Shown: piece by piece, positions 1-64,000 of the stretch
Layout of the letters: each line of letters begins with the position of its first letter
Numbering within the stretch: the first letter of the stretch is position 1
Assembly: GCF_002156385.1 (NCBI RefSeq)
Contig: NZ_MVJM01000002.1
Coordinates: forward strand, 466,921 to 530,920
From: Halalkalibacter urbisdiaboli
Lineage (GTDB): Bacteria; Bacillota; Bacilli; Bacillales; Bacillaceae_D
Length of the DNA: 64,000 nucleotides
Reading direction: 5' to 3'
Translations under genes and position numbers: made by a program
Notes under the pieces: model-generated
What the model was told of the DNA's origin: nothing
The model's database searches: none
The model's input: the letters and a program-made list of their open reading frames with translations, nothing else

Positions 1-240
1 ACTCTTCCCATGTTTCCTCTTGGATCGCTTCCTCGGCCTCTTCTTCAAACTCTTCCCATGTTTCCTCCTGGACCGCTTCCTGGGTCTTTTCTTCAACTTC
101 TTCCCTTGTTTCCTCTTGGACCGCTTCCTGGGTCTCTTCTTCAACTTCTTCCCTTGTTTCCTCTTGGACCGCTCCCCGAGTCTCTTCTTCAAACTCTTCC
201 CATGTTTCCTCTCGGATCGCTTCCTCGGCCTCTTCCCACA
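1..240 (-). repeat. Five tandem 48-bp repeats inside the sftA linker
   Basis: Five consecutive 48-bp units begin near 1, 49, 97, 145 and 193, differing by a few bases. In the coding frame each gives a 16-residue acidic unit rich in Glu with Thr, Gln, Arg and Val, of the kind EETQEAVQEETREEVE. The period is a multiple of three, so copy-number change would lengthen or shorten the linker without breaking the frame. The array may continue beyond base 1. Confidence 0.85.
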
Positions 241-907
241 TCACCACTTGGCGTTCAACGTGTTTTGATGCAGCAATTTCATCAAAATTAGCTCCACTCT
301 TCTCTTCATACGTAGGTTGCATTTTCTTTCCTATAACAAAATCAGGTTCGATTTGCTTCTCTTCTTTTACAGGCACTTGTTCGATGTTTTCAAGGTTGTT
401 TTTATAGATTTCTTCAAGGTTTTCACTAGGTTTAGTTGGGACTTCTTCCTTTCGTCCTGCTCTTATATCCTCCATATGAAATGGAGAAAAAGCCGAGCTT
501 TCCCTCTTTGTATCTTGAGTCGACTGATTTCGAAACCCATGAATAGGAGAAGGAATTGAAGTCGGTTTAAACTGGTTATTTGAGAAAGGTTTTTTTTCAG
601 AAGAGCCTTCACTGTTTGGGTTTGACTTATTCTCTTCACGCTTCTTATGTATCTTTCTATCAGTAGGTCTATTTTTAGGCTCCGCTCTCACATCTTTAAC
701 ATTATCTTCTATTAAAGGGAAGCGAAATTTTCCTGCTTTCGCATATTGATAGGTTACCCTTGCTTCACTATATGATTCATCACGCTCAATGAATCCATAT
801 GCTCTCTTATCCTTCTCGGTTCTTTTTGGCTCCTCATGCTGTTTCTCTGCTATCTTCTCATTAGTAGAAAAAAGCTGCTGCACTCGTTTAAACCAATTTT
901 GCAACAT
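1..907 (-). CDS. sftA: DNA translocase SftA, N-terminal part (runs off the window)
   Basis: An open frame on the minus strand starts at an ATG (905-907), behind GAGTGAGGAG, and continues past base 1. It begins MLQNWFKRVQQLF and continues with a low-complexity, charged linker of about 300 residues ending in acidic 16-residue repeats. SftA is the soluble FtsK/SpoIIIE-type ATPase that moves chromosome ends away from the closing septum; its motor domain would lie outside the window. The identification rests on position next to ytpR-ytpQ-ytpP, as in B. subtilis, and on the charged-linker architecture. No motor motif is visible here, so a different large coiled protein is not strictly excluded. Confidence 0.72.
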   Translation of the reverse strand, partial: MLQNWFKRVQQLFSTNEKIAEKQHEEPKRTEKDKRAYGFIERDESYSEARVTYQYAKAGKFRFPLIEDNVKDVRAEPKNRPTDRKIHKKREENKSNPNSEGSSEKKPFSNNQFKPTSIPSPIHGFRNQSTQDTKRESSAFSPFHMEDIRAGRKEEVPTKPSENLEEIYKNNLENIEQVPVKEEKQIEPDFVIGKKMQPTYEEKSGANFDEIAASKHVERQVVMWEEAEEAIREETWEEFEEETRGAVQEETREEVEEETQEAVQEETREEVEEKTQEAVQEETWEEFEEEAEEAIQEETWEE

Positions 908-991
908 ACTCAATGCTCCTCACTCGCTTTCACTAACGATTCAAAGATGATGTTATTTTAGGAGTCGTTATACTCTTGTACTCACTATTTC

Positions 992-1033
992 AGGGGTGTC
1001 TCAAAAGGTAGTCGTTCCTTTAAGACACCCCTT
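992..1033 (-). terminator. Hairpin downstream of ytpR
   Basis: Inverted repeat AGGGGTGTCT / AGACACCCCT with a loop of about 22 bases, between the ytpR stop and the sftA start. The T-run is weak, so termination is probable but not certain. Confidence 0.55.
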
Positions 1034-1067
1034 AACGTGAAGTATCCTATCCGTACGTATACCCCAC

Positions 1068-1676
1068 CTATTTTTGTACGAATGGAGCACCAACTTCATA
1101 CCCATCGTTAAGTACTAAAATCCCTTTCTCCTGCGGCGCATTCGGCAAACCAAGTTCCTTTGCCGAACAAATCATCCCAGAAGATTCAACCCCACGTAAA
1201 GCAGCCTCCTTTATAACTAAACCACTTGGCATGACTGCTCCTACTAATGCAACTACGACCTTTTGATCTTGATCAACATTTGGGGCACCACAAACAATCT
1301 GTAATGTTTCATTTCCTACATTCACATGACAAATGCTTAACTTGTCTGCATTTGGATGTTTTTCTTTCTTTTCTACATAACCTACAACAAAGGAAGGTCC
1401 ACTTTCTAGCTTAACATTTTCCTCAATGCCGTTTTTCGAAAATGCCTGCTCAATTAATGCTTTAACTTTGTCGTTTAGCTCAATTGGGCCATTTCCTTCA
1501 ACCTTTCCGTAAATTGATGCATTAAATAGGTTGTAGCCAGCTGTTTCATTTGATTCTCTATGATAGATTCGGACTACATCACCTTTTTTCTCAAACGTAC
1601 GCTGCTTAAGCTCGATATCTTTGATAGAAAGTATTAGTGTATCACCAATACCATCATTATTATAAAAAACATTCAT
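1068..1676 (-). CDS. ytpR: YtpR, tRNA-binding-domain protein
   Basis: This 202-residue protein has a C-terminal half typical of the EMAP/PheT-type tRNA-binding OB fold: a [15 protein letters not shown] stretch, then VCGAPN and [11 protein letters not shown], roughly residues 95-195. It matches B. subtilis YtpR in length and start (MN-FYN--G-GDTL). Known members are stand-alone homologues of the N-terminal domain of the phenylalanyl-tRNA synthetase beta chain; their cellular role is not settled. I chose the ATG at 1676 over an upstream GTG (1682) because it fits the family N-terminus. It lies downstream of ytpQ and ytpP on the same strand. Confidence 0.9.
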
Positions 1677-1733
1677 TCTCACATACCCCTTTTATATTAA
1701 CTCTAGTTCTTATTGTACCATACTGGTCTATTT

Positions 1734-2531
1734 TCAGTTTTTTGGTTTTCTTTGAGCCAAAATAAACGTTGGTTCTAATTCTCCATTTTCGTACAGAAAA
1801 GGTAAAGCCGTAACAGGAACTCTCCCTTGGCCAAAAAACTGCAAGGCAACCTGCGCTAAGACATCATAACCACTATCATTAACAATATCAGCAAATATTA
1901 ATACATCTTGATGGGGGATTGCAACGGCCAATTGTCCCTTTATTCTACTAGCCATTTTCTCTAATAAGGACTGATCAAGAATTCTACTCGCATCATAGCC
2001 ATCCTTAGCCCTAAGAAAATAGAACGTATTACCAGCTACGACATCTTCTTTTAACGGTTGTGGCAACGATCTAACATTAAACAAGGCGATTTCTTTAAGT
2101 TTCGCTGCTGTAAAATCTGAATCAGCTAAAAGAGACTCGTCGATTAAAGTATAAGATTCTCCTAAATCTAATGCGTAGTATACTCTCGTTTCCGCTGTAT
2201 GCACTTCATAGATAAGTTTCTGACCTTCTTTTGTTTCAGTAGGAAAGGAGGTCGCACGAATAACTGGGAATATCTTCTTCTCATTCCCTTTCAAAATGAC
2301 TTGTTGCTTCATTGATTGTAAGCCAACTTCAACATAGCGAATCACTTCATCAATGGAATCAAATTCATTTCTCTCCCATTTTGCTAATAGTGGTTTTAAT
2401 GATACCGTGACCCCTTTTTTTATCGTTACATCCTCGATGCGAAGTGTAGCCTCCTTATGATTGTAAGAAAATATCCATCCATCTCTTTGTAATTTATTTT
2501 CAATTTCTTTTCGAAACTCTCTTAATTCCAT
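1734..2531 (-). CDS. ytpQ: YtpQ, DUF1444 family protein
   Basis: A 265-residue cytoplasmic protein of the DUF1444 family, recognised from its place between ytpP and ytpR and from features such as FPVIRATSFP and the C-terminal ALPFLYENGELEPTFILAQ. No catalytic motif, signal peptide or membrane segment is visible. The function of the family is unknown to me. The start is the ATG at 2531, preceded by GGAGAGG; a GTG one codon earlier is also in frame. It is 57 bases upstream of ytpR and likely cotranscribed with it. Confidence 0.85.
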   Translation of the reverse strand: MELREFRKEIENKLQRDGWIFSYNHKEATLRIEDVTIKKGVTVSLKPLLAKWERNEFDSIDEVIRYVEVGLQSMKQQVILKGNEKKIFPVIRATSFPTETKEGQKLIYEVHTAETRVYYALDLGESYTLIDESLLADSDFTAAKLKEIALFNVRSLPQPLKEDVVAGNTFYFLRAKDGYDASRILDQSLLEKMASRIKGQLAVAIPHQDVLIFADIVNDSGYDVLAQVALQFFGQGRVPVTALPFLYENGELEPTFILAQRKPKN

Positions 2532-2600
2532 CACTAATCCTCTCCTTCATTCCATTCAAGTTTAACATGTTCTTGAGGGAGGTCCAAATTATCAGACATG

Positions 2601-2648
2601 AAAAAAGGATGTATTATAAGGGCTGTTTCACCTCTAATACATCCTTTT
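2601..2648 (-). terminator. Terminator after ytpP
   Basis: Minus-strand reading gives AAAAGGATGTATTA, a loop, TAATACATCC and then TTTTTT: a stable stem followed by a T-run just past the ytpP stop codon. Confidence 0.8.
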
Positions 2649-2670
2649 GTGAAGCCTTCAATTAATGTGC

Positions 2671-2997
2671 TTAAACACTTTTTGATTCTGCACGTGTTAG
2701 GAATTCTTCGATCTCTTCCTGTGTCTTTCGGTCCTTGCTAACAAATCTCTCTACTTCAGACCCATTGGCGTAAACCACAAAGCTAGGAATTCCAAAGACA
2801 TCGAGCTCACCACATAAATCAATAAACTCATCACGGTCAACATAATAAAATGAGAACATTGGAAAATCCGCTTCAATCCGTGGTAGGATTGGCTCGATTA
2901 CTTTACAATCTGGACACCAATCGGCTGAAAAAACAAAAACGACTGTCTCCTTTTCGGTTAACTCTCGAAATTGCTCAATACTTTTTAATGCTTCCAT
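2671..2997 (-). CDS. ytpP: YtpP, thioredoxin-family protein
   Basis: A 108-residue thioredoxin fold: FVFSADWCPDCKVIEPILP carries the active-site CPDC (about residues 28-31), and the cis-proline strand appears as FGIPSFVVYANG. There is no signal peptide, so it is cytoplasmic. It is presumed to work as a thiol-disulfide oxidoreductase, with CPDC replacing the CGPC of TrxA. A ribosome site AAAGGAGAG lies 8-10 bases before the ATG. It is followed by its own terminator, which partly separates it from ytpQ. Confidence 0.9.
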   Translation of the reverse strand: MEALKSIEQFRELTEKETVVFVFSADWCPDCKVIEPILPRIEADFPMFSFYYVDRDEFIDLCGELDVFGIPSFVVYANGSEVERFVSKDRKTQEEIEEFLTRAESKSV

Positions 2998-3014
2998 CTT
3001 TATTCTCTCCTTTA

Positions 3015-4043
3015 TTAAGATTGTTCAATCTTCATATCCCCTAAACGAATCCAACCAATTTTCCGAAGCCACTCAGAGAAAATTAGACTTAAGAGCGCAG
3101 GTGCCACAAACTGTAACACCACTACAGCAATCACAACGTTCGTCGTAAATCCCATATCCGTGAAGGTCATAATCGGTCCAACAAACCCACTAGTTCCCAT
3201 TCCGGCACCTGCAGGAATGTTTGTCATCCCGACTCCAACAGTAGCAACTGGCCCCAGTATAGCACCTGCTAACGTTGGGGGAATTAATATCAAAGGATTT
3301 TTGACGATATTTGGAACTTGCAGCATTGACGTTCCAATTCCTAATGATATTAGTCCAGACCAACCATTCTCACGATAACTACTAACTGCAAAGCCAACCA
3401 TTTGTGCCGCACATCCGACTGTGGCTGCACCTGCTGCAATTCCTTCTAACTCTAACATAATAGCAAGTGCTGCACTAGAAATTGGCGCAGTTAAAGCCAA
3501 CCCCATTAAGATAGCTATAATGATTCCCATAATAATCGGCTGCTGCTCTGTCGCCCACATGATTAATTGTCCAAAGTTTGTCATACCACTTTGAATCCAC
3601 GGTCCAACCCATGTTGCTGTCAAAAAACCTGTCAAGATTGTAACGAACGGTGTAACGATAATATCAACCTTTGTTTCCTGAGACACGAGCTTTCCGATTT
3701 CTGTTGAAACGACTGCTGCAATAAAACTACCAGCAGGCCCCCCCAATGTTGCGCCAGCAGCGCCACTAATAACAGCTGAAAATAAGACCAATCTCGGTGC
3801 CTTGAGCCCAAACGCAACAGCGACACCGATAGCAGGACCCATTAACCCCATTGCTAGACCGCCGATCTCAACAAATAGGTTAGCAAACGGTACATTTATT
3901 CTTTCGCCTTGCTCTCCAAGTGTTCGAATAATTAAACCGATTATTAGTGACGAGAACAAGCCTAGTGCCATATGACTTAACGCAGTTATCAAATAAACGC
4001 GCCAAGAAAGATGCACTCCTTTTTTTTCAAAGAACGCTTTCAA
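3015..4043 (-). CDS. PTS-type transporter subunit IIC (EIIC_2-like membrane permease)
   Basis: A 342-residue, very hydrophobic protein with about 8-10 membrane segments and many small glycine/alanine-rich loops (VGPAIGVAVAFG, GGPAGSFIAAVVSTE, AGAGMGTSGFVGPI). This matches stand-alone PTS_EIIC_2-type permeases, often annotated as PTS sugar transporter subunit IIC although no EIIA or EIIB partner is adjacent. The substrate is unknown. Translation starts at a TTG preceded by AAGGAGG. It ends 17 bases before ytpP, and the lipoprotein gene lies just upstream on the same strand, so a three-gene transcript is likely. Confidence 0.75.
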   Translation of the reverse strand: MKAFFEKKGVHLSWRVYLITALSHMALGLFSSLIIGLIIRTLGEQGERINVPFANLFVEIGGLAMGLMGPAIGVAVAFGLKAPRLVLFSAVISGAAGATLGGPAGSFIAAVVSTEIGKLVSQETKVDIIVTPFVTILTGFLTATWVGPWIQSGMTNFGQLIMWATEQQPIIMGIIIAILMGLALTAPISSAALAIMLELEGIAAGAATVGCAAQMVGFAVSSYRENGWSGLISLGIGTSMLQVPNIVKNPLILIPPTLAGAILGPVATVGVGMTNIPAGAGMGTSGFVGPIMTFTDMGFTTNVVIAVVVLQFVAPALLSLIFSEWLRKIGWIRLGDMKIEQS

Positions 4044-4055
4044 ATAAAAACCTCC

Positions 4056-4565
4056 TTATTCGACATCATAGGAATGTACGATTTCAAGCATTGTTTCTAC
4101 ATCATTCTGTAAATTCTCATATGAAGTTATTGTTGACAATTTTGCACCTCCTACACCTACAATTACTAGTAAATGCTCCTCTTTGTTTGGAACAACAACT
4201 AGATAAGAGTGAGCCTCACTAGACTGCTTCTCTTCAAAAAGAAGTGAGTTAGTCTTGTCTTCCCTATCCCTTTTTAAATTGATGTCACTCATTTTTCCTT
4301 CAAGAGGATTATGAAATAGAACAAAGGTCTGTCCACTTTTTTCAAGGACAACATTGTAGTCTACTTCCTCTACTATGTTAAAACCACTAGGTAGATAGAA
4401 AGATGCATCGGTTATCTCCGTATTTACGGACGTTGAGAGAACTTGATAATCCGCAAAATATTGTTTAACTGTATCTAGTGTCTCTTCTTGTGAGACAGAA
4501 CAAGCTGTGGCCGTTAGACAAATCATGATCAACATTGCAAAGTGTTGGATTTTTTTTAATTGCAT
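4056..4565 (-). CDS. Putative lipoprotein, unknown function
   Basis: About 169 residues. An N-terminal hydrophobic stretch (HFAMLIMICLTATAC) ends in a cysteine that could be a lipobox, although alanine rather than leucine sits at -3. The rest is a soluble, probably extracytoplasmic domain of alternating beta-type segments (FYLPSGFNIVEEVDYNVVLEKSG). I do not recognise a named family. Start chosen at the ATG 4565 because GGGGTG lies about 10 bases before it; a GTG four codons upstream is also possible. It precedes the permease gene by 12 bases, which suggests cotranscription. Confidence 0.6.
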   Translation of the reverse strand: MQLKKIQHFAMLIMICLTATACSVSQEETLDTVKQYFADYQVLSTSVNTEITDASFYLPSGFNIVEEVDYNVVLEKSGQTFVLFHNPLEGKMSDINLKRDREDKTNSLLFEEKQSSEAHSYLVVVPNKEEHLLVIVGVGGAKLSTITSYENLQNDVETMLEIVHSYDVE

Positions 4566-4712
4566 GAACGTTGACACCCCTTACTCATATGTTCCAGCAT
4601 CCTTATAATCATAACTCTAAGCGACATAATATGACAAGCTGAGTTTTTCAATTGTTTTGATAAATGAGCTTACTTATAATTAAGAGGATCACAATTTTAG
4701 GAGGGAATTTTA

Positions 4713-5153
4713 ATGGAATTGCATGTTTACTTAGCAGGAGAAATTCATAGTCCATGGCGAAAAGAACTCCAACAACTTGCAAGTCAAATGAATATACCAA
4801 TTCATTTTAGTGGACCGATGGAGAATCACGACCGTTCCGATCAGATCGGGGAAGAAATAGTAGGAAAACAACCAAACGCCATATTAAAAGACGAGGCAGC
4901 TTCAAGTATAAATAATTTACGAACACAGATTTTACTACATAAAGCGGATGTTGTAATTGCTTTGTTTGGTGAACAATATAGACAATGGAACAGTGCTATG
5001 GATGCAGCAACGGCTGTTGCATTACAAAAGCCACTAATTCTCATAAGACCTGAGTCACTACATCATCCTTTAAAGGAGTTAGCAAATAAAGCACAAGTTG
5101 TAGTGGAAACACCGGAACAAGCAATGAAAGCACTTGCCTATATTTTTGAGTAA
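4713..5153 (+). CDS. ytoQ: YtoQ family protein
   Basis: A 146-residue soluble protein starting MELHVYLAGEIHSPWR, which matches the YtoQ family. It has a nucleotide deoxyribosyltransferase-like look: LAGEIHS at the start and a DVVIALFGEQYRQWNSAMDAATAVALQKPLI-type segment near residues 95-125. That relationship is an inference, and the biochemical function of YtoQ is not known to me. Ribosome site AGGAGG is 8 bases before the ATG. It is transcribed alone and followed by a terminator. Confidence 0.85.
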   Translation: MELHVYLAGEIHSPWRKELQQLASQMNIPIHFSGPMENHDRSDQIGEEIVGKQPNAILKDEAASSINNLRTQILLHKADVVIALFGEQYRQWNSAMDAATAVALQKPLILIRPESLHHPLKELANKAQVVVETPEQAMKALAYIFE

Positions 5154-5167
5154 GACTATTTAAGCAA

Positions 5168-5215
5168 AGAACGAAGGTGCCATCTTTTATCTTTTTGGGT
5201 CACCTTCGTTTCTTT
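5168..5215 (+). terminator. Terminator after ytoQ
   Basis: AACGAAGGTG (5170-5179) pairs with CACCTTCGTT (5201-5210), followed by TCTTTAT. It could serve genes on both strands. Confidence 0.75.
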
Positions 5216-5224
5216 ATAGTGAAA

Positions 5225-5329
5225 CTATTGCCGTTGGGCATGTCGGAACAGACCAATGGCCATTGCGATGCTTGTTGCATAAATAAGTCCTGTAAATGAA
5301 AGCACAACTGCTAATATCGCCCCATCCAT
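5225..5329 (-). CDS. Small hydrophobic peptide, 34 residues
   Basis: A minus-strand frame reads MDGAILAVVLSFTGLIYATS and ends in FRHAQRQ: one membrane span followed by a short basic tail. GTGAGGAG lies directly before the ATG, which makes a tight spacing; an in-frame GTG three codons upstream with GAAAGG before it is an alternative start. Not recognised. The single-span-plus-basic-tail design and the ribosome site are the only evidence. Confidence 0.45.
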   Translation of the reverse strand: MDGAILAVVLSFTGLIYATSIAMAIGLFRHAQRQ

Positions 5330-5467
5330 TCTCCTCACCCTTTCAGATAAGATTTACTCCCATCTTTATTTTAATTGAGAATGTGTAATTAAGAGCGGCT
5401 AAATGTGGCAATCATACGACATTTATAGGTATTTTTACCTATAACTACTGTATGTATAGTGTAAAGG

Positions 5468-5992
5468 TTAATGTTTAAATTCCTTATATTCAAATTGATA
5501 TTGACCGTAAAGTAATTGAACAATATGACTAAACATGTTTTTACGAGTCATCCTTCCCCCAGTTAAAACACCAACCGCTCCTTCTTTTTTTCTTATGTCC
5601 TTATCTGTTGTTAATCGTGCCATCACGTCACCTAACTCTTCGCCATGTTGCAGCGCCTTTGCTATTTCTGTTGGCAACGGTAGCTTAGCTCCACTTGCAA
5701 CCCATATTTGTCCTGAGCGGTGAACTAATGCCCCCCAATTACAAAGCATTAACCCTAAAGACGTTTCGGTAACGCCCCCTTCTAATCCTAAGCCTAATAT
5801 CGCATCAGGAATCATCTCTATACTGGCTTTCGCTCGATTTATCGCGCCTTGCATTGTTTCCTCGTCTGAGAATGGCTGTGCTGATACTTCCGATGGCACA
5901 TCCATGCTAATAACCGTGAACGGCTCACGTATGAAAGCTTCTTGTACAGCGTGTACTTTGGCTGGATTTTTCGTTCCAACAACTAGTTTCAT
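5468..5992 (-). CDS. DUF84 inosine/xanthosine triphosphatase-like protein
   Basis: The 174-residue protein begins MKLVVGTKNPAKVHAVQEAF, the typical N-terminus of the YjjX/DUF84 family, and has LGLGLEGGV and the MTRKNMFSHIVQL C-terminus. Family members hydrolyse non-canonical purine triphosphates (ITP, XTP) and related pyrophosphate bonds, cleaning the nucleotide pool in the cytoplasm. Substrate specificity cannot be read from the sequence. It is a single gene with a conventional ATG. Confidence 0.82.
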   Translation of the reverse strand: MKLVVGTKNPAKVHAVQEAFIREPFTVISMDVPSEVSAQPFSDEETMQGAINRAKASIEMIPDAILGLGLEGGVTETSLGLMLCNWGALVHRSGQIWVASGAKLPLPTEIAKALQHGEELGDVMARLTTDKDIRKKEGAVGVLTGGRMTRKNMFSHIVQLLYGQYQFEYKEFKH

Positions 5993-6023
5993 TTATACCA
6001 CCTCTGTCCGGTTTCTCTATCAA

Positions 6024-6058
6024 AAAGGGGCTGCCTCAGCTATGAGACACTCCCCCTC
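6024..6058 (-). terminator. Terminator after ytoP
   Basis: Minus strand: GGGGAGTGTCTCA, loop TAGC, TGAGGCAGCCCC, then TTTTTGATAG. The stem includes G-U pairs and a T-run follows. Confidence 0.7.
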
Positions 6059-6062
6059 TTCT

Positions 6063-7136
6063 TTATACGTTAGCTGTTATCGTCTCCATCGTTGTCTTAT
6101 CCGTTGCTTTTACTAAATTCACAAGTAATTCCTTTGCAGCAGCATAATCATCAATATGAATAATCGAAGCCGCTGTATGGATATAGCGAGAACAAATCCC
6201 AATCACGGCTGAAGGTACACCATGGCCTGACATATGTACACGACCAGCATCTGTCCCACCTTGTGAAATAAAAAATTGATAAGGAATATTCTTGGACTCT
6301 GCGGTGTCTAACACAAACTCCCTCATGCCTCGATGGGTGACCATCGTTCGGTCAAAAATCCGCAAAAGGGCCCCTTTCCCTAATTGTCCAAATGCATCCT
6401 TACCACCTGTTGCATCATTAGCTGGACTTGCATCTAATGCGTAAAACACATCTGGCTTAATCATATTTGCCGACGTAGCAGCTCCTCGTAAACCAACCTC
6501 TTCCTGAACGGTTGCACCAGAATATAATACATTCGGCAAGCTTATCTCTTGAATTTCTTTTAACAATTCAATTGATAAACCAACACCATATCGATTATCC
6601 CAAGCCTTAGCTAATATTTTCTTTTGATTGGCCATCGGCGTAAAAGGACAAATCGGGACTATTTGTTGACCAGGTTTTATTCCAATTTTCAGTGCATCAT
6701 CTTTATCATCAGCACCAATATCAATATACATTTGTTTCATATCCATCGGTTTATTACGTTGAGCTTCTTCTAACAAATGAGGCGGAGTTGAACCAATCAC
6801 ACCAATAACCGGGCCTTCATCTGTGATAATTTGAACTCGCTGCGCAAGTAAGACCTGACTCCACCACCCACCAAGTGGTTGAAATCGAATTAATCCTTTT
6901 TCGTTAATGGATGTCACCATAAAACCGACTTCATCCATGTGTCCTGCTACCATAACAGTAGGCCCGTTTACGTCCCCTCTTTTCACACCGAAAATGCTGC
7001 CTAAACGATCTTGAACAATTTCATTTGTATACTTTTGAAGCTCGGAACGTACAAAATTCCTTATCTTATGCTCAAACCCAGGAGCTCCTTGTAATTCTGT
7101 TAACGTTTTGAATAACTTCAATGTATCTTGATTCAT
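6063..7136 (-). CDS. ytoP: M42 family metallo-aminopeptidase YtoP
   Basis: A 357-residue M42 (glutamyl aminopeptidase/endoglucanase-like) peptidase. Visible metal and catalytic motifs are [12 protein letters not shown] (His and Asp), [11 protein letters not shown] (bridging Asp), [11 protein letters not shown] (catalytic Glu pair), and DASPAND with [11 protein letters not shown] and YIHTAAS near the C-terminus. These are cytoplasmic, often dodecameric aminopeptidases acting on short peptides. Length is normal for the family. It is divergent from ytzB; a perfect inverted repeat lies between them. Confidence 0.93.
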
Positions 7137-7238
7137 TATTTGCCCCTTTCACCTCATGTTATCTTTAGTTTAACTAAATTCGGAAATCTTTACCACTCTG
7201 TAAGTAAAATCAATTCGATTTGGAAAAGCTTGTCGATA

Positions 7239-7257
7239 TTAGTATACTTTATACTAA
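7239..7257. promoter_or_regulatory. Perfect palindrome between ytoP and ytzB
   Basis: TTAGTATA CTT TATACTAA: two 8-base half-sites that are exact reverse complements around a 3-base centre, about 80 bases before ytzB and 100 bases before ytoP, which are divergent. The form fits an operator for a dimeric regulator; the regulator is unknown. Confidence 0.45.
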
Positions 7258-7335
7258 CGTAACAAAATAAATAGTTATCATCACGAAACACATACTAGAA
7301 ATACCTTTTTAAATTTCAGGTACAGAAAGGATGAA

Positions 7336-7650
7336 ATGACTGTTATGGGAATGAAACGATTCATCTTTGGGGTAGGTCTTGGGATTGCTGCAGGCTATAT
7401 TCTTCGTCCAACATTGTCCGATAGAATCACCCCTGAGAAAGCATTGAAGCAAGTTAAGAAGACACTTTCACAAACATATGCAATTACAGGATCTTGGATT
7501 CAAATGATTCCAGAAACAATAGAGCGTCATCAAGTTACATATGACGTGTATCGCGGCGGTGTTTCCACAACATCTGAACAAGGAACGACTCAATATGAAT
7601 TTACAATCGACACAAAAACGGGAACGATTTTGGACCTAATTGAGTCATAA
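7336..7650 (+). CDS. ytzB: YtzB, small PepSY-domain protein
   Basis: This 104-residue protein opens with a hydrophobic segment (FIFGVGLGIAAGYILRP) that probably anchors it in the membrane, followed by a region resembling a PepSY domain (ALKQVKKTLSQ ... YEFTIDTKTGTILDLIES). PepSY domains are thought to modulate peptidases; the neighbouring divergent gene is the peptidase ytoP, but a functional link is only inferred. The ATG at 7336 follows AGAAAGG by 5 bases. It is similar in size and place to B. subtilis ytzB. Confidence 0.8.
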   Translation: MTVMGMKRFIFGVGLGIAAGYILRPTLSDRITPEKALKQVKKTLSQTYAITGSWIQMIPETIERHQVTYDVYRGGVSTTSEQGTTQYEFTIDTKTGTILDLIES

Positions 7651-7654
7651 CATC

Positions 7655-7689
7655 AATGTGACAAAAGTTTGGATAACTTTTGTCACATT
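7655..7689. terminator. Bidirectional terminator between ytzB and ytnP
   Basis: AATGTGACAAAAGTT, 5-base loop, AACTTTTGTCACATT: a perfect 15-bp stem followed by TTTATTTTA, between convergent ytzB and ytnP. Confidence 0.9.
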
Positions 7690-7695
7690 TTTATT

Positions 7696-8541
7696 TTATA
7701 AGCTCTTACGTTCAATGACCTGACTGATGTTTCCATCTGAATCCCTTTTTAATGCTCGATACATGCAGTCATGGTAAAACAAATACCAAGCCTTCCTTTC
7801 TTGCGCAAAAGCCGTCCATTGCAGCTTTGCTGCAATCGAGTCTAGTGGAAAGTCATCATAGGCAGTTACCCAAAGTGCATTTTCATGAGCATGAGTTGGC
7901 ATAATATCTGCTAAATGAATATAAGTCTCTTCCTCATGCTCGAGAATGACAATACTATGACCATCACTATGACCACCTGTATGAATAACTTTAATACCTG
8001 GGATAACTTCCTTTTCATTTGTAAATGTTTCAACTTGATGTTCAATCGGTCGCCAGTTTTTCTCCCAATATGTATTTTGTGAACGAATATTTGGCTCCCT
8101 CATTTCACTCCACTCCACCTCCGATACGATGATTTTCGCATGACTAAAACACGGACGCTCCTTTCCTTCTTCCCCTTTCACAAGACCTGTAGCATGATCA
8201 AAATGTAGATGGGTCATAATAACCAAATCAATATCTTCTGGACCAAGGTCAAGCTTCTTAAGGTCGTTTTCCACCATTGACTCTCTAGTTACACCATAAT
8301 TTCGTTTTTGTTTGTCCGTTAAACGCCCCTTTCCTATTCCTGCATCAACTAAAATCGTGTAGCCATCCTTTTGAATTAACATCGGATCGGTTGGAGTTTC
8401 AACTTGGTTTCGCTCATTCACTGGATATTTCCGTTCCCAAAGTGGTTTTGGTACAACACCAAACATCGCGCCACCATCTAAATTAACAACCCCTCCATTT
8501 AACCAAGTGATAGTTAACCCATTTCTTTGTAAAGAATCCAT
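7696..8541 (-). CDS. ytnP: YtnP, metallo-beta-lactamase-fold quorum-quenching lactonase
   Basis: A 281-residue MBL-fold hydrolase. Zinc motif THLHFDHATG (HxHxDH) sits at about residues 110-119, with HTGGHSDGH and HLADIMPTH supplying later ligands and FYHDCMY near the C-terminus. B. subtilis YtnP is an N-acyl-homoserine-lactone-type lactonase that interferes with Streptomyces signalling; the same role is inferred here from similarity and gene order. No signal peptide is seen. It lies next to trmB on the same strand but with a terminator between them. Confidence 0.88.
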   Translation of the reverse strand: MDSLQRNGLTITWLNGGVVNLDGGAMFGVVPKPLWERKYPVNERNQVETPTDPMLIQKDGYTILVDAGIGKGRLTDKQKRNYGVTRESMVENDLKKLDLGPEDIDLVIMTHLHFDHATGLVKGEEGKERPCFSHAKIIVSEVEWSEMREPNIRSQNTYWEKNWRPIEHQVETFTNEKEVIPGIKVIHTGGHSDGHSIVILEHEEETYIHLADIMPTHAHENALWVTAYDDFPLDSIAAKLQWTAFAQERKAWYLFYHDCMYRALKRDSDGNISQVIERKSL

Positions 8542-8633
8542 TATTACCTCCTATTGATGTTCTTAGTGCCTTCACTAGGGCACCTTCCTCATTTCAATTA
8601 TACTAAAAGCAGAATTCTATTCTTATGAAAAAA

Positions 8634-8656
8634 AACCTCCAAGTTATTTGGAGGTT
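8634..8656 (-). terminator. Terminator after trmB
   Basis: On the minus strand AACCTCCAA, loop, TTGGAGGTT followed by a long T-run (A-run at 8627-8635 on the plus strand), just past the end of trmB. Confidence 0.85.
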
Positions 8657-8663
8657 TTATACG

Positions 8664-9314
8664 TTAATCCCGATAAACAGCTTCACACCGATAAATACGC
8701 ATGTTTTTCTTTGAAAATTTCTCTTCATATTCAGTCATAACATTTCCCTCAATATCGCTTTGATGGAGATCTAAACTTACATTGTTTAAAATCATTCCGT
8801 ACTTAGAAAAGCTATGTAATGAATATTCAAAGAGCCCTTGATTATCTGTCTTAAAATGAATGTCTCCTCCTGGCTTAAGCACTTGTTCATATAAGCGCAA
8901 AAAGCCTTCAGATGTCAATCGACGCTTTTCGTGTCGTTTTTTAGGCCATGGATCTGTGAAGTTAATAAATAGGCGTTCAATCTCATTGTCAGCAAAAAAC
9001 TCCAAAAGATTTTCAACATCTTCATTCAAAAACTTTACGTTTTCTTGTTTCGTTTCTTTTATTCGTTCTAATGCAGTAACGAGGACACTATCGTATTTTT
9101 CAATTCCGATAAAATTTATGTTCGGATAAAGCTTCCCCATTCCTGAAAGAAATTGTCCTTTCCCTGTTCCTACCTCAACATAGATCGGTTGATTATTGCC
9201 AAAAACCTTATTCCAGTTTCCTTTACACTCTTTAGGATTTGGAATAACAATATGAGGATATTTGCTCATCTCTTCTTTAGCCCAGGGCTTATTACGTAAT
9301 CGCAACAAACTCAC
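8664..9314 (-). CDS. trmB: tRNA (guanine-N7-)-methyltransferase TrmB
   Basis: The 216-residue enzyme has the SAM-binding motif [11 protein letters not shown] (about residues 46-56) and the family signature [16 protein letters not shown] (about residues 115-130), followed by [10 protein letters not shown]. TrmB methylates N7 of G46 in the variable loop of tRNAs using SAM in the cytoplasm. Length is that of the bacterial family. Its partners in the window, metK and other RNA-modifying enzymes, are not contiguous. The order ytnP-trmB-ytzH-ytmP matches B. subtilis. Confidence 0.95.
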
Positions 9315-9473
9315 TCCTTATTCTCGTTAACGTATGCGTGTTTCATTTTGTAAGAACATCAATGCTTATTCCTGTATATTCCTCCTCATATCTACGCACG
9401 ATATGAGTACGATTTAAGATAAATATAGTGCTCCCATCCTGTGGAAAATTTTAAAAAAGGAGCGATAAAACAC

Positions 9474-9725
9474 ATGAGCATGTCCAATTATGATAAATTA
9501 GGTTTGCTCCGCGATTTGCTTCAATCTCAAGCTACTGAAAAGTATATGACAACAGATGAGGCTACTCAGATTGAGCGGTTGTTATCTTCACTTGCAAACG
9601 ATCAAAACTTCAGTCCTAGTATTCAACAAGTTCTTCAAGAAATGCGCTCAATGCATCGAATGAATCATGAGCCATTTCAACAAGAGTTTGTTGAACAATG
9701 GCTAAATACTATTTCCATTGATTAG
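9474..9725 (+). CDS. ytzH: YtzH-like small protein
   Basis: About 83 residues, soluble and largely helical, starting MSMSNYDKLGLLRDLLQSQ and ending EQWLNTISID. The order trmB-ytzH-ytmP identifies it as the YtzH family of unknown function. I chose the ATG at 9474 because AAAAAAGGAG lies about 11 bases before it; a further 11 codons are open upstream but have no ribosome site of their own. It is divergent from trmB and convergent with ytmP. Confidence 0.75.
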   Translation: MSMSNYDKLGLLRDLLQSQATEKYMTTDEATQIERLLSSLANDQNFSPSIQQVLQEMRSMHRMNHEPFQQEFVEQWLNTISID

Positions 9726-9782
9726 TCGACATGTTATTTGCTAATTCCCCAGGAAATAGAAACTTTCTACAATCGATGAGCA

Positions 9783-9816
9783 ATTTGGGGTAAGTCAAGG
9801 CTGACTTACCCCAAAT
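9783..9816. terminator. Bidirectional terminator between ytzH and ytmP
   Basis: ATTTGGGGTAAGTCA, short loop, TGACTTACCCCAAAT: a perfect 15-bp stem between convergent genes. Confidence 0.85.
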
Positions 9817-9820
9817 CCCC

Positions 9821-10606
9821 CTATAGTAACGACTTTAAATAGTCCTTAAATTGACTAACCTGATCGAGTTGCTGACGTTCTAAATGCCAAAGCAGTACAG
9901 AGATCGTTTGCGAAACGACATACCAATGCATACGTTCACGTAAGGAATCACTAAGAGTGAGGCCATATTGCTTAAGCCATTGCTCCCACTCATACTCTGG
10001 GATATACGAGTACAAGAGTAACCCTAAATCAAGAGCTGGATCTGCAACCATTGCTCCGTCCCAATCGATTAAATATAAATGGTCTTCCTCAGCTAGCATC
10101 CAATTGTTATGATTAATATCACAATGACAAACGACATACTTAGAATAATGTACCTTTTCCATTCGCCTCTTCAAGTACGTCATGCCTTCCTCAATTACCG
10201 AATCCTCAACTTTGAAAAACTGTAATTTCTCACGTAAGTTCTCAATAATGACGTTAGGTGTTAGTGGTTCATTTCCAATACGCTTAAACATATATAGCAA
10301 TTCACTTGAACCGTGAATTTTTGCTAATAGTTCAGCAACAATACGCTCTTTCATTTCATATGCTTTCAGTTCACGGCCTTGAACCCAGCGTTGCGCAGTA
10401 ATCACATCGCCGTTTTCTAGCCTCCTTGTCCATAATAACTTCGGAACAATTCCTTCAGCAGAAAGAACGGCGAGAAATGGTGAAGAATTACGCTTTAAAA
10501 AAACCTTTTGGTCACCTTGCTGGGCAATATATGCTTCTCCCGTTGCACCTCCAGCTGGTTTTACCTTCCAGCCTTCTCCTAAGAACTCCAACCAATTCAC
10601 CCTCAA
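9821..10606 (-). CDS. ytmP: YtmP, aminoglycoside-phosphotransferase-like kinase
   Basis: A 261-residue member of the APH/choline-kinase fold family. The catalytic loop reads VVCHCDINHNNWML (HxDxxxxN, about residues 158-165), followed by the metal-binding LIDWDGAMVADPALDL. The N-terminal lobe has a glycine-rich GGATGEAY. The family phosphorylates small-molecule hydroxyls, but the substrate of YtmP is not known. It lies downstream of amyX on the same strand, 120 bases away with a terminator between, as in B. subtilis ytmP. Confidence 0.85.
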   Translation of the reverse strand: MRVNWLEFLGEGWKVKPAGGATGEAYIAQQGDQKVFLKRNSSPFLAVLSAEGIVPKLLWTRRLENGDVITAQRWVQGRELKAYEMKERIVAELLAKIHGSSELLYMFKRIGNEPLTPNVIIENLREKLQFFKVEDSVIEEGMTYLKRRMEKVHYSKYVVCHCDINHNNWMLAEEDHLYLIDWDGAMVADPALDLGLLLYSYIPEYEWEQWLKQYGLTLSDSLRERMHWYVVSQTISVLLWHLERQQLDQVSQFKDYLKSLL

Positions 10607-10690
10607 TTTCTTTTACTTTCCCACATTAGTATAGCTTATTTTTTAACATCTACATAGATCAAATCTTTCATTCATCAAAAAACACAAAGA

Positions 10691-10719
10691 GAGCAGAGCT
10701 CTACCACTTGGCTCTGCTC
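10691..10719 (-). terminator. Terminator after amyX
   Basis: GAGCAGAGC (10691-10699) pairs with GCTCTGCTC (10711-10719); on the minus strand it is followed by TCTTTGTGTTTTTTG. Confidence 0.7.
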
Positions 10720-10725
10720 GAGTCA

Positions 10726-12867
10726 TTACTGGACACATACAGTCGTTGATAGTGGGGCTACCCGCACATAATCCTTATTATATAATGTATATAATGGTAT
10801 CAAAGATGCGCTATTCTCGTCAACGACTACTTCCCAATTCCCTTTTTTAGGTAGAAGGATTTGTTTAGCTTTTTCATTTGCATTATGGACGACAATAATA
10901 TCGTTCCACCTGCCAAAGGCATTAACATTCTTTAAGGAATAAGCAATACAAAGTGGGTCTGTAACCATCCATTCTAAATGCTTATGAATATCAGAATAAG
11001 TTTCTAATCGAAAGGCTCCATGTGCTCTTCTAATGTTAATTAAACCTTTTACATAAGAAACATAATGATGAAAAAGGCGGCGACGCTCCCAATCAAATTG
11101 ATTAATCCAATCAGGTGAACAATAACTGTTCTCAACACCATATTTTGTCCGATACCACTCCTGTCCAGCATGTAGAAATGGAATTCCCTGTGCCAAAAGG
11201 ATAATGGAAGTAGCTAATCGGTGCCTTCTCATTAGTGTTGATGGAAGTTCTTTAGGGAGAGAAACTCTTAACTTATCCCATAGGGTATGATTATCATGAG
11301 ACTCAACATAATGAATCGCTTGAGCAGGCTGTAAAAAACGGTACTCACTACCTGAAATTCCAGCTAAGATTTGATTAAGTGACGTTTCATTCCCACTGCA
11401 AAACCCGGTATCTGTTTGATGAAAGGTACTTCCTTTCAGTGCATCGCGGAATTCGTCTTGAAAAAATCCAATATCTGAAACGTCTTTCGCTTGATTCGTT
11501 GTTGCACGTTTTTCTTCAGGAAAAGCTGTCGGCAAATCCCACCCTTCTCCTAATAGAAAGACATTTGGATTTATATTCTTTGCTGTTGTAGCAATCGATT
11601 TTATCGTCTCAAGATCAAGAATCCCCATTAAATCAAAACGAAAGCCATCAATTTTGTATTCTTTCATCCAAAAAGAAATGCAGTCAACAATTAATTTTCG
11701 AACCATTCTTCTTTCTGTCGCCAAATCATTTCCGACACCAGTACCATTGCTTATTTCACCATTTTCTTGATAACGAAAATAATAACCTGGAACTATCTTT
11801 TCTAAATGTGAGAGCTCCCATATGTAAATATGATTAAAGACAACATCAAGAATAACTCGAAGCTGAGAACGGTGGCAAGCAGCAATTAATCGCTTCAACT
11901 CTCTCACTCTTGTATAGCCGTTATACGGGTCCGTTGCATAGCTTCCCTCGGGTACAAAATAGTGGACAGGATCATATCCCCAATTATAGCTAGTAAAACG
12001 ATTGGATTCATCAACACTTCCATAATCATTTACAGGCAATAACTCAATATGTGTCACCCCTAATTGCTTTAAATAATCAAGCCCTGTTGGATTTCCCTCT
12101 TTATCTGATTTATTTACTTCCGTTAACCCAGTATATAAAGCTTTCCCTTCAATCCCATTATTTCTACCAATTGTAAAATCTCTAATATGAAGCTCATATA
12201 TAATTGTTTCATTTAACTTTAACGCTTGTGTAAGTTCGGGCCATTCCGCTGGCTCTGTTTTATCCATCGAACCAACCATTGCCCTTTCACCATTCACTGA
12301 CACAAAGGTAGCGTACGGATCGACAGCCCGATTCCATTTTCCATTAACATATACTTCATACACATACCAAACCGTTTCTAAATCTTCTTTAATTTTCACT
12401 CGCCAAGTCCCACTATTTTCACGTGAAAGCATAACCATCCTTCTAGTTTCGGTGTACCATGTTTTATATAGCACAACGCGAACTTCCATTGCAGTTGGAG
12501 CCCAACAAGTGAAAGTTGTTTCCTCTTTTGTATAAATAGCACCTAAATCCGTGCCATTATAGAAAAATCGTTCATCAAATTCCTTTGTTCTCACAATACT
12601 AGATAAATCAATGAAACAGTTTTTTTCTCCTAACGAAAGGTAACAATTCTCTCCAAACGGATAATCTTCTTTCAATGCCAAATAGACAACTTCTTGTTGT
12701 TGATTCATACGAGCTATTGGAAAAGATTGTTTGCCACAATGAAGGTTAATCATTGCTCGTTCTTCTTCTGTAAGTACTTTATTGAAGAGTACTTTAATGC
12801 AACGAAACGTAATAAGTTCAGCTTTTTCAAAAAGATAATTGACAGACTGTGGGTAGTTTTGCTTCAA
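10726..12867 (-). CDS. amyX: Type I pullulanase AmyX
   Basis: A 713-residue GH13 debranching enzyme close to the length of B. subtilis AmyX. A CBM48-like domain (FTCWAPTAMEVRVVLYKTW) covers roughly residues 115-205. Type I pullulanase signature YNWGYDP follows. Catalytic blocks are DVVFNHIY, DGFRFDLMGI (nucleophile Asp), LLGEGWD (acid Glu) and VESHDNHTLWD. It hydrolyses alpha-1,6 branches of pullulan, starch or glycogen dextrins. No signal peptide is visible, so it should act inside the cell on imported or stored glucans. It has its own ribosome site and terminator. Confidence 0.95.
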   Translation of the reverse strand: MKQNYPQSVNYLFEKAELITFRCIKVLFNKVLTEEERAMINLHCGKQSFPIARMNQQQEVVYLALKEDYPFGENCYLSLGEKNCFIDLSSIVRTKEFDERFFYNGTDLGAIYTKEETTFTCWAPTAMEVRVVLYKTWYTETRRMVMLSRENSGTWRVKIKEDLETVWYVYEVYVNGKWNRAVDPYATFVSVNGERAMVGSMDKTEPAEWPELTQALKLNETIIYELHIRDFTIGRNNGIEGKALYTGLTEVNKSDKEGNPTGLDYLKQLGVTHIELLPVNDYGSVDESNRFTSYNWGYDPVHYFVPEGSYATDPYNGYTRVRELKRLIAACHRSQLRVILDVVFNHIYIWELSHLEKIVPGYYFRYQENGEISNGTGVGNDLATERRMVRKLIVDCISFWMKEYKIDGFRFDLMGILDLETIKSIATTAKNINPNVFLLGEGWDLPTAFPEEKRATTNQAKDVSDIGFFQDEFRDALKGSTFHQTDTGFCSGNETSLNQILAGISGSEYRFLQPAQAIHYVESHDNHTLWDKLRVSLPKELPSTLMRRHRLATSIILLAQGIPFLHAGQEWYRTKYGVENSYCSPDWINQFDWERRRLFHHYVSYVKGLINIRRAHGAFRLETYSDIHKHLEWMVTDPLCIAYSLKNVNAFGRWNDIIVVHNANEKAKQILLPKKGNWEVVVDENSASLIPLYTLYNKDYVRVAPLSTTVCVQ

Positions 12868-13092
12868 TGATTAAGGCCCCCTAACTTCCTTAGATTATTT
12901 CTCAGGCTGTTAAGACCATATCTTTCCAATTCCGTGTGTGGAAATAAAGAACTGAACGAGACAAGCTTTAAACAGATGATATTGATTTTCTACTTTATTA
13001 ACTTTTCCTTATAATTATGAAGGGTTGATATAAACTGTTCATAGAAGATTATTTCAACGCACGATAAGGTAACAATGAATGGAGGAGCAAGG

Positions 13093-13962
13093 ATGTTAAA
13101 AGAAACACCTTCAAATCGCGCACGTTTACTTATTTCATGTCATGACCGTCCAGGTATTGTGTCTGCTGTTTCAACTTTCCTTCATCAGCATGAAGCAAAT
13201 ATTGTACAATCTGACCAGTACTCAACAGACCCTAAGGGCGGCATGTTTTTTATGAGAATTGAGTTTGACTTACAATCAGATGACCGTTTTGAAAACGTAA
13301 AGTCTGCATTTCAAAGTGTTGCCGCAGCATTTGAAATGGATTGGCGAATGGAATTAGCGCTACGAAAAAAGAAAATGGCTATTTTTGTATCGAAAGAAGA
13401 CCATTGTTTACTTGAATTACTGTGGAAATGGCGTGCAGGAGAGCTACACGTTGATATCCCGCTCGTCATAAGTAATCATGACGACAATCGAAGTGAAGTT
13501 GAGGCATATGGTATTCCTTTCTATTACATTAAAGTGACAAAGGAAACCAAACAAGAAGCCGAACAGCAAGCGATTGATTTACTAAAGGAACACGATGTTG
13601 ATTTTATTGTTTTAGCACGTTATATGCAAATCCTATCTTCAACGTTCGTAAGTACTTTCCCTAGTCGAATCATTAATATTCACCATTCATTTCTTCCAGC
13701 ATTCATCGGAGCAAATCCTTATGCAAAAGCATTTGACCGTGGTGTGAAATTAATTGGCGCAACCTCGCATTATGTGACAGATGATTTAGATGAAGGACCA
13801 ATTATCGAGCAGGATGTGTTACGAGTCAATCACCGTTATACAGCAGATCAACTACGGGTAGCAGGGCGTAACGTTGAACGAATTGCACTTGCCCGTGCTG
13901 TATCTTGGCATACCAATGACCAAGTTATCGTTCACGGAAATAAAACGGTTATTTTCTCTTAG
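13093..13962 (+). CDS. purU: Formyltetrahydrofolate deformylase PurU
   Basis: A 289-residue protein with an N-terminal ACT domain ([22 protein letters not shown] region, residues 13-85) and a formyl-transferase-fold hydrolase domain. The catalytic region is [20 protein letters not shown] followed by [17 protein letters not shown]. It hydrolyses 10-formyl-THF to formate and THF, balancing one-carbon pools; the formate can feed PurT, whose gene is also in the window. GGAGGAG at 13081-13087 sits 5 bases before the ATG at 13093, preferred to the ATG at 13075 that has no ribosome site. Confidence 0.93.
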
Positions 13963-13969
13963 AAAAAAA

Positions 13970-13991
13970 GCAGCGATTCCAAATCACTGCT
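13970..13991 (+). terminator. Hairpin after purU
   Basis: AGCAGCGATT / AATCACTGCT hairpin with one G-T pair directly after the purU stop; a second hairpin (AAAGGTT/AACCTTT) follows near 14005-14025. The T-run is poor, so confidence is moderate. Confidence 0.5.
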
Positions 13992-14039
13992 TCGGGGGGA
14001 CCTAAAAGGTTAGAAGCAAACCTTTATGTCACCCCTTCT

Positions 14040-14345
14040 TTATGTTAATTTTTTTAATTCTGTATTAATATACTGGTATTCTTCATCTGTCATAGGTGGC
14101 TCTAAAAATACAATTTGGGCACCTTCCCTTGTTTCCGGTAGTGCATACTCACCAAAATGACGGATCCATACTAGAAGGGCTTCATATAACCCCTCTTTAG
14201 CCTGCTTGACTGAATCTCCGTAGCTCACACAGCCTTCAGCTCCGACAATTTCAATCATAATTGATGTTCCTCCTCGCCAGTTTGGGATTTTTCTCAGTTG
14301 CCAATTAAAGTCTTCAGGGCTGTTCATTTGTAAGACCCTTTCCAT
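14040..14345 (-). CDS. HicB-like small protein, orphan
   Basis: A 101-residue protein with a central segment IEIVGAEGCVSYGDSVKQAKEGLYEALLVWIR that resembles the partial RNase-H fold of HicB antitoxins (the G-x-xSYGDS-xEEA turn and following helix). No HicA-like dsRNA-binding toxin is adjacent and no HTH or ribbon domain is evident at the C-terminus. Ribosome site AGGAGAGG is 8 bases before the ATG. It may be a chromosomal HicB-fold protein with another role. The family call is by eye. Confidence 0.5.
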   Translation of the reverse strand: MERVLQMNSPEDFNWQLRKIPNWRGGTSIMIEIVGAEGCVSYGDSVKQAKEGLYEALLVWIRHFGEYALPETREGAQIVFLEPPMTDEEYQYINTELKKLT

Positions 14346-14421
14346 TTATGCCTCTCCTTTACTTTAGAGGATAATCTTAAACATTTATCCTTATTACCCT
14401 TTCTTCCCAACACTAAAACAT

Positions 14422-15357
14422 CTATTCTTGTTCTGAAGAAACCTCTTGCTCTCGTTGATGTGCATTAGTTTGGCAATGACTTAACAAAAGACTTGTTACC
14501 TTCAGTTGATCATGCTTAAGTGGCGAAGGGTGCTTTTTTTGTTTTTCTTTCCAAGCTTCAAATGTTCGCTTGTCTATAAATTCAGCTCTTACACCTTGTA
14601 CTTTATTATCGATGATACTATTTGGACATAAGACAACACTGCGGACCGGGAAATGAATCCCTGCTTCTTTAAGTAACGGTTTGACAACTCCAGTCATTCG
14701 GCTTAAAGATAATAAAGGGCTAATTCGTTTCTTACGTGTCTTTTCAACAAATTCAATCCAAAAACGGTCTGAACTAGCTTCAAAAACACTCAGTTCATCT
14801 CCTTCTAAGATCGTTAAGCAGATTAACTCCGTAGGGCTAATTAACAAAATATCCAAATCGATCGGGGCTTTCTTTATAAAAAATACAGGTTTGTACATTA
14901 AGAAATAATTATCGGGAATTTGTAATGAAAAAAAACGCAACCATGTATCCTGCTTATATCTCGGATGCAGTGTTGATTCTTCCATTAACGATGAACTTGC
15001 CCACCGTAGTTGTGAATAAAACAATTCATTTAAAAATTGTGCACGGAGCCTTTCCAAGCTTACGTTGGCTAATTGATGATCCATTTTCTCATACTCATTG
15101 AGCATGTCATCTTTTTTATGTCTTTTCCAGTTTTTAATGCGGTAAAGGGCTTGAGAGAAAAAACCTGCTTCAGGCTCAAGATCCTCTCCATGCCACATAG
15201 TCTGTTCACTCAGCGTAGCTTCAGACTGAGCTTGTTCCCATTCAGACTTCAAATAATACCACCGCTCTTTTTTCATTCTAGTAAATTGACTTGGATAACG
15301 GTTTAAATCATATTGATAACGCGAAATATAATCCTCAAGTTTAATTAAATGAGCCAC
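14422..15357 (-). CDS. Putative NERD (nuclease-related domain) protein
   Basis: About 311 residues, cytoplasmic, no membrane span. The N-terminal half is helical and charged. The middle (KAPIDLDILLISPTELICLTILEG, about residues 165-190) resembles the core of nuclease-related domains, where an acidic residue precedes hydrophobic strands. The C-terminus is charged and probably disordered. I cannot show the complete catalytic set, so the NERD call is tentative. The best start is the GTG at 15357 with GGAGG six bases upstream. Enzymatic activity is not established for the family. Confidence 0.5.
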   Translation of the reverse strand: MAHLIKLEDYISRYQYDLNRYPSQFTRMKKERWYYLKSEWEQAQSEATLSEQTMWHGEDLEPEAGFFSQALYRIKNWKRHKKDDMLNEYEKMDHQLANVSLERLRAQFLNELFYSQLRWASSSLMEESTLHPRYKQDTWLRFFSLQIPDNYFLMYKPVFFIKKAPIDLDILLISPTELICLTILEGDELSVFEASSDRFWIEFVEKTRKKRISPLLSLSRMTGVVKPLLKEAGIHFPVRSVVLCPNSIIDNKVQGVRAEFIDKRTFEAWKEKQKKHPSPLKHDQLKVTSLLLSHCQTNAHQREQEVSSEQE

Positions 15358-15400
15358 GCTCAACCTCCAGCACTTTTATGAATTGATATTATCATAGTTT

Positions 15401-16087
15401 TTAATACAAAAGAAAGGTGATTACTGGACCAATAATTGAAACAAAAATCGCACTTAACGTCATCGCAACAGAGCTTAATGCTCCTTCTCTTTCCCCGTTT
15501 TCAAGCGCCTTCGCTGTTCCAATCGCATGTGAAGCAGTTCCAGTTCCAATCCCTCTTGCTAAATCATTTGTTACGTTAAATAACCGAAATGTATACGGTG
15601 CAATAACAGCTCCCCCAAGTCCCGCAAACATAACAAGAATAGCAGTTAATGGTGGAAGCCCACCAATTGATTGTGTAATTTCCATTGCCACTGGTGTCGT
15701 AACTGATTTCGGTAGCATGGAAAAAATAACTTCCTTCTCGAACCCAAACCATTGAGCGAGCCAAATCCCACTAAAAACCCCGATAAATGATCCGGTCATT
15801 ACCCCTATTATAATTGGGAAGAAAAACTGTTTAAGCATATGAATTTGCTTATAAAGTGGATAAGCTAAGGCTACTACTGCCGGGCCTAATAATTGTTCTA
15901 TCCACTGCCCTCCAAGATAATACGTATCATAAGGAATGTTAAACAGAAGTAGCAAGCTCACTAGCACTATCGTCGCAATTAATAATGGAAAAGTACAAGG
16001 ATAATGATAGCGTTCATATAGCTTTTTAGCCCCTATATAAATAAAAATAGTTAACAGAAAAAAGAGGATCCCAAGAAAAAGACTCAT
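15401..16087 (-). CDS. lrgB: LrgB family membrane protein
   Basis: A 228-residue membrane protein with about 6-7 spans and the LrgB motifs KSVTTPVAMEI, GGLPPLTAILVMFAGLGGA and GIGTGTASHAIGTAKALE. LrgB works with the holin-like LrgA; the pair affects murein hydrolase activity, autolysis and, in some species, pyruvate or glycolate uptake. The ATG at 16087 has AAGGAG 8 bases upstream and overlaps the lrgA stop (ATGA), so the two are translationally coupled. Confidence 0.92.
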   Translation of the reverse strand: MSLFLGILFFLLTIFIYIGAKKLYERYHYPCTFPLLIATIVLVSLLLLFNIPYDTYYLGGQWIEQLLGPAVVALAYPLYKQIHMLKQFFFPIIIGVMTGSFIGVFSGIWLAQWFGFEKEVIFSMLPKSVTTPVAMEITQSIGGLPPLTAILVMFAGLGGAVIAPYTFRLFNVTNDLARGIGTGTASHAIGTAKALENGEREGALSSVAMTLSAIFVSIIGPVITFLLY

Positions 16088-16449
16088 AATTGAATCTCCT
16101 TTTTCTTTACAATGAATTGACATAGTATTCCTGTTATCCCCATAACAAGAACGGTGCTAAACATCGCAATAAAAAACAACCCAATTCCAATCGTTAGAAA
16201 AAGGTCGAGAAAATTAATGACGCCAACAGTAATTGGTACAAACAACAAAGGCATATGGCGAAGAATTAAGCCCGTCCCCTCTTCCAAAACGTGGAGAGGA
16301 AACAAGTTAAACAATAAACAAAGAAACAATAAAATCATCCCAATGATACTACCTGGAATAAATAAATTAAGCCAGTCTTGAATCCATCCCCCTGCTGTAT
16401 AAAAACCGTAAAGAACACAGACCTGAATCGTAATTTTAAGTATATTCAC
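16084..16449 (-). CDS. lrgA: LrgA/CidA family holin-like protein
   Basis: A 121-residue protein with four hydrophobic segments typical of the CidA/LrgA family: GGWIQDWLNLFIPGSIIGMILLFLCLLF, then GTGLILRHMPLLFVPITVGVINF. It starts at a GTG preceded by GGGGGAGAACG and overlaps lrgB by four bases. The family forms holin-like oligomers in the cytoplasmic membrane. No LytSR-type regulator is next to the pair here. Confidence 0.9.
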   Translation of the reverse strand: MNILKITIQVCVLYGFYTAGGWIQDWLNLFIPGSIIGMILLFLCLLFNLFPLHVLEEGTGLILRHMPLLFVPITVGVINFLDLFLTIGIGLFFIAMFSTVLVMGITGILCQFIVKKKEIQL

Positions 16450-16490
16450 CGTTCTCCCCCTTTTTAATTGAACGGTTTTACAAGTTTAAG

Positions 16491-17048
16491 TCATACTCCT
16501 GTTAATGGAAACCGTTCAACAACCTCATAACTTGGACGTTTATTCATATGCGTTTTGTATAAAACATACTCCTCGACTAACCAGCATTTCTCACTTAGCT
16601 GAAGGCTTGGGATATCGTTCGCGCTAAAGGGAAACGTCTCATTCCACTTCCTTGCCATCGTAATATGAGGAGAAAACGGACGTTGGTCAAGGGAGAAGCC
16701 TATTTCCTCCATTGCCGAAAAAACGTGCTGACGATGCCTATTCAACTGCTGCGACTTCTCGATACCAAGCCAGAAAATGCGAGGATGATTCGGACGACCA
16801 AATGTTCCAAACCCACTTACCGTTAAGTGATAAGGTTCATTAAAGGCATGTTGCTTACATGTGGTGATAACTTGTTCAACCTGCTCCTCAGAACAACCTC
16901 CTAAAAAGGCTAACGTAATATGTAAATCGTCATAATGAACCCAGCGTTTAAAGGCAAGTAACTCTTCAGATTGTTCTGCAAACACACGTAGTTCCTCTTT
17001 GAGTTGTTTTGGTAGCTGTATCGCCAAGAAGTAATTTGGTCGTATCAT
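16491..17048 (-). CDS. thpR: RNA 2',3'-cyclic phosphodiesterase ThpR
   Basis: This 185-residue 2H phosphoesterase carries both HxTx motifs: LHITLAFLG (about residues 44-47) and PHITMARKW (about residues 128-131). Members open 2',3'-cyclic phosphates on RNA to 2'-phosphates. Length is normal. Ribosome site GGAGTGA precedes the ATG. It is upstream of lrgA on the same strand with only a 41-base gap, so weak cotranscription is possible, but no functional link is apparent. Confidence 0.9.
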   Translation of the reverse strand: MIRPNYFLAIQLPKQLKEELRVFAEQSEELLAFKRWVHYDDLHITLAFLGGCSEEQVEQVITTCKQHAFNEPYHLTVSGFGTFGRPNHPRIFWLGIEKSQQLNRHRQHVFSAMEEIGFSLDQRPFSPHITMARKWNETFPFSANDIPSLQLSEKCWLVEEYVLYKTHMNKRPSYEVVERFPLTGV

Positions 17049-17212
17049 ACAATTTCACTCCATTTCATTATATTTTAACGAAAATTGCCTTCGCTGTCTT
17101 TATATCTTTTCAAGTTTAGTATGAATGATACAGAACTCTTTCACATAAATAGGAATGACTATCTAACCTATGATAGACTGTTTAGTGAAAACTAAAGGAG
17201 ACGTGAGTTTAG

Positions 17213-18148
17213 ATGAACAAAATCGTTGAAAACATTTCGCAACTAATTGGTGACACTCCTCTTGTTCGATTAAACCGAATCACAAACAAAGGTGCTAGCG
17301 TTTATTTAAAAATGGAGATGCTGAACCCGAGTCGCAGCGTAAAAGACCGAGCTGCTTACAATATGATTATACAGGCTGAAAAGGATGGCTTGTTAAAAAA
17401 GGGAGCAACCATTATTGAGCCTACGAGTGGAAATACAGGCATTGGATTAGCGATGAATGCTGCTGTTAAAGGCTATCGAGCGATCCTTATTATGCCAGAC
17501 ACTATGTCTCAGGAACGGATAAATATCTTAAAAGCTTATGGAGCTGAGGTCATCTTAACAGAGGGAGACAAAAAAATGCCCGGTGCAATCAAGAAAGCAC
17601 AAGAGCTTTTAAATAAGATCCCAAATAGCTTTATGCCGATGCAATTTGACAATGCTGCTAATCCAAACGCTCATCGAAAAACAACAGCAATAGAAATCAA
17701 ACAAGCCCTCGAGCAAATTGGGAAACCTTTATCTGCTTTTGTGGCCGCTTCGGGAACGGGGGGGACAATTACTGGTACCGGAGAAGAATTGCAAACCTTC
17801 TACCCTAATGCAACAATCCATGTCGTTGAACCAGCTGGATCCCCTGTTTTATCAGGAGGAGAACCTGGTCCGCATAAGTTAGTTGGTACAAGCCCTGGCT
17901 TCATACCACCAATCTTAAATCAAAATATTTACCATGAGATCGTACAAGTTACAGATAAAGATGCGTATGAAGTTGCGCGTGATCTGGCAAGAAAGGAAGG
18001 GATTCTCGTGGGACCTTCCTCTGGTGCAGCCTGCTATGCTGCCCTTGAAATTGCCAAGAAACGCTCACCGGAAGAGATCATTGTTGCCATAGCTTGCGAT
18101 ACAGGAGAACGCTATTTATCTACTGACCTTTTCGAGAAAGGACACTGA
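17213..18148 (+). CDS. cysK: Cysteine synthase family protein (YtkP-like)
   Basis: A 311-residue fold-type II PLP enzyme. The cofactor lysine is in SRSVKDRAAYN (K44), the substrate loop is EPTSGNTGIGLA (about residues 69-78) and the phosphate-binding loop ASGTGGTITGTG (about 175-186). These are the hallmarks of O-acetylserine sulfhydrylase, which makes cysteine from O-acetylserine and sulfide. By position and length it resembles B. subtilis YtkP, a cysteine-synthase paralogue, so the exact substrate is uncertain. Start is the ATG with AAAGGAGACG upstream. A strong terminator follows. Confidence 0.88.
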   Translation: MNKIVENISQLIGDTPLVRLNRITNKGASVYLKMEMLNPSRSVKDRAAYNMIIQAEKDGLLKKGATIIEPTSGNTGIGLAMNAAVKGYRAILIMPDTMSQERINILKAYGAEVILTEGDKKMPGAIKKAQELLNKIPNSFMPMQFDNAANPNAHRKTTAIEIKQALEQIGKPLSAFVAASGTGGTITGTGEELQTFYPNATIHVVEPAGSPVLSGGEPGPHKLVGTSPGFIPPILNQNIYHEIVQVTDKDAYEVARDLARKEGILVGPSSGAACYAALEIAKKRSPEEIIVAIACDTGERYLSTDLFEKGH

Positions 18149-18180
18149 AAAAGGGAAACCCACCCTTTTTCAGTGTCCTC
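18140..18180 (+). terminator. Terminator after the cysteine synthase gene
   Basis: GGACACTGAAAAAGGG, short loop, CCCTTTTTCAGTGTCC: a perfect 16-bp stem that overlaps the stop codon, followed by TCCTTGAGGTTCTTTTT. Confidence 0.85.
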
Positions 18181-18272
18181 CTTGAGGTTCTTTTTAAGGA
18201 TCAAACATAGGTCAGGCAATATTCGACATACGTATGATTGAAACTACCTTAGGCTAAGGAGTGTGTTGAGAA

Positions 18273-18398
18273 TTGTTTGAGAAAAACAGAAAAAAGGAGT
18301 TAGAAGCGCTGAAAAGAGAGACAAAGAAACGGGAACAACAAAAATGGCGTTTAACAATGAAACGACTAAAACAATTTCAAGACCAGCACCGTTCATAG
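18273..18398 (+). CDS. Candidate 41-residue highly basic peptide
   Basis: A plus-strand frame starts at a TTG with AAGGAG 11 bases upstream and reads LFEKNRKKELEALKRE and then continues Lys/Arg/Gln-rich to QDQHRS. It is bracketed by the terminator of the cysteine synthase and a second strong terminator, which makes an independent short transcript plausible. No family is recognised; the helix would be strongly cationic. The TTG start and the lack of a known family keep confidence low. Confidence 0.4.
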   Translation: MFEKNRKKELEALKRETKKREQQKWRLTMKRLKQFQDQHRS

Positions 18399-18406
18399 TC
18401 AAAAAA

Positions 18407-18438
18407 CGTTGCTTGGAAGGTTGTTCTTCCAAGCAACG
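18407..18438. terminator. Terminator between the 41-residue ORF and pepV
   Basis: CGTTGCTTGGAAG, 6-base loop, CTTCCAAGCAACG: a perfect 13-bp stem. It sits at the 3' end of both pepV (minus) and the small plus-strand ORF. Confidence 0.85.
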
Positions 18439-18459
18439 CCACTCCTTATTCCCTTAGTA

Positions 18460-19872
18460 TTACCGCGCTAATTCATAAATCGCTTCGGCATAGATCGCAG
18501 TTGCTCTTAATAAATCGTCGATAAGAATATATTCATCTCTTTGATGAGCAACTTCCTCACGCCCTGGAAAAAGTGGACCGAAGGCAACACCAGTATTAAG
18601 TGCACGAGCATATGTACCTCCACCAATTGCTAATAGCTCTACCTTTTCTCCCGTTTGCCGTTCATAGACCGATGATAATGTTTGAATAAGAGGATGATCT
18701 TTTTCAACATAACTAGGTTCCATATGATTTTTCACCTGAAGGGAAAAGCCTTCCTGCTTAGCAGACTGCGATAAATCCTTTAGCATCCCCTCTCCATTTA
18801 CAGTGACAGGATAGCGAATATTTAAGCCAAGGCTTGCTCCTACACCGTCATTGTAGCGGATTGTTCCAACATTTACAGTTAATGGCCCAGATACTTCATC
18901 CTCTTGAAAGATACCAAGCTTCTTCCCATTTACATCCTTTGTAAAATAATGGTTGATATATTGAATAAAATGAGACGCTCCTTGCTGCAAAGACAGTTCT
19001 GCTAAAAACTCACAAATGTTCACCCCTGCATTGATTCCCTTTTCAGGTGTAGAGCCATGTACAGATTTTCCAACATACGTTAAGGTTAATTCCTGCTCTG
19101 TTATTAAATAAGTCCCTTTCGCTTTCGTTCGCTTAAGATATTCGTGAAAACGACGTCCAACGTCCTCTATTAATTGTTTATTACCCTTAAGGATAACGGT
19201 CGCTTCATCTGGTACCATATTAAAGCGCTCTCCAGCATGAAACTCAATAAGTTGCAATGATTCTTCTGAGTCCACATTAGCATGAAATTGCAACAGACAA
19301 TCGGTAATTCCCTTTTCGGCATGTATAATGGGGAAATCTGCATCAGGAGCAAATCCAACGGTTGGCATTTCTTCATTATTAAAATAATGTGTTACACACC
19401 GCCAATCACTTTCCTCATCTGTCCCAAGAATCATACGAACACGCCTTGTCAGCGGTAATCCCAATTCTTTAACGATCATCATGGCATAAAAAGCCGCCAT
19501 CGTCGGACCTTTATTATCGATCGCTCCACGTCCATAAAGCTTTCCATCACGAATATCTGCTGAAAAAGGCGGAGTGGTCCACCCATCACCAGCAGGGACC
19601 ACATCAAGATGACAAAGAATCCCGACCGACTCTTCTCCTTCACCGTACTCTATATAGCCAGCCAGGTGATCCACATTTTTAACAATACATTTATGTTCTT
19701 CACCTTTGTTTAACATATAATTTAAAGCACTTTCAATTCCTTCACCAAATGGGCAAGTACTTGATCCTGTTGATGGATCTAATACACTTTTTATACGTAG
19801 GAACTGTTGTGTATTCTCAAGTAAAGAAGGTTTACGTTTATTTACTTCTTCCATCCAATTGATCTCATTCAC
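18460..19872 (-). CDS. pepV: Dipeptidase PepV (M20 family)
   Basis: A 470-residue M20 dipeptidase, similar to B. subtilis YtjP. Zinc-site motifs: ILCHLDVVPAGDGW, LYGRGAIDNKGP, LGTDEESDW and FAPDADFPI. The lid domain and a C-terminal GGGTYARAL with FGPLFPG complete the fold. It hydrolyses dipeptides, including some carnosine-like substrates, in the cytoplasm. I prefer the GTG at 19872 (VNEINWMEEVNKRKP) because it matches the family N-terminus and follows GGTGGGAAGAAG. Thirty further in-frame codons upstream are not expected in the family. Confidence 0.92.
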   Translation of the reverse strand: MNEINWMEEVNKRKPSLLENTQQFLRIKSVLDPSTGSSTCPFGEGIESALNYMLNKGEEHKCIVKNVDHLAGYIEYGEGEESVGILCHLDVVPAGDGWTTPPFSADIRDGKLYGRGAIDNKGPTMAAFYAMMIVKELGLPLTRRVRMILGTDEESDWRCVTHYFNNEEMPTVGFAPDADFPIIHAEKGITDCLLQFHANVDSEESLQLIEFHAGERFNMVPDEATVILKGNKQLIEDVGRRFHEYLKRTKAKGTYLITEQELTLTYVGKSVHGSTPEKGINAGVNICEFLAELSLQQGASHFIQYINHYFTKDVNGKKLGIFQEDEVSGPLTVNVGTIRYNDGVGASLGLNIRYPVTVNGEGMLKDLSQSAKQEGFSLQVKNHMEPSYVEKDHPLIQTLSSVYERQTGEKVELLAIGGGTYARALNTGVAFGPLFPGREEVAHQRDEYILIDDLLRATAIYAEAIYELAR

Positions 19873-20103
19873 GCTTCTTCCCACCTCTTCATACTTTTCA
19901 AAAAGACAACGACTTTGCCAAATTAACCGAATTATTGTAAAATGAATGTGTCGAGGGCACATACCAATTTATTTTCAACTTTGATTACAAGCTACTACCA
20001 ACTTACCCTTCTTACTTAGAAAAATCAACCGACAGACAATCATTTCAGCTAAGGTAAAAGCAAAACCCTCCGACTTGTTGTTGTTTCACTGTTACCTTGC
20101 ATG

Positions 20104-20122
20104 ATGTAGCAACCGGCTACAT
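20104..20122. promoter_or_regulatory. Inverted repeat upstream of ytzE
   Basis: ATGTAGC AACCG GCTACAT: perfect 7-base half-sites around a 5-base centre, 48 bases before the ytzE start codon. It could be an operator, perhaps autoregulatory, or a small hairpin in the leader. Confidence 0.35.
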
Positions 20123-20169
20123 AGACTTGAATTAGGATTAAGTCATGATTATGAATAAGGAGTGGTTAT

Positions 20170-20388
20170 TTGAAAACTTCAACTGATCGTATGCTGACTC
20201 GTATTAAGTCCATCTACCTCTATATTAAACAAAGGGGGACCGTCACAACGACTGAATTGGTTGAAGAATTCGGTATTACACAACGGACAATCCAACGAGA
20301 TTTAAATGTGCTTGAGTACAACAAGCTTGTGGAAAGTCCATCGCGCGGCAAGTGGAGTGTTACCAAGAAAAAAACACGTGTTTCTTAG
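20170..20388 (+). CDS. ytzE: YtzE, DeoR-type HTH regulator
   Basis: A 72-residue protein that is essentially a single DeoR-type helix-turn-helix: ARIKSIYLYIKQ-like helix, then TTTELVEEFGITQRTIQRDLNVLE, the recognition helix, and a short wing (SRGKWSVT). No effector domain follows, so it corresponds to B. subtilis YtzE. It starts at a TTG with AAGGAG 8 bases upstream. A perfect inverted repeat lies in its leader and a terminator directly follows. Targets are unknown. Confidence 0.85.
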   Translation: MKTSTDRMLTRIKSIYLYIKQRGTVTTTELVEEFGITQRTIQRDLNVLEYNKLVESPSRGKWSVTKKKTRVS

Positions 20389-20400
20389 CGATATGTATAC

Positions 20401-20438
20401 AAAAAAGGCTACAGGATTGGATACCTGTAGCCTTTTTT
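20401..20438 (+). terminator. Terminator after ytzE
   Basis: AAAAAAGGCTACAGG, loop, CCTGTAGCCTTTTTT: classic bidirectional terminator between convergent ytzE and the pseudouridine synthase gene. Confidence 0.93.
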
Positions 20439-20458
20439 GTTTCGGCATCTTTTTTAAC

Positions 20459-21172
20459 TTATTCGTCTTTCATAAGTAAGCTATACTCGGCATCTGTCAA
20501 CTCTCGATATTCACCAAGCTTCAGTGTTTCATCTAATTCTAACTGTCCGATTGAACATCTTTTTAAATAGGTTACTTTCTTACCGACCGCCTCAAACATC
20601 CGTTTTACTTGATGATACTTTCCTTCCGTAATCGTTAGTTCAATTTCAGAAACTGAGCCACTTTGTTTAATTGTTAAGTCAGCTGGCTTCGTTACATATC
20701 CGTCTTCTAGCGTGACCCCCTCTTTAAAACTAAGAACATCTCCTTCCGTCACTTCCCCTCTAACTCTAGCATAATAGGTTTTCGACACATGACGCTTTGG
20801 CGACATTAATGCATGTGAAAACTTTCCATCATTTGTGATCAGCAAGAGCCCCTCTGTATCTTTATCAAGCCGCCCTACAGGAAACGGGTCGTAAACAGCA
20901 TGCTCAAAGGCTAAAAGGTCAATGACTGTTTGATGTTCATTATCTTCAGTCGCAGAAATAACACCCTGTGGTTTATTTAACATTAAATAGAGATACGGTT
21001 TGTATTCAACGACTTCACCTCTGATAGTCACTGTTTGCTCTTCCGGGTCAATTTGGGTTTTACCATCCTTTATGACCTCTCCCTCTACTTGAACGATGCC
21101 CGCTTTTAATACCTTCTTCACTTCTTTTCTTGTACCATAGCCCATATTGGCTAACAGCTTATCAATTCTCAT
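20459..21172 (-). CDS. ytzG: 16S rRNA pseudouridine synthase, RsuA/RluB family
   Basis: A 237-residue protein with an N-terminal S4 RNA-binding domain (MRIDKLLANMGYGTRKEVKK, residues 1-60) and the RsuA-type catalytic domain. The catalytic Asp is in PVGRLDKDTEGLLLITNDG (about residue 102), and the C-terminal motif is EGKYHQVKRMFEAVG. It isomerises a uridine in rRNA; the exact position cannot be told from sequence. It overlaps the upstream dehydrogenase-like gene by 11 bases, so translation is probably coupled. Confidence 0.9.
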   Translation of the reverse strand: MRIDKLLANMGYGTRKEVKKVLKAGIVQVEGEVIKDGKTQIDPEEQTVTIRGEVVEYKPYLYLMLNKPQGVISATEDNEHQTVIDLLAFEHAVYDPFPVGRLDKDTEGLLLITNDGKFSHALMSPKRHVSKTYYARVRGEVTEGDVLSFKEGVTLEDGYVTKPADLTIKQSGSVSEIELTITEGKYHQVKRMFEAVGKKVTYLKRCSIGQLELDETLKLGEYRELTDAEYSLLMKDE

Positions 21173-21839
21173 GTGCTTCCCTCTTTTTCACATCTTCTAT
21201 AATTTGTTTTGCAAACCCACCTAAATCTCCATTTAAATATGATTTTGCAACACCTCGAACAGTTTGAGCTAATGATTGTTTCACAAATTCTTCTGATAAC
21301 CCTTCATTCGAAAGTTCAAGCTCTAATGAAACCATCATCTTCAAAACCGCTTCTGTTGTTTTTTTATTTGCAAGTAACGCTTCCTCCTCAGAAGCTGTCA
21401 CAATTTTAATCATCGGAAATAACTGCTCTAATTCACTTTTCACATGTGAACAATGTTTTGGCAATGCAAAGAGACCATGCTTATCCTCATACATCTGCTT
21501 TGCGTGACCCACTAATTTACATGGAATAACATTGCCTTTGTCTGTTAAAGAACGAACCTCAGATTCTTTAAGCGCCGTTGCAAAATGATAAAGATGTACC
21601 TTCTTTGGAAGCCAACGATTAACTTCCGAAAAAAAGGATTCATATTCTCCTTTAGGTAAACAAAGGAAAAGACGCTTCGCTTTTTGTAGGTCCTCTTTTT
21701 CACACTCTTTTACATACCGGTTCTGTTCTAGCAAATTTTTTACTGAATGTTTATTTCGACTATATATCCCAACAGATTCACTACTTATCATCTCCAAAAG
21801 TACAGAACCGAGTCGCCCTGAACCGATAATAATATCCAT
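21162..21839 (-). CDS. ProC-like NAD(P)-binding protein, unknown substrate
   Basis: A 225-residue protein with an N-terminal Rossmann motif (IIIGSGRLGSVLLEMI, GxGxxG type) and a strand RLFLCLPKGEY that looks like the cofactor-contacting segment of pyrroline-5-carboxylate reductase-like enzymes, followed by an all-helical C-terminal part. It is shorter than typical ProC. No catalytic assignment can be made from motifs. It is upstream of, and overlaps, the pseudouridine synthase gene on the same strand. Ribosome site GGAGGG precedes the ATG. Confidence 0.6.
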   Translation of the reverse strand: MDIIIGSGRLGSVLLEMISSESVGIYSRNKHSVKNLLEQNRYVKECEKEDLQKAKRLFLCLPKGEYESFFSEVNRWLPKKVHLYHFATALKESEVRSLTDKGNVIPCKLVGHAKQMYEDKHGLFALPKHCSHVKSELEQLFPMIKIVTASEEEALLANKKTTEAVLKMMVSLELELSNEGLSEEFVKQSLAQTVRGVAKSYLNGDLGGFAKQIIEDVKKREAHEN

Positions 21840-21911
21840 CTAAACCCTCCACACTTGAAAAATAAAGAGAAAGAGCTGATAATCCATTGATTAACAACTC
21901 TCGTAATGATG

Positions 21912-23096
21912 TTATGAAACTGGTTCTTCTGCCTCAAACATATAATGACGTGTTCTCATACTAACATTTAACACAATCCCAACTGCTAACATATTTGTTA
22001 GCAACGCACTTCCACCATAACTAATAAAAGGTAAGGCTAAGCCCGTTATTGGCATTAAACCAATGGTCATCGCAATATTTTGGAAAACCTGGAAGACAAG
22101 TAATCCAATCACTCCACTTACTAAATACGTTCCATAATAATTATTACATGTTAATGCGATGATAATCATTCGATAAAACAGTAAAAAGTACGTAACAATT
22201 AACACCGTTGCACCGATAAACCCAAACTCCTCACCGATAACAGTAAAAATGAAGTCAGTATGAATTTCCGGAATTCGGTCACTTTGCGTTTGAACACCTT
22301 GTAAGAAACCACTTCCATAAAGCTGACCTGATCCGATTCCTTTCATTGCTTGAACAAGCTGATAACCATATCCAGCTGAATGCTCTTCAGGACTCAACCA
22401 CCCATAAATCCGATCAAGCTGATGAGACTTAATAAAAATCTCAAATAGATCAAAGTAATGGTTATGCAACCAAATTAATACCATTAATCCTGCAATTACG
22501 CACATGCCTAACATAAATAAAATGCGCCAAGCAACACCTGACATTAATAGCATCGTTGCCATTACACTTCCTATAACAAGAGCCGTTCCTAAATCAGGTT
22601 GATCAAGAATTAAATAAAATGGAGGTAACCCAACAGCTAAAATCTTTCCAACGATTAGTAAATCCGAACGTAAATCCTCGCTTCTCTTCTCAGTCGTAAT
22701 TCGATAGAGAAGATGAGCGAGCGCAATAATTAAAAATATTTTCATAAATTCTGAAGGCTGTAATAATGTAAATCCAAGGTCAAGCCAACGCTGAGAGCCA
22801 TTTTTATAATAGCCTAATGGCGAAAACTTTACCAATAATAACGAAACAAGTCCAATCCCATAGAATAAAATCGAAAAGTTCTTTAAGAGGTCATAATCCA
22901 ACACCATAACCATCACCATGACGACAATACCAATGATAAACCATATCACTTGTCGCTTTACAAAGTAAGTCGGATCCTCGGAATAATATTGTCCTGACCC
23001 ACTATATATTGCCAATAAACTAAAACACATAAGAATAAACAACAGAAACAACAGTGTATAATCAATCTGCTGTAAACTCGTTTTACGCTCTTCCAT
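21912..23096 (-). CDS. rodA: RodA-type SEDS peptidoglycan polymerase
   Basis: This 394-residue SEDS protein has about ten membrane segments. Family motifs: GSQRWLDLG, LQPSEFMKIFLI, LDQPDLGTALV, the extracellular loop with IPEIHTDFIFTVIGEEFGF and the C-terminal GLMPITGLALPFISYGGSALL. SEDS proteins polymerise lipid II into glycan strands with a class B PBP partner. The ATG at 23096 follows GGAGGAG. It lies directly downstream of a second SEDS gene. Which of the two serves elongation and which division or sporulation cannot be decided by reading alone. Confidence 0.88.
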   Translation of the reverse strand: MEERKTSLQQIDYTLLFLLFILMCFSLLAIYSGSGQYYSEDPTYFVKRQVIWFIIGIVVMVMVMVLDYDLLKNFSILFYGIGLVSLLLVKFSPLGYYKNGSQRWLDLGFTLLQPSEFMKIFLIIALAHLLYRITTEKRSEDLRSDLLIVGKILAVGLPPFYLILDQPDLGTALVIGSVMATMLLMSGVAWRILFMLGMCVIAGLMVLIWLHNHYFDLFEIFIKSHQLDRIYGWLSPEEHSAGYGYQLVQAMKGIGSGQLYGSGFLQGVQTQSDRIPEIHTDFIFTVIGEEFGFIGATVLIVTYFLLFYRMIIIALTCNNYYGTYLVSGVIGLLVFQVFQNIAMTIGLMPITGLALPFISYGGSALLTNMLAVGIVLNVSMRTRHYMFEAEEPVS

Positions 23097-23137
23097 TGTC
23101 TCCTCCAAACGAAACAACTAAATCTATTTTATTTTTA

Positions 23138-24283
23138 TTATGCTGTCAGTTGTTCCTCTTTTCCAGCATTTTGTCGTTTTTGGCGAATGTTATATCTTGA
23201 AATATTAGCCAAAATGGCTAGGGAACATAAAGTAATGAGCAATGACGACCCACCATTACTAACGAGTGGTAAAGGTATTCCGGTAATCGGTAATAATCCC
23301 GATACAGCACCAACATTAAAAACGACTTGAATTGCAATCTGAAATACAATCCCAAACGCAAGTAAACTTCCAAACGGATTTTTACATCTTGCTCCTATGG
23401 AAACCCCTCGAAATAATATAAGACAGTAGCACCCTATAACAAATAACACACCAAATAAACCTAATTCCTCCGAAACAATCGCCAGTATAAAATCCGTATG
23501 TGGTTCCGGTAAATATAATAGTTTTTGGACACTTTGTCCTAGACCCTTTCCAGATATGCCACCATGAGCAATCGCAATATAGGCCTGGATTAATTGATGC
23601 CCTGTATCATAAGGATCGGCAAACGGGTCTCGGTAGGAAGTGAGGCGTTCAACTCGATACGGAGCAGAAACAGCAAAGGCTACAAACATCGATGCTCCAA
23701 CTGTCCCTAGACCGATTAAGTGACGCCATTTTGCACCCGAGAAAAACACAATTAATAATGTAACCATTAATATTGACGTTGCCGTTCCTAAATCTGGCTG
23801 CATCATAATTAACCCAAAAACAATCCCAACAAGGACAAGCGGTGGCATAACACCACGAATAAATTGGTCAATATAGGCTTGTTTTTGCGAATAGACTTGG
23901 GCTAAATACATAATCATACCAATTTTAACAAACTCAGACGGTTGAATATTTAGAGGACCGATATCAATCCAACGCTGTGCTCCATTTATATTTACACCGA
24001 TTTGTGGAATAAGCACAAGAATAAGTGCAATAACCGAAACTAGAAAAATAAACGGAGATAATTTTTTGTAAAAACGGTAAGGAACATGCATGACAAATAA
24101 AAAAGCAAATGCAGCCAATACAAACCACATGAATTGACGTTTTATAAAAAAGTAAGGTGTACCGTACATTTCAATTGACTGGACATAACTAGAACTAAAT
24201 ACCATTAGTAAACCAAATCCTGCTAATAGGAAGGTGGTGACAATTAAGAACCAGTCATTATCTTTACTAAAAGAATACTTCAT
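23138..24283 (-). CDS. ftsW: FtsW/SpoVE-type SEDS peptidoglycan polymerase
   Basis: A 381-residue SEDS protein with about ten membrane spans. Motifs: MVFSSSYVQSIE, NGAQRWIDIG, IQPSEFVKIGMI, MQPDLGTATSI, LPEPHTDFILAIVSEELGL and LLPITGIPLPLVSNGGSSLL. The NGAQRWI and SNGGSS versions look FtsW/SpoVE-like, whereas the neighbour is RodA-like. It polymerises glycan chains from lipid II at the septum or in spore cortex formation. Ribosome site AGGGGGAAG precedes the ATG. It is 42 bases upstream of the rodA-like gene, so the two probably form an operon. Confidence 0.8.
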   Translation of the reverse strand: MKYSFSKDNDWFLIVTTFLLAGFGLLMVFSSSYVQSIEMYGTPYFFIKRQFMWFVLAAFAFLFVMHVPYRFYKKLSPFIFLVSVIALILVLIPQIGVNINGAQRWIDIGPLNIQPSEFVKIGMIMYLAQVYSQKQAYIDQFIRGVMPPLVLVGIVFGLIMMQPDLGTATSILMVTLLIVFFSGAKWRHLIGLGTVGASMFVAFAVSAPYRVERLTSYRDPFADPYDTGHQLIQAYIAIAHGGISGKGLGQSVQKLLYLPEPHTDFILAIVSEELGLFGVLFVIGCYCLILFRGVSIGARCKNPFGSLLAFGIVFQIAIQVVFNVGAVSGLLPITGIPLPLVSNGGSSLLITLCSLAILANISRYNIRQKRQNAGKEEQLTA

Positions 24284-24477
24284 CGCTTCCCCCTAGCATA
24301 CAGCTTTATGAGCCCACTGGTTGCTTGATATATTATATCACTTTTACCTATTGTATGGCATGAAATGATCATGTAAACAAAGGAAAAAAACAGATAAACG
24401 ATCTCCAGTGTACTAGCATCCTATTCTAGCTTTCCTGCATCAAATCCTCCCCTCTTTTAGCTTTACCCTAAAATGGA

Positions 24478-24511
24478 CAAAAAAAAGAGGCGCCTTCAAA
24501 TGAAGACACCA
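24478..24511 (-). terminator. Terminator after ytgP
   Basis: Minus strand: GGTGTCTTCA TT TGAAGGCGCC (with G-U pairs) followed by TCTTTTTTT. It lies in the 302-base space between ytgP and the SEDS genes; nothing else is apparent there. Confidence 0.75.
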
Positions 24512-24586
24512 CATGAATTATCAACCGTTATTTAACTATAGCCTATAATGAGCAATTCCAAACCTTTCTAACAACATAAATTGTTT

Positions 24587-26221
24587 TTATTCAGTAGAAC
24601 GCTGCTGATTTCTTCGTTTTAAAAAAGAGAATCGATGTCCAAGTACTTGTTCCGCTAATCTTGAACGGTACGCGAGATAAAAGTAAGCCGCCCCCCCGAC
24701 ACTTACTCCGATAAATAAAAGGATAAAGCTATTAACTAATGATGTTAAAGAAATAAATAGCTGGAGGAGCTGATTAGTGATAATGACCACAACCGCCATT
24801 ACAGTTGCAAACATTGAGATTAATAAGGCTCGTTTCGCAATAAAGGCATAGCGAAATTCTGCAAACTTCCCTATTGCCCAAACATTCACAGCAATAGCGA
24901 GTAAAAAACCTAGATACGTAGCCCATATTGCCCCTAATGGACCTATTAGCTTTAATAATACGTAATTAATCGATAGCTTTAATACTAGGCCAACCGTTAA
25001 CGCGATAACGGCGTATTTTTGCCGATTCATCCCTTGTAAAATAGCCGAGGTAACAGAAAATAAAGAAAAAAACAAAGTAATCGGTCCATAATAACGTAAT
25101 ACCATACCACCAATCTCAACATCTGTAATTCCATATAACGATCCGAAAATAGGATATGCTAGTGTCGCCATCCCCACAGCAGCGGGAATCGTAATAAAAA
25201 GAATAATTTGATACGTTTGCGTGATTTGCTGCTGTAGCATTCGTTGGTCACCAGCAGTAAATGATTTCGTGATTGTAGGGACAAGTGTAATCGATAGTGC
25301 TGTTGCTAATGCCATTGGTATTAACACAATTTTATGAACAGACAATGTTAAAACAGCATAAAACTTTTCAGATGCTTCTCTCAAACCAATACTTTGTAAA
25401 GCCGCATTTACTGTGAATGTATCAATAGTCTGGAATAATGGAATCGCTAATCCGACAAAGGACAAAGGTAATGCGTACGAAATTAGCTCTTTATACATTT
25501 CCTTAAGAGATAAATTATGACGAACCGTACTTTCCTCAACCTGCTTTAAAATATTTGCCTTTCGCTTAAACCAATAAAAAAGCAATACTGCTAAGCCACC
25601 AAGTGCACCAACAAAAGCACCAAACGTTGCAAAACCAACAGCGAGCTCTAAATTCCCATTACCAATATGTACGATTGAAAAAGTCACCGCTAAAATAAAC
25701 ACAATGCGGACAATTTGCTCGATCACTTGAGATACACCCGTCGGTCCCATTGATTGAAACCCTTGAAAATATCCGCGAATAATCGACATAACCGGAACAA
25801 TAAGTAGCGCTGCACTTACCATTCTTATTGTCAACGTAACTCCCTCATGTGTATTACCACCAGGTACTTCTTCTGGCAAAACGAGAGGAGCAATGACGGG
25901 CGCCATAAAGAACAAGACGCAAGCTGCGAATAAACCGGTAATAGACATAAACACTAAACCTGACTTGAATAAGCGATGCCCTGTTTCATAATCACCTAAG
26001 GAATGATACTTTGAAACAAATTTTGATACAGCTAACGGTACACCGAGTGTAGCCAAGCTTAATAACACCGTATATGGAATATAACCATAATTGTAAAGGG
26101 CAAGCCCTGTTTGGCCAACAATTAAAGAAAAAGGAACAATATAAATAAAGCCTAGTACTTTTGATATTAAGGTAGCGGCTGTTAGAACCATCGTCCCCCG
26201 CAAAAGCTTAGAATCTGCCAT
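24587..26221 (-). CDS. ytgP: YtgP, MurJ-type lipid II flippase (MVF/MATE fold)
   Basis: A 544-residue protein with about 14 membrane spans, starting MADSKLLRGTMVLTAATLISKVLGFIY, typical of the polysaccharide transporter/MVF superfamily that includes SpoVB and YtgP. In B. subtilis YtgP is the MurJ-type flippase that moves lipid II across the membrane. Conserved features are an N-terminal ISKVLGF and LIVPVMSIIRGYFQG. It sits beside two SEDS glycan polymerases, which fits a role in delivering their substrate. Orthology to YtgP rather than SpoVB is inferred from gene order (ytgP-ytfP). Confidence 0.85.
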   Translation of the reverse strand: MADSKLLRGTMVLTAATLISKVLGFIYIVPFSLIVGQTGLALYNYGYIPYTVLLSLATLGVPLAVSKFVSKYHSLGDYETGHRLFKSGLVFMSITGLFAACVLFFMAPVIAPLVLPEEVPGGNTHEGVTLTIRMVSAALLIVPVMSIIRGYFQGFQSMGPTGVSQVIEQIVRIVFILAVTFSIVHIGNGNLELAVGFATFGAFVGALGGLAVLLFYWFKRKANILKQVEESTVRHNLSLKEMYKELISYALPLSFVGLAIPLFQTIDTFTVNAALQSIGLREASEKFYAVLTLSVHKIVLIPMALATALSITLVPTITKSFTAGDQRMLQQQITQTYQIILFITIPAAVGMATLAYPIFGSLYGITDVEIGGMVLRYYGPITLFFSLFSVTSAILQGMNRQKYAVIALTVGLVLKLSINYVLLKLIGPLGAIWATYLGFLLAIAVNVWAIGKFAEFRYAFIAKRALLISMFATVMAVVVIITNQLLQLFISLTSLVNSFILLFIGVSVGGAAYFYLAYRSRLAEQVLGHRFSFLKRRNQQRSTE

Positions 26222-26442
26222 CTCTTCCTCCCAAACAAGAAATCCGTGCTAATTTCATCTAGTAAGCATTGTAGCACAGTCACCCTAGGTTTACTCTTCA
26301 ATTTTTCAATCAACAAACTTTTTTCACTTTCAACTTACTTTTTACATAAGTATGTTAATCATTTGTTGAGAAAAACTATTCATAGATGAGTATAATTGAA
26401 AAGAGCAAATGAAAGTATTATTTAAATTGAGGTGGTAAATGA

Positions 26443-27708
26443 ATGCAAGACGTAATTGTCATTGGCGGAGGACCTGCGGGCTTAATGGCTTCTATTGCAG
26501 CAGCAGAGCATGGAGCGAGTGTCCTTTTATTAGATAAAGGGGACAAGCTTGGCCGAAAGCTTGCGATTTCAGGAGGAGGTCGCTGTAACGTAACAAATCG
26601 AATGGAATTACAGGAGTTAATTGCCCATATTCCAGGTAATGGTCGATTTATGCACAGTCCATTTTCTGTTTTTAATAATGAAAATATTATTACCTTTTTC
26701 GAGGGACTTGGTATCAAATTAAAAGAAGAAGACCGTGGTCGAATGTTTCCAGTAAGCGATAAGGCAACAACTGTCGTAGAAACATTATTAAAAAAAGTAC
26801 GTGAATTAGGAGTTCAAATACGAACAAACACCGCCGTTGCTTCCATAGAGTATACAGATGACGCCGTATCAGCTGTTATTTTAAAGGATGGACAACATAT
26901 TAAAACCCGTTCCATTATTGTTGCAACAGGCGGAAAATCGGTACCACATACAGGGTCAACCGGTGATGCCTATCCATGGGCGGAAAAAGCCGGGCACACG
27001 ATAACAGAACTGTATCCAACCGAAGTACCGATTACATCAAATGAACGATTTATTCGAAAGAAAGAGCTCCAAGGACTTTCATTAAGAGAGATCGAATTAT
27101 CCGTTATAAATCCAAAAGGAAAATTGATCAAAACTCACGATGGCGATATGATTTTTACCCATTTTGGAATCTCCGGCCCCGCAGCTTTAAGATGCAGTCA
27201 GTACGTAGTTAAAGCATTAAAAAAATTCAAAACTGATACAATTGAAATGAGACTCGATTTATTCCCTAAGCAATCGAAGGAAGATGTATTTCAAGGACTA
27301 GTGAAGCGTATGAAGGAAGAGCCGAAGAAAACGATAAAAAATGCGCTGAAAGGGTTTGTGCCTGAACGCTTTTTAAGCTTTTTATTTGAACAGCTCAATA
27401 TTGAAACAAATACGGCTTGCTCGAATGTTTCACATGAGACACTGCGTTCGGTCGCTTCTTTTTGTAAAGAATTTTCCTTTCAAGTTAATGGGACATTATC
27501 AATTGAAAAGGCCTTTGTTACAGGTGGAGGCGTTTCTGTAAAGGAAATTGAACCAAAGACGATGCATTCGAGAAAGAAACAAGGATTGTATTTTTGTGGT
27601 GAAGTCCTTGATATCCATGGGTACACAGGCGGGTATAATATTACTTGTGCGTTTTCAACAGGCTATACAGCTGGTAAAGCTGCTGCAGAGCAGCTTATTC
27701 ACAAATGA
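26443..27708 (+). CDS. ytfP: YtfP, FAD-dependent oxidoreductase of the HI0933/BaiN family
   Basis: The 421-residue flavoprotein has an N-terminal dinucleotide-binding fold ([20 protein letters not shown]), the family motif [11 protein letters not shown], and a C-terminal FAD segment ([29 protein letters not shown]). Members of this family (HI0933-like, BaiN) use FAD; the substrate of YtfP is unknown. The start is the ATG with GAGGTGG upstream. Its last codons already contain the first DnaA box of the cluster that fills the following intergenic region. Confidence 0.9.
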
Positions 27709-28075
27709 TATCCACAATATCCACAACGTTTACAAAAGTTATTCACATCTTTTCATTCTTTTTTACAACCTGATGTATTAAAGGATATTTTGTCGAACTT
27801 TAATTTATGTGTGCATAAGTTTCTACTTACACACAAAGTTATCAACAGAAAAAAAGGAACAACCGATATGTTTTTGAAATTTTCTGTAAAAACATACCGT
27901 GAAACCATCGTTTCTAATAAGTTTTTGTCGAATATGTTTTTACACACTATCCACAGCACTTCAGATATAGTTATCAACAAATAAATTTAACAAAAATAAC
28001 AGTTTCATAAGGGTTTTTTACCTATTTAATATAACGTTGTGGATAACATCATACTTATTAACATTTTTATTCACA
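27695..28075. promoter_or_regulatory. DnaA-box cluster between convergent ytfP and leuS
   Basis: Within 381 bases there are five exact TTATNCACA boxes: 27695-27703 (+), 27739-27747 (+), 27810-27818 (-), 28038-28046 (-) and 28067-28075 (+). There are at least six one-mismatch boxes: ATATCCACA at 27708 and 27717, TTATCAACA at 27839 and 27971, CTATCCACA at 27947 and TTATTAACA at 28055. The stretch 27709-28099 holds no convincing gene. Clusters of this kind bind DnaA and, in B. subtilis, help control initiation by sequestering DnaA or regulating genes. The role here is inferred. Confidence 0.75.
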
Positions 28076-28099
28076 TTAAAAGCATTTTTCCAGAAAAAA

Positions 28100-28136
28100 G
28101 AGCGTCTTAGGAAGAACAAACCTTCCAAAGACGCTC
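28100..28136 (-). terminator. Terminator after leuS
   Basis: Minus strand GAGCGTCTTTGGAAG, 7-base loop, CTTCCTAAGACGCTC followed by TTTTTTCTGG. It borders the DnaA-box cluster. Confidence 0.9.
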
Positions 28137-28148
28137 CCTTTCTGTTTA

Positions 28149-30572
28149 TTAGCCAACGACAATATTAACTAGCTTTCCTGGTACAGCTATTACTTTTCGA
28201 ACGGACTTATCCCCAATAGCTTCTTTCACTTTCTCATCCTGCATAGCTAGCTCCTCCATTTGTTCACGCGAGGCGTTAACAGGGATTACTAACTTAGATT
28301 TTACTTTACCATTAATTTGTGCAACGACCTCTATCTCATTTTCTACAAGCAAGCTTTCGTCATAGGTTGGCCATGCTTCGTACGCAATTGTCCCCTCATG
28401 CCCTAGTTTCTCCCATAGTTCTTCTGCTAAATGTGGGGCTATTGGAGCCAATAATTTAACGAAGCCTTCCATTAGATCACGTGGTAATGTTTCCTGCTTA
28501 TACGCTTCGTTAATGAAAACCATCATTTGTGAAATTCCTACATTAAAACGTAGGTTAGCATAATCATCGGTAATTTTCTTGACTGTTTGATGATAGACCC
28601 GAACAAATGGGTCCGAACCGTTTTCATTGCTAATCTTGTTATTTAATTGCTCAGTTGCTTCATCAATAAATAAGCGCCAAATCCGATCTAAAAAGCGTCG
28701 AGCCCCATCTAAACCATTTGTAGACCATGCTATCGAAGCATCAAGTGGTCCCATAAACATCTCATACAAACGAAGCGTATCGGCTCCGTGACTTTCAACA
28801 ATATCATCTGGGTTTACAACGTTCCCCTTAGATTTACTCATTTTTTCGTTATTTTCACCAAGGATCATACCTTGATTATAGAGTTTCTGGAATGGCTCTT
28901 TTGTTGGAACAATTCCTACATCATATAAAACTTTATGCCAGAAACGAGCATACAACAAGTGTAGCACAGCATGCTCAGCACCACCGATATAAATATCTAC
29001 CGGTAACCACTTTATAATTTTTTCAGGATCAGCTAGAGCATCACTATTTCTTGGATCAATGTATCGTAAATAATACCAACAGCTTCCTGCCCACTGTGGC
29101 ATTGTATTTGTTTCACGACGACCCTTCTTCCCTGTTTCCGGATCGACCACTTCGAGCCAGCTTTTTTCATTTGCAAGTGGTGATTCTCCCGTACCTGACG
29201 GACGAATTTCCTTCATTTTTGGAAGTTGTAGTGGTAACTCTGATTCAGGGACAGCTGACATCGTTCCGTCTTCCCAATGAATAATAGGAATTGGTTCTCC
29301 CCAATAACGTTGACGACTGAATAACCAGTCTCTTAACCGATATGTTACTTTTTTCTTGCCTAGTTGATTCGTTTCTAGCCAATCAATCATATTTCTAATT
29401 GCAGTTTCTTTATCTAAACCATTAAGGAAATCGGAGTTTACATGCTCACCATCACCTGTATATGCCTCTTCCTCAACATTTCCACCTGCAACAACTTCAC
29501 GAATTGGCAAATCAAACGTTTTCGCAAATTCATAATCGCGCTCATCGTGTGCAGGTACTGCCATGATCGCGCCTGTTCCATAGCTGACAAGCACATAATC
29601 TGCAATCCAAACAGGAATTTTTTCACCACTGACGGGATTTATAGCAAATGCTCCTGTAAACTCACCCGTTTTTTCTTTAGAAAGCTCGGTTCTTTCTAAA
29701 TCGCTTTTCGTTGCTACTTTCTTTTTATATGTTTCGATTCTTTCCTTTTGGTCTTCTGTTGTAATTTTATCAACAAGCTTATGCTCAGGAGCTAAAACCA
29801 TATACGTTGCGCCAAAAAGTGTATCAGGTCTAGTTGTAAAGACCTCTACTTTCTTACCAGCATGTCCATCAATTTCAAAGACAACCTCTGCTCCCTCTGA
29901 ACGTCCAATCCAGTTACGTTGCATGTCTTTAATGCTTTCTGGCCAATCAAGTTCTTCTAGATCCTCTAATAAACGATCCGCATAAGCCGTAATTTTTAAC
30001 ATCCATTGCTTCATCGGTCTCCGTTCGACCGGGTGACCACCGCGCTCACTTTTCCCATCAATGACTTCTTCATTTGCAAGGACTGTTCCAAGTGCAGGGC
30101 ACCAGTTCACAGCGACTTCGTCAATATAAGCGAGTCCTTTTTCATAAAGCTTCAAGAAAATCCATTGTGTCCATTTATAGTACTCAGGGTCTGTCGTATT
30201 AACTTCCCTGTCCCAGTCATAGGAAAACCCTAGTGACTTAATTTGGCGACGAAAGTTATCAATATTTTGCTTTGTAAACTCAGCTGGATCATTTCCAGTA
30301 TCAAGCGCATATTGCTCAGCAGGCAAACCAAACGCATCCCACCCCATTGGATGTAGGACGTTATAGCCTTGCATACGCTTCATTCTAGATAGTATATCCG
30401 TTGCTGTATAGCCTTCAGGGTGTCCTACATGTAACCCTGCTCCTGATGGATACGGAAACATATCCAATGCATAAAACTTAGGCTGGTTTTCTTCTTCCTT
30501 TGTTTTAAAGGTTTTGTTTTGTTCCCAATATTGTTGCCATTTCTTTTCAATCTTCTGGTGTGAAAACGACAT
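28149..30572 (-). CDS. leuS: Leucyl-tRNA synthetase
   Basis: An 807-residue class I synthetase. The HIGH motif appears as [11 protein letters not shown] (about residues 45-54) and the KMSKS loop as EKMSKSKGN (about 575). The CP1 editing domain lies between, with [15 protein letters not shown] at its end. A C-terminal anticodon-binding domain follows. It charges tRNA-Leu. It is read from a long leader containing a promoter, a Leu-type T-box and about 1.07 kb of tandem repeats, then GTAGGAGG just before the ATG. A strong terminator ends it. Confidence 0.97.
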
Positions 30573-30644
30573 TTCGATAATCCTCCTACTAATATCCTTG
30601 TCTATCCTTGTTTAATTTATATTCTAATTCTTTCATAAACTTAT

Positions 30645-31712
30645 TATCCCTACAGTCGGGGCCGGCGCTGCTTCGCTATCGCCTATAAAACCTTGCCTCC
30701 CTACGGTCGGGGCTGGCGCTGCTTCGCTATCGCCTATTAAAACCTTGCCTCCCTACGGTCGGGGCTGGCGCTGCTTCGCTAGCGCCTATTAAACCTTCCC
30801 TCCCTCCGGTCGGGGCCGGCGCTGCGTCGCTATCGCCTATCACACCTTGCCCCCCTCCTGACGGGGCCGGCGCTGCGTCGCTATCGCCTATCACACCTTG
30901 CCCCCCTCCTGACGGGGCCGGCGCTGCGTCGCTATCGCCTATCACACCTTGCCCCCCTCCTGACGGGGCCGGCGCTGCGTCGCTATCGCCTATCACACCT
31001 TGCCCCCCTCCTGACGGGGCCGGCGCTGCGTCGCTATCGCCTATCACACCTTGCCCCCCTCCTGACGGGGCCGGCGCTGCGTCGCTATCGCCTATCACAC
31101 CTTGCCCCCCTCCTGACGGGGCCGGCGCTGCGTCGCTATCGCCTATCACACCTTGCCCCCCTCCTGACGGGGCCGGCGCTGCGTCGCTATCGCCTATCAC
31201 ACCTTGCCCCCCTCCTGACGGGGCCGGCGCTGCGTCGCTATCGCCTATCACACCTTGCCCCCCTCCTGACGGGGCCGGCGCTGCGTCGCTATCGCCTATC
31301 ACACCTTGCCCCCCTCCTGACGGGGCCGGCGCTGCGTCGCTATCGCCTATCACACCTTGCCCCCCTCCTGACGGGGCCGGCGCTGCGTCGCTATCGCCTA
31401 TCACACCTTGCCCCCCTCCTGACGGGGCCGGCGCTGCGTCGCTATCGCCTATCACACCTTGCCCCCCTCCTGACGGGGCCGGCGCTGCTTCGCTATCGCC
31501 TATTAAAACCTTGCCTCCCTACGGTCGGGGCTGGCGCTGCTTCGCTATCGCCTACTATTAAAACCTTGCCTCCCTACGGTCGGGGCCGGTGCTGCTTCGC
31601 TATCGCCTATTAAACCTTGCCTCCCTACGGTCGGGGCCGGCGCTGCTTCGCTATCGCCTATTAAACCTTGCCTCCCTACGGTCGGGGCCGGCGCTGCTTC
31701 GCTATCGCCTAT
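30645..31712 (-). repeat. Minisatellite of about 21 units of 49-51 bp in the leuS leader
   Basis: Thirteen near-identical 51-bp units (the TGACGG landmark recurs every 51 bases from 30859 to 31471) are flanked on each side by four diverged units of about 49-55 bp. Read on the leuS strand each unit contains a GGCG-AGC-GAA-GC-CGCC-type hairpin and a CCCC/GGGG hairpin. The central units contain AGGAGG followed about 10 bases later by GTG. The frame is open through the central array (a repeated 17-residue IGDSDAAPAPSGGGQGV), but frame changes in the flanking units break it. It lies between the T-box terminator and leuS. Confidence 0.92.
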
Positions 31713-31720
31713 AAAAAAAA

Positions 31721-31975
31721 CTCCCATCCCTAACTGTTGTCAGGGACGAGAGTTGATTATACAAATCCCGCGGTACCACCCATTTTTAACGAGTCATTGA
31801 CTCATTCGCTCTTCACAAGTAACGGGCGTGACCCGTTGAGAGCTACTATAATTGTTCACTCTCAAGACTCAAAGGTGAGTTCGTGATGCCGTTCGACCGA
31901 CTCGCACCTACCGTCAGCTCTCTTAATACCCCAAGCATTACTACTAGTCCTTCTCAACGTCGCCATATCAACTTA
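31721..31975 (-). ncRNA. Leu T-box riboswitch of leuS
   Basis: On the minus strand the T-box sequence GGGTGGTACCGCGG lies at about 31768-31781. The terminator is CTCTCGTCCCTGA, loop, TAGGGATGGGAG and TTTTTTTT (31752-31713). Upstream is a structured Stem I with a candidate specifier CTC at 31879-31877 (in GAACTCACC), which is a leucine codon. Uncharged tRNA-Leu would stabilise the antiterminator and allow leuS transcription. The 5' limit is estimated from the promoter. Confidence 0.92.
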
Positions 31976-31980
31976 CTAGT

Positions 31981-32009
31981 ATTGTATGAATTGAGACGAG
32001 TGCTGTCAA
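31981..32009 (-). promoter_or_regulatory. Sigma-A promoter of leuS
   Basis: Minus strand TTGACA (32009-32004), a 17-base spacer, TACAAT (31986-31981): a near-consensus vegetative promoter placed just before the T-box leader. Confidence 0.8.
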
Positions 32010-32174
32010 GTTCACTTTCGTACTTTAGAACCTTCTTCTAACAGTTTTTAGCCTTTTTATTATAAATAGAAGCATTTGAATCCATCTCAACTCGTTTATT
32101 CTAAGTTTGGCTGCAATCATGATGCATGCTACAATAACTCATGTTAGACGAATGACATAAGAAAGGTGAAAAGA

Positions 32175-33134
32175 ATGGATCCTACGAATCAACCTCCCAT
32201 TCATTTTGGAGACAAACGCTATTACACATGGAATCAGCATTTAAAAGACCATTTCGGTGTGAAGATATTTAAGATTCCATTAGACGCCGGATTTGACTGT
32301 CCAAATCGAGACGGCAATGTAGCCTATGGAGGCTGTACATTTTGTAGTGAACGTGGTTCTGGTGATTTTGCAGGCGACAGAACACAAGACCTTGTTACAC
32401 AATTTCATACAATAAAAGAACGTATGCATAAAAAATGGAAAAACGGAAAATACATTGGGTACTTTCAAGCTTATACAAACACTTATGCTCCAGTTGAAAC
32501 ACTACGGCAATATTATGAAGAAATCTTAGCCCAAGAAGATATTGTCGGTCTCTCAATTGCAACGAGACCCGATTGTTTACCTGATGAAGTTGTAGAATAC
32601 CTAGCTGAATTAAATAAACGAACGTATTTATGGATTGAGCTCGGCTTACAAACAGTACATGAACATACAGCCCAACTCATTAATCGCGCTCATGATTTTC
32701 AATGTTATGTGGATGGTGTCCAAAAGCTTCGTAAACATGGTATTCGTGTTTGTTCACATATTATCAATGGGCTTCCACTAGAAACGCATGAGATGATGAT
32801 GGAAACCGTTCGTGAAGTTGCAAAATTAGATGTTCAAGGCATAAAAATCCACTTGCTTCATTTATTAAAACGAACACCTATGGTTAAGCAATATGAAAAA
32901 GGGCTTTTGGAATTTATGAGCCTTGAAGATTATGTTCAACTTGTTGTCGATCAGCTAGAGATCCTTCCCCCTCATATTATGATTCACCGTTTAACAGGAG
33001 ATGGGCCAGGTGCTTTAATGATTGGTCCGATGTGGAGTATGAATAAATGGAATGTATTAAATGCAATTGAAGCCGAACTAGTTAGGCGGAATAGTTGGCA
33101 AGGAAAATTTTATCAAAGGGAGGCTATCGGATGA
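32175..33134 (+). CDS. ytqA: YtqA, TIGR01212-type radical SAM protein
   Basis: A 319-residue radical SAM enzyme. The cluster cysteines are C42, C54 and C57 in DCPNRDGNVAYGGCTFC, the atypical spacing characteristic of this family (C-x11-C-x2-C). IGYFQAYTNTYAP and LSIATRPDCLPDEV follow. It is paired with ytqB, and recent work on B. subtilis connects YtqA/YtqB to side-chain maturation of wobble xm5s2U in tRNA (my recollection). The ATG at 32175 has AAAGGTG about 7 bases upstream; a GTG three codons earlier is also in frame. It overlaps ytqB by four bases. Confidence 0.88.
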   Translation: MDPTNQPPIHFGDKRYYTWNQHLKDHFGVKIFKIPLDAGFDCPNRDGNVAYGGCTFCSERGSGDFAGDRTQDLVTQFHTIKERMHKKWKNGKYIGYFQAYTNTYAPVETLRQYYEEILAQEDIVGLSIATRPDCLPDEVVEYLAELNKRTYLWIELGLQTVHEHTAQLINRAHDFQCYVDGVQKLRKHGIRVCSHIINGLPLETHEMMMETVREVAKLDVQGIKIHLLHLLKRTPMVKQYEKGLLEFMSLEDYVQLVVDQLEILPPHIMIHRLTGDGPGALMIGPMWSMNKWNVLNAIEAELVRRNSWQGKFYQREAIG

Positions 33135-33703
33135 AGTTGCTTGGGATTCTCCCCTTTGCACGTTTTTTATTAGAACAAGCGCTCGAACCAGGCGATATTG
33201 CTATTGATTGTACAGCTGGGAATGGACACGACACTCTATTTCTAGCAAATATCGTTACAGAATCAGGGAAAGTCTATAGTTTTGATATACAAGAACAGGC
33301 TATTAAACAAACACAAATAAAAATGGAAGAAAACGGTATTAATAACCGAGTATGTCTTATAAACCAAGGACATGAAACGGTAGCACAGGTCATTCCAGAC
33401 GAAGAACACCGCAAAGTGAAAGCTGCCATTTTTAATCTTGGCTACCTTCCCGGTGGTGATAAGGACATTGTGACTAGACCAGATTCAACATTGCAAGCCA
33501 TTCAAGCCCTTTTAACAATTATGCCTAAAGGGGGAACCATAGTTCTTGTTATTTATCATGGACATGAAGAGGGAAAAAATGAGCGAAAAGAAGTAGAAAC
33601 ATTTACTGAGGCACTCGACCAACGGAAAGCCCATGTCTTAAAGTATCAATTTACCAATCAAGCAAACAATCCCCCCTTCATTATCGCTATCGAAAAAAGA
33701 TAA
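33131..33703 (+). CDS. ytqB: YtqB/MnmM, tRNA wobble-uridine methyltransferase
   Basis: A 190-residue class I SAM methyltransferase with motif I AIDCTAGNGHDTLFLA (about residues 22-37) and a motif IV-like NLGYLPGGD. B. subtilis YtqB has been identified as MnmM, which methylates nm5s2U34 to mnm5s2U34 in tRNA. The start is the ATG of the ATGA overlap with the ytqA stop, with GGGAGG upstream; starts further upstream lie inside ytqA. It is translationally coupled to ytqA, which fits a joint role in tRNA modification. Confidence 0.85.
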   Translation: MKLLGILPFARFLLEQALEPGDIAIDCTAGNGHDTLFLANIVTESGKVYSFDIQEQAIKQTQIKMEENGINNRVCLINQGHETVAQVIPDEEHRKVKAAIFNLGYLPGGDKDIVTRPDSTLQAIQALLTIMPKGGTIVLVIYHGHEEGKNERKEVETFTEALDQRKAHVLKYQFTNQANNPPFIIAIEKR

Positions 33704-33786
33704 AGTCTTGATAATTTTAGTAACTCGATAAAAAATGGTAATTATCATAAGGCCGTTTAACCAGTTCTAAAAGAAGTGTCTTTTCA

Positions 33787-33873
33787 ATGGCTATGCTAGA
33801 TTATTATGTGGATGCAAAGATTATTAGAAACGCAGGAGCCGTCATCTCCCATCCTTTTGGAAGTGCCCTATGA
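33787..33873 (+). pseudogene. Remnant of a YtiB-type beta-carbonic anhydrase
   Basis: A 28-codon frame contains DAKIIRNAGAVISHPFGSAL followed directly by TGA. This matches the conserved middle of YtiB-type beta-carbonic anhydrases (D-KII-NAG-VISHPFGS). The flanking parts with the zinc ligands are absent, and the remainder of the gap to 33910 is unrecognised sequence. It appears to be the last piece of a deleted gene. A functional small protein is unlikely because no ribosome site and no complete domain are present. Confidence 0.6.
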
Positions 33874-33910
33874 CACAAAAGAGGGCTGCCTCAGGAAGCT
33901 TAAAACATGC

Positions 33911-33954
33911 AAGGCTGTGCCCAAAGGTAAAAAACAACCTTTGGGCACAGCCTC
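33911..33954. terminator. Terminator between ytqB and ytpB
   Basis: AAGGCTGTGCCCAAAGGT, loop of A-rich bases, ACCTTTGGGCACAGCCT, then CTTTCTTT: a long perfect stem between convergent transcription units. Confidence 0.9.
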
Positions 33955-33959
33955 TTTCT

Positions 33960-35015
33960 TTACTTTGATCCCCGACGAAAAATCCAACTATTTAAATAGA
34001 ATAAAAATGTTGGGAGTCCACCCATTTTAATCATTTTTTTTGATTTTAGCTTCATCTCTTTGTCACCTTGAACTTTATCATCAGATAAATACATAGCAAT
34101 TACACCACGTAAAATCATTCTATGAAATTTCGGATCTGGTAGGTTCTTTAACCCTTTTTCCGCTTGCTTAACAAAGTAGTTAAAACGTTCAATCATTTCT
34201 TCTTCGCTGTCGTAATAAAAGAGAAAGTTTAACTCATCGTCAGCGATATCTTCTTCTTGATCAATAAAATAGTCAAGTAGAATATGGACTCCTTGAACCC
34301 ATGGATAATATCCATCTTTAATCGATTTGGCTGTCTCTAACGCTATGTTGTTTTGTGCACCATAACTAGCCAACGTGTAAAGACCTAGAGTGGAAGCTGT
34401 ACAGGCTGAAAATTCAAACCAAGTCATTGTCGGATGTTTTTCTCGGTGTAATTCAAACCATTCTTTTAAAAGAGGGATTCGCTCTTCTTTTTTAACATGC
34501 TTATATACTTGCAAATCACCATAGTACCCGCTTAGTTCAAGCATATCTTTTTTTACAGCATCAAACGACGGAAAGGTTAAAAGTACTCTCCGGCATGTTC
34601 CAATCAATTCACGCAGATACCCCCCGTCCTCTTGCTCCTTGCGATGTGCATAAAAATTTTCAAGAGGGCGTTCTGGGTCAACCGCACACAAAAGTGCATT
34701 ATGTAAAGAACGAAAATCATTTGGATCAAGTGAATCACTTTGGTCACAAAGGTTATCTAAATAATCACACATAATTTGATAAGCAATAATAAATTGAACG
34801 ATGTCTTCAAAACGGTCCTGAGTCACTAGACCGAATACGCCTCCCCCTTCACAATGGAAAGCTTTCTTTTTAAGAGCATCTAAAGCTTGCGAACGTAACT
34901 CCTCATCAGGAATGGCTTGAGCCTTCTCTATCCATGGATTAAAGTAACGATGAACGGTTGGTACAACTTCACGATAGATCATTAGTAGTAATGGAATTGG
35001 TTTAGTAGGAACCAT
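33960..35015 (-). CDS. ytpB: YtpB, tetraprenyl-beta-curcumene synthase (DUF2600)
   Basis: A 351-residue all-helical protein recognised as the DUF2600/YtpB family. YtpB of B. subtilis cyclises tetraprenyl diphosphate to tetraprenyl-beta-curcumene, a C35 terpene of spores and membranes. Visible family features are an N-terminal PLLLMIYREVVPTVHRYFNPW, AFHCEGGGVFG and the acidic stretch YQIMCDYLDNLCDQSD, likely the diphosphate/Mg site. The ATG at 35015 follows GAGGAGGAA; 20 further codons upstream are open but lack support. It lies downstream of ytpA, separated by an intergenic repeat array. Confidence 0.85.
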   Translation of the reverse strand: MVPTKPIPLLLMIYREVVPTVHRYFNPWIEKAQAIPDEELRSQALDALKKKAFHCEGGGVFGLVTQDRFEDIVQFIIAYQIMCDYLDNLCDQSDSLDPNDFRSLHNALLCAVDPERPLENFYAHRKEQEDGGYLRELIGTCRRVLLTFPSFDAVKKDMLELSGYYGDLQVYKHVKKEERIPLLKEWFELHREKHPTMTWFEFSACTASTLGLYTLASYGAQNNIALETAKSIKDGYYPWVQGVHILLDYFIDQEEDIADDELNFLFYYDSEEEMIERFNYFVKQAEKGLKNLPDPKFHRMILRGVIAMYLSDDKVQGDKEMKLKSKKMIKMGGLPTFLFYLNSWIFRRGSK

Positions 35016-35172
35016 TAAATACGTCTTCCTCCTCAAATAACATACATAAATAGTACCATAGCATAATTGGTTCATAGAGACAACGAGGCCGCTTAATTCT
35101 TTTAGAAATTGACAAAGAAGGCTACCTCGCTGTTTGAGATAGCCTTTTATCTATTACATCTATCTTCAAAAG

Positions 35173-35325
35173 TGTGTTGCCTCCCTTTGGTCGGGGCCGG
35201 CGTAGCAAGCTCCGCCTCTTTAAAAAAAACCTCCCTTTGGTCGGGGCCGGCGTAGCAAGCTCCGCCTCTTTAAAAAAAACCTCCCTTTGGTCGGGGCCGG
35301 CGTTGCAAGCTCCGCCTCTATCGTA
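35173..35325. repeat. Three tandem 50-bp units of a GC-rich hairpin repeat
   Basis: Three near-identical units, CCTCCCTTTGGTCGGGGCC plus GGCGTAGCAAGCTCCGCC and an A-run, between ytpA and ytpB. On the minus strand each unit contains the hairpin GGCGGAGC TTG CTACGCC and a CCC/GGG hairpin. The core GCCGGCCCCGACC--AGGGAGG is shared with the leuS-leader minisatellite, so both arrays belong to one repeat family. Confidence 0.85.
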
Positions 35326-36100
35326 ATATCATGTTTACAAAGCCGATGGCGTGTCGGAAGACTTCTTCTCTTTCTGGTTCATTAAATATTTCATGATAGA
35401 GTCTGTCCCATTCTTTGTAGTGTTTATTAGTCAATGCTAGGCTGTTAAACCAATCTCGTACTGCAAATTTATCTACAATATAATCTTCACCCGATTGCAG
35501 TACTAAAAGTGGGAGATCAGGAAATTTTTCAGGGTATCGGTGTGAAAGCCTCATTGCCTTTGTTAACTCCTGATACCACCGAGCGGATACCTTTGTTACT
35601 CTTAGTTCATCTCTTATATAAGCCTCACGGATCTGTTCGTTCCGTGTTGTTAGTTCAGGTTTTATCCCTGATTTCGCTGAAAAAGATGGTGCCACTATAT
35701 GAACAAGCTTCATCGCAAATTCTTTATTTTTCCCTGGGGGTTGAGTCAATCCTAAGCAAGGCGATGATAAAATAACACCTTCAATGTAGGCATAGCTTCT
35801 ATCCATTAATGTCCGGATCGCGACGAGTCCTCCCATGCTATGACCGAATAAAAAGATAGGTAATTTTTTTTTCCTTCCTTCTTCAATCCATCCCTCTACG
35901 GTATCAATATATTGATTAAACGACTGAATATGACCTCGCTTTCCACGTGTCTGTCCTTGTCCAGGCAAATCACCCATAATCACTTCGAGTCCATGTTGAT
36001 TCCATTTCTTTGCTAACCATTGATAACGACCATGGTGTTCCCCAGCTCCATGAACAATAATGATGACCCCACGTGGCTCTGCAACTTCCCATTTCCACAT
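35318..36100 (-). CDS. ytpA: YtpA-type lysophospholipase (alpha/beta hydrolase)
   Basis: A 260-residue serine hydrolase. Nucleophile elbow FLFGHSMGGLVA (about residues 83-94), oxyanion region IIVHGAGEHHGRY (about 13-25), with Asp in LQSGEDYIVD and His in RLYHEIFNEPE. B. subtilis YtpA is a phospholipase implicated in making the lysophospholipid antibiotic bacilysocin; ytpA and ytpB are neighbours there as well. Ribosome site GAGGAGGAAG precedes the ATG. The C-terminal codons touch the edge of the downstream repeat array. Confidence 0.85.
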   Translation of the reverse strand: MWKWEVAEPRGVIIIVHGAGEHHGRYQWLAKKWNQHGLEVIMGDLPGQGQTRGKRGHIQSFNQYIDTVEGWIEEGRKKKLPIFLFGHSMGGLVAIRTLMDRSYAYIEGVILSSPCLGLTQPPGKNKEFAMKLVHIVAPSFSAKSGIKPELTTRNEQIREAYIRDELRVTKVSARWYQELTKAMRLSHRYPEKFPDLPLLVLQSGEDYIVDKFAVRDWFNSLALTNKHYKEWDRLYHEIFNEPEREEVFRHAIGFVNMILR

Positions 36101-36255
36101 TTGTCTTCCTCCTCGTTGTTTCAGGTTTTCAACAACAATATGTTATTTGAAAACCTTTTCTAGGATTTTTTACAGATTATGAAGTATCGCGGCATTGATG
36201 ATTACGTTAAAATTAGTATAGCTGTTTTTTAAATCTACGAAAAGGATGTGTACAT

Positions 36256-36768
36256 ATGATTTACCCATACAAAGACAAAACACCCTCTATTTCTAAAAGT
36301 GCTTTTATCGCTAACTACGTAACAATTACAGGAGATGTCACTATTGGTGATGAGACGAGCATATGGTTTCAAACAGTTATTCGTGGTGACGTTTCCCCGA
36401 CTATAATTGGTAATCGGGTCAATATTCAAGATCAATCAATGCTCCATCAAAGTCCAAAATATCCTCTCATTATCGAAGACGATGTCACAGTTGGTCATCA
36501 AGTCATGCTACATAGCTGTACAATAAAGAAAAATGCATTAATCGGAATGGGGTCGATTGTTTTAGATGGTGCCGAAATTGGAGAAGGGGCTTTCATTGGA
36601 GCTGGAAGTCTAGTCCCACCAGGTAAAAAGATCCCTGCTAATTCACTTGCCTTCGGTCGCCCAGCCAAGGTCGTACGTGAATTAAATGAAGAAGATTTGA
36701 AGGATATGGCACGGATAAGAAGAGAATACGTCGAAAAAGGGCAATATTACAAGAGCCTCCAAAAATAA
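36256..36768 (+). CDS. ytoA: Gamma-carbonic-anhydrase-like hexapeptide protein YtoA
   Basis: This 170-residue protein folds as a left-handed beta-helix, with hexapeptide repeats (GDVTIGDETSIW, IGNRVNIQDQSMLHQS, VGHQVMLHSC, IGMGSIVLDGAEIGEGAFIGAGS) and a C-terminal helix. The histidines in MLHQS and GHQVMLH are the zinc ligands of gamma-carbonic anhydrases. Members of the YrdA/YtoA branch often lack measurable activity. It may therefore bind metal without being an efficient anhydrase. Single gene, with ATG after AAAGGATG. Confidence 0.85.
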   Translation: MIYPYKDKTPSISKSAFIANYVTITGDVTIGDETSIWFQTVIRGDVSPTIIGNRVNIQDQSMLHQSPKYPLIIEDDVTVGHQVMLHSCTIKKNALIGMGSIVLDGAEIGEGAFIGAGSLVPPGKKIPANSLAFGRPAKVVRELNEEDLKDMARIRREYVEKGQYYKSLQK

Positions 36769-36927
36769 TAGCGCTAATATTGCGATATTTGATTAGAGCT
36801 AAGAGATTTCCATTCCAGCTTTTGGCTCTTTTTTTCTCTTTACATTTTTGTATGATTTTAAACTTTTCTTGATAATTCCTCAATATTTGCTTGTTATGAT
36901 TAAACAAAGATAAAAGGGGGGGTTATT

Positions 36928-37455
36928 ATGCAAAAAGCGTTGTCTAAGCTTTATTTAACGGATCAGCAACTTTTTCATTGGATTAATGGAATAAGCAAGA
37001 AAGCTTTATTTCTAGCGGTGATGAAGCAAATTACTCATGTTGGTGGGGCGACATTCACAATCGGCACTTCTTTAATCCTTTGCATATTCACAAGGGATGC
37101 AGTCCGCCATATTTCAATTATTGCTGCACTTTCACTTCTATGTAGTCATCTTTTAGTTATGGTCCTTAAGCGTTCATTACCTAGACTACGCCCTTATCTC
37201 GTCCTTCCTCAAACGATTGTCATTGAAAATCCCTTTAAAGATTATTCTTTCCCCTCTGGTCACACAACGGCGATTTTTTCCGTGACCATCCCTTTTATAT
37301 TCACCTTTCAATGGCTTGCCATTCCGTTATTTTCTCTTGCTGCCATTGTTGGTGTTTCCCGAATTGCCCTTGGGCTTCATTATCCTTCAGACGTGTTAGC
37401 TGGAGCTCTACTAGGGACACTTTCAGCAGGCTGCATCCTCTTTTTTATTGGCTAG
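36928..37455 (+). CDS. PAP2-family membrane phosphatase
   Basis: A 175-residue membrane protein with five or six spans and the three PAP2 signature parts: KRSLPRLRP (C1), SFPSGHTTA (C2) and SRIALGLHYPSDVLAG (C3, SR-x5-H-x3-D). Such enzymes dephosphorylate undecaprenyl diphosphate or phosphatidate-type lipids on the outer face of the membrane. Substrate cannot be decided. It is 35 bases upstream of a glycosyltransferase gene and probably cotranscribed with it, which suggests lipid or glycolipid metabolism. Confidence 0.88.
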   Translation: MQKALSKLYLTDQQLFHWINGISKKALFLAVMKQITHVGGATFTIGTSLILCIFTRDAVRHISIIAALSLLCSHLLVMVLKRSLPRLRPYLVLPQTIVIENPFKDYSFPSGHTTAIFSVTIPFIFTFQWLAIPLFSLAAIVGVSRIALGLHYPSDVLAGALLGTLSAGCILFFIG

Positions 37456-37490
37456 TTTTAACATTATCCTTACTTTAACGGAGGGGTTTT

Positions 37491-38639
37491 ATGAAAGTTG
37501 CCATTTTTTCTGATACGTTTGTACCTCAAGTTAACGGTGTTGCCAAAACAATTAAACGACTTATCGACCACTTTGAACAACAAGGGATTGACTATCAACT
37601 ATTTGTTCCTGATGCCTTAGAACAGAGTGATTTATTCTCAAGTAATATTCATTCGTTCGTAAGTTTACCTTTCTTTCTTTACCCAGAATGCCGGATGGCT
37701 TTACCAAACCTTTTCTCTATTAAAGAAAAAATTGAAGCATTTAAACCAGATTTAATTCACATTGCTACACCATTTAATATCGGACTTACCGGATTGCATT
37801 TCGGTAAAAAATATCAGATTCCGATGGTTGGTTCATATCATACCCATTTTGATTATTATTTACGTTATTATAAGCTTACATTTATGACTGAAATGCTTTG
37901 GAAATATATGAAATGGTTCCACACACCCTTTGAGAAAACATTTGTACCATCTGAAGAAACGAAAGATTATTTAGCCGACAAAGGATTTCAAAACATTGAG
38001 CTATGGACTCGTGGTGTTGATTGTCAACTTTTTCATCCACGTTATGATAAGGAGTCAGTTCGTAAACAATATTCCATATCAAGAAAATACACGTTGCTTT
38101 ATGTAGGAAGAATGGCTCCTGAGAAAGATTTAGAGACACTTCGCCATATCATGCGACTTCTACCTAAGAATATTCAAGACGAGGTTCATTGGCTCCTTGT
38201 TGGAGACGGCCCTTTGCGTGCAGAGATGATGGAGGAATATCAGGAACATGTTACGTTTACTGGATATTTGAAAGGAGAAGCATTAGCCTCCGTTTATACA
38301 TGTGCTGATTTATTTGTATTTCCATCTAGTTCAGAAACGTTCGGAAACGTCGTATTAGAAGCTCTCGCCTCTGGTACCCCCGCAATCGTTGCTGATCAAG
38401 GAGGGGTGAAAGAAATTGTTCAGCATCGTAAAACAGGTCTTATTTGTGAAGCAAAAAATCCGCACTCATTTTCGAATGCTATCGTTTCCTTATTAACGAA
38501 TCATAGTATTCGGAAAGAAATGGGTTATGAGGCCAGGGAATATGCAAAATCGCAATCGTGGGACACAATCTTTGCTCAATTAGTGAAACAATACGAACTT
38601 GTTGCTCAAAAACAAAAAAACTTACGTCAACTTGCTTAA
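37491..38639 (+). CDS. GT4-family glycosyltransferase
   Basis: A 382-residue GT-B glycosyltransferase: MKVAIFSDTFVPQVNGVAKTI at the N-terminus, the family-4 donor motif SSSETFGNVVLEALASGTP (E-x7-E) near residues 285-305, and LLYVGRMAPEKDLE in the middle. The N-terminus resembles the mannosyl/glucosyl transferases that act on diacylglycerol or phosphatidylinositol-type acceptors, so a glycolipid product is possible. Sugar and acceptor cannot be assigned. It follows the PAP2 gene closely, with GGAGGGG as ribosome site. Confidence 0.85.
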   Translation: MKVAIFSDTFVPQVNGVAKTIKRLIDHFEQQGIDYQLFVPDALEQSDLFSSNIHSFVSLPFFLYPECRMALPNLFSIKEKIEAFKPDLIHIATPFNIGLTGLHFGKKYQIPMVGSYHTHFDYYLRYYKLTFMTEMLWKYMKWFHTPFEKTFVPSEETKDYLADKGFQNIELWTRGVDCQLFHPRYDKESVRKQYSISRKYTLLYVGRMAPEKDLETLRHIMRLLPKNIQDEVHWLLVGDGPLRAEMMEEYQEHVTFTGYLKGEALASVYTCADLFVFPSSSETFGNVVLEALASGTPAIVADQGGVKEIVQHRKTGLICEAKNPHSFSNAIVSLLTNHSIRKEMGYEAREYAKSQSWDTIFAQLVKQYELVAQKQKNLRQLA

Positions 38640-38700
38640 TACCTTGAATAGAATTGATTATTATTATCAATACTAGAAGTAATGTTTCATAAACTAAAAA

Positions 38701-38890
38701 AGGGCGTTTCGCGAAAAGGGTGCTTTTCCCTTTTTCAATGCCCTCGAAGCAATGTGCGGAGCCGTTGCCATCTTTTTAAAAGCCTGCTATGAGTGGGTTT
38801 CTCATAGCAGGCAAGCAACGTGTGGATCCATTGCTACTGAGGCATTGAAAAAGGTTGGTTTTTACCTTTTTCGTGGCTTCCGTTTCCGCC
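38701..38890. repeat. Composite intergenic hairpin repeat, copy 1
   Basis: This stretch after the glycosyltransferase contains AATGTGCGGAGCCGTTGCC (38751-38769), then CCTGCTATGAG, loop, CTCATAGCAGG (a strong hairpin) and CAACGTGTGGATCCATTGC. Terminator-like arms flank it (GGGCGTTTCGCGAAAAGGG; AAAAAGGTTGGTTTTTACC). Almost the same order recurs at 61.5-61.7 kb, and a related hairpin at 53.7 kb. No protein is encoded. Confidence 0.8.
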
Positions 38891-38897
38891 GCCCTTT

Positions 38898-39053
38898 TTA
38901 GTGAGTAGGTTCAAATGTTTGGCAATCTGTTTCTTTTTGAGATTCTGCTTCCTTACCGGTGTGGCTAACAACATAAATTCGATCAGCTTGACAAAGGTTT
39001 CCCTCTGCCCAATACGTACAGTTATTCACTTCACATAATACATCTTGAGCCAT
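38898..39053 (-). CDS. DUF1540 domain small protein
   Basis: A 51-residue protein starting MAQDVLCEVNNCTYWAEGN, with four cysteines (C7, C12, C21, C44) in the spacing seen in DUF1540 proteins. These are small putative metal-binding proteins common in spore formers. AGGAGGTG sits 5 bases before the ATG. It stands alone next to the intergenic repeat. The function is unknown; the cysteine pattern is the main evidence. Confidence 0.82.
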   Translation of the reverse strand: MAQDVLCEVNNCTYWAEGNLCQADRIYVVSHTGKEAESQKETDCQTFEPTH

Positions 39054-39161
39054 ATTAACACCTCCTTCTCACTAACAGTTTGACCAGTTTTCTATAACGG
39101 CATACAGGGGATGAATGGCTTTTTCTTAATGACATTTCTAAAGGTTTTCCTCAGAATAAAG

Positions 39162-39187
39162 AAGCCCGCTAGCATATTAGCGGGCTT
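39162..39187 (-). terminator. Terminator after metK
   Basis: AAGCCCGCTA, 6-base loop, TAGCGGGCTT directly past the metK stop codon; on the minus strand it runs into TCTTTATTCTG. Confidence 0.8.
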
Positions 39188-39194
39188 GTCTATT

Positions 39195-40400
39195 TTATAG
39201 TCCTGCTTGTTCTTTTAACGTACTTGCTTTGTCCGTTTGCTCCCAAGGAAGTTCAACATCTGTACGACCAAAGTGGCCATATGCTGCTGTTTGCTTATAG
39301 ATTGGGCGTCTAAGATCAAGCATTTTAATAATTCCGGCTGGACGAAGGTCAAAATTGTCTCTTACTAGAGAAACTAATGTCTCTTCTGAAACTTTTCCTG
39401 TGCCAAATGTATCAATAGAAATAGATACAGGCTGTGCTACCCCAATGGCATAAGCTAGCTGAACTTCACATTTATCCGCTAAACCAGCTGCTACAATGTT
39501 TTTAGCAACATAACGTGCCGCATAAGCACCTGAACGGTCAACCTTTGTCGCATCCTTACCAGAAAATGCTCCACCACCGTGTCGAGCATAACCACCGTAC
39601 GTATCAACAATAATCTTACGCCCAGTAAGGCCAGCATCTCCTTGAGGCCCACCAATGACGAAGCGGCCTGTTGGGTTGATAAAGTACTTCGTATCTTCAT
39701 CAATTAATTCAGCTGGTACAACATGATTAATGACATACTCTTTTAAGTTACGTTGAATTTGCTCAAGTGAAACTTCTGGATGATGTTGCGTTGAAATGAC
39801 AATCGTATCAATACGAGCTGGCTTTCCATCTTCATCATACTCAACTGTTACCTGAGTTTTTCCATCTGGGCGAAGATACGGAAGAATTTCTTCTTTACGT
39901 ACCTCCGTTAAGCGACGTGCAAGTTTATGACTTAATGAAATTGGTAAAGGCATTAACTCTTTTGTTTCGTTATTTGCATAACCAAACATTAAACCTTGGT
40001 CACCAGCACCAATTGCTTCGATTTCAGCATCTGTCATTTGCCCTTCGCGCGCTTCAAGCGCTTTATTGACACCTGCTGCAATGTCAGCTGACTGCTCATC
40101 AATTGAAGTTAATACCGCGCATGTTTCAGCATCAAATCCGTATTTCGCACGAGTATAGCCAATTCCCTTAACCGTTTCACGTACAATTTTCGGAATGTCT
40201 ACATACGTACTTGTCGTAATTTCACCGGCCACTAGGACTAATCCTGTATTTACAGATGTTTCACACGCTACACGTGCATTTGGGTCACTTTTTAAAATTT
40301 CATCGAGAATCGCATCCGAGATTTGGTCACAAATCTTATCGGGATGACCTTCCGTTACTGATTCCGATGTAAATAAGCGACGACTTTTCTTTTCTACCAT
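39195..40400 (-). CDS. metK: S-adenosylmethionine synthetase
   Basis: A 401-residue enzyme with [14 protein letters not shown] at the N-terminus (ATP/Mg site), [12 protein letters not shown], and [23 protein letters not shown] (the P-loop-like segment). It makes SAM from methionine and ATP, supplying the methyltransferases and radical SAM enzymes in this window. The ATG at 40400 follows GAGGAGG and matches the family N-terminus. An S-box riboswitch in its leader should shut it off when SAM is plentiful. Confidence 0.97.
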
Positions 40401-40503
40401 GTTCAAATATCCTCCTCTGCACAAACTAGCATGTGCGAATAATTGATACGGCACTCGTTCCCCGCTAAAGGCTAAGACCCTTAGCTGTAGACGTGTATAA
40501 ACG

Positions 40504-40662
40504 AGAAAAACCCAATTCCGTAGAGGAAAAGGGTTGAATGTTTACCTTCCGCCTCTTATCGTCCAAGGCAATGCCTTGCAGGTTAGCACCTTTTCACTCA
40601 GGGCATGAGTGTTGGTTGCTGGGTTTCTTCGGGCCTGTCCCTCCACCTACTCAGGATAAGAG
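40504..40662 (-). ncRNA. SAM-I (S-box) riboswitch of metK
   Basis: On the minus strand the leader begins CTCTTATCCTGAGTAGGTGG and continues GGGACAGGCCC and GAAACCCAGCAACC, the S-box consensus. It closes with GATAAGAG (P1 pairing with the first CTCTTATC; 40655-40662 with 40553-40560). A terminator follows (AACCC/GGGTT with TTTTT, 40536-40504). SAM binding should favour the terminator and lower metK expression. The rest of the 348-base gap up to the next gene holds only a further small hairpin. Confidence 0.95.
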
Positions 40663-40748
40663 TATCCGTTCGCGACATATCATATCGCACATACTTCTTA
40701 ATGTCAATGTCTTAGACGTGAAAAAAGGAAGACCCAAAAATAGTCTTC

Positions 40749-41087
40749 CTAATAAGGTGTTCGGTTATTCTCTTGATTGCTTTCTTGCTTTCTTTTTTCT
40801 TCCTCTTCCTGTCTTATTTGCTCCCGCATTTGAAGTCGAAGCAATTCATCTTGATTATCTCTCGGCTTCACTTGACTGTAAACACCACTAGCGGTTAATC
40901 CAATGACTAATGCCACTAATAATTCTTCTCCCCACTCTCTCGGAATAAACCAAAGGATACAAGCGATGGCGATAGCAACTAATGCCCGATATTTTTTTTC
41001 AATTCCAAATGCATTTCCTATTACTGTCACCAAAGCCGCTACAACAGCGGAGACCGTCGCTAAGTCCATCATTGACACTTCCTGCAT
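40749..41087 (-). CDS. Small membrane protein with charged tail, unknown
   Basis: About 112 residues: two hydrophobic stretches (TVSAVVAALVTVIGNAFG and YRALVAIAIACILWFIP, with further hydrophobic LLVALVIGLTASGVY) and then a long Glu/Arg/Gln-rich tail (MREQIRQEEEEKRKQ). The layout is holin-like but there is no lysis gene nearby. The ATG at 41087 follows GAGGAGG; upstream codons to 41204 are open but lack a ribosome site. It is divergent from pckA. Not recognised. Confidence 0.65.
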   Translation of the reverse strand: MQEVSMMDLATVSAVVAALVTVIGNAFGIEKKYRALVAIAIACILWFIPREWGEELLVALVIGLTASGVYSQVKPRDNQDELLRLQMREQIRQEEEEKRKQESNQENNRTPY

Positions 41088-41279
41088 GTTGAGAACCTCC
41101 TCACTATTCCTTTTCTTACCGTATGCAAAACAAATTAAATTGGTTACTAAAAGCAAAATGCACATTTTTTTCTTAATGTTCACAAAAAGTCTAGACGAAT
41201 TCATATAATGTGTTATACTAAATAAAAATTATGACACATTAATATCTATTAAATAACTAAACGAAAGGATTTGTGATGA

Positions 41280-42863
41280 ATGAAAGCACTTAAAAAGCTA
41301 TCCAAACTTGAATATATTCTAGATGGGACAGGTGCACTACACGATTTACCATTACCTACTTTGATTGAAAAATCATTAATGAGAAAAGAAGGTGTTTTAA
41401 CTGCATCTGGGGCTTTAAGTGTTGAAACTGGCGCCTATACAGGACGTTCACCTAAGGACAAATTTATAGTAAAAGAACCTAGCGTGGCCGATAAAATTAA
41501 TTGGGGAAAAGTAAACCAACCAATTGAGAAAGCTGTATTCAATCATTTATTAAACAAAGTTCTTGATTTTCTTGCTGAGAAAGATGAGCTTTTCGTTTCG
41601 AGAGGTTATGCCGGAGCAGATTCTCGCCACCGTTTACCGTTACTAGTTGTGAATGAGTTTGCTTGGCATCAAGTTTTTGCAAGACAATTATTTATTCGAC
41701 CTGATAACCATGATATTAGTGAGAATCAACGTCCATTTACGATTATTTCGGCACCAACCTTTAAGGCTGATCCTGCTGTTGACGGAACGAATTCTGAGGC
41801 TTTTGTTATTATTTCATTTGAGGAAAGAATTGTGTTGATTGGCGGTACAGAATATGCTGGAGAAATGAAGAAATCTATTTTTTCCGTAATGAATTACTTG
41901 TTACCTGAACAAAATGTACTTCCGATGCACTGTTCGGCTAATGTAGGAAAAGAGGGAGATGTCGCTCTATTTTTCGGACTTTCTGGAACTGGAAAAACAA
42001 CGTTATCTGCTGATCCAAATCGGTTCTTAATCGGAGATGATGAACACGGCTGGTCAACGAACGGGGTGTTCAATATTGAAGGTGGCTGTTATGCAAAATG
42101 CATCAACCTTTCGGAAGAGAAGGAACCTCAAATTTGGAATGCGATTCGATATGGGACAGTACTTGAAAATGTAATCATTGTACCTGAAACGAGGTTACCA
42201 AATTTTAACGATACAGCAATAACAGAAAACACGAGAGCAGCCTATGCATTAGATGCAATTCCTAATGCCTTAACACCTAGTGTTGCAGGTCATCCTGACA
42301 CAATTATTTTCTTGACTGCTGATGCTTTCGGTGTCCTACCACCGATTAGTAGATTGACGAAAGAACAAGCGATGTATCACTTTCTTTCTGGATACACGAG
42401 TAAGCTTGCTGGAACAGAACGTGGTATCACCGAGCCAGAAGCAACGTTTTCTACATGCTTCGGTGCCCCATTTCTCCCATTAGCTGCTCACCGTTATGCT
42501 AAAATGCTTGGTGAAAAAATTGCTTCTCATGATGTCCAGGTGTTCCTAGTAAACACAGGCTGGTCTGGGGGGCCTTACGGAGTCGGAAAGCGGATGAACC
42601 TCGCACATACTAGAGCAATGATTCAAGCGGCACTTCAAGGTGAACTAAAACAAGCAGAAACGACAATTGATCCTATATTCGGTATGCACATTCCTCTGCA
42701 TTGCCCTGGTGTTCCGGATAACGTTTTACAACCAAGAGACACATGGGAAGACAAAGCAGCCTATGATGAAAAAGCAAGAGAGTTAGCCCTTAATTTCAAA
42801 GAAAACTTCGAAAAATTCTCACCCGTCGCTTCAGAAATCAAGCAAGCTGGACCACTAATTTGA
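41280..42863 (+). CDS. pckA: Phosphoenolpyruvate carboxykinase (ATP)
   Basis: A 527-residue enzyme with [18 protein letters not shown], the substrate-side loop, [17 protein letters not shown] (P-loop), IGDDEHGWS (metal) and [18 protein letters not shown]. It converts oxaloacetate and ATP to PEP, the entry step of gluconeogenesis. The ATG at 41280 is preceded by GAAAGGA. In B. subtilis the neighbouring order metK-pckA is the same, on divergent strands. The gene is followed by an intergenic hairpin and repeat. Confidence 0.96.
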
Positions 42864-42865
42864 TA

Positions 42866-43044
42866 ACAACAGCGGCTTTGCCGCTGTTGTTAGAAGCAAT
42901 CGGCGGTGCCTCTGCCTTCTTTTTAAGTCCCAACAAGCACTCTTCTTGTTGGGACGTGCAGAGCGTAAGCCATTGCTCTTCTATGATTAAACTCTCAAGA
43001 TTCTTTTCGGCTTTGCCGCTGTTGTTAGAAGCAATCGGCGGTGC
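42866..43044. repeat. Hairpin pair and duplicated 37-bp segment after pckA
   Basis: AACAACAGCGGC TTT GCCGCTGTTGTT forms a perfect hairpin just past pckA. The segment from CGGCTTTGCCGCTG to AATCGGCGGTGC recurs at about 42874-42910 and 43008-43044. Between the copies lies a second strong hairpin, AGTCCCAACAAG / CTTGTTGGGAC. The first hairpin may act as the pckA terminator. No protein is predicted. Confidence 0.75.
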
Positions 43045-43098
43045 TTTGACTTCCAAGTCCCTACGAACTTGAGAAGGCTTCAAAAGTGTAAAATATTT

Positions 43099-43128
43099 AA
43101 GTAGTGCGTCGGAGTCGACCCACTACTT
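43099..43128 (-). terminator. Terminator after ytmA
   Basis: AAGTAGTG (43099-43106) pairs with CACTACTT (43121-43128), extended by GTCGACTCCGAC in the loop; it overlaps the end of ytmA and is followed on either side by T- or A-rich sequence. Confidence 0.65.
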
Positions 43129-43914
43129 TTATTTTATTTGAGCCTTCATCCATTTAGCAGCCTGTTGTAAGACATATAATTGATCTTTTACAGGGAATTG
43201 ATGCGAAAACTGAGGATATATCCATGTATTGAATGATTTATTATGTTCCCGTAAAGCTCGTTTAAGCCGAAGTGCATGTTCAACCGATACATGCTCATCT
43301 TTTTTTCCATGAATAATTAAGACAGGTGAATTAAGCTGGTCTAAATGTAATAAAGGCGTACGCCATTCATATCTTTCCGGATACTTTGCGGGTGAACCTA
43401 TAACTCGCTTCATCATTCTTCGTAAATCAACCCGTTCTTCATACGTTAAAAACATATCACTTACCCCGTTCCAGCTTGTAACCGAGGCAACCTCTCTTCT
43501 TTCTAATGCTGTTAATAGAGCCATCACTCCACCACGAGAAAATCCAACAACATGGATTTGATGCTGTTTAACGTTTGGATGAGCCTTTAACAAATCAAAG
43601 GCATAAACCGCATCCATCCGATCTTCACCACAAAAATCTTCTTGCCCCTCTCCTCCAAGGTTACCACGGTAAAAAGGTGCCATGACGATAAATCCTTGGG
43701 ATGCCCATTGAATGACACGTTGAATTCGAACCATACCTACTTTTTTTATTCCACCTCTTAAATAAAGAAGCCCAGGTAAAGAAGCATTGTCTAATTGTGG
43801 AATAGCCAAATACCCCTTTACACGAAGACCTTCACTTTTATATGTGACAATAAATAAGGATACACGTGGATGCGGAGAAGGAACCCGTTCAGTATGTAAG
43901 ATTTCACTATTCAA
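43129..43914 (-). CDS. ytmA: YtmA, alpha/beta hydrolase (prolyl-oligopeptidase type)
   Basis: A 261-residue alpha/beta hydrolase with nucleophile motif VVGFSRGGVMALL, Asp in LIIHGKKDEHVS and His in YPQFSHQFP. The sequence LLYLRGGIKKVGMVR and APFYRGNLGGEG match B. subtilis YtmA. The substrate is unknown; peptidase or esterase activity is expected. I chose the TTG at 43914 with AAAGGAG 8 bases upstream, since an ATG further upstream gives an N-terminus absent from the family. It is divergent from ytlA. Confidence 0.85.
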   Translation of the reverse strand: MNSEILHTERVPSPHPRVSLFIVTYKSEGLRVKGYLAIPQLDNASLPGLLYLRGGIKKVGMVRIQRVIQWASQGFIVMAPFYRGNLGGEGQEDFCGEDRMDAVYAFDLLKAHPNVKQHQIHVVGFSRGGVMALLTALERREVASVTSWNGVSDMFLTYEERVDLRRMMKRVIGSPAKYPERYEWRTPLLHLDQLNSPVLIIHGKKDEHVSVEHALRLKRALREHNKSFNTWIYPQFSHQFPVKDQLYVLQQAAKWMKAQIK

Positions 43915-44006
43915 GCCCTCATCTCCTTTCAAAGTTAGATTAACACATTTCGTTAGTGATACATACACTATTACATCACAGAGGTATTTTAAAGGAGTTG
44001 ACCACC

Positions 44007-45002
44007 ATGAAAGCGATTTTCAAAAAATCGTTTATTCTCTTCTCGGGCGTCTTACTTATTCTCGTTTCAACATCTTGTTCTCGTTCCTCAAATGATACGG
44101 TGCGACTAGCAGAAGTGACCCGTTCCATCTTTTATGCCCCCCTATACGCTGCTATCTCTCAAGGCTTTTTTGAAGAGGAAGGTATTGACTTAGAACTAAC
44201 AACAACATGGGGTGGGGATAAAACTATGACAACTCTCCTATCCGACGGAGCAGACATTGCCCTAGTTGGGGCAGAAACCTCTATCTATGTATATGCTCAA
44301 GGCTCAACCGATCCTGCAATCAATTTTGCTGCCCTTACTCAAACCGACGGTACCTTTTTAGTGTCTAGAGAGAAATTGGACTCATTTGAATGGGATGATT
44401 TGAAAGGTGGTACCTTCTTAGGTCAGCGGAAAGGTGGAATGCCACAAATGGTGGGTGAGCATGTTTTACGTTTACACGGTATCAATCCTCAGCAAGACTT
44501 AGAACTCATTCAAAACATTGATTTCGGAAACATTCCAAGTGCCTTTGCATCTGGGACTGGTGACTTTGTTCAACTTTTCGAGCCACAAGCAACTCAGTTT
44601 GAGAACGAAGGAATCGGTCATGTCGTCGCCTCATTCGGGACCGAGTCAGGGAAAGTTCCATACACTGGTTTTATGGCAAAACAAAGTACAATTAAAAAGG
44701 ATAAAGACGTGTTAGAACGTTTTACAAAAGCATTATACAAGGGGCAGCAATGGGTACAGGAACAGCCCGATGACGTCGTAGCAGAAGCTATCGTTGGTCA
44801 TTTTGAAGATACACCAGTTGAACTTGTTACCCAAGTCGTTGATCGTTATAAATCTCAAGGTTCTTACGCTACCACTCCCCTTTTAAGCCCTGAAGCATGG
44901 GAAAATCTCCAAATGATCATGGAAGAATCCGGAGATTTGCCGGAATATGTAGATTACGAGGAACTTGTTGATACCTCAATTGCTGAGAGTGTGATGAATT
45001 AG
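44007..45002 (+). CDS. ytlA: YtlA, NMT1/SsuA-like ABC substrate-binding lipoprotein
   Basis: A 331-residue lipoprotein: signal FILFSGVLLILVSTSC with a lipobox cysteine at about residue 24, then EVTRSIFYAPLYAAISQGFFEEEGIDLELTTTWGG, the SsuA/THI5 fold. It binds a small ligand, possibly a sulfonate, nitrate-like anion or pyrimidine precursor, outside the cell and hands it to YtlD/YtlC. The ligand is unknown. The ATG at 44007 follows AAAGGAG. It is the first gene of the ytlA-ytlC-ytlD operon. Confidence 0.85.
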   Translation: MKAIFKKSFILFSGVLLILVSTSCSRSSNDTVRLAEVTRSIFYAPLYAAISQGFFEEEGIDLELTTTWGGDKTMTTLLSDGADIALVGAETSIYVYAQGSTDPAINFAALTQTDGTFLVSREKLDSFEWDDLKGGTFLGQRKGGMPQMVGEHVLRLHGINPQQDLELIQNIDFGNIPSAFASGTGDFVQLFEPQATQFENEGIGHVVASFGTESGKVPYTGFMAKQSTIKKDKDVLERFTKALYKGQQWVQEQPDDVVAEAIVGHFEDTPVELVTQVVDRYKSQGSYATTPLLSPEAWENLQMIMEESGDLPEYVDYEELVDTSIAESVMN

Positions 45003-45015
45003 GAAGGTGGTATCG

Positions 45016-45780
45016 ATGTCTAAATTAAGGCTTGATCATGTTTCAATGACCTATTTAACAAAAAAAGAGGCAACAACTGCTCTTGAGAATATCAACTTGA
45101 ATGTCGAGGACGGAGAATTCATCTCCATCCTCGGTCCAAGCGGGTGTGGAAAGACTACTCTACTTTCTCTAATTGCCGGTCTTCTTTCCCCAACCTCTGG
45201 ATCGATTTTACTCGATGGGAAAAATGTAAAAGAAAAAGATATAAATATCGGCTATATGCTTCAGCAGGATTATTTATTTCCATGGTTAACGATCGAAGCC
45301 AATATTACCATCGGTCAAAAAATCCTACGGCAAGACTTAAAAAAAGGCTTAAAGGAAGCCGTCACCTTGCTAGATAAAATGGGGCTAGCGGATAAACGAA
45401 ATCATTATCCTAATCAATTATCAGGAGGGATGCGTCAACGTGTCGCACTCGTTCGCATGCTTGCGACCAACCCATCCTTAATGCTACTGGACGAACCATT
45501 TTCAGCACTGGATTACCAGACAAAACTTAAGCTAGAAGACTTGGTCTTTACAACCTTAAAAACAGAACAGAAAACAGCCATTCTCGTTACCCACGATATT
45601 GGAGAGGCCATTGCGATGTCCGACAGAATCGTTCTACTCTCCCCTAGACCCGGTCGCATTCATCGAATCTTTCAGATGCCAAAAGACGTTAGAAACGCCT
45701 TGCCTTTTGAAGCAAGACAATCTTTTGCATATAACGAACAGTTTCAGATAATATGGAAGGAGTTGGAGAGCCTTGAATGA
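45016..45780 (+). CDS. ytlC: YtlC, ABC transporter ATP-binding protein
   Basis: A 254-residue ATPase of the nitrate/sulfonate/taurine type: Walker [11 protein letters not shown]-loop [10 protein letters not shown], signature [11 protein letters not shown], Walker [13 protein letters not shown] and switch His in [10 protein letters not shown]. The ATG at 45016 is preceded by GGAAGGTGG. The stop overlaps the ytlD start by eight bases. It energises the permease YtlD. Confidence 0.93.
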
Positions 45781-46567
45781 GCGTAAACGACATGAAGAAT
45801 ATGTGCAATCATTAAAAAAGGAAAGGAAGATTGTTTTCACTGTTCAGCTCGGTATTCTCTTGATCTTCTTCACTCTATGGGAATTTGCTGCAAGGTTTCA
45901 CGTCATAGATCCACTACTCTTTAGCATGCCATCAAGAGTTTTCGGCCTTCTATATCATCGAATCATCGATGGAAGCTTATTGGCTCATACATCCATCACT
46001 CTCTTTGAAACAGTGTTAGGATTTTTACTTGGAACCTTACTCGGAACAATCATCGCAGCTATTTTATGGTGGTCACCATTTATTTCAAAAGTGATAGATC
46101 CTTATCTCGTCATTCTTAATTCAATGCCAAAGGTTGCGCTTGGTCCAATATTAATTGTTGGGTTAGGACCTGGTTTCACTTCTATTATTGCAATGGGCGT
46201 GCTCATCTCTATTATTATAACAACCCTTGTTGTTTACACCTCATTTAAGGAAGTTGATCATAATTATATTAAAGTCATGCAGACGTTCGGCGCTTCAAAA
46301 AAACAAACCTTTCAAAACGTAATATTACCAGCTTCAATTCCAACTATTATTTCTACATTAAAGGTGAATGTTGGTTTATCCTGGGTAGGAGTCATTGTCG
46401 GAGAGTTTTTAGTATCTAAGCAAGGTTTAGGCTATTTAATCATTAATGGCTTTCAAGTATTTAATTTCACACTTGTACTCATGAGCCTTATCGTTATAGC
46501 CGTGCTCGCAACCTTAATGTATAAAGGCGTCGAATTGCTTGAGCATAAATTAATGAAGCATTTTTAA
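45773..46567 (+). CDS. ytlD: YtlD, ABC transporter permease
   Basis: A 264-residue BPD_transp_1 permease with about six membrane spans. The EAA-like coupling segment is near [20 protein letters not shown], followed by [28 protein letters not shown]. It starts at a TTG overlapping ytlC; the ATG four bases downstream is out of frame. It forms the transmembrane channel of the YtlACD importer. A terminator follows immediately. Confidence 0.9.
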
Positions 46568-46611
46568 AGACCACTGAAAAAAGGTAATATCGGCCTTTTT
46601 CAGTGGTCTTT
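46566..46611. terminator. Terminator after ytlD
   Basis: AAAGACCACTGAAAAAAGG, loop, CCTTTTTCAGTGGTCTTTT between convergent ytlD and ytkD. Confidence 0.9.
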
Positions 46612-47081
46612 TAAACAAGTTGCTTTTTCTTTAAGTAAGTAAGGCAATGTGTTAATACATCATCTTTCATAATGAAGCTAAAGCGCTTATCATTTTTCAA
46701 ATCATCTGGAAAATCTGATACTAAGACAGGACCTTCAGTTTCCAAATAACTTTCTCTCGGTTTCATTGTTTCGATCGTAGCAAAATAAATGCATTTTCCA
46801 AAACGCTTATTCATACAATGGACGACATACTGCCCAATATAGGAAAGAGAGGAAATTGTAGCTCCTGTTTCCTCTTCTACTTCACGGATCGCAGCTTCTT
46901 CAAGGGACTCCCCTTCCTCAACTTTGCCACCAGGAAACTCAAGCCCTCTCTCTTTATGCTTTGTTAAGAGATACCGCCCTTGGTAGACACAGATTATCCA
47001 TACATGCTTTGGTTTTAGTGTTAAAGACTGATCAAAAGTCAGTAATACTTTGCAACCTTGTTGATCCATAAATGTATACAT
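46611..47081 (-). CDS. ytkD: YtkD, NUDIX hydrolase
   Basis: A 156-residue NUDIX enzyme with the complete box GGKVEEGESLEEAA and REVEEETG (about residues 56-78). B. subtilis YtkD hydrolyses (deoxy)nucleoside triphosphates, including oxidised guanine nucleotides, protecting cells from mutagenic damage. I chose the ATG at 47081, giving the family length; GAAGGAG lies about 10 bases upstream. It is convergent with ytlD and close behind the MFS gene on the same strand. Confidence 0.88.
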   Translation of the reverse strand: MYTFMDQQGCKVLLTFDQSLTLKPKHVWIICVYQGRYLLTKHKERGLEFPGGKVEEGESLEEAAIREVEEETGATISSLSYIGQYVVHCMNKRFGKCIYFATIETMKPRESYLETEGPVLVSDFPDDLKNDKRFSFIMKDDVLTHCLTYLKKKQLV

Positions 47082-47147
47082 TGCTTTAACCGCTCCTTCT
47101 ATCTCTATACTAAGCAGTATACTCCCTTTTGCAAAGATTACCAACAG

Positions 47148-48359
47148 TTAACCCCAAGTTTGTTTCACCGTTTCTTCTGGTCTAATCATAAGAATCGTAA
47201 TGACAATCGCCAGTAAACAAATCAATGCATTGCTGGAAAACAAGAAAAAGTGTGAGCCTTTCATTAAAAAAGCAAACACAGGTGGACCAAGTGCTACACC
47301 TGCAAACCGCATGCTGCTGTAAAGAGACGTGATTGAGCCGCGCTGTTCTTTTTCGATTCCTTCAGTAACAAATGCATCTAGGCTAGGTAATGCAAAGCCT
47401 ATTCCAATTCCACTTACAAATAAAGCAGTAAGTAATACATAAATATCTTTCGAAAATGAGATCGAAAAAGTAGCAATTGTTAAAAGCAACAAACCAAGTA
47501 ATGTTATTTTCCTCATTTTCTGTTTATCCTGACCGATTGACTTTCCGGTTATATATGACGAACCACAAAGCGCTGCAAGCGGAATCGCTAAAATAATCCC
47601 CTTCTTCACGCCTTCTATTTGATAAGAATCTTCGAGCATCGTTGATAAGTAAAATAAAATCCCAAACAGAATAAACATACAAATTGTACCGACTGCGAAT
47701 ACAGCATATAGCCAACGTCCTTCTCGTTTAAACGTAACTTTAATTTTTTTTACAAATTCTTTAAATGCTAACGGCTTTTCTTTCAAAGGGGGGGACTTAA
47801 CTAAAAAAATAAGCAGTAAAATTGAAATAAAACAAAAAACAGGAATAGCAAAAAAAGGCATATACCAAATAATTGACGCTAAGAGCGCACCTAGTATCGG
47901 ACTTAATACTTTTCCAAAGGTGTTAGATGTCTCTATAATACCAAGTCCTCTACTGACATCCTTCTCACTTTTAAATAAATCACCTACTAATGGAAGGACA
48001 ATTGGTGCTGCACCAGCCGCTCCAATCCCTTGTAAAAATCGGCCAATAAGTAAAAGGTTGTAAGGATTTTCTGCATTCAAGCCTGCAAACCCTGAAATAA
48101 GCCCGCCGATTCCCGCTAAGATTAGACTTGGGATAATTACGCGCTTTCTTCCAATATGGTCGGAAATATAGCCTGCAATCGGAATACATAAAATCGCTAC
48201 AATCGAATAGACAGTAATGAGCATGCTCGCCTGAACAGAACTAATGCCTACCTCCTTTTCAATGATAGGAAGAACAGGGATTAACATTGAGTTTCCCAAT
48301 GTCATGACGAGAGGAATTGAAGCAATTGACAGGACGTCCCAATTTTTTTTCTCCTCCAT
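47148..48359 (-). CDS. MFS transporter (drug-efflux type)
   Basis: A 403-residue major facilitator with 12 spans. The N-terminal LGNSMLIPVLPIIEKEVGISS and motif A IAGYISDHIGRKRVI (between TM2 and TM3) are typical of the DHA1 drug-proton antiporters. Substrate is unknown. The ATG at 48359 follows AAGGAGGAAA; earlier in-frame codons lack a ribosome site. A strong hairpin before it ends the ywpF transcript, so it is transcribed from its own promoter. Confidence 0.88.
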   Translation of the reverse strand: MEEKKNWDVLSIASIPLVMTLGNSMLIPVLPIIEKEVGISSVQASMLITVYSIVAILCIPIAGYISDHIGRKRVIIPSLILAGIGGLISGFAGLNAENPYNLLLIGRFLQGIGAAGAAPIVLPLVGDLFKSEKDVSRGLGIIETSNTFGKVLSPILGALLASIIWYMPFFAIPVFCFISILLLIFLVKSPPLKEKPLAFKEFVKKIKVTFKREGRWLYAVFAVGTICMFILFGILFYLSTMLEDSYQIEGVKKGIILAIPLAALCGSSYITGKSIGQDKQKMRKITLLGLLLLTIATFSISFSKDIYVLLTALFVSGIGIGFALPSLDAFVTEGIEKEQRGSITSLYSSMRFAGVALGPPVFAFLMKGSHFFLFSSNALICLLAIVITILMIRPEETVKQTWG

Positions 48360-48440
48360 TTTTTTTCCTCCTTCATTACACCGATTCTTATCTAGTATGA
48401 GATGTCCAGTCCTTTCTATGCATTTGCTGCGCAACCAAAA

Positions 48441-48484
48441 AAAGGGTGAAGTAAGTGGTTTGCTTACCACTTACTTCACCCTTT
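48441..48484 (-). terminator. Terminator after ywpF
   Basis: AAAGGGTGAAGTAAGTGGT, short loop, ACCACTTACTTCACCCTTT: a 19-bp perfect stem directly after the ywpF stop codon. Confidence 0.9.
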
Positions 48485-48492
48485 GTCTTGTC

Positions 48493-48984
48493 TTAAACCA
48501 ATTGATATTTTCCACTTTCCTTTAGGAGCGTATAAACCTCGACAAGTGTTCGCTGTGAATAAACAGCAAGATCCTCTTTTCGATGTTTAAATTCATCAAA
48601 GAAAGCATCTCCAGAGAATCCTTCTTTTACAAGAGTTTCAACAACGTCCTCAATAATGTCATCTTTACGTAACACTAACTTTGCTTCAAGCAGTATACTG
48701 AAGTTTTCGCTAAGTTCTGTTATAGCTGAGACGGACGTAATCATAGCTGCTGGATGGTTTTCCTTACTTGTAATCACAACATCTACTAGAATATTTTGAT
48801 TATGTTCACGAACGTTTTCAAAATACATCTTATGCTCTTTTGAGACGACAGCATCAATGTACCAAGTCTGTTCTTTGTTTTCCAAGTTAATGATTAAGCC
48901 ATCTTTAACCGGAATCGGTTTATGAACGACCTCTCCTTCTTCCTTTTCAAGCAATGATAAAGAGTAAAGTCTAAATGTTTTCAC
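48493..48984 (-). CDS. ywpF: YwpF-like protein
   Basis: A 163-residue cytoplasmic protein whose start, MKTFRLYSLSLLEKEEG (from GTG), and following IPVKDGLIINLENKEQTWYIDAVV resemble B. subtilis YwpF. Its C-terminus is longer than the 136-residue YwpF, ending in RTLVEVYTLLKESGKY. The function is not known. The GTG at 48984 follows GGAGGAC by about 8 bases. A further 52 in-frame codons upstream are unlikely to be translated. Confidence 0.72.
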   Translation of the reverse strand: MKTFRLYSLSLLEKEEGEVVHKPIPVKDGLIINLENKEQTWYIDAVVSKEHKMYFENVREHNQNILVDVVITSKENHPAAMITSVSAITELSENFSILLEAKLVLRKDDIIEDVVETLVKEGFSGDAFFDEFKHRKEDLAVYSQRTLVEVYTLLKESGKYQLV

Positions 48985-49126
48985 GAGGCTTGTCCTCCTT
49001 TTTGTGATTCCATTACTTACATTAAACCACAACTCATCCAAATGAACAAAATGAAAAAACAGCTTTCCTCCTTTTTCTGAAGCGTTCGAAGCGATTGACC
49101 TTTCATTCGCTTCCTTTCCAGACAAA

Positions 49127-49168
49127 AAAAGAGGCACCATAAAGGGAATTTCCCTTTTGATACCTCCT
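49127..49168 (-). terminator. Terminator after the 48-residue ORF
   Basis: Minus strand GAGGTATCAAAAGGGA, loop, TCCCTTTATGGTGCCTC and TTTTTTTGTC: a long stem with a few G-U pairs and a strong T-run. Confidence 0.85.
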
Positions 49169-49182
49169 CAAGATAGCCCCAA

Positions 49183-49329
49183 TTATGAGCTTTTCATCTG
49201 TTGAAATAGTGATTCATATTGCTTTTCTTGAACCCATTGAATAAGTTCCACTTCTTTTCCAGTCAATTCTCTGCCAAGTTTACTTGTACATTCACTTACG
49301 AGCTCTTGATATAAATTTTCAACTGCCAT
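49183..49329 (-). CDS. Small protein of 48 residues, unknown
   Basis: The frame MAVENLYQELVSECTSKLG, continuing with ELTGKEVELIQWVQEKQ and ending in QQMKSS, is amphipathic and helical. AAGGAGAC lies 11 bases before the ATG, and a clear terminator follows the stop. It lies downstream of the Sda-like gene. Not recognised, but ribosome site and terminator support expression. Confidence 0.6.
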   Translation of the reverse strand: MAVENLYQELVSECTSKLGRELTGKEVELIQWVQEKQYESLFQQMKSS

Positions 49330-49454
49330 TTAGTAAATGTCTCCTTCTTCGCAAATCTATACTTTGTTCTAATCTATTCTCTAACGCCTCAAGTTATTCG
49401 TATCAAGTTAGTATTTCGATGTTTAATTTCGATTTCCTGCTATCATTAAAAAAA

Positions 49455-49616
49455 TCAGCAAATACTCATTAGAACTTTATGACTTCTTTCGAGTTCGGGT
49501 GTAAGGTTTCGACAATGAAGCTCTTCTAAAAGCATGTCAATAAAATCCTGCTCTAATCGTAACTCTTTTGCTCTAAAATAGGCTTCAATTAACACTTCAT
49601 TACTCAACATATCCAT
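49455..49616 (-). CDS. sda: Sda-like sporulation histidine kinase inhibitor
   Basis: A 53-residue protein: MDMLSNEVLIEAYFRAKELR, then LEQDFIDMLLEELHCRNL. It aligns along its length with B. subtilis Sda, including LS-E-LIE-YF-A and DFI-L, the helical hairpin that binds KinA/KinB and blocks sporulation when replication is disturbed. The C-terminal tail (TPELERSHKVLMSIC) is longer. It starts 33 bases after the malY stop and likely shares its transcript, unlike the DnaA-controlled sda of B. subtilis. A second sda elsewhere in the genome cannot be excluded. Confidence 0.8.
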   Translation of the reverse strand: MDMLSNEVLIEAYFRAKELRLEQDFIDMLLEELHCRNLTPELERSHKVLMSIC

Positions 49617-49649
49617 TTCCGTTCCCCCAACACGCTCTTGTTTCTTATT

Positions 49650-50825
49650 TTAAAAACGCTTCTCATAAGCCGCCCTCATTCGATTCAACCCTTCTTGTAA
49701 AATCGATCGCGGACATGCCAAATTCATACGTTCAAAATTACTTCCTTCTTCACCAAACATCGGCCCATGATTTAAGGCTACTTGCGCTTCTTCAATTAAC
49801 CACTTTTTTCGTTCGGCATCCGTTAAACCTAACTCAGAGCAATCGAGCCATAGCAAATAGGTACCCTCTGGTTGGATTGGTTTAATTTTAGGCATTTTCG
49901 CTTCAATAAACTCAACAACCATTTGATAATTTTTTTGTACATAGTCCATTAACTCTTCTAACCAAGCTTCACCATGTCGGTAAGCAGCTTCCGTTGCTAT
50001 TTCTGCAAAGCTATTAAGAGAGTTCATAAATGTCCCTGCAAGGAAATTCTTTAATTTTCGTCTTAACTCTAAGTTTTCAACAACAACGTAGGATGTTTGT
50101 ATTCCTGCTAAATTAAATGTTTTACTTGGAGCTAAGCATGTAAATGTTCGTTCTGCCATTTCTTTGTCAACAGAGGCGAAAGGAACATGAGAATACCCAT
50201 CATATAATAAATCCGCATGAATCTCATCCGAAATCACAAATAGGTTATGTTTTTTACAAACGGCTGCTAAAGCCTCTAGCTCAGCTCTTGACCAAACCCG
50301 ACCACCTGGATTATGAGGGTGACAAAGGATAAGCATTTTCGTCTTCTCGGTAATAACAGACTCTAACTGGTTTAAGTCCATTTCATATTTTTCCCCATTG
50401 AAATGGAGTGGATTTTTGACTAACACACGATCGTTCTTCTTAATCACATCATAAAATGGGTAGTAGACCGGTGTTTGAATAATGATTTCATCCTGCTTCT
50501 CCGTAAAAGCCTGTATAATATGACTTAACGTTGGAACAACCCCAGGTGTATAAATAAACGAGCTTGGGTCAACCTTCCAATGATAACGTCTTTCTAACCA
50601 ACTCTTTACGGCCTCATCGACTGAAGGCGAATGAGCTTGATAACCAAAAACCCCATGATCAATTTTTTCCTTTAAAGCATCTAAAACCGCTTGCGGTGCT
50701 TGGAAATCCATATCAGCAACCCACATCGGCCAAAGATCTTCTGCTCCAAATCGTTCTTTTAACATATCCCATTTCATTGAGGAGGTTCCTTTTCTCTCAA
50801 TGACTTTGTCGAATAACTCACTCAT
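49650..50825 (-). CDS. patB: MalY/PatB-type cystathionine beta-lyase aminotransferase-fold protein
   Basis: A 391-residue fold-type I PLP enzyme. Visible are LWPMWVADMDFQAP, TPGVVPTLSHIIQAFT, LCHPHNPGGRVW, VISDEIHADLLYDG and the cofactor lysine region CLAPSKTFNLAGIQTSYV. This is the PatB/MalY branch, C-S lyases that cleave cystathionine or related sulfur compounds. Cleavage would supply homocysteine for methionine synthesis. The ATG is preceded by GAAAGGACG at a rather long distance. Confidence 0.88.
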   Translation of the reverse strand: MSELFDKVIERKGTSSMKWDMLKERFGAEDLWPMWVADMDFQAPQAVLDALKEKIDHGVFGYQAHSPSVDEAVKSWLERRYHWKVDPSSFIYTPGVVPTLSHIIQAFTEKQDEIIIQTPVYYPFYDVIKKNDRVLVKNPLHFNGEKYEMDLNQLESVITEKTKMLILCHPHNPGGRVWSRAELEALAAVCKKHNLFVISDEIHADLLYDGYSHVPFASVDKEMAERTFTCLAPSKTFNLAGIQTSYVVVENLELRRKLKNFLAGTFMNSLNSFAEIATEAAYRHGEAWLEELMDYVQKNYQMVVEFIEAKMPKIKPIQPEGTYLLWLDCSELGLTDAERKKWLIEEAQVALNHGPMFGEEGSNFERMNLACPRSILQEGLNRMRAAYEKRF

Positions 50826-50986
50826 GCATGTACACGTCCTTTCTAAAAGAAACCGAACCGTCTCTATCGATTATATAAGCCCTTTTCTCGTATCGCCGTT
50901 CATTATAATGCCCTTCTATATATTACATCAACCTCTATACGATTCCTTCCGTTTATCGAAATTTGTTCGTATTTAGGTACAAAGAA

Positions 50987-51949
50987 CTAACCTTGGGAAG
51001 GCACTTGTGTTTTTAAAGGCTGAGCGGCTAAACCTAACAGAACATTTTCTACTGCTAACTTAGCCATCTCCATTCTCGTTTGAATAGACGCACTTCCGAT
51101 ATGTGGAACAGCGGTAACGTTCTTTAACTTTAAAAGAGGATGCTTTGAAGTAATCGGTTCGTTCTCGAAAACATCCAATCCAGCTGCGTAAATCTCTTGG
51201 TTAACTAAGGCCTCATACAGCTCTGCCTCATCAACGTTCGTTCCACGAGACGTATTAATAAAAACAGCTGTTTTTTTCATTTTTGCAAATTGTTCCTTTC
51301 CGATCATTCGATACGTGTCAGGCGTTGAAGGTGCAAGTAATACAATAAAATCAGACCGCTCAAGCAGTTCGTCAAGGGAACAATAAGTTGCTGATACCTC
51401 CCTTTCAGCCTCACTATGTCGGCTTCGGTTATGATAAAGAACATTCATCGAGAATCCTTTCGCTCTCCTCGCGACACTTAATCCAATCCGGCCCATGCCG
51501 ATAATGCCAATCGTTGCCCCGTAAACCTGTTGACCTGTTAATAAAAATGGAGACCAGCTCGCCCATTTATCCTCACGAATTAGTTCTACCCCTTCGACAA
51601 GTCTTCTCGCTGATGCAAGGAGTAATGAAAAGGTTAAATCAGCCGTTGCTTCGGTTAAAACGCCTGGTGTATGACCGATAGCAATCCCCCGCTTCGTCGC
51701 CTCTTCTACATCGATATTGTCAAAACCGACAGCCATTGTACTAATAACCTTCAGTTTAGTTGCCCGTTCTAGTAACTCTTTATCAATCGCATCCGATAAA
51801 TTAGTTAATAGACCATCAGCATCTTCTATCTCTAATAATAACCGTTCACGAGGCATCGGTTCATCTTCCTTATCCCAGACGACAACCTGAACATTCGAAA
51901 ATAAGTCGATAATTTCGTTTGGAAGCTTTCGCGTTACAACAACCTTCAT
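50987..51949 (-). CDS. D-isomer-specific 2-hydroxyacid dehydrogenase (glyoxylate/hydroxypyruvate type)
   Basis: A 320-residue NAD(P)-dependent enzyme with TIGIIGMGRIGLSVARRAKG (dinucleotide binding), FINTSRGTNVDEAEL (Arg region), VFENEPI (Glu) and VPHIGSAS (catalytic His). This pattern belongs to glyoxylate/hydroxypyruvate reductase-like D-2-hydroxyacid dehydrogenases. The exact substrate is not visible. The ATG at 51949 follows GGAGCAATG; a GTG one codon earlier is also in frame. Confidence 0.88.
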   Translation of the reverse strand: MKVVVTRKLPNEIIDLFSNVQVVVWDKEDEPMPRERLLLEIEDADGLLTNLSDAIDKELLERATKLKVISTMAVGFDNIDVEEATKRGIAIGHTPGVLTEATADLTFSLLLASARRLVEGVELIREDKWASWSPFLLTGQQVYGATIGIIGMGRIGLSVARRAKGFSMNVLYHNRSRHSEAEREVSATYCSLDELLERSDFIVLLAPSTPDTYRMIGKEQFAKMKKTAVFINTSRGTNVDEAELYEALVNQEIYAAGLDVFENEPITSKHPLLKLKNVTAVPHIGSASIQTRMEMAKLAVENVLLGLAAQPLKTQVPSQG

Positions 51950-52110
51950 CACATTGCTCCTTCCTCTTTCGAACTCTATTTAACATCGTACAAAAGAATT
52001 TCCCATTTTTCCACTTTCATGATTATTTTCCAAACAGACGTAGCATGAGAGTTGTGGTAAGATGAGGATGGTAAAAGGAATAGGTATTTTGTTAAAGAAA
52101 GGTGTTTTCA

Positions 52111-53664
52111 ATGAGTATCTTATCTGTCAAAAATCTTAGTCATGGGTTCGGCGATCGCGCGATTTTCCATGATGTTTCGTTTAGATTATTAAAAGGGGAG
52201 CATATTGGACTTATTGGTGCAAATGGAGAAGGTAAGTCCACCTTTATGAATATTATTACTGGAAAGCTTATGCCAGACGAAGGAAAAGTTGAATGGTCAA
52301 AAAAGGTGCGTGTCGGTTACCTAGATCAGCACACAGTCCTTGAACGCGGGATGACGATGCGTGATGTATTAAAGAGCGCATTCCAGTATATGTTTGACCT
52401 CGAAGCTGAGATGACAGCCATGTACGATAAAATGGCGGATGTTACCCCAGAAGAGCTTGAAAAACTGCTAGAAGAAGTTGGTATCATTCAAGATACATTA
52501 ACGAATAATGATTTTTATGTGATCGATGCCAAAGTTGAAGAAATCGCTCGTGGACTCGGTTTAGATGAAGTTGGGTTAGATAAGGATGTTGAGGACTTAA
52601 GCGGTGGCCAACGGACAAAGGTTCTTCTTGCAAAGCTTTTATTAGAGAAGCCAGACATCCTTTTATTGGACGAGCCAACAAACTACCTTGATGAACAGCA
52701 TATTGAATGGCTGAAGCGTTACTTACAGGAATATGAAAATGCTTTTATTCTCATTTCTCATGATATTCCGTTTTTAAATAGTGTGATTAATCTCATTTAT
52801 CATATGGAAAATCAAGAGCTTAATCGTTACGTTGGCGATTATGATCACTTTTTAGAGGTTCATGAAATGAAAAAGCAACAGCTTGAAGCAGCTTATAAAA
52901 AGCAGCAACAAGAAATCTCTCAATTAAAGGATTTTGTTGCTCGAAATAAAGCCCGTGTTTCCACGCGTAATATGGCGATGTCCCGCCAAAAGAAGCTTGA
53001 TAAAATGGAAGTTATCGAGCTTGCAAAAGAAAAACCAAAGCCAGAATTTCATTTTAAAGAAGCTCGAACACCGAGTAAATTGATCTTTGAGACGAAGGAC
53101 CTTGTGATAGGATATGAGGAGCCATTATCAAAGCCATTGAACTTACGAATGGAGCGCGGACAAAAAATCGCGCTAGTCGGTGCAAACGGAATCGGAAAAT
53201 CAACACTATTAAAAAGTATACTAGGCTTAAATCCTCCCGTTTCTGGCTCGATAGAACGTGGCGAATACCAGGAAGTTGGCTACTTTGAGCAGGAAGCGAA
53301 AGACTCGAATAACACTTGTATCGAGGAAGTATGGCAAGCCTTCCCTTCCTATAATCAGGCGGAAATTCGTGCAGCATTAGCCAAGTGTGGCTTAACAACG
53401 AAGCATATTGAAAGTAAAATTGTCGTTCTAAGTGGAGGAGAAAAAGCAAAGGTACGACTTTGTAAACTGATTAACCGCGAGACGAATATCCTGGTGCTTG
53501 ATGAGCCAACAAACCATTTAGATGTTGATGCTAAAGATGAGCTTAAACGTGCGCTTCAGAGCTACAAAGGAAGCATCCTTCTCATCTCCCATGAACCAGA
53601 GTTCTATCAAGACGTTGTAACAGACATTTGGAATTGTGAATCTTGGACCACAAAGCTAGTTTAA
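52111..53664 (+). CDS. ABC-F family ATPase (YbiT-like)
   Basis: A 517-residue soluble protein with two ABC domains and no membrane span. Domain 1: GANGEGKST, DLSGGQRTKVLLAKLLL, LLLDEPTNYLD. Domain 2: GANGIGKST, LSGGEKAKVRLCKL, LVLDEPTNHLD. A charged linker (KKQQLEAAYKKQQQEISQL) lies between. ABC-F proteins act on the ribosome E site; some give antibiotic resistance and others tune translation. This one resembles the housekeeping YbiT-type group. The ATG at 52111 follows AAAGGTG. Confidence 0.9.
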   Translation: MSILSVKNLSHGFGDRAIFHDVSFRLLKGEHIGLIGANGEGKSTFMNIITGKLMPDEGKVEWSKKVRVGYLDQHTVLERGMTMRDVLKSAFQYMFDLEAEMTAMYDKMADVTPEELEKLLEEVGIIQDTLTNNDFYVIDAKVEEIARGLGLDEVGLDKDVEDLSGGQRTKVLLAKLLLEKPDILLLDEPTNYLDEQHIEWLKRYLQEYENAFILISHDIPFLNSVINLIYHMENQELNRYVGDYDHFLEVHEMKKQQLEAAYKKQQQEISQLKDFVARNKARVSTRNMAMSRQKKLDKMEVIELAKEKPKPEFHFKEARTPSKLIFETKDLVIGYEEPLSKPLNLRMERGQKIALVGANGIGKSTLLKSILGLNPPVSGSIERGEYQEVGYFEQEAKDSNNTCIEEVWQAFPSYNQAEIRAALAKCGLTTKHIESKIVVLSGGEKAKVRLCKLINRETNILVLDEPTNHLDVDAKDELKRALQSYKGSILLISHEPEFYQDVVTDIWNCESWTTKLV

Positions 53665-53689
53665 GTTAAAACCCATTTTACAAAAAGCA

Positions 53690-53820
53690 ACTTCCCTCAC
53701 TAGAGAGCACTAAAAAAAATCTTTTACGTTGCTCGCCAAACTATGAGAAAACCGCTCATAGTGAGGCCGCTGATAAGGAAACCCACCCTTTTCAGCGACC
53801 TTCACTGGTGAGTTGCTTTT
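53690..53820. repeat. Composite intergenic hairpin repeat, copy 2 (inverted)
   Basis: This region between the ABC-F gene and purT contains ACTATGAG AAAACCG CTCATAGT (53740-53762), the reverse complement of the CTATGAG-CGGTTTTCTCATAG hairpin in the other copies. It is flanked by a CGCTGA/TCAGCG hairpin and by GAGTTGCTTTTTTT. It probably provides a terminator for both flanking genes. Confidence 0.75.
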
Positions 53821-53828
53821 TTTATCCT

Positions 53829-55010
53829 CTAACCGTTATAGACGATTTTTACTTTTTCTGCTGCTTCTTTTGCTTTTTCGTTTGCAACTTCAACTGTTTC
53901 AGCCGTACTAAGCGTTACCGCCATACGACGGCCAATCTTTGTCTCGGGCTTACCGAACAGACGAACCTCTGTATTAGGTACTGCTAATGCTTCTCCAATT
54001 CCTGTAACTTGATACGTCTTACTTTCCTCCCAAGCCTTTATGGCATGACTTGCTCCTGGTGTATGTAGCACAATCTCTGTAATTGGAAATCCTAAAATCG
54101 CACGAACATGCAAAGCAAACTCAGATAGATTTTGAGTTGCTAGTGTCACCATTCCCGTATCATGTGGGCGAGGAGAGACTTCACTAAAGTAAACCTTATC
54201 CTTTGTTAGAAATAATTCTACACCAAATAAGCCATAGCCGCCTAGCTCATCCGTGATTGTTTTTGCAATCTGTTCTGCTTCTTGAATTTGCTCTGTACTC
54301 ATTTGATGTGGCTGCCACGACTGGATATAGTCACCGTCCTTTTGGATGTGGCCAATTGCTGGGCAATACGCAGTCCCCGATACTGAACGAACCGTTAATA
54401 ACGTTATTTCTGAATCGAAATGAATAAATTGTTCAACAATGACACGGGTACTTTTTCCGCGAGCACCATCAAGTGCAATTTGCCAAGACGTTTCAACATC
54501 GTCAAAGGTATGACAAAGACTTTGTCCTTTTCCTGAAGAGCTCATCAATGGTTTAATCACACAAGGTGTTCCAATTTTATTTACCGCCTCTTTTAATTCC
54601 TCTAAAGAATTAGCGAACTCATATTGAGCTGTTGGCAACCCTAACTTCTCGTTCGCTAGTCTTCGAATGCCTTCACGGTCCATCGTTAACTTTGTAGCGG
54701 ATGCAGTTGGTACGACATGATACCCTTCCTTTTCTAAATCAACTAGCACCTGTGTTTGAATCGCTTCAACTTCTGGAACGATGAAATCAGGCTTTTCCTT
54801 TTCAATTACATTACGTAACTGCTGTTCATTTAGCATGTCTACTACATGATATCGATGAGCAACCTGCATGGCAGGCGCATGTTCGTAGCGGTCAACAGCG
54901 ACCGTTTCAACTCCAAGTCTCTGAGCCTCGATAATTACTTCTTTTCCTAACTCCCCTGAGCCTAATAGCAATAACTTTTTTGCTTGTGTAGTAAATGGCG
55001 CACCTTGCAC
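53829..55010 (-). CDS. purT: Formate-dependent phosphoribosylglycinamide formyltransferase PurT
   Basis: A 393-residue ATP-grasp enzyme. N-terminal [13 protein letters not shown], middle [20 protein letters not shown]-grasp [13 protein letters not shown] and [17 protein letters not shown], and Mg site [16 protein letters not shown]. It formylates GAR with formate and ATP in purine synthesis, which complements PurU, whose product is formate. It starts at a GTG preceded by GGGGGAAC. It is 71 bases downstream of the SDR gene on the same strand. Confidence 0.95.
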
Positions 55011-55081
55011 GACTCGTTCCCCCTAGTTTACATTGTGAATTCCATTCCATCTTAGCATAAAATCCCACTAACCGTAATTGA

Positions 55082-55864
55082 CTATAACAACGACTCTGCA
55101 CCATCTATAAAGATTTGGCTGCCTGTTATATGGTTTGATGAATCCGATGCTAGAAAGTGAACAAGCTCCGCTACTTGCTCAGGTTTTCCAGGTTGGTGCT
55201 CTAACGGCTGTGACCCTTCAGGAAATTCGATTGGTATTTTAATTTTTTCAAGCTCTTCTTGGTCTGGAAACGTATTTTTACTAATATTCGTTTCGATCGC
55301 ACCCGGACAAATAATGTTCACCCTTATCCGGTACCTCGCTAGCTCTAAAGCTGCCATTTTGCCGAAAGCCACTTGCCCTGCTTTGGATGTACTATAAGCT
55401 GACATACCAAAGCTTCTAAAGGTTCGCGTCCCATTTATTGAGCTTGTTATGATAATACTGCCTCCATTTTTCTTCATATGGGGGATCGCATATTTCACCG
55501 ATAAAAACGTACTTCTTAAATTTGTTGATAATGTTTGCTCCCAATCATTCGCTGTTAAATCCTCAATTGGTTCCACCTTGCCATTAATGCCTGCATTCGC
55601 GAAAACAATATCAAGACGGCCCCACTGCTGTATCACTTTTTGGAAACTCTCCTCCATTCTTTTCGGATCCGCCACATCTGTATCCGTGACAATTGCTTCT
55701 CCACCGAATTGTTCGATTTCTTGTTTTACTTTTTCTGCATTCTCTTCTTTCAAATCTACTAGAGCTACTTTTACACCACTTTTCGCTAATTGAATCGCAC
55801 TCGCTCGTCCTATTCCTGAAGACCCCCCCGTGATAATCGCCACTTTATCCTGTAATGTTTTCAT
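55082..55864 (-). CDS. SDR-family oxidoreductase
   Basis: A 260-residue short-chain dehydrogenase. Cofactor motif ITGGSSGIGRAS (about residues 12-23), D-x-x-D strand VTDTDVADP, NAG motif FANAGING, and catalytic S/Y/K in TSSINGTR and SAYSTSKAGQVAFG. The VIICPGAIETNI-type C-terminal segment is normal. Substrate unknown. The ATG at 55864 follows AAGGAG; an earlier in-frame ATG lacks a ribosome site. It lies just before purT, but no joint function is evident. Confidence 0.88.
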   Translation of the reverse strand: MKTLQDKVAIITGGSSGIGRASAIQLAKSGVKVALVDLKEENAEKVKQEIEQFGGEAIVTDTDVADPKRMEESFQKVIQQWGRLDIVFANAGINGKVEPIEDLTANDWEQTLSTNLRSTFLSVKYAIPHMKKNGGSIIITSSINGTRTFRSFGMSAYSTSKAGQVAFGKMAALELARYRIRVNIICPGAIETNISKNTFPDQEELEKIKIPIEFPEGSQPLEHQPGKPEQVAELVHFLASDSSNHITGSQIFIDGAESLL

Positions 55865-55950
55865 TGTTTCGCTCCTTCTACAATTCGACTTTACAGGTAA
55901 ACTTCCCCTCAGCATTCCATTTCATTCACTAGCATCTATAACGAAGAAAC

Positions 55951-55973
55951 CGGGCGACATTATGCCGCCCGGT
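55951..55973 (-). terminator. Terminator overlapping the end of the 47-residue ORF
   Basis: Minus strand CCGGGCGGCATAATGTCGCCCGG followed by TTTCTTCG: the stop codon of the small ORF lies in the hairpin loop region. Confidence 0.8.
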
Positions 55974-56103
55974 TATGATTCGAATCATCACCATCCTCTT
56001 CTTCCCAATAATAAACACGTGGAAGATGAACAAACCTAACATATTCTTGCAATAATGAAGCACCAACAAATAGTGCCATTTGCCAATCAATTCCTTTTAA
56101 CAT
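55960..56103 (-). CDS. Small protein of 47 residues, unknown
   Basis: Starts MLKGIDWQMALFVGASLLQE, with a moderately hydrophobic middle (MALFVGASLLQEYVRFVHL), and ends in an acidic segment (YYWEEEDGDD). GGGGGTGG lies 8 bases before the ATG. The terminator hairpin spans its stop codon, which supports a real short transcript. Similar small proteins were not recognised. Confidence 0.55.
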   Translation of the reverse strand: MLKGIDWQMALFVGASLLQEYVRFVHLPRVYYWEEEDGDDSNHNRAA

Positions 56104-56168
56104 GCAGGCCCACCCCCTCGCTAATAAATATGGAAGATGGAGGATGTCTTATGTCATATCTGAAATTT

Positions 56169-56783
56169 TTAGGCTTTGTAAAAATAGTCCCCTGATTGAA
56201 TAAGCCCCCGCTTGTGCTCATTTTCAATTAAACTATTCGCTGCTAAATACTCCACTGGCTCATCAGGTGTTTCAATTAATGCCTGTACTTTCTCAACGTC
56301 TCCCTTTTTAAACAAATGAATCATTTCGATTAAATCTTCACGATCAATAATTTTTACAGAAGTTGCTGTCGCTAACTTCAAACAAGGCTCGGAAAGTTCA
56401 TTTGATGATGTAACAATTAATGCTGTATCTGCATCATAAAAAGCTTGAGCCGAATACACCTCTTGCACTGCGGAGAGCCCTACCTTATCAAGATATCGCT
56501 TTGCTTGAACAACAGTCCGTTGCTCCATTGTTGTAACAAACAGTAAATCGGCTCCAAAGTCGCGGCTTTTCTTTGTTTGATATGTTTCGTAACCAACAGC
56601 ACAAAAAAACACATATAAGTAATCCTCAAATTCAAAGCCATCCATTTTATCGATATCCTTTATCGTAATTTTGGATAAATCATAACGTTTTTTCCGTTTA
56701 CTTTTTAGCCAGAGAACGAAAAGTACAAACGAGCCTCCAACAATTAGGCTTAGCCATAAATTTGTAATGACAAAGTCAATCAC
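56169..56783 (-). CDS. Membrane-anchored Mrr-type restriction endonuclease-like protein
   Basis: A 204-residue protein with one N-terminal membrane span (WLSLIVGGSFVLFVLWL) and then an Mrr_cat-like domain. It contains DGFEFEDYLYVFF, the acidic site RDFGADLLFVT and the QxK motif VVQAKRY, giving the D...QAK active-site pattern of the PD-(D/E)XK fold. Members cut or bind modified DNA. Here the anchor suggests activity near the membrane. It starts at a GTG after GGAGTGGGA. A shorter relative with altered residues is at 63369. Confidence 0.78.
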   Translation of the reverse strand: MIDFVITNLWLSLIVGGSFVLFVLWLKSKRKKRYDLSKITIKDIDKMDGFEFEDYLYVFFCAVGYETYQTKKSRDFGADLLFVTTMEQRTVVQAKRYLDKVGLSAVQEVYSAQAFYDADTALIVTSSNELSEPCLKLATATSVKIIDREDLIEMIHLFKKGDVEKVQALIETPDEPVEYLAANSLIENEHKRGLIQSGDYFYKA

Positions 56784-56857
56784 AATATCCCACTCCTTCT
56801 TTCCACTATCTTATAAGGAAAAAGAAAAAGATGCAAACATTCGTTTGCATCTAAATG

Positions 56858-57391
56858 CTAGCTTCCCAAAAAGAAAGCACCATAGCAAATACCACCTAAT
56901 ATCACGAAAGAAGGATGTACCTTCCACTTTTGTAACAAAAGAAAACTAGCAACCAAGAGAAAGAATGTGTGCCAGATCCCTGTTTCAACATAAGCCGTTT
57001 CTAAAAATTGATACGTTAAAACACCTAACAAAACAGCAATCGTCGGTCGAATGTAGGCAGTCATTTTCTTTACCTTTGGAGAATCTTTAAATGTATATAA
57101 TAGTCCTAGCAAAACAATCATCAAAAACAGTGATGGTGCAACAGTTGCAAATACACCAATAAATGCACCAAATATTCCACCGACTTCATACCCGATATAG
57201 CCGGCCATTTTGGTTGCAATCGGGCCAGGAAGTGCATTGCCAATCGCTAAAACTTCACTAAACTGTTCCACTGTCATCCAACGATAGCGTTCTACAACCT
57301 CATGCTGGATAAGTGGAATCGAAGCAGGCCCCCCACCATAGCCGACGATTCCAGGAATGAAAAACGCGAGAAAGAGCTCAACATAGATCAT
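56858..57391 (-). CDS. chrA: Chromate transporter, half protein 2
   Basis: A 177-residue protein of the CHR family in its short, paired form, with six or so spans. Motifs: FIPGIVGYGGGPASIPLI, GNALPGPIATKMAGYIGYEVGG. Split CHR pairs work as a two-subunit unit that exports or moves chromate, although many members have other roles. The ATG overlaps the stop of the upstream half by four bases (ATGA), so both halves are translationally coupled. Confidence 0.88.
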   Translation of the reverse strand: MIYVELFLAFFIPGIVGYGGGPASIPLIQHEVVERYRWMTVEQFSEVLAIGNALPGPIATKMAGYIGYEVGGIFGAFIGVFATVAPSLFLMIVLLGLLYTFKDSPKVKKMTAYIRPTIAVLLGVLTYQFLETAYVETGIWHTFFLLVASFLLLQKWKVHPSFVILGGICYGAFFLGS

Positions 57392-57960
57392 CTCTGCTCA
57401 CTTCCTTCTTTATTTCTCGTCCTCAATCGGTTCGGTATCAACAACGCACCCAATAATAACGCAGCAATAACGAAAGCGGGATGAAGCTCTATCCATTCAA
57501 TGAGTAAGAAACTACACACTAGAATCAATATAGTGCCGATCCACCCTAATCCTTTTTTCGCATTCAACAAGAATTCCCATGTTAAGATTGCAAGCATAAC
57601 AGTGACAACAGGGATAACCCCCTTTGTAATACCTGCTACCCAAGCTTGCTCTTTATAGGCTGCTAACGAGGTTAACAGCAAAATCATTAATAATATCGTT
57701 GGCACAATTGATGCACAAATTGCAGTTACCATACCTAGAATCCCGCCAACTCGATAGCCGATATAACCTGCCATCTTCGTATTAATCGGACCAGGCAATG
57801 TATTACCTAAAGCAAGGATGTCACTAAATTCATCCTTGTTCATCCACTTGAATACATCAACGACCTCTTTTTTCACAAGCGGAATAGCCGACGGTCCTCC
57901 CCCAAATCCTAAAATACCTGAACGAAAAAAAGCAATGAATAGGTTCCACTGAACACTCAT
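57388..57960 (-). CDS. chrA: Chromate transporter, half protein 1
   Basis: A 190-residue CHR half protein. Motifs: FRSGILGFGGGPSAIPLV and GNTLPGPINTKMAGYIGYRVGG, repeated in its partner. The ATG at 57960 follows GGGGGAGAAG; 25 earlier in-frame codons lack support. The two halves differ clearly in their C-termini (here RNKEGSEQR-like basic tail), as expected for an ancient duplication. Direction and substrate are inferred from the family. Confidence 0.88.
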   Translation of the reverse strand: MSVQWNLFIAFFRSGILGFGGGPSAIPLVKKEVVDVFKWMNKDEFSDILALGNTLPGPINTKMAGYIGYRVGGILGMVTAICASIVPTILLMILLLTSLAAYKEQAWVAGITKGVIPVVTVMLAILTWEFLLNAKKGLGWIGTILILVCSFLLIEWIELHPAFVIAALLLGALLIPNRLRTRNKEGSEQR

Positions 57961-58159
57961 ATCTTCTCCCCCTAATGTGTTCTTTACCACCTTCTGAACA
58001 TGCAAACTTATTTTAACATGTTCTCTACTAACCAAAAAAATCTACTCGACTGATAGATAACAGTCAAATAGCTGCATTCTTTGTTGTAAGAAGGCAGCTA
58101 TTCAACCTTGAAGATAATCTACCCGATAGCCATCCATGAAGCAAAAAATCGCTTCACCA

Positions 58160-58379
58160 AAGATGATGAAAATGGGTTAAGAACGGGTATAGATTAGTAC
58201 GGCTGGCGAGGAAGGTCTATAAACTATGGTGCTGTTAGCCCATCCGATAGTCTGACCCCACGACCACGGTGCATCACAGATTGTCGCTCCCTTCCGGGAA
58301 GCACTCATGGGAGATTAACCCTACTCTGGTTGCTGCACCAGCCTCCAATTTTAATCTGCCGTAGAAAGGATGAGTTCAA
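58160..58379 (+). ncRNA. Candidate bridge-RNA region of the IS110 element
   Basis: Non-coding region immediately 5' of the transposase, with small hairpins such as CTTCC GGGAAG (58292-58303) and G/C-rich paired segments. In IS110-family elements the region between the left end and the transposase encodes the bridge RNA with target- and donor-binding loops. Loop sequences cannot be assigned without the exact element ends. Confidence 0.4.
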
Positions 58380-59599
58380 TGAAGGTCATCATTGAACGGG
58401 CATGTGGAATGGATGTTCATAAGAAGAGTATTACTGCATGCGTCATCACCCCAGAAGGAAGGTTCAAACCTTTACAACAGAAACGGTCTTTCTTTTAAAG
58501 TTAATCGACTGGATTAAGGAGCACGCTTGCACCCATGTAGCCATGGAAAGCACGGGAGTTTTTTGGAAACCCATCGTAAATCTATTAGAAGCTGAAGCCA
58601 TTGAGTTTTTTGTTGTGAATGCCCAGCACATGAAAAGCAGTTCCTGGTCGTAAAACGGATGTGAAAGATGCGGAATGGATCGCTCAACTTCCCCGTCACG
58701 GCTTACTCAAGGGAAGTTATGTTCCCGACCGAAGTCAACGTGAATTGCGAGAACTTGTTCGCTATCGTCGGAGTATCATTGAAGAACGAGCCCGACAACA
58801 CAACAGAATTCAGAAGGTATTAGAAGGAGCTAATATCAAACTAGCTTCAGTTGTTTCTGATGTTATGGGCGTTTCTGCTCGCGATATGCTTCGAGCTATT
58901 GCTGATGGTGAAGAGGATCCAGAGAAGTTAGCTGGCTTTGCTAGACGAACGATGAAACGTAAAAAGAACGAGCTGGAGTTAGCGCTTCATGGCTATGTTC
59001 AATCTCACCAACGCATCATGCTAAAAACCATTCTATTACACATCGATTTCTTAACAGAGCAGATTGATAAACTTGACCAAGAAGTAGCGAACCGAGTATC
59101 AGATTATCAGGCAGATATCGAACGATTAGACTCGATTCCGGGAATTGCGGTTCGTACTGCTGAACAAATCTTATCTGAAATAGGGACGAATGTAGCCGTA
59201 CAGTTTCCTACTGCTGCTCACTTATGTTCATGGGCTGGACTAGTTCCTGGCCACAATGAAAGTGCAGGGAAACGAAAAGCCTCAAAGGCTAAGAAAGGTA
59301 ATAAATATTTAAAATCGGCTTTAACTGAATGCGCTCACTCTATTCGCGGTTCCAAAAACTATCTCGGTGCCCTTTATCGAAGGACTTCAGCTCGAAAAGG
59401 AAGAAAGCGAGCAGCCATCGTTGTTGCACATGCCATGCTTCGAATCGCTTATTACCTCTTAACTCGAAAAGAAATGTATGTAGACCTTGGCGAAGACTAC
59501 TTTGATAAACAGAAACAGGTATCCATTGTCCGGCACTCCATCCGTCGATTAGAAAACCTTGGTTATACTGTCACAGTAACTGCTCCCGAAGCTTCTTAA
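58380..59599 (+). pseudogene. IS110 transposase with two frameshifts
   Basis: Three frame segments. 58380-58497: starts MKVIIERACGMDVHKKS (first catalytic Asp) and stops early. About 58460-58653: VQTFTTETVFLLKLIDWIK, AMESTG (catalytic Glu). 58661-59599: DVKDAEW (catalytic Asps) and a Transposase_20 domain with DSIPGIAVRTAEQ and SWAGLVPGHNESAGKRKASK. The shift near 58633 is explained by one extra A in GAAAAGCAG: removing it gives MKAVPGRKTDVKDAEW. The first shift lies near 58455-58465. Intact, it would be about 405 residues. Confidence 0.85.
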
Positions 59600-59821
59600 A
59601 CCTTTCAAAACTTCATAGAGTACCAACCCATTTTTTAAAAACACTAAAAGTGGGTTTTATTTAGTGTTGTCTTTAATCAACGTGCAGTTCTTTTAAATTT
59701 TCATGGGAGCTTAGAGGGACAACCTTCAAAAATTCTAAAAATATCGTCCTCGTTTTCAGTGACCTTCAAATAGCGTTTTTTATTTAAGTTAAAGCTACCC
59801 TTTAACAAGTAGTCCGAAGCA

Positions 59822-59962
59822 TTATTTAACTAACCATTTTGCTAAAAGTACCATAATGAATATCTGAATTCCAATTACGATTAAGAAAGGTACAGCACTA
59901 AAAAATACATTTAACAGATAAAAACAACCAATGGATAAAGTCGTATAGTACAACCACTTCAT
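59822..59962 (-). CDS. Small membrane protein of 46 residues
   Basis: MKWLYYTTLSIGCFYLLNVF, then a second hydrophobic segment, ending MVLLAKWLVK: two spans. GGAGGAATTAAA lies directly before the ATG, an ideal ribosome site. The frame is continuous with the glycosidase-like fragment upstream, but the internal ribosome site suggests separate translation. Not recognised. It is near the IS element, and its origin is uncertain. Confidence 0.5.
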   Translation of the reverse strand: MKWLYYTTLSIGCFYLLNVFFSAVPFLIVIGIQIFIMVLLAKWLVK

Positions 59963-60169
59963 TTTAATTCCTCCAAAAAAATAATTCCTTTTTAACCGTA
60001 ACATAATAAAACCTTGATTCCCTGCTGAATTCGGTACAATTTCTTTAGGTTTCACACCAACTACAGCTTCCATATCACGAATGAACATATCCAATCCATG
60101 CCGAACAGGTAAGCTAATACCATTCGGATATTGTATCGTTGTGTTAGCATTTAACGTAAAGTAATCCAT
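59963..60169 (-). pseudogene. Apparent N-terminal remnant of a glycoside hydrolase (GH115-like)
   Basis: The frame starts MDYFTLNANTTIQYPNGISL with GGAGGTGG before the ATG and has an RHGLDMFIRDMEAVVGVKPKEI segment. This resembles the N-terminal domain of GH115 alpha-glucuronidases (a beta strand pair followed by a helix with D-D-E--VG). After about 60 residues the similarity ends and the frame runs into the small membrane protein. The remainder of the large enzyme is missing. The family call is by memory and moderate. Confidence 0.4.
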
Positions 60170-60352
60170 CGTACCACCTCCGAAACTAGAATACTTGTAT
60201 GGTAGTTTACAGTGTTCGTAATGTCAATATTCATTCATAACTGATAAAGGGAATTTAGGCTCAAATCAAACAACACGTGCATTCATGCACCAAAGTTAGA
60301 TAACATCAGTTCCTAAATCGATTTTTGTTGTGGGCTATGTTTCATAAGGATT

Positions 60353-60777
60353 TTATAAAACTTTATAAAATCCTATTGCTTTCCCTTCAAATCCTCTTTT
60401 TGTATAAAAATGATGTGCATCATTTCTCTCACTGCGATTTCCGCTGTTTAATACCAATTTATTTATCTCTTGTTCTTTTGCCCATTCTTCTGCTTTTTGA
60501 ATAAGCCTGTCACCAATACCATTCTTTCTATATTTTGAATCTACTACTAAAGCAACAATTCTTATATAGTTTTCATTTTTTTCATAATGAAAACCTAATA
60601 TCATCCCAATCATACCAACAATCTGACCGTCTACTTCAGCAACTTGAGTATTATATAATGGATTGGAACTAATTTTCGCAAAACGTTGCTCCATTTCTTG
60701 TATAGTCGTTGGATACCTAACTCTCCCATTAAAAATGCCAAACCACTTATATCCTTTTCTGTCGCTCTTCTAATCAT
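60353..60777 (-). pseudogene. GNAT acetyltransferase gene with a frameshift
   Basis: From 60777 the frame begins MIRRATEKDISGLAFLMGEL with AAGGAGG before it. The family expects GYPTTIQEMEQRF next, which is found in another frame, continuing to 60353 with GQIVGMIGMILGFHY, VDSKYRKNGIGDRLI (acetyl-CoA loop) and HHFYTKRGFEGK. A single-base loss near 60715-60717 explains it. If real, the 140-residue GNAT enzyme is truncated; internal initiation at 60694 would give a partial domain. A sequencing error is possible. Confidence 0.8.
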
Positions 60778-60818
60778 TTATCCTCCTTCGAGATTTATTG
60801 CCCAACGGCGGACATTTT

Positions 60819-61436
60819 TTATTTTGGGTTACTGAGTTCCACAAAAACATCATTAGCTTCTTCCGTAACAACCTGAATATCATAAGTACCAACTTCACTA
60901 TGAAACTGTATATTCCCTTGTCCTGAAGTTGAGATACTTTCTTCCCATAAAACTTCACTTTCTCTTTCAACAAAAATGACAATATCCCCTTCACTAACAG
61001 ACGCTTTATATGGAAGTGAAATCATTCCTTCTCCATTCACATCGAATTCTGCTACCTGATAGTTCCCTTTTAATTTATCTATTGATAATTGAACGTTTCC
61101 ATTAGATATACTTTTGTTAGCATTTATAGCCACATTATCGGATAAAAAGACCATTAACCCTACGAAACAAATGATAACAAAGCCAAATACTCTTGCTACA
61201 ATAAACAATCCCTTAGTGTTTATCTTTCTTAAGATAAGACTATTAACACCATATACAAGTCTAAATACAATAGGAAATAACAATGCAAATAATAGTATGG
61301 AAAACCAATCAATTAATTGGATGATTGAAAAAGTAAGTAAAATAAAATATAGAAAAACAAAGAACCAATACCCAAATAACAGGAATTTATTATCTTTATT
61401 GACTTTTCCGAAAATAAATTCTAATAATCTTTGCAA
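60819..61436 (-). CDS. Membrane protein with extracytoplasmic domain, unknown
   Basis: A 205-residue protein with about four hydrophobic segments in its first 120 residues (FGYWFFVFLYFILLTFSIIQLI, SILLFALLFPIVFRLVY, GLFIVARVFGFVIICFVGLMVFL) followed by a beta-rich, probably external domain (VQLSIDKLKGNYQVAEFDVNGEG ... IQFHSEVGTYDIQVVTEEAND). No family was recognised. It starts at a TTG with AGGGGTG upstream. Adjacent genes are pseudogenes or repeats, so it belongs to the accessory region. Confidence 0.65.
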   Translation of the reverse strand: MQRLLEFIFGKVNKDNKFLLFGYWFFVFLYFILLTFSIIQLIDWFSILLFALLFPIVFRLVYGVNSLILRKINTKGLFIVARVFGFVIICFVGLMVFLSDNVAINANKSISNGNVQLSIDKLKGNYQVAEFDVNGEGMISLPYKASVSEGDIVIFVERESEVLWEESISTSGQGNIQFHSEVGTYDIQVVTEEANDVFVELSNPK

Positions 61437-61455
61437 AAAATCACCCCTAATTTAG

Positions 61456-61800
61456 GAGCACTGAAAAGGTGGTTTATCCTTTTCAGTGCTCTTTAAGTAA
61501 TGTGCGGAGCCGTTGCCCGATTTTAAAAGCCTTGCGATGAGAAGGGTACTAAAAAAGGGTGGGTTTCCCTTTTTTAGTACCCTTTAAGTAATGTGCGGAG
61601 CCGTTGCCTGGTTTTGAAAGCCCTGCTATGAGTGGTTTTCTCATAGCAGGGCGCGCAACGTGTGGAGCCATTACTTCTTCTTTGAGTTACAAAGAAGTAG
61701 TTTTTCAGTGGCTTCGCGATGAGCGGGTTCTCATCGCAAGGCACGCAGCGAGCGAAGCCATTACTTCTTCATTGAGTTACTAGAAAAGGTTTTTCAGTGG
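61456..61800. repeat. Composite intergenic hairpin repeat, copy 3 (with duplication)
   Basis: In order: a hairpin GAGCACTGAAAAGG / CCTTTTCAGTGCTC (61456-61491), AATGTGCGGAGCCGTTGCC, a second hairpin AGGGTACTAAAAAAGGG / CCCTTTTTTAGTACCCT (61543-61583), the same AATGTGCGG element again (61590-61608), CCCTGCTATGAG / CTCATAGCAGGG, CAACGTGTGGAGCCATTAC, and related GCGATGAG/CTCATCGC segments. The order is the same as at 38.7 kb. The 422-base gap between the flanking genes holds nothing else recognisable. Confidence 0.85.
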
Positions 61801-61858
61801 CCTCCCCTAACTTATATTCTTACTTTTAAATAATAGGAGAAAAGCACTTAAAAAATTC

Positions 61859-62879
<1,021 letters not shown>

Positions 62880-63083
62880 CACCTTTTTTAGACCACTCAC
62901 GTTTCTGTTCTGGACATAATGATTCACCCTCAAAAACTGAATATGTTCAATATACTTAATCGTGACTAACTTTAAAAAACCTTTACTAATGCCTTTTTCT
63001 TATTTTAAAGTGCTTTCAAAAAAATGAAGCGAGCAGTCGATTAATTTATATTTTACTGTGTTAGACAACAAAAGTGGAACCCT
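62880..63083. other. Gene-free stretch before the GH43 gene
   Basis: About 200 bases of A/T-rich sequence with no supported ORF, no ribosome site and no strong hairpin; it probably holds the promoter of the minus-strand GH43 gene, but I see no clear -35/-10 pair. Confidence 0.4.
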
Positions 63084-63236
63084 CTACTTAAAGATTTTGT
63101 TCATTAATTTTTGTGTTTGCTTTCCAGCAATTCTTCTCCCGATTCTTTTCCCCGCTTTTCCTTTATTAATAGCATTTATGTCTACTAATCACTTTGCAAC
63201 TGTATATAGAGCTTTTCTTACTTCATTAATCTTCAT
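63084..63236 (-). pseudogene. Small basic ORF with an internal TGA
   Basis: A frame with GGAAGGG before its ATG gives MKINEVRKALYTVAK, then TGA, then reads on in the same frame through LVDINAINKGKAGKRIGRR to IAGKQTQKLMNKIFK and a TAG. The region after the stop resembles short, basic, uncharacterised proteins of Bacillaceae (my recollection). If the TGA is a true nonsense mutation this is a broken gene. A sequencing error or readthrough are alternatives. Confidence 0.35.
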
Positions 63237-63368
63237 ATACAACATCCCTTCCATTGACATATCTTCATTATACCTGACCATTACAATTGATTTGTCTTCC
63301 CACACCCTGCATAATAACGTTATTCTTGGTCATTCTATAATTAATACTAGATAAAGGAGTGCTAAAGC

Positions 63369-63914
63369 TTGATACACTTCTTTGAAAGTCATCCCCAACT
63401 ATTTATTATTAGTGCAACGATCCTATTGTCCATACCGCTTCTTTGTTTTGGCTGGTCTCAATTAAAGAGAGCCTCTGCCTTTTACAGCTACAATTGGAGT
63501 GACATTGACCAGCTTAGTACACGAGAATTCGAATCGTTACTAATCCCATATTTTCACAACCAAGGCTATTCGGTTACCAATGTAACGGATACAAGCCTCT
63601 GTAAGGTGAATTTTGTCTTACGAAAACGAGGGATTAAGGTCGTTGTAATCGTTAAAAAGCAGGAGAACAACGTTGATTCTCTTTCAGTTAAAGAACTCAT
63701 CGAAGCGAAGGACATGTTTGGAGCAAACAAAGCCTTACTCATAACCAATCTCTATTACACATCGACTGCAAAAAAATTGGCTGCAACAGAAAATGTGAAC
63801 CTTGTTGATCGTACTGCTTTGCATTCTATACTCACGAATAAAGCAGGTATAGACCGTCCGCACCGCTTTATTGAACGAGTCCGTACATTCTCAGATTACC
63901 CAAACATTGAGTAG
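63369..63914 (+). CDS. Mrr-like membrane protein with altered active site
   Basis: A 181-residue protein with an N-terminal membrane span (LFIISATILLSIPLLCFGW) and a domain that follows the Mrr-like protein at 56169 in order: LSTREFESLLIPYFHNQGYSVTNV, then FVLRKRGIKVVVIVKKQ, then DMFGANKALLITNLYY. The catalytic DFGAD and QAK are replaced by CKVNF and VKK. It starts at a TTG after AAAGGAGTG and is followed by a terminator. It may have kept only a DNA-binding or structural role. Confidence 0.65.
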   Translation: MIHFFESHPQLFIISATILLSIPLLCFGWSQLKRASAFYSYNWSDIDQLSTREFESLLIPYFHNQGYSVTNVTDTSLCKVNFVLRKRGIKVVVIVKKQENNVDSLSVKELIEAKDMFGANKALLITNLYYTSTAKKLAATENVNLVDRTALHSILTNKAGIDRPHRFIERVRTFSDYPNIE

Positions 63915-63924
63915 AGAAAAAAAC

Positions 63925-63947
63925 CTCTGGGACACCCAAAGGTTACT
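63925..63947. terminator. Terminator between convergent genes at the right edge
   Basis: AACCTCTGGG ACA CCCAAAGGTT: a short stem with a mismatch, preceded by A-run and followed by ACTTTCTTAAT; it serves the Mrr-like gene and the gene entering from the right. Confidence 0.6.
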
Positions 63948-63950
63948 TTC

Positions 63951-64000
63951 TTAATATTGTCTAGCTTTCACAAGGTTAATGCTGCGTGCTTTTGCAGCTT
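63951..64000 (-). CDS. C-terminal end of a minus-strand gene (runs off the window)
   Basis: The minus-strand frame reads AAKARSINLVKARQY and ends in TAA at 63951-63953, just before a terminator. Too short to identify; the adjoining terminator makes a real gene end plausible. Confidence 0.35.
   Translation of the reverse strand, partial: AAKARSINLVKARQY

Follow-up and report, generated by a model that had tools for sequence, protein, structure and literature searches.

Arrays of a dispersed two-hairpin repeat family directly behind intrinsic terminators and stop codons, including the leuS T-box attenuator of Halalkalibacter urbisdiaboli

Why should a leucyl-tRNA synthetase gene carry about a kilobase of tandem repeats between its T-box attenuator and its start codon? 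The question arises in Halalkalibacter urbisdiaboli (genome G000; assembly GCF_002156385.1) in a stretch of 64,000 nt of contig NZ_MVJM01000002.1 (positions 466,921 to 530,920), hereafter the window. The initial annotation had placed a ~1-kb array between the leuS T-box and the leuS ATG, and we find it there, between the leader matched by RF00230 and the ATG at 30572 (Table 1). TRF assigns the array (30657–31712) a period of 51, 20.6 copies and a 96% match. The unit listing agrees with the annotated composition of ~21 units, 13 of them near-identical and flanked by four diverged units on each side. Most units are 51 bp long (the longest is 55), units 5–17 are alike and 12 of them (units 6–17) are identical 51-mers, which supports the proposal that the array expanded from its middle. 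A chance origin was rejected, as a 27-nt unit core matched 21 times and not once in 100 shuffles.

Table 1. Features of the leuS locus and of the second array in the window (window coordinates).
Feature	Position	Strand	Details
Predicted sigma-A promoter, leuS leader	31981..32009	-	TTGACA-17-TACAAT, 11/12 consensus match
T-box leader, RF00230	31739..31966	-	126.9 bits, E 9e-28; gathering score 93
T-box attenuator, terminator stem and T-run abutting the array	31713..31754	-	Stem 31754-31719
leuS tandem array, 21 two-hairpin units, last one truncated	30657..31712	-	TRF and unit listing
Diverged 5' units 1-4	31501..31709	-	Unit listing
Homogenised core, units 5-17	30838..31500	-	Unit listing
3' units 18-20 (diverged) and 21 (truncated); end approximate	30647..30837	-	Unit listing
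leuS, leucyl-tRNA synthetase, 807 aa	28149..30572	-	ORF; PF13603 editing domain
Second array of this family, 2.8 copies of 50 bp	35180..35319	-	Begins at TAG stop of hydrolase ORF

The T-box terminator has eight T at its tail and ends at about 31713, directly against the array. Both hexamers of the predicted promoter recur in the leuS leader of the sister species Bacillus solitudinis (G025). The two strands of the H. urbisdiaboli leader hold four promoter-like sites, versus 1.3 expected in shuffles; weaker sites on the minus strand lie inside the T-box (9/12) and over the leuS RBS (9/12; 30604–30577). The latter is the sole candidate in the interval from the array to leuS, where our scan found no convincing promoter. 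Since no convincing internal promoter was found, we count the array as part of the read-through leuS mRNA, as had been annotated. Placed between the off-switch and the gene, the array would be silent under termination, and read-through on uncharged tRNA-Leu would give leuS a hairpin-rich 5' UTR of ~1 kb.

The array at leuS belongs to a dispersed family of GC-rich hairpin repeats. With the outer leuS units as query, further arrays were found in the H. urbisdiaboli genome, and a second one lies in the window itself, ~3.5 kb from the first, at an alpha/beta hydrolase ORF (35318–36100; PF12146). A covariance model built from 17 units (R1) matched this genome at least 144 times at E ≤ 0.05 and at least 156 times at E ≤ 1, with 150 of the 491 first-look candidates scored. 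The 150 of the 156 matches that were listed fall at no fewer than 19 loci. The listed matches include 13 of the 21 leuS units, so the family counts are lower bounds. A leuS-specific device was rejected, as the same family occupies at least 19 loci that include ordinary terminators and stop codons. Elsewhere in the window (positions 1–235), a tandem repeat with a 48-bp period (4.9 copies, 87% match) is unlike the leuS unit in sequence and is possibly a coding repeat.

The family is concentrated in few genomes. R1 had 79–82 matches in B. solitudinis, 14 in G021, 7–8 in G017 and one in G013. At E ≤ 0.05 it matched 11 of 41 genomes of the bacterial family, several of them with one or two weak matches. 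An insensitive search of the order, in which 14 candidates were scored per genome, found 7 of 397 genomes with a match at E ≤ 1e-4. In a neighbouring genus the repeats occur sparsely. An exact-pattern scan of genome contigs, from which the window's own record was possibly excluded, returned B. solitudinis alone, and the same kind of scan for the unit found nothing in viral contigs. Unit loops are more locus-specific in H. urbisdiaboli than in B. solitudinis, where many units share the loop AACTCGTTG (loci L011, L128, L129, L143, L144, L147, L151 and L154–L157). We read the common loop as a sign either that the units spread recently in that species or that its loci homogenise one another. In G021 (L083, L094, L099, L102 and L106) and G013 (L115), a dispersed repeat of ~180 bp has one unit within the loop of its hairpin. 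A G013 copy of this longer repeat, located beside a Y1 transposase gene, is without just the unit, which suggests that, in another lineage, the unit is a module that a copy may have or lack.

Each unit begins with an ATAG or AGAG tag, followed by a first hairpin (H1; GGCG–variable loop–CGCC or covariants), a second hairpin (H2; AGCC...GGCT or covariants) and a short T/A-rich spacer. The hairpins show compensatory change. Among 39 representative units, aligned by eye on the stem and supplemented mainly from B. solitudinis, G017 and G021, pair 2 of H1 is GC in 25, TA in 9, CG in 4 and GT in 1. Pair 6 takes four standard pair types across the 39 units; pair 5 is standard in 16 of them only. Pair 2 of H2 is GC in 31, TA in 3 and unpaired in 2 of 36 units (three leuS and hydrolase-locus units were excluded from this count). 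The pairing of H1 (0.86 observed, versus a maximum of 0.71) was reached by none of 2000 permutations of the 3' arm, for which 35 distinct H1 sequences were used. A first alignment of 17 units (RNAalifold and pair counts) had shown no covariation because the stem bases are invariant there. Folded singly, none of five units was more than 1.5 sd more stable than its shuffles; the structural support is therefore the covariation across loci.

The paired structure bears on what the array encodes. A GTG open frame of 242 aa crosses the leuS array (window 30727–31455, minus strand), and units carry SD-like GGAGG or GGGAGG motifs. The frame (31455–30727), together with a period of 51 bp or 17 codons, would fit a repetitive protein with the unit IGDSDAAPAPSGGGQGV. 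However, sister arrays have periods of 50, 53, 54, 55, 56, 57, 60, 61, 64, 67, 73 and 75, and conservation tracks the hairpins. Because 8 of the 13 distinct array periods (range 50–75) are not multiples of 3, we rejected a protein-coding repeat, a reading that we regard as almost certainly wrong, and read the frame as a coincidence of the 51-bp period. A CRISPR array was also rejected, since the units run head to tail with no unique spacers.

The leuS copy number comes from one assembly, and an inflated or misplaced repeat would be an assembly artefact. In the same assembly, the hslU–codY and lysA arrays (L118 and L121) have N10 gaps with duplicated flanks; the assembly broke at these repeat arrays, and copy numbers there are unreliable. 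The leuS array, however, contains no N run in the sequence as read, its outer units diverge in a graded fashion and the same array anatomy recurs in two other genomes. An artefact at leuS is thus very unlikely.

For the position of the arrays, we examined 41 array starts (19 in H. urbisdiaboli, 20 in B. solitudinis and two in a third species, G017), located by eye. The units of G021 (14, five copies inspected) and G013 (one) were excluded as they lie inside the ~180-bp repeat. A same-strand intrinsic terminator, whose T-run the detector admits when it begins no more than 18 nt before the array, is directly upstream of 28 of the 41 starts (12/19 in H. urbisdiaboli, 15/20 in B. solitudinis and 1/2 in G017). 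With the same detector, the control figures in the window are 36 of 1459 TAG sites, 9 of 420 ATAG sites and 63 of 2950 random positions. Eleven of the remaining 13 starts coincide with the stop codon of an open frame (71 or more codons) or are no more than 5 nt from it, against controls of 187 in 4000 random positions and 113 in 1516 TAG sites. In seven of these eleven (six in H. urbisdiaboli, and speE in B. solitudinis), the TAG of the unit is the stop codon itself. Two starts (L026 and L152) are at neither a terminator nor a stop codon. Among the ordinary terminators that host arrays are those of rpmE, fur and a tRNA gene in H. urbisdiaboli; B. solitudinis adds those of the SRP RNA and rnpB. 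Strongly used terminators may be preferred sites. The names metG, alaS, lysA, ribD, hslU, hemC, dtd, speE, fur and rpmE are from NCBIfam, several on fragments below the whole-protein cut-off, and those of leuS and the hydrolase have a Pfam basis. The names relA, codY, hemX and DUF2626-like are our reading of the translations. The putative relA product has an ACT domain and the putative hemX product a cytochrome c assembly domain.

The initial annotation had called for a comparison of leuS leaders in related genomes. The first 150 aa of leuS had matches in 41 of 41 genomes of the family. Among the 30 leuS leaders compared, of 41 found, the array is in H. urbisdiaboli only and is missing from the other 29. 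The distance from the antiterminator motif to the ATG is 1208 nt in H. urbisdiaboli versus 84–257 nt in the other 28 motif-bearing leaders. The B. solitudinis leader, at 151 nt, has no array. Behind the T-run of that leader (L050) there is a 19-nt H1-like sequence, AATAGTCGCAACAGCGAGC, about half a local-type unit, which may be the remnant of a lost array. At metG, also with 30 of 41 leaders compared, arrays occur in H. urbisdiaboli and B. solitudinis only, behind the same terminator and with different units. The H. urbisdiaboli metG array has 63.6 copies (TRF) and stretches the distance from antiterminator motif to start codon to 3587 nt.

Flank segments of seven arrays were probed in B. solitudinis and six were found, all of them empty sites: hslU–codY, relA–dtd, hemX–hemC, alaS, rpmE and a response-regulator-like gene. 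There, hslU ends in TAG and relA and hemX in TAA, and the T-runs at alaS, rpmE and the regulator come without a TAG. If the empty sites resemble the state before insertion, a prior TAG is unnecessary. Both species have arrays at four sites (metG, speE, fur and the DUF2626-like gene) with units of different sequence, which reflects either ancient insertion with homogenisation or repeated insertion. At these shared sites there is no conservation of unit sequence, unit length or copy number.

For a quarter of the terminator-class starts across the three species (7 of 28), the terminator is an attenuator. In H. urbisdiaboli, arrays lie directly behind the T-boxes of leuS (RF00230, Table 1), metG (94.5 bits) and alaS (99 bits) and the lysine riboswitch of lysA (100.2 bits). 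In B. solitudinis, they lie directly behind the FMN riboswitch of ribD (103.9 bits) and the metG T-box, which is under the Rfam gathering score and was assigned by motif and gene only. In G017, an array is directly behind a lysine riboswitch (112.4 bits). A SAM riboswitch in the window (RF00162; 40553–40662, minus strand; 72.5 bits) has no unit-core match nearby. Attenuators of the T-box and riboswitch type are intrinsic terminators, and would be colonised for this reason.

The initial annotation had proposed that the copy number of the array may tune leuS expression; tuning specific to leuS is not supported. In a wider form of the idea, the attenuator arrays could be functional parts of the leaders of leuS, metG, alaS, lysA and ribD, where a hairpin UTR of variable copy number would tune translation, stability or secondary termination. 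The structural constraint on the hairpins, the occupation of the metG leader in both species of the genus and the presence of an array on 3 of the 21 T-box matches of H. urbisdiaboli (17 of the 21 above the cut-off) are consistent with such a role. So is the excess of attenuators, as 7 of 28 has a binomial probability of 2e-4 against a background of 2 in 44. This background is an assumption taken from the window's two Rfam attenuators and 44 terminator-like sites; of the two attenuators, the detector registered the leuS T-box alone, and the denominator of the enrichment is crude. When leuS is set aside, T-boxes account for 2 of 11 terminator-class starts in H. urbisdiaboli. Furthermore, the family also sits behind ordinary terminators and stop codons, the leuS and alaS leaders of B. 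solitudinis and 28 of 30 metG leaders have no array, and unit sequence, length and number vary where a site is shared. Taken together, we consider a leader function unlikely.

The reading that we favour, and consider likely, is that of a dispersed repeat of the REP/STAR type whose units were seeded at stop codons and at the T-tracts of terminators and expanded locally, with the repeated leuS leader as a by-product. Some mobile or recombination activity would target units to the site directly 3' of the T-run of an intrinsic terminator or to a stop codon, in sense with the gene upstream. Seeded units would then multiply in place by slippage or unequal crossing-over to give tandem arrays, which would be homogenised from the middle as they expand. 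Arrays could also grow by insertion of one unit behind another, a possible route because many spacers end T/A-rich followed by ATAG and resemble a terminator tail. Seeding and local expansion most likely suffice to account for the findings, and the array would then have no dedicated role in the control of leuS.

In a bolder version, which we put forward tentatively, the hairpin element is mobile, or copied through RNA, and seeks out the 3' end of intrinsic terminators. Riboswitch and T-box attenuators would be colonised again and again as a consequence, and the state of a metabolic switch would determine whether the array is transcribed (3.5 kb of it at metG). If that were true, the apparent excess behind attenuators would come either from heavy targeting of those terminators or from a function that the arrays have acquired in the control of aminoacyl-tRNA synthetases. 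A purely selective filter, through which only units in harmless places survive, could produce the same distribution, above all for the stop-codon class. Under the favoured reading of seeding and local expansion, the family would offer a simple system for studying how termination sites become insertion targets. The arrays also show a route by which essential genes under attenuator control gain kilobase-long, possibly copy-variable 5' leaders. In addition, the array, the possible remnant and the empty leader are natural alleles available for testing the effect of the leader on T-box or riboswitch output.

In the open-licence PMC articles searched, seen in part, we recognised nothing on this arrangement, an absence that carries little weight. 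As far as these searches show, the target pattern of a hairpin family associated with terminators and stop codons is new in the literature searched and its general kind is known. The closest relatives in kind are the GTAG REPs, which, in the part of PMC3733652 consulted, are short hairpins with a 4-nt end tag, many dispersed copies near ORF 3' ends and some tandem clusters; the TAG of their tag is often the stop codon of the ORF. The arrays described here share the REP-type palindrome and dispersed copies close to ORF 3' ends. Unlike GTAG REPs, they mostly have an ATAG or AGAG tag, two hairpins and a unit of 50–75 bp, have their start at a terminator T-run at 28 of the 41 loci and form long head-to-tail arrays, as at metG. 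The leuS units have ATAG in 19 of 20 cases and GTAG in one, and AGAG occurs in several arrays.

These likenesses raise the possibility that the units are GTAG-REP-like non-autonomous transposons once moved by a Y1 (HUH) transposase that H. urbisdiaboli has since lost. The ATAG-tagged hairpin, its site 3' of ORFs and the use of TAG as the stop codon match the description of GTAG REPs in the consulted part of PMC3733652. Y1 genes are present in 26 of the 41 genomes of the family, and B. solitudinis has a 191-aa REP-transposase-like ORF (73.6 bits; cut-off 80). One of the 14 G021 units is next to a Y1 gene, although it belongs to the longer repeat, and the G013 copy that lacks just the unit also neighbours such a gene. 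A search of the H. urbisdiaboli genome for the Y1 transposase domain (PF01797) returned no match, however, against at least 144–156 model matches in the same genome. The two PF01797 places in B. solitudinis are away from the listed model matches, the tag is ATAG in 19 of the 20 matched leuS units and PMC3733652, in the part consulted, makes no terminator link for GTAG REPs. We rejected strict membership in the GTAG REPs on the ATAG tag and the lack of PF01797 in H. urbisdiaboli, and consider the strict REP reading improbable.

The STAR elements of Staphylococcus aureus, to judge from the part of PMC3532100 consulted, resemble our arrays as direct repeats rich in GC that occupy many intergenic loci in a low-GC member of the Bacillota, with locus-specific spacers and variable copy number. 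The main text of that article does not contain the word 'terminator' and so describes no such link. A 12-nt approximation of the 14-bp STAR motif T(G/A/T)TGTTG(G/T)GGCCC(C/A), searched with up to one mismatch, had one match in the window, outside the arrays, with 2.1 expected. STAR membership was rejected because the motif is missing from the arrays.

The leuS leader upstream of the array is that of a T-box, with a score above gathering (126.9 versus 93 bits) and a terminator before the array. It is unlike the other leuS leaders in the distance from motif to ATG given above. A parallel for the target is found in the bacterial class C, or group IIC, introns; according to the part of PMC3522654 consulted, they have their insertion sites downstream of Rho-independent terminators. 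As in our arrays, the target is 3' of an intrinsic terminator and the insert is normally untranscribed. This feature is present in 28 of the 41 array starts; most of the others are at stop codons, which it does not cover. In contrast to the introns, no ribozyme or reverse transcriptase was seen in the arrays, and an Rfam search of the window and 31 loci for group II introns found no match at gathering score. Elsewhere, the H. urbisdiaboli genome contains a group II intron together with a reverse transcriptase (L209). Among the papers considered, seen in part, a hairpin family with a preference for terminators would be a second case beside the group IIC introns.
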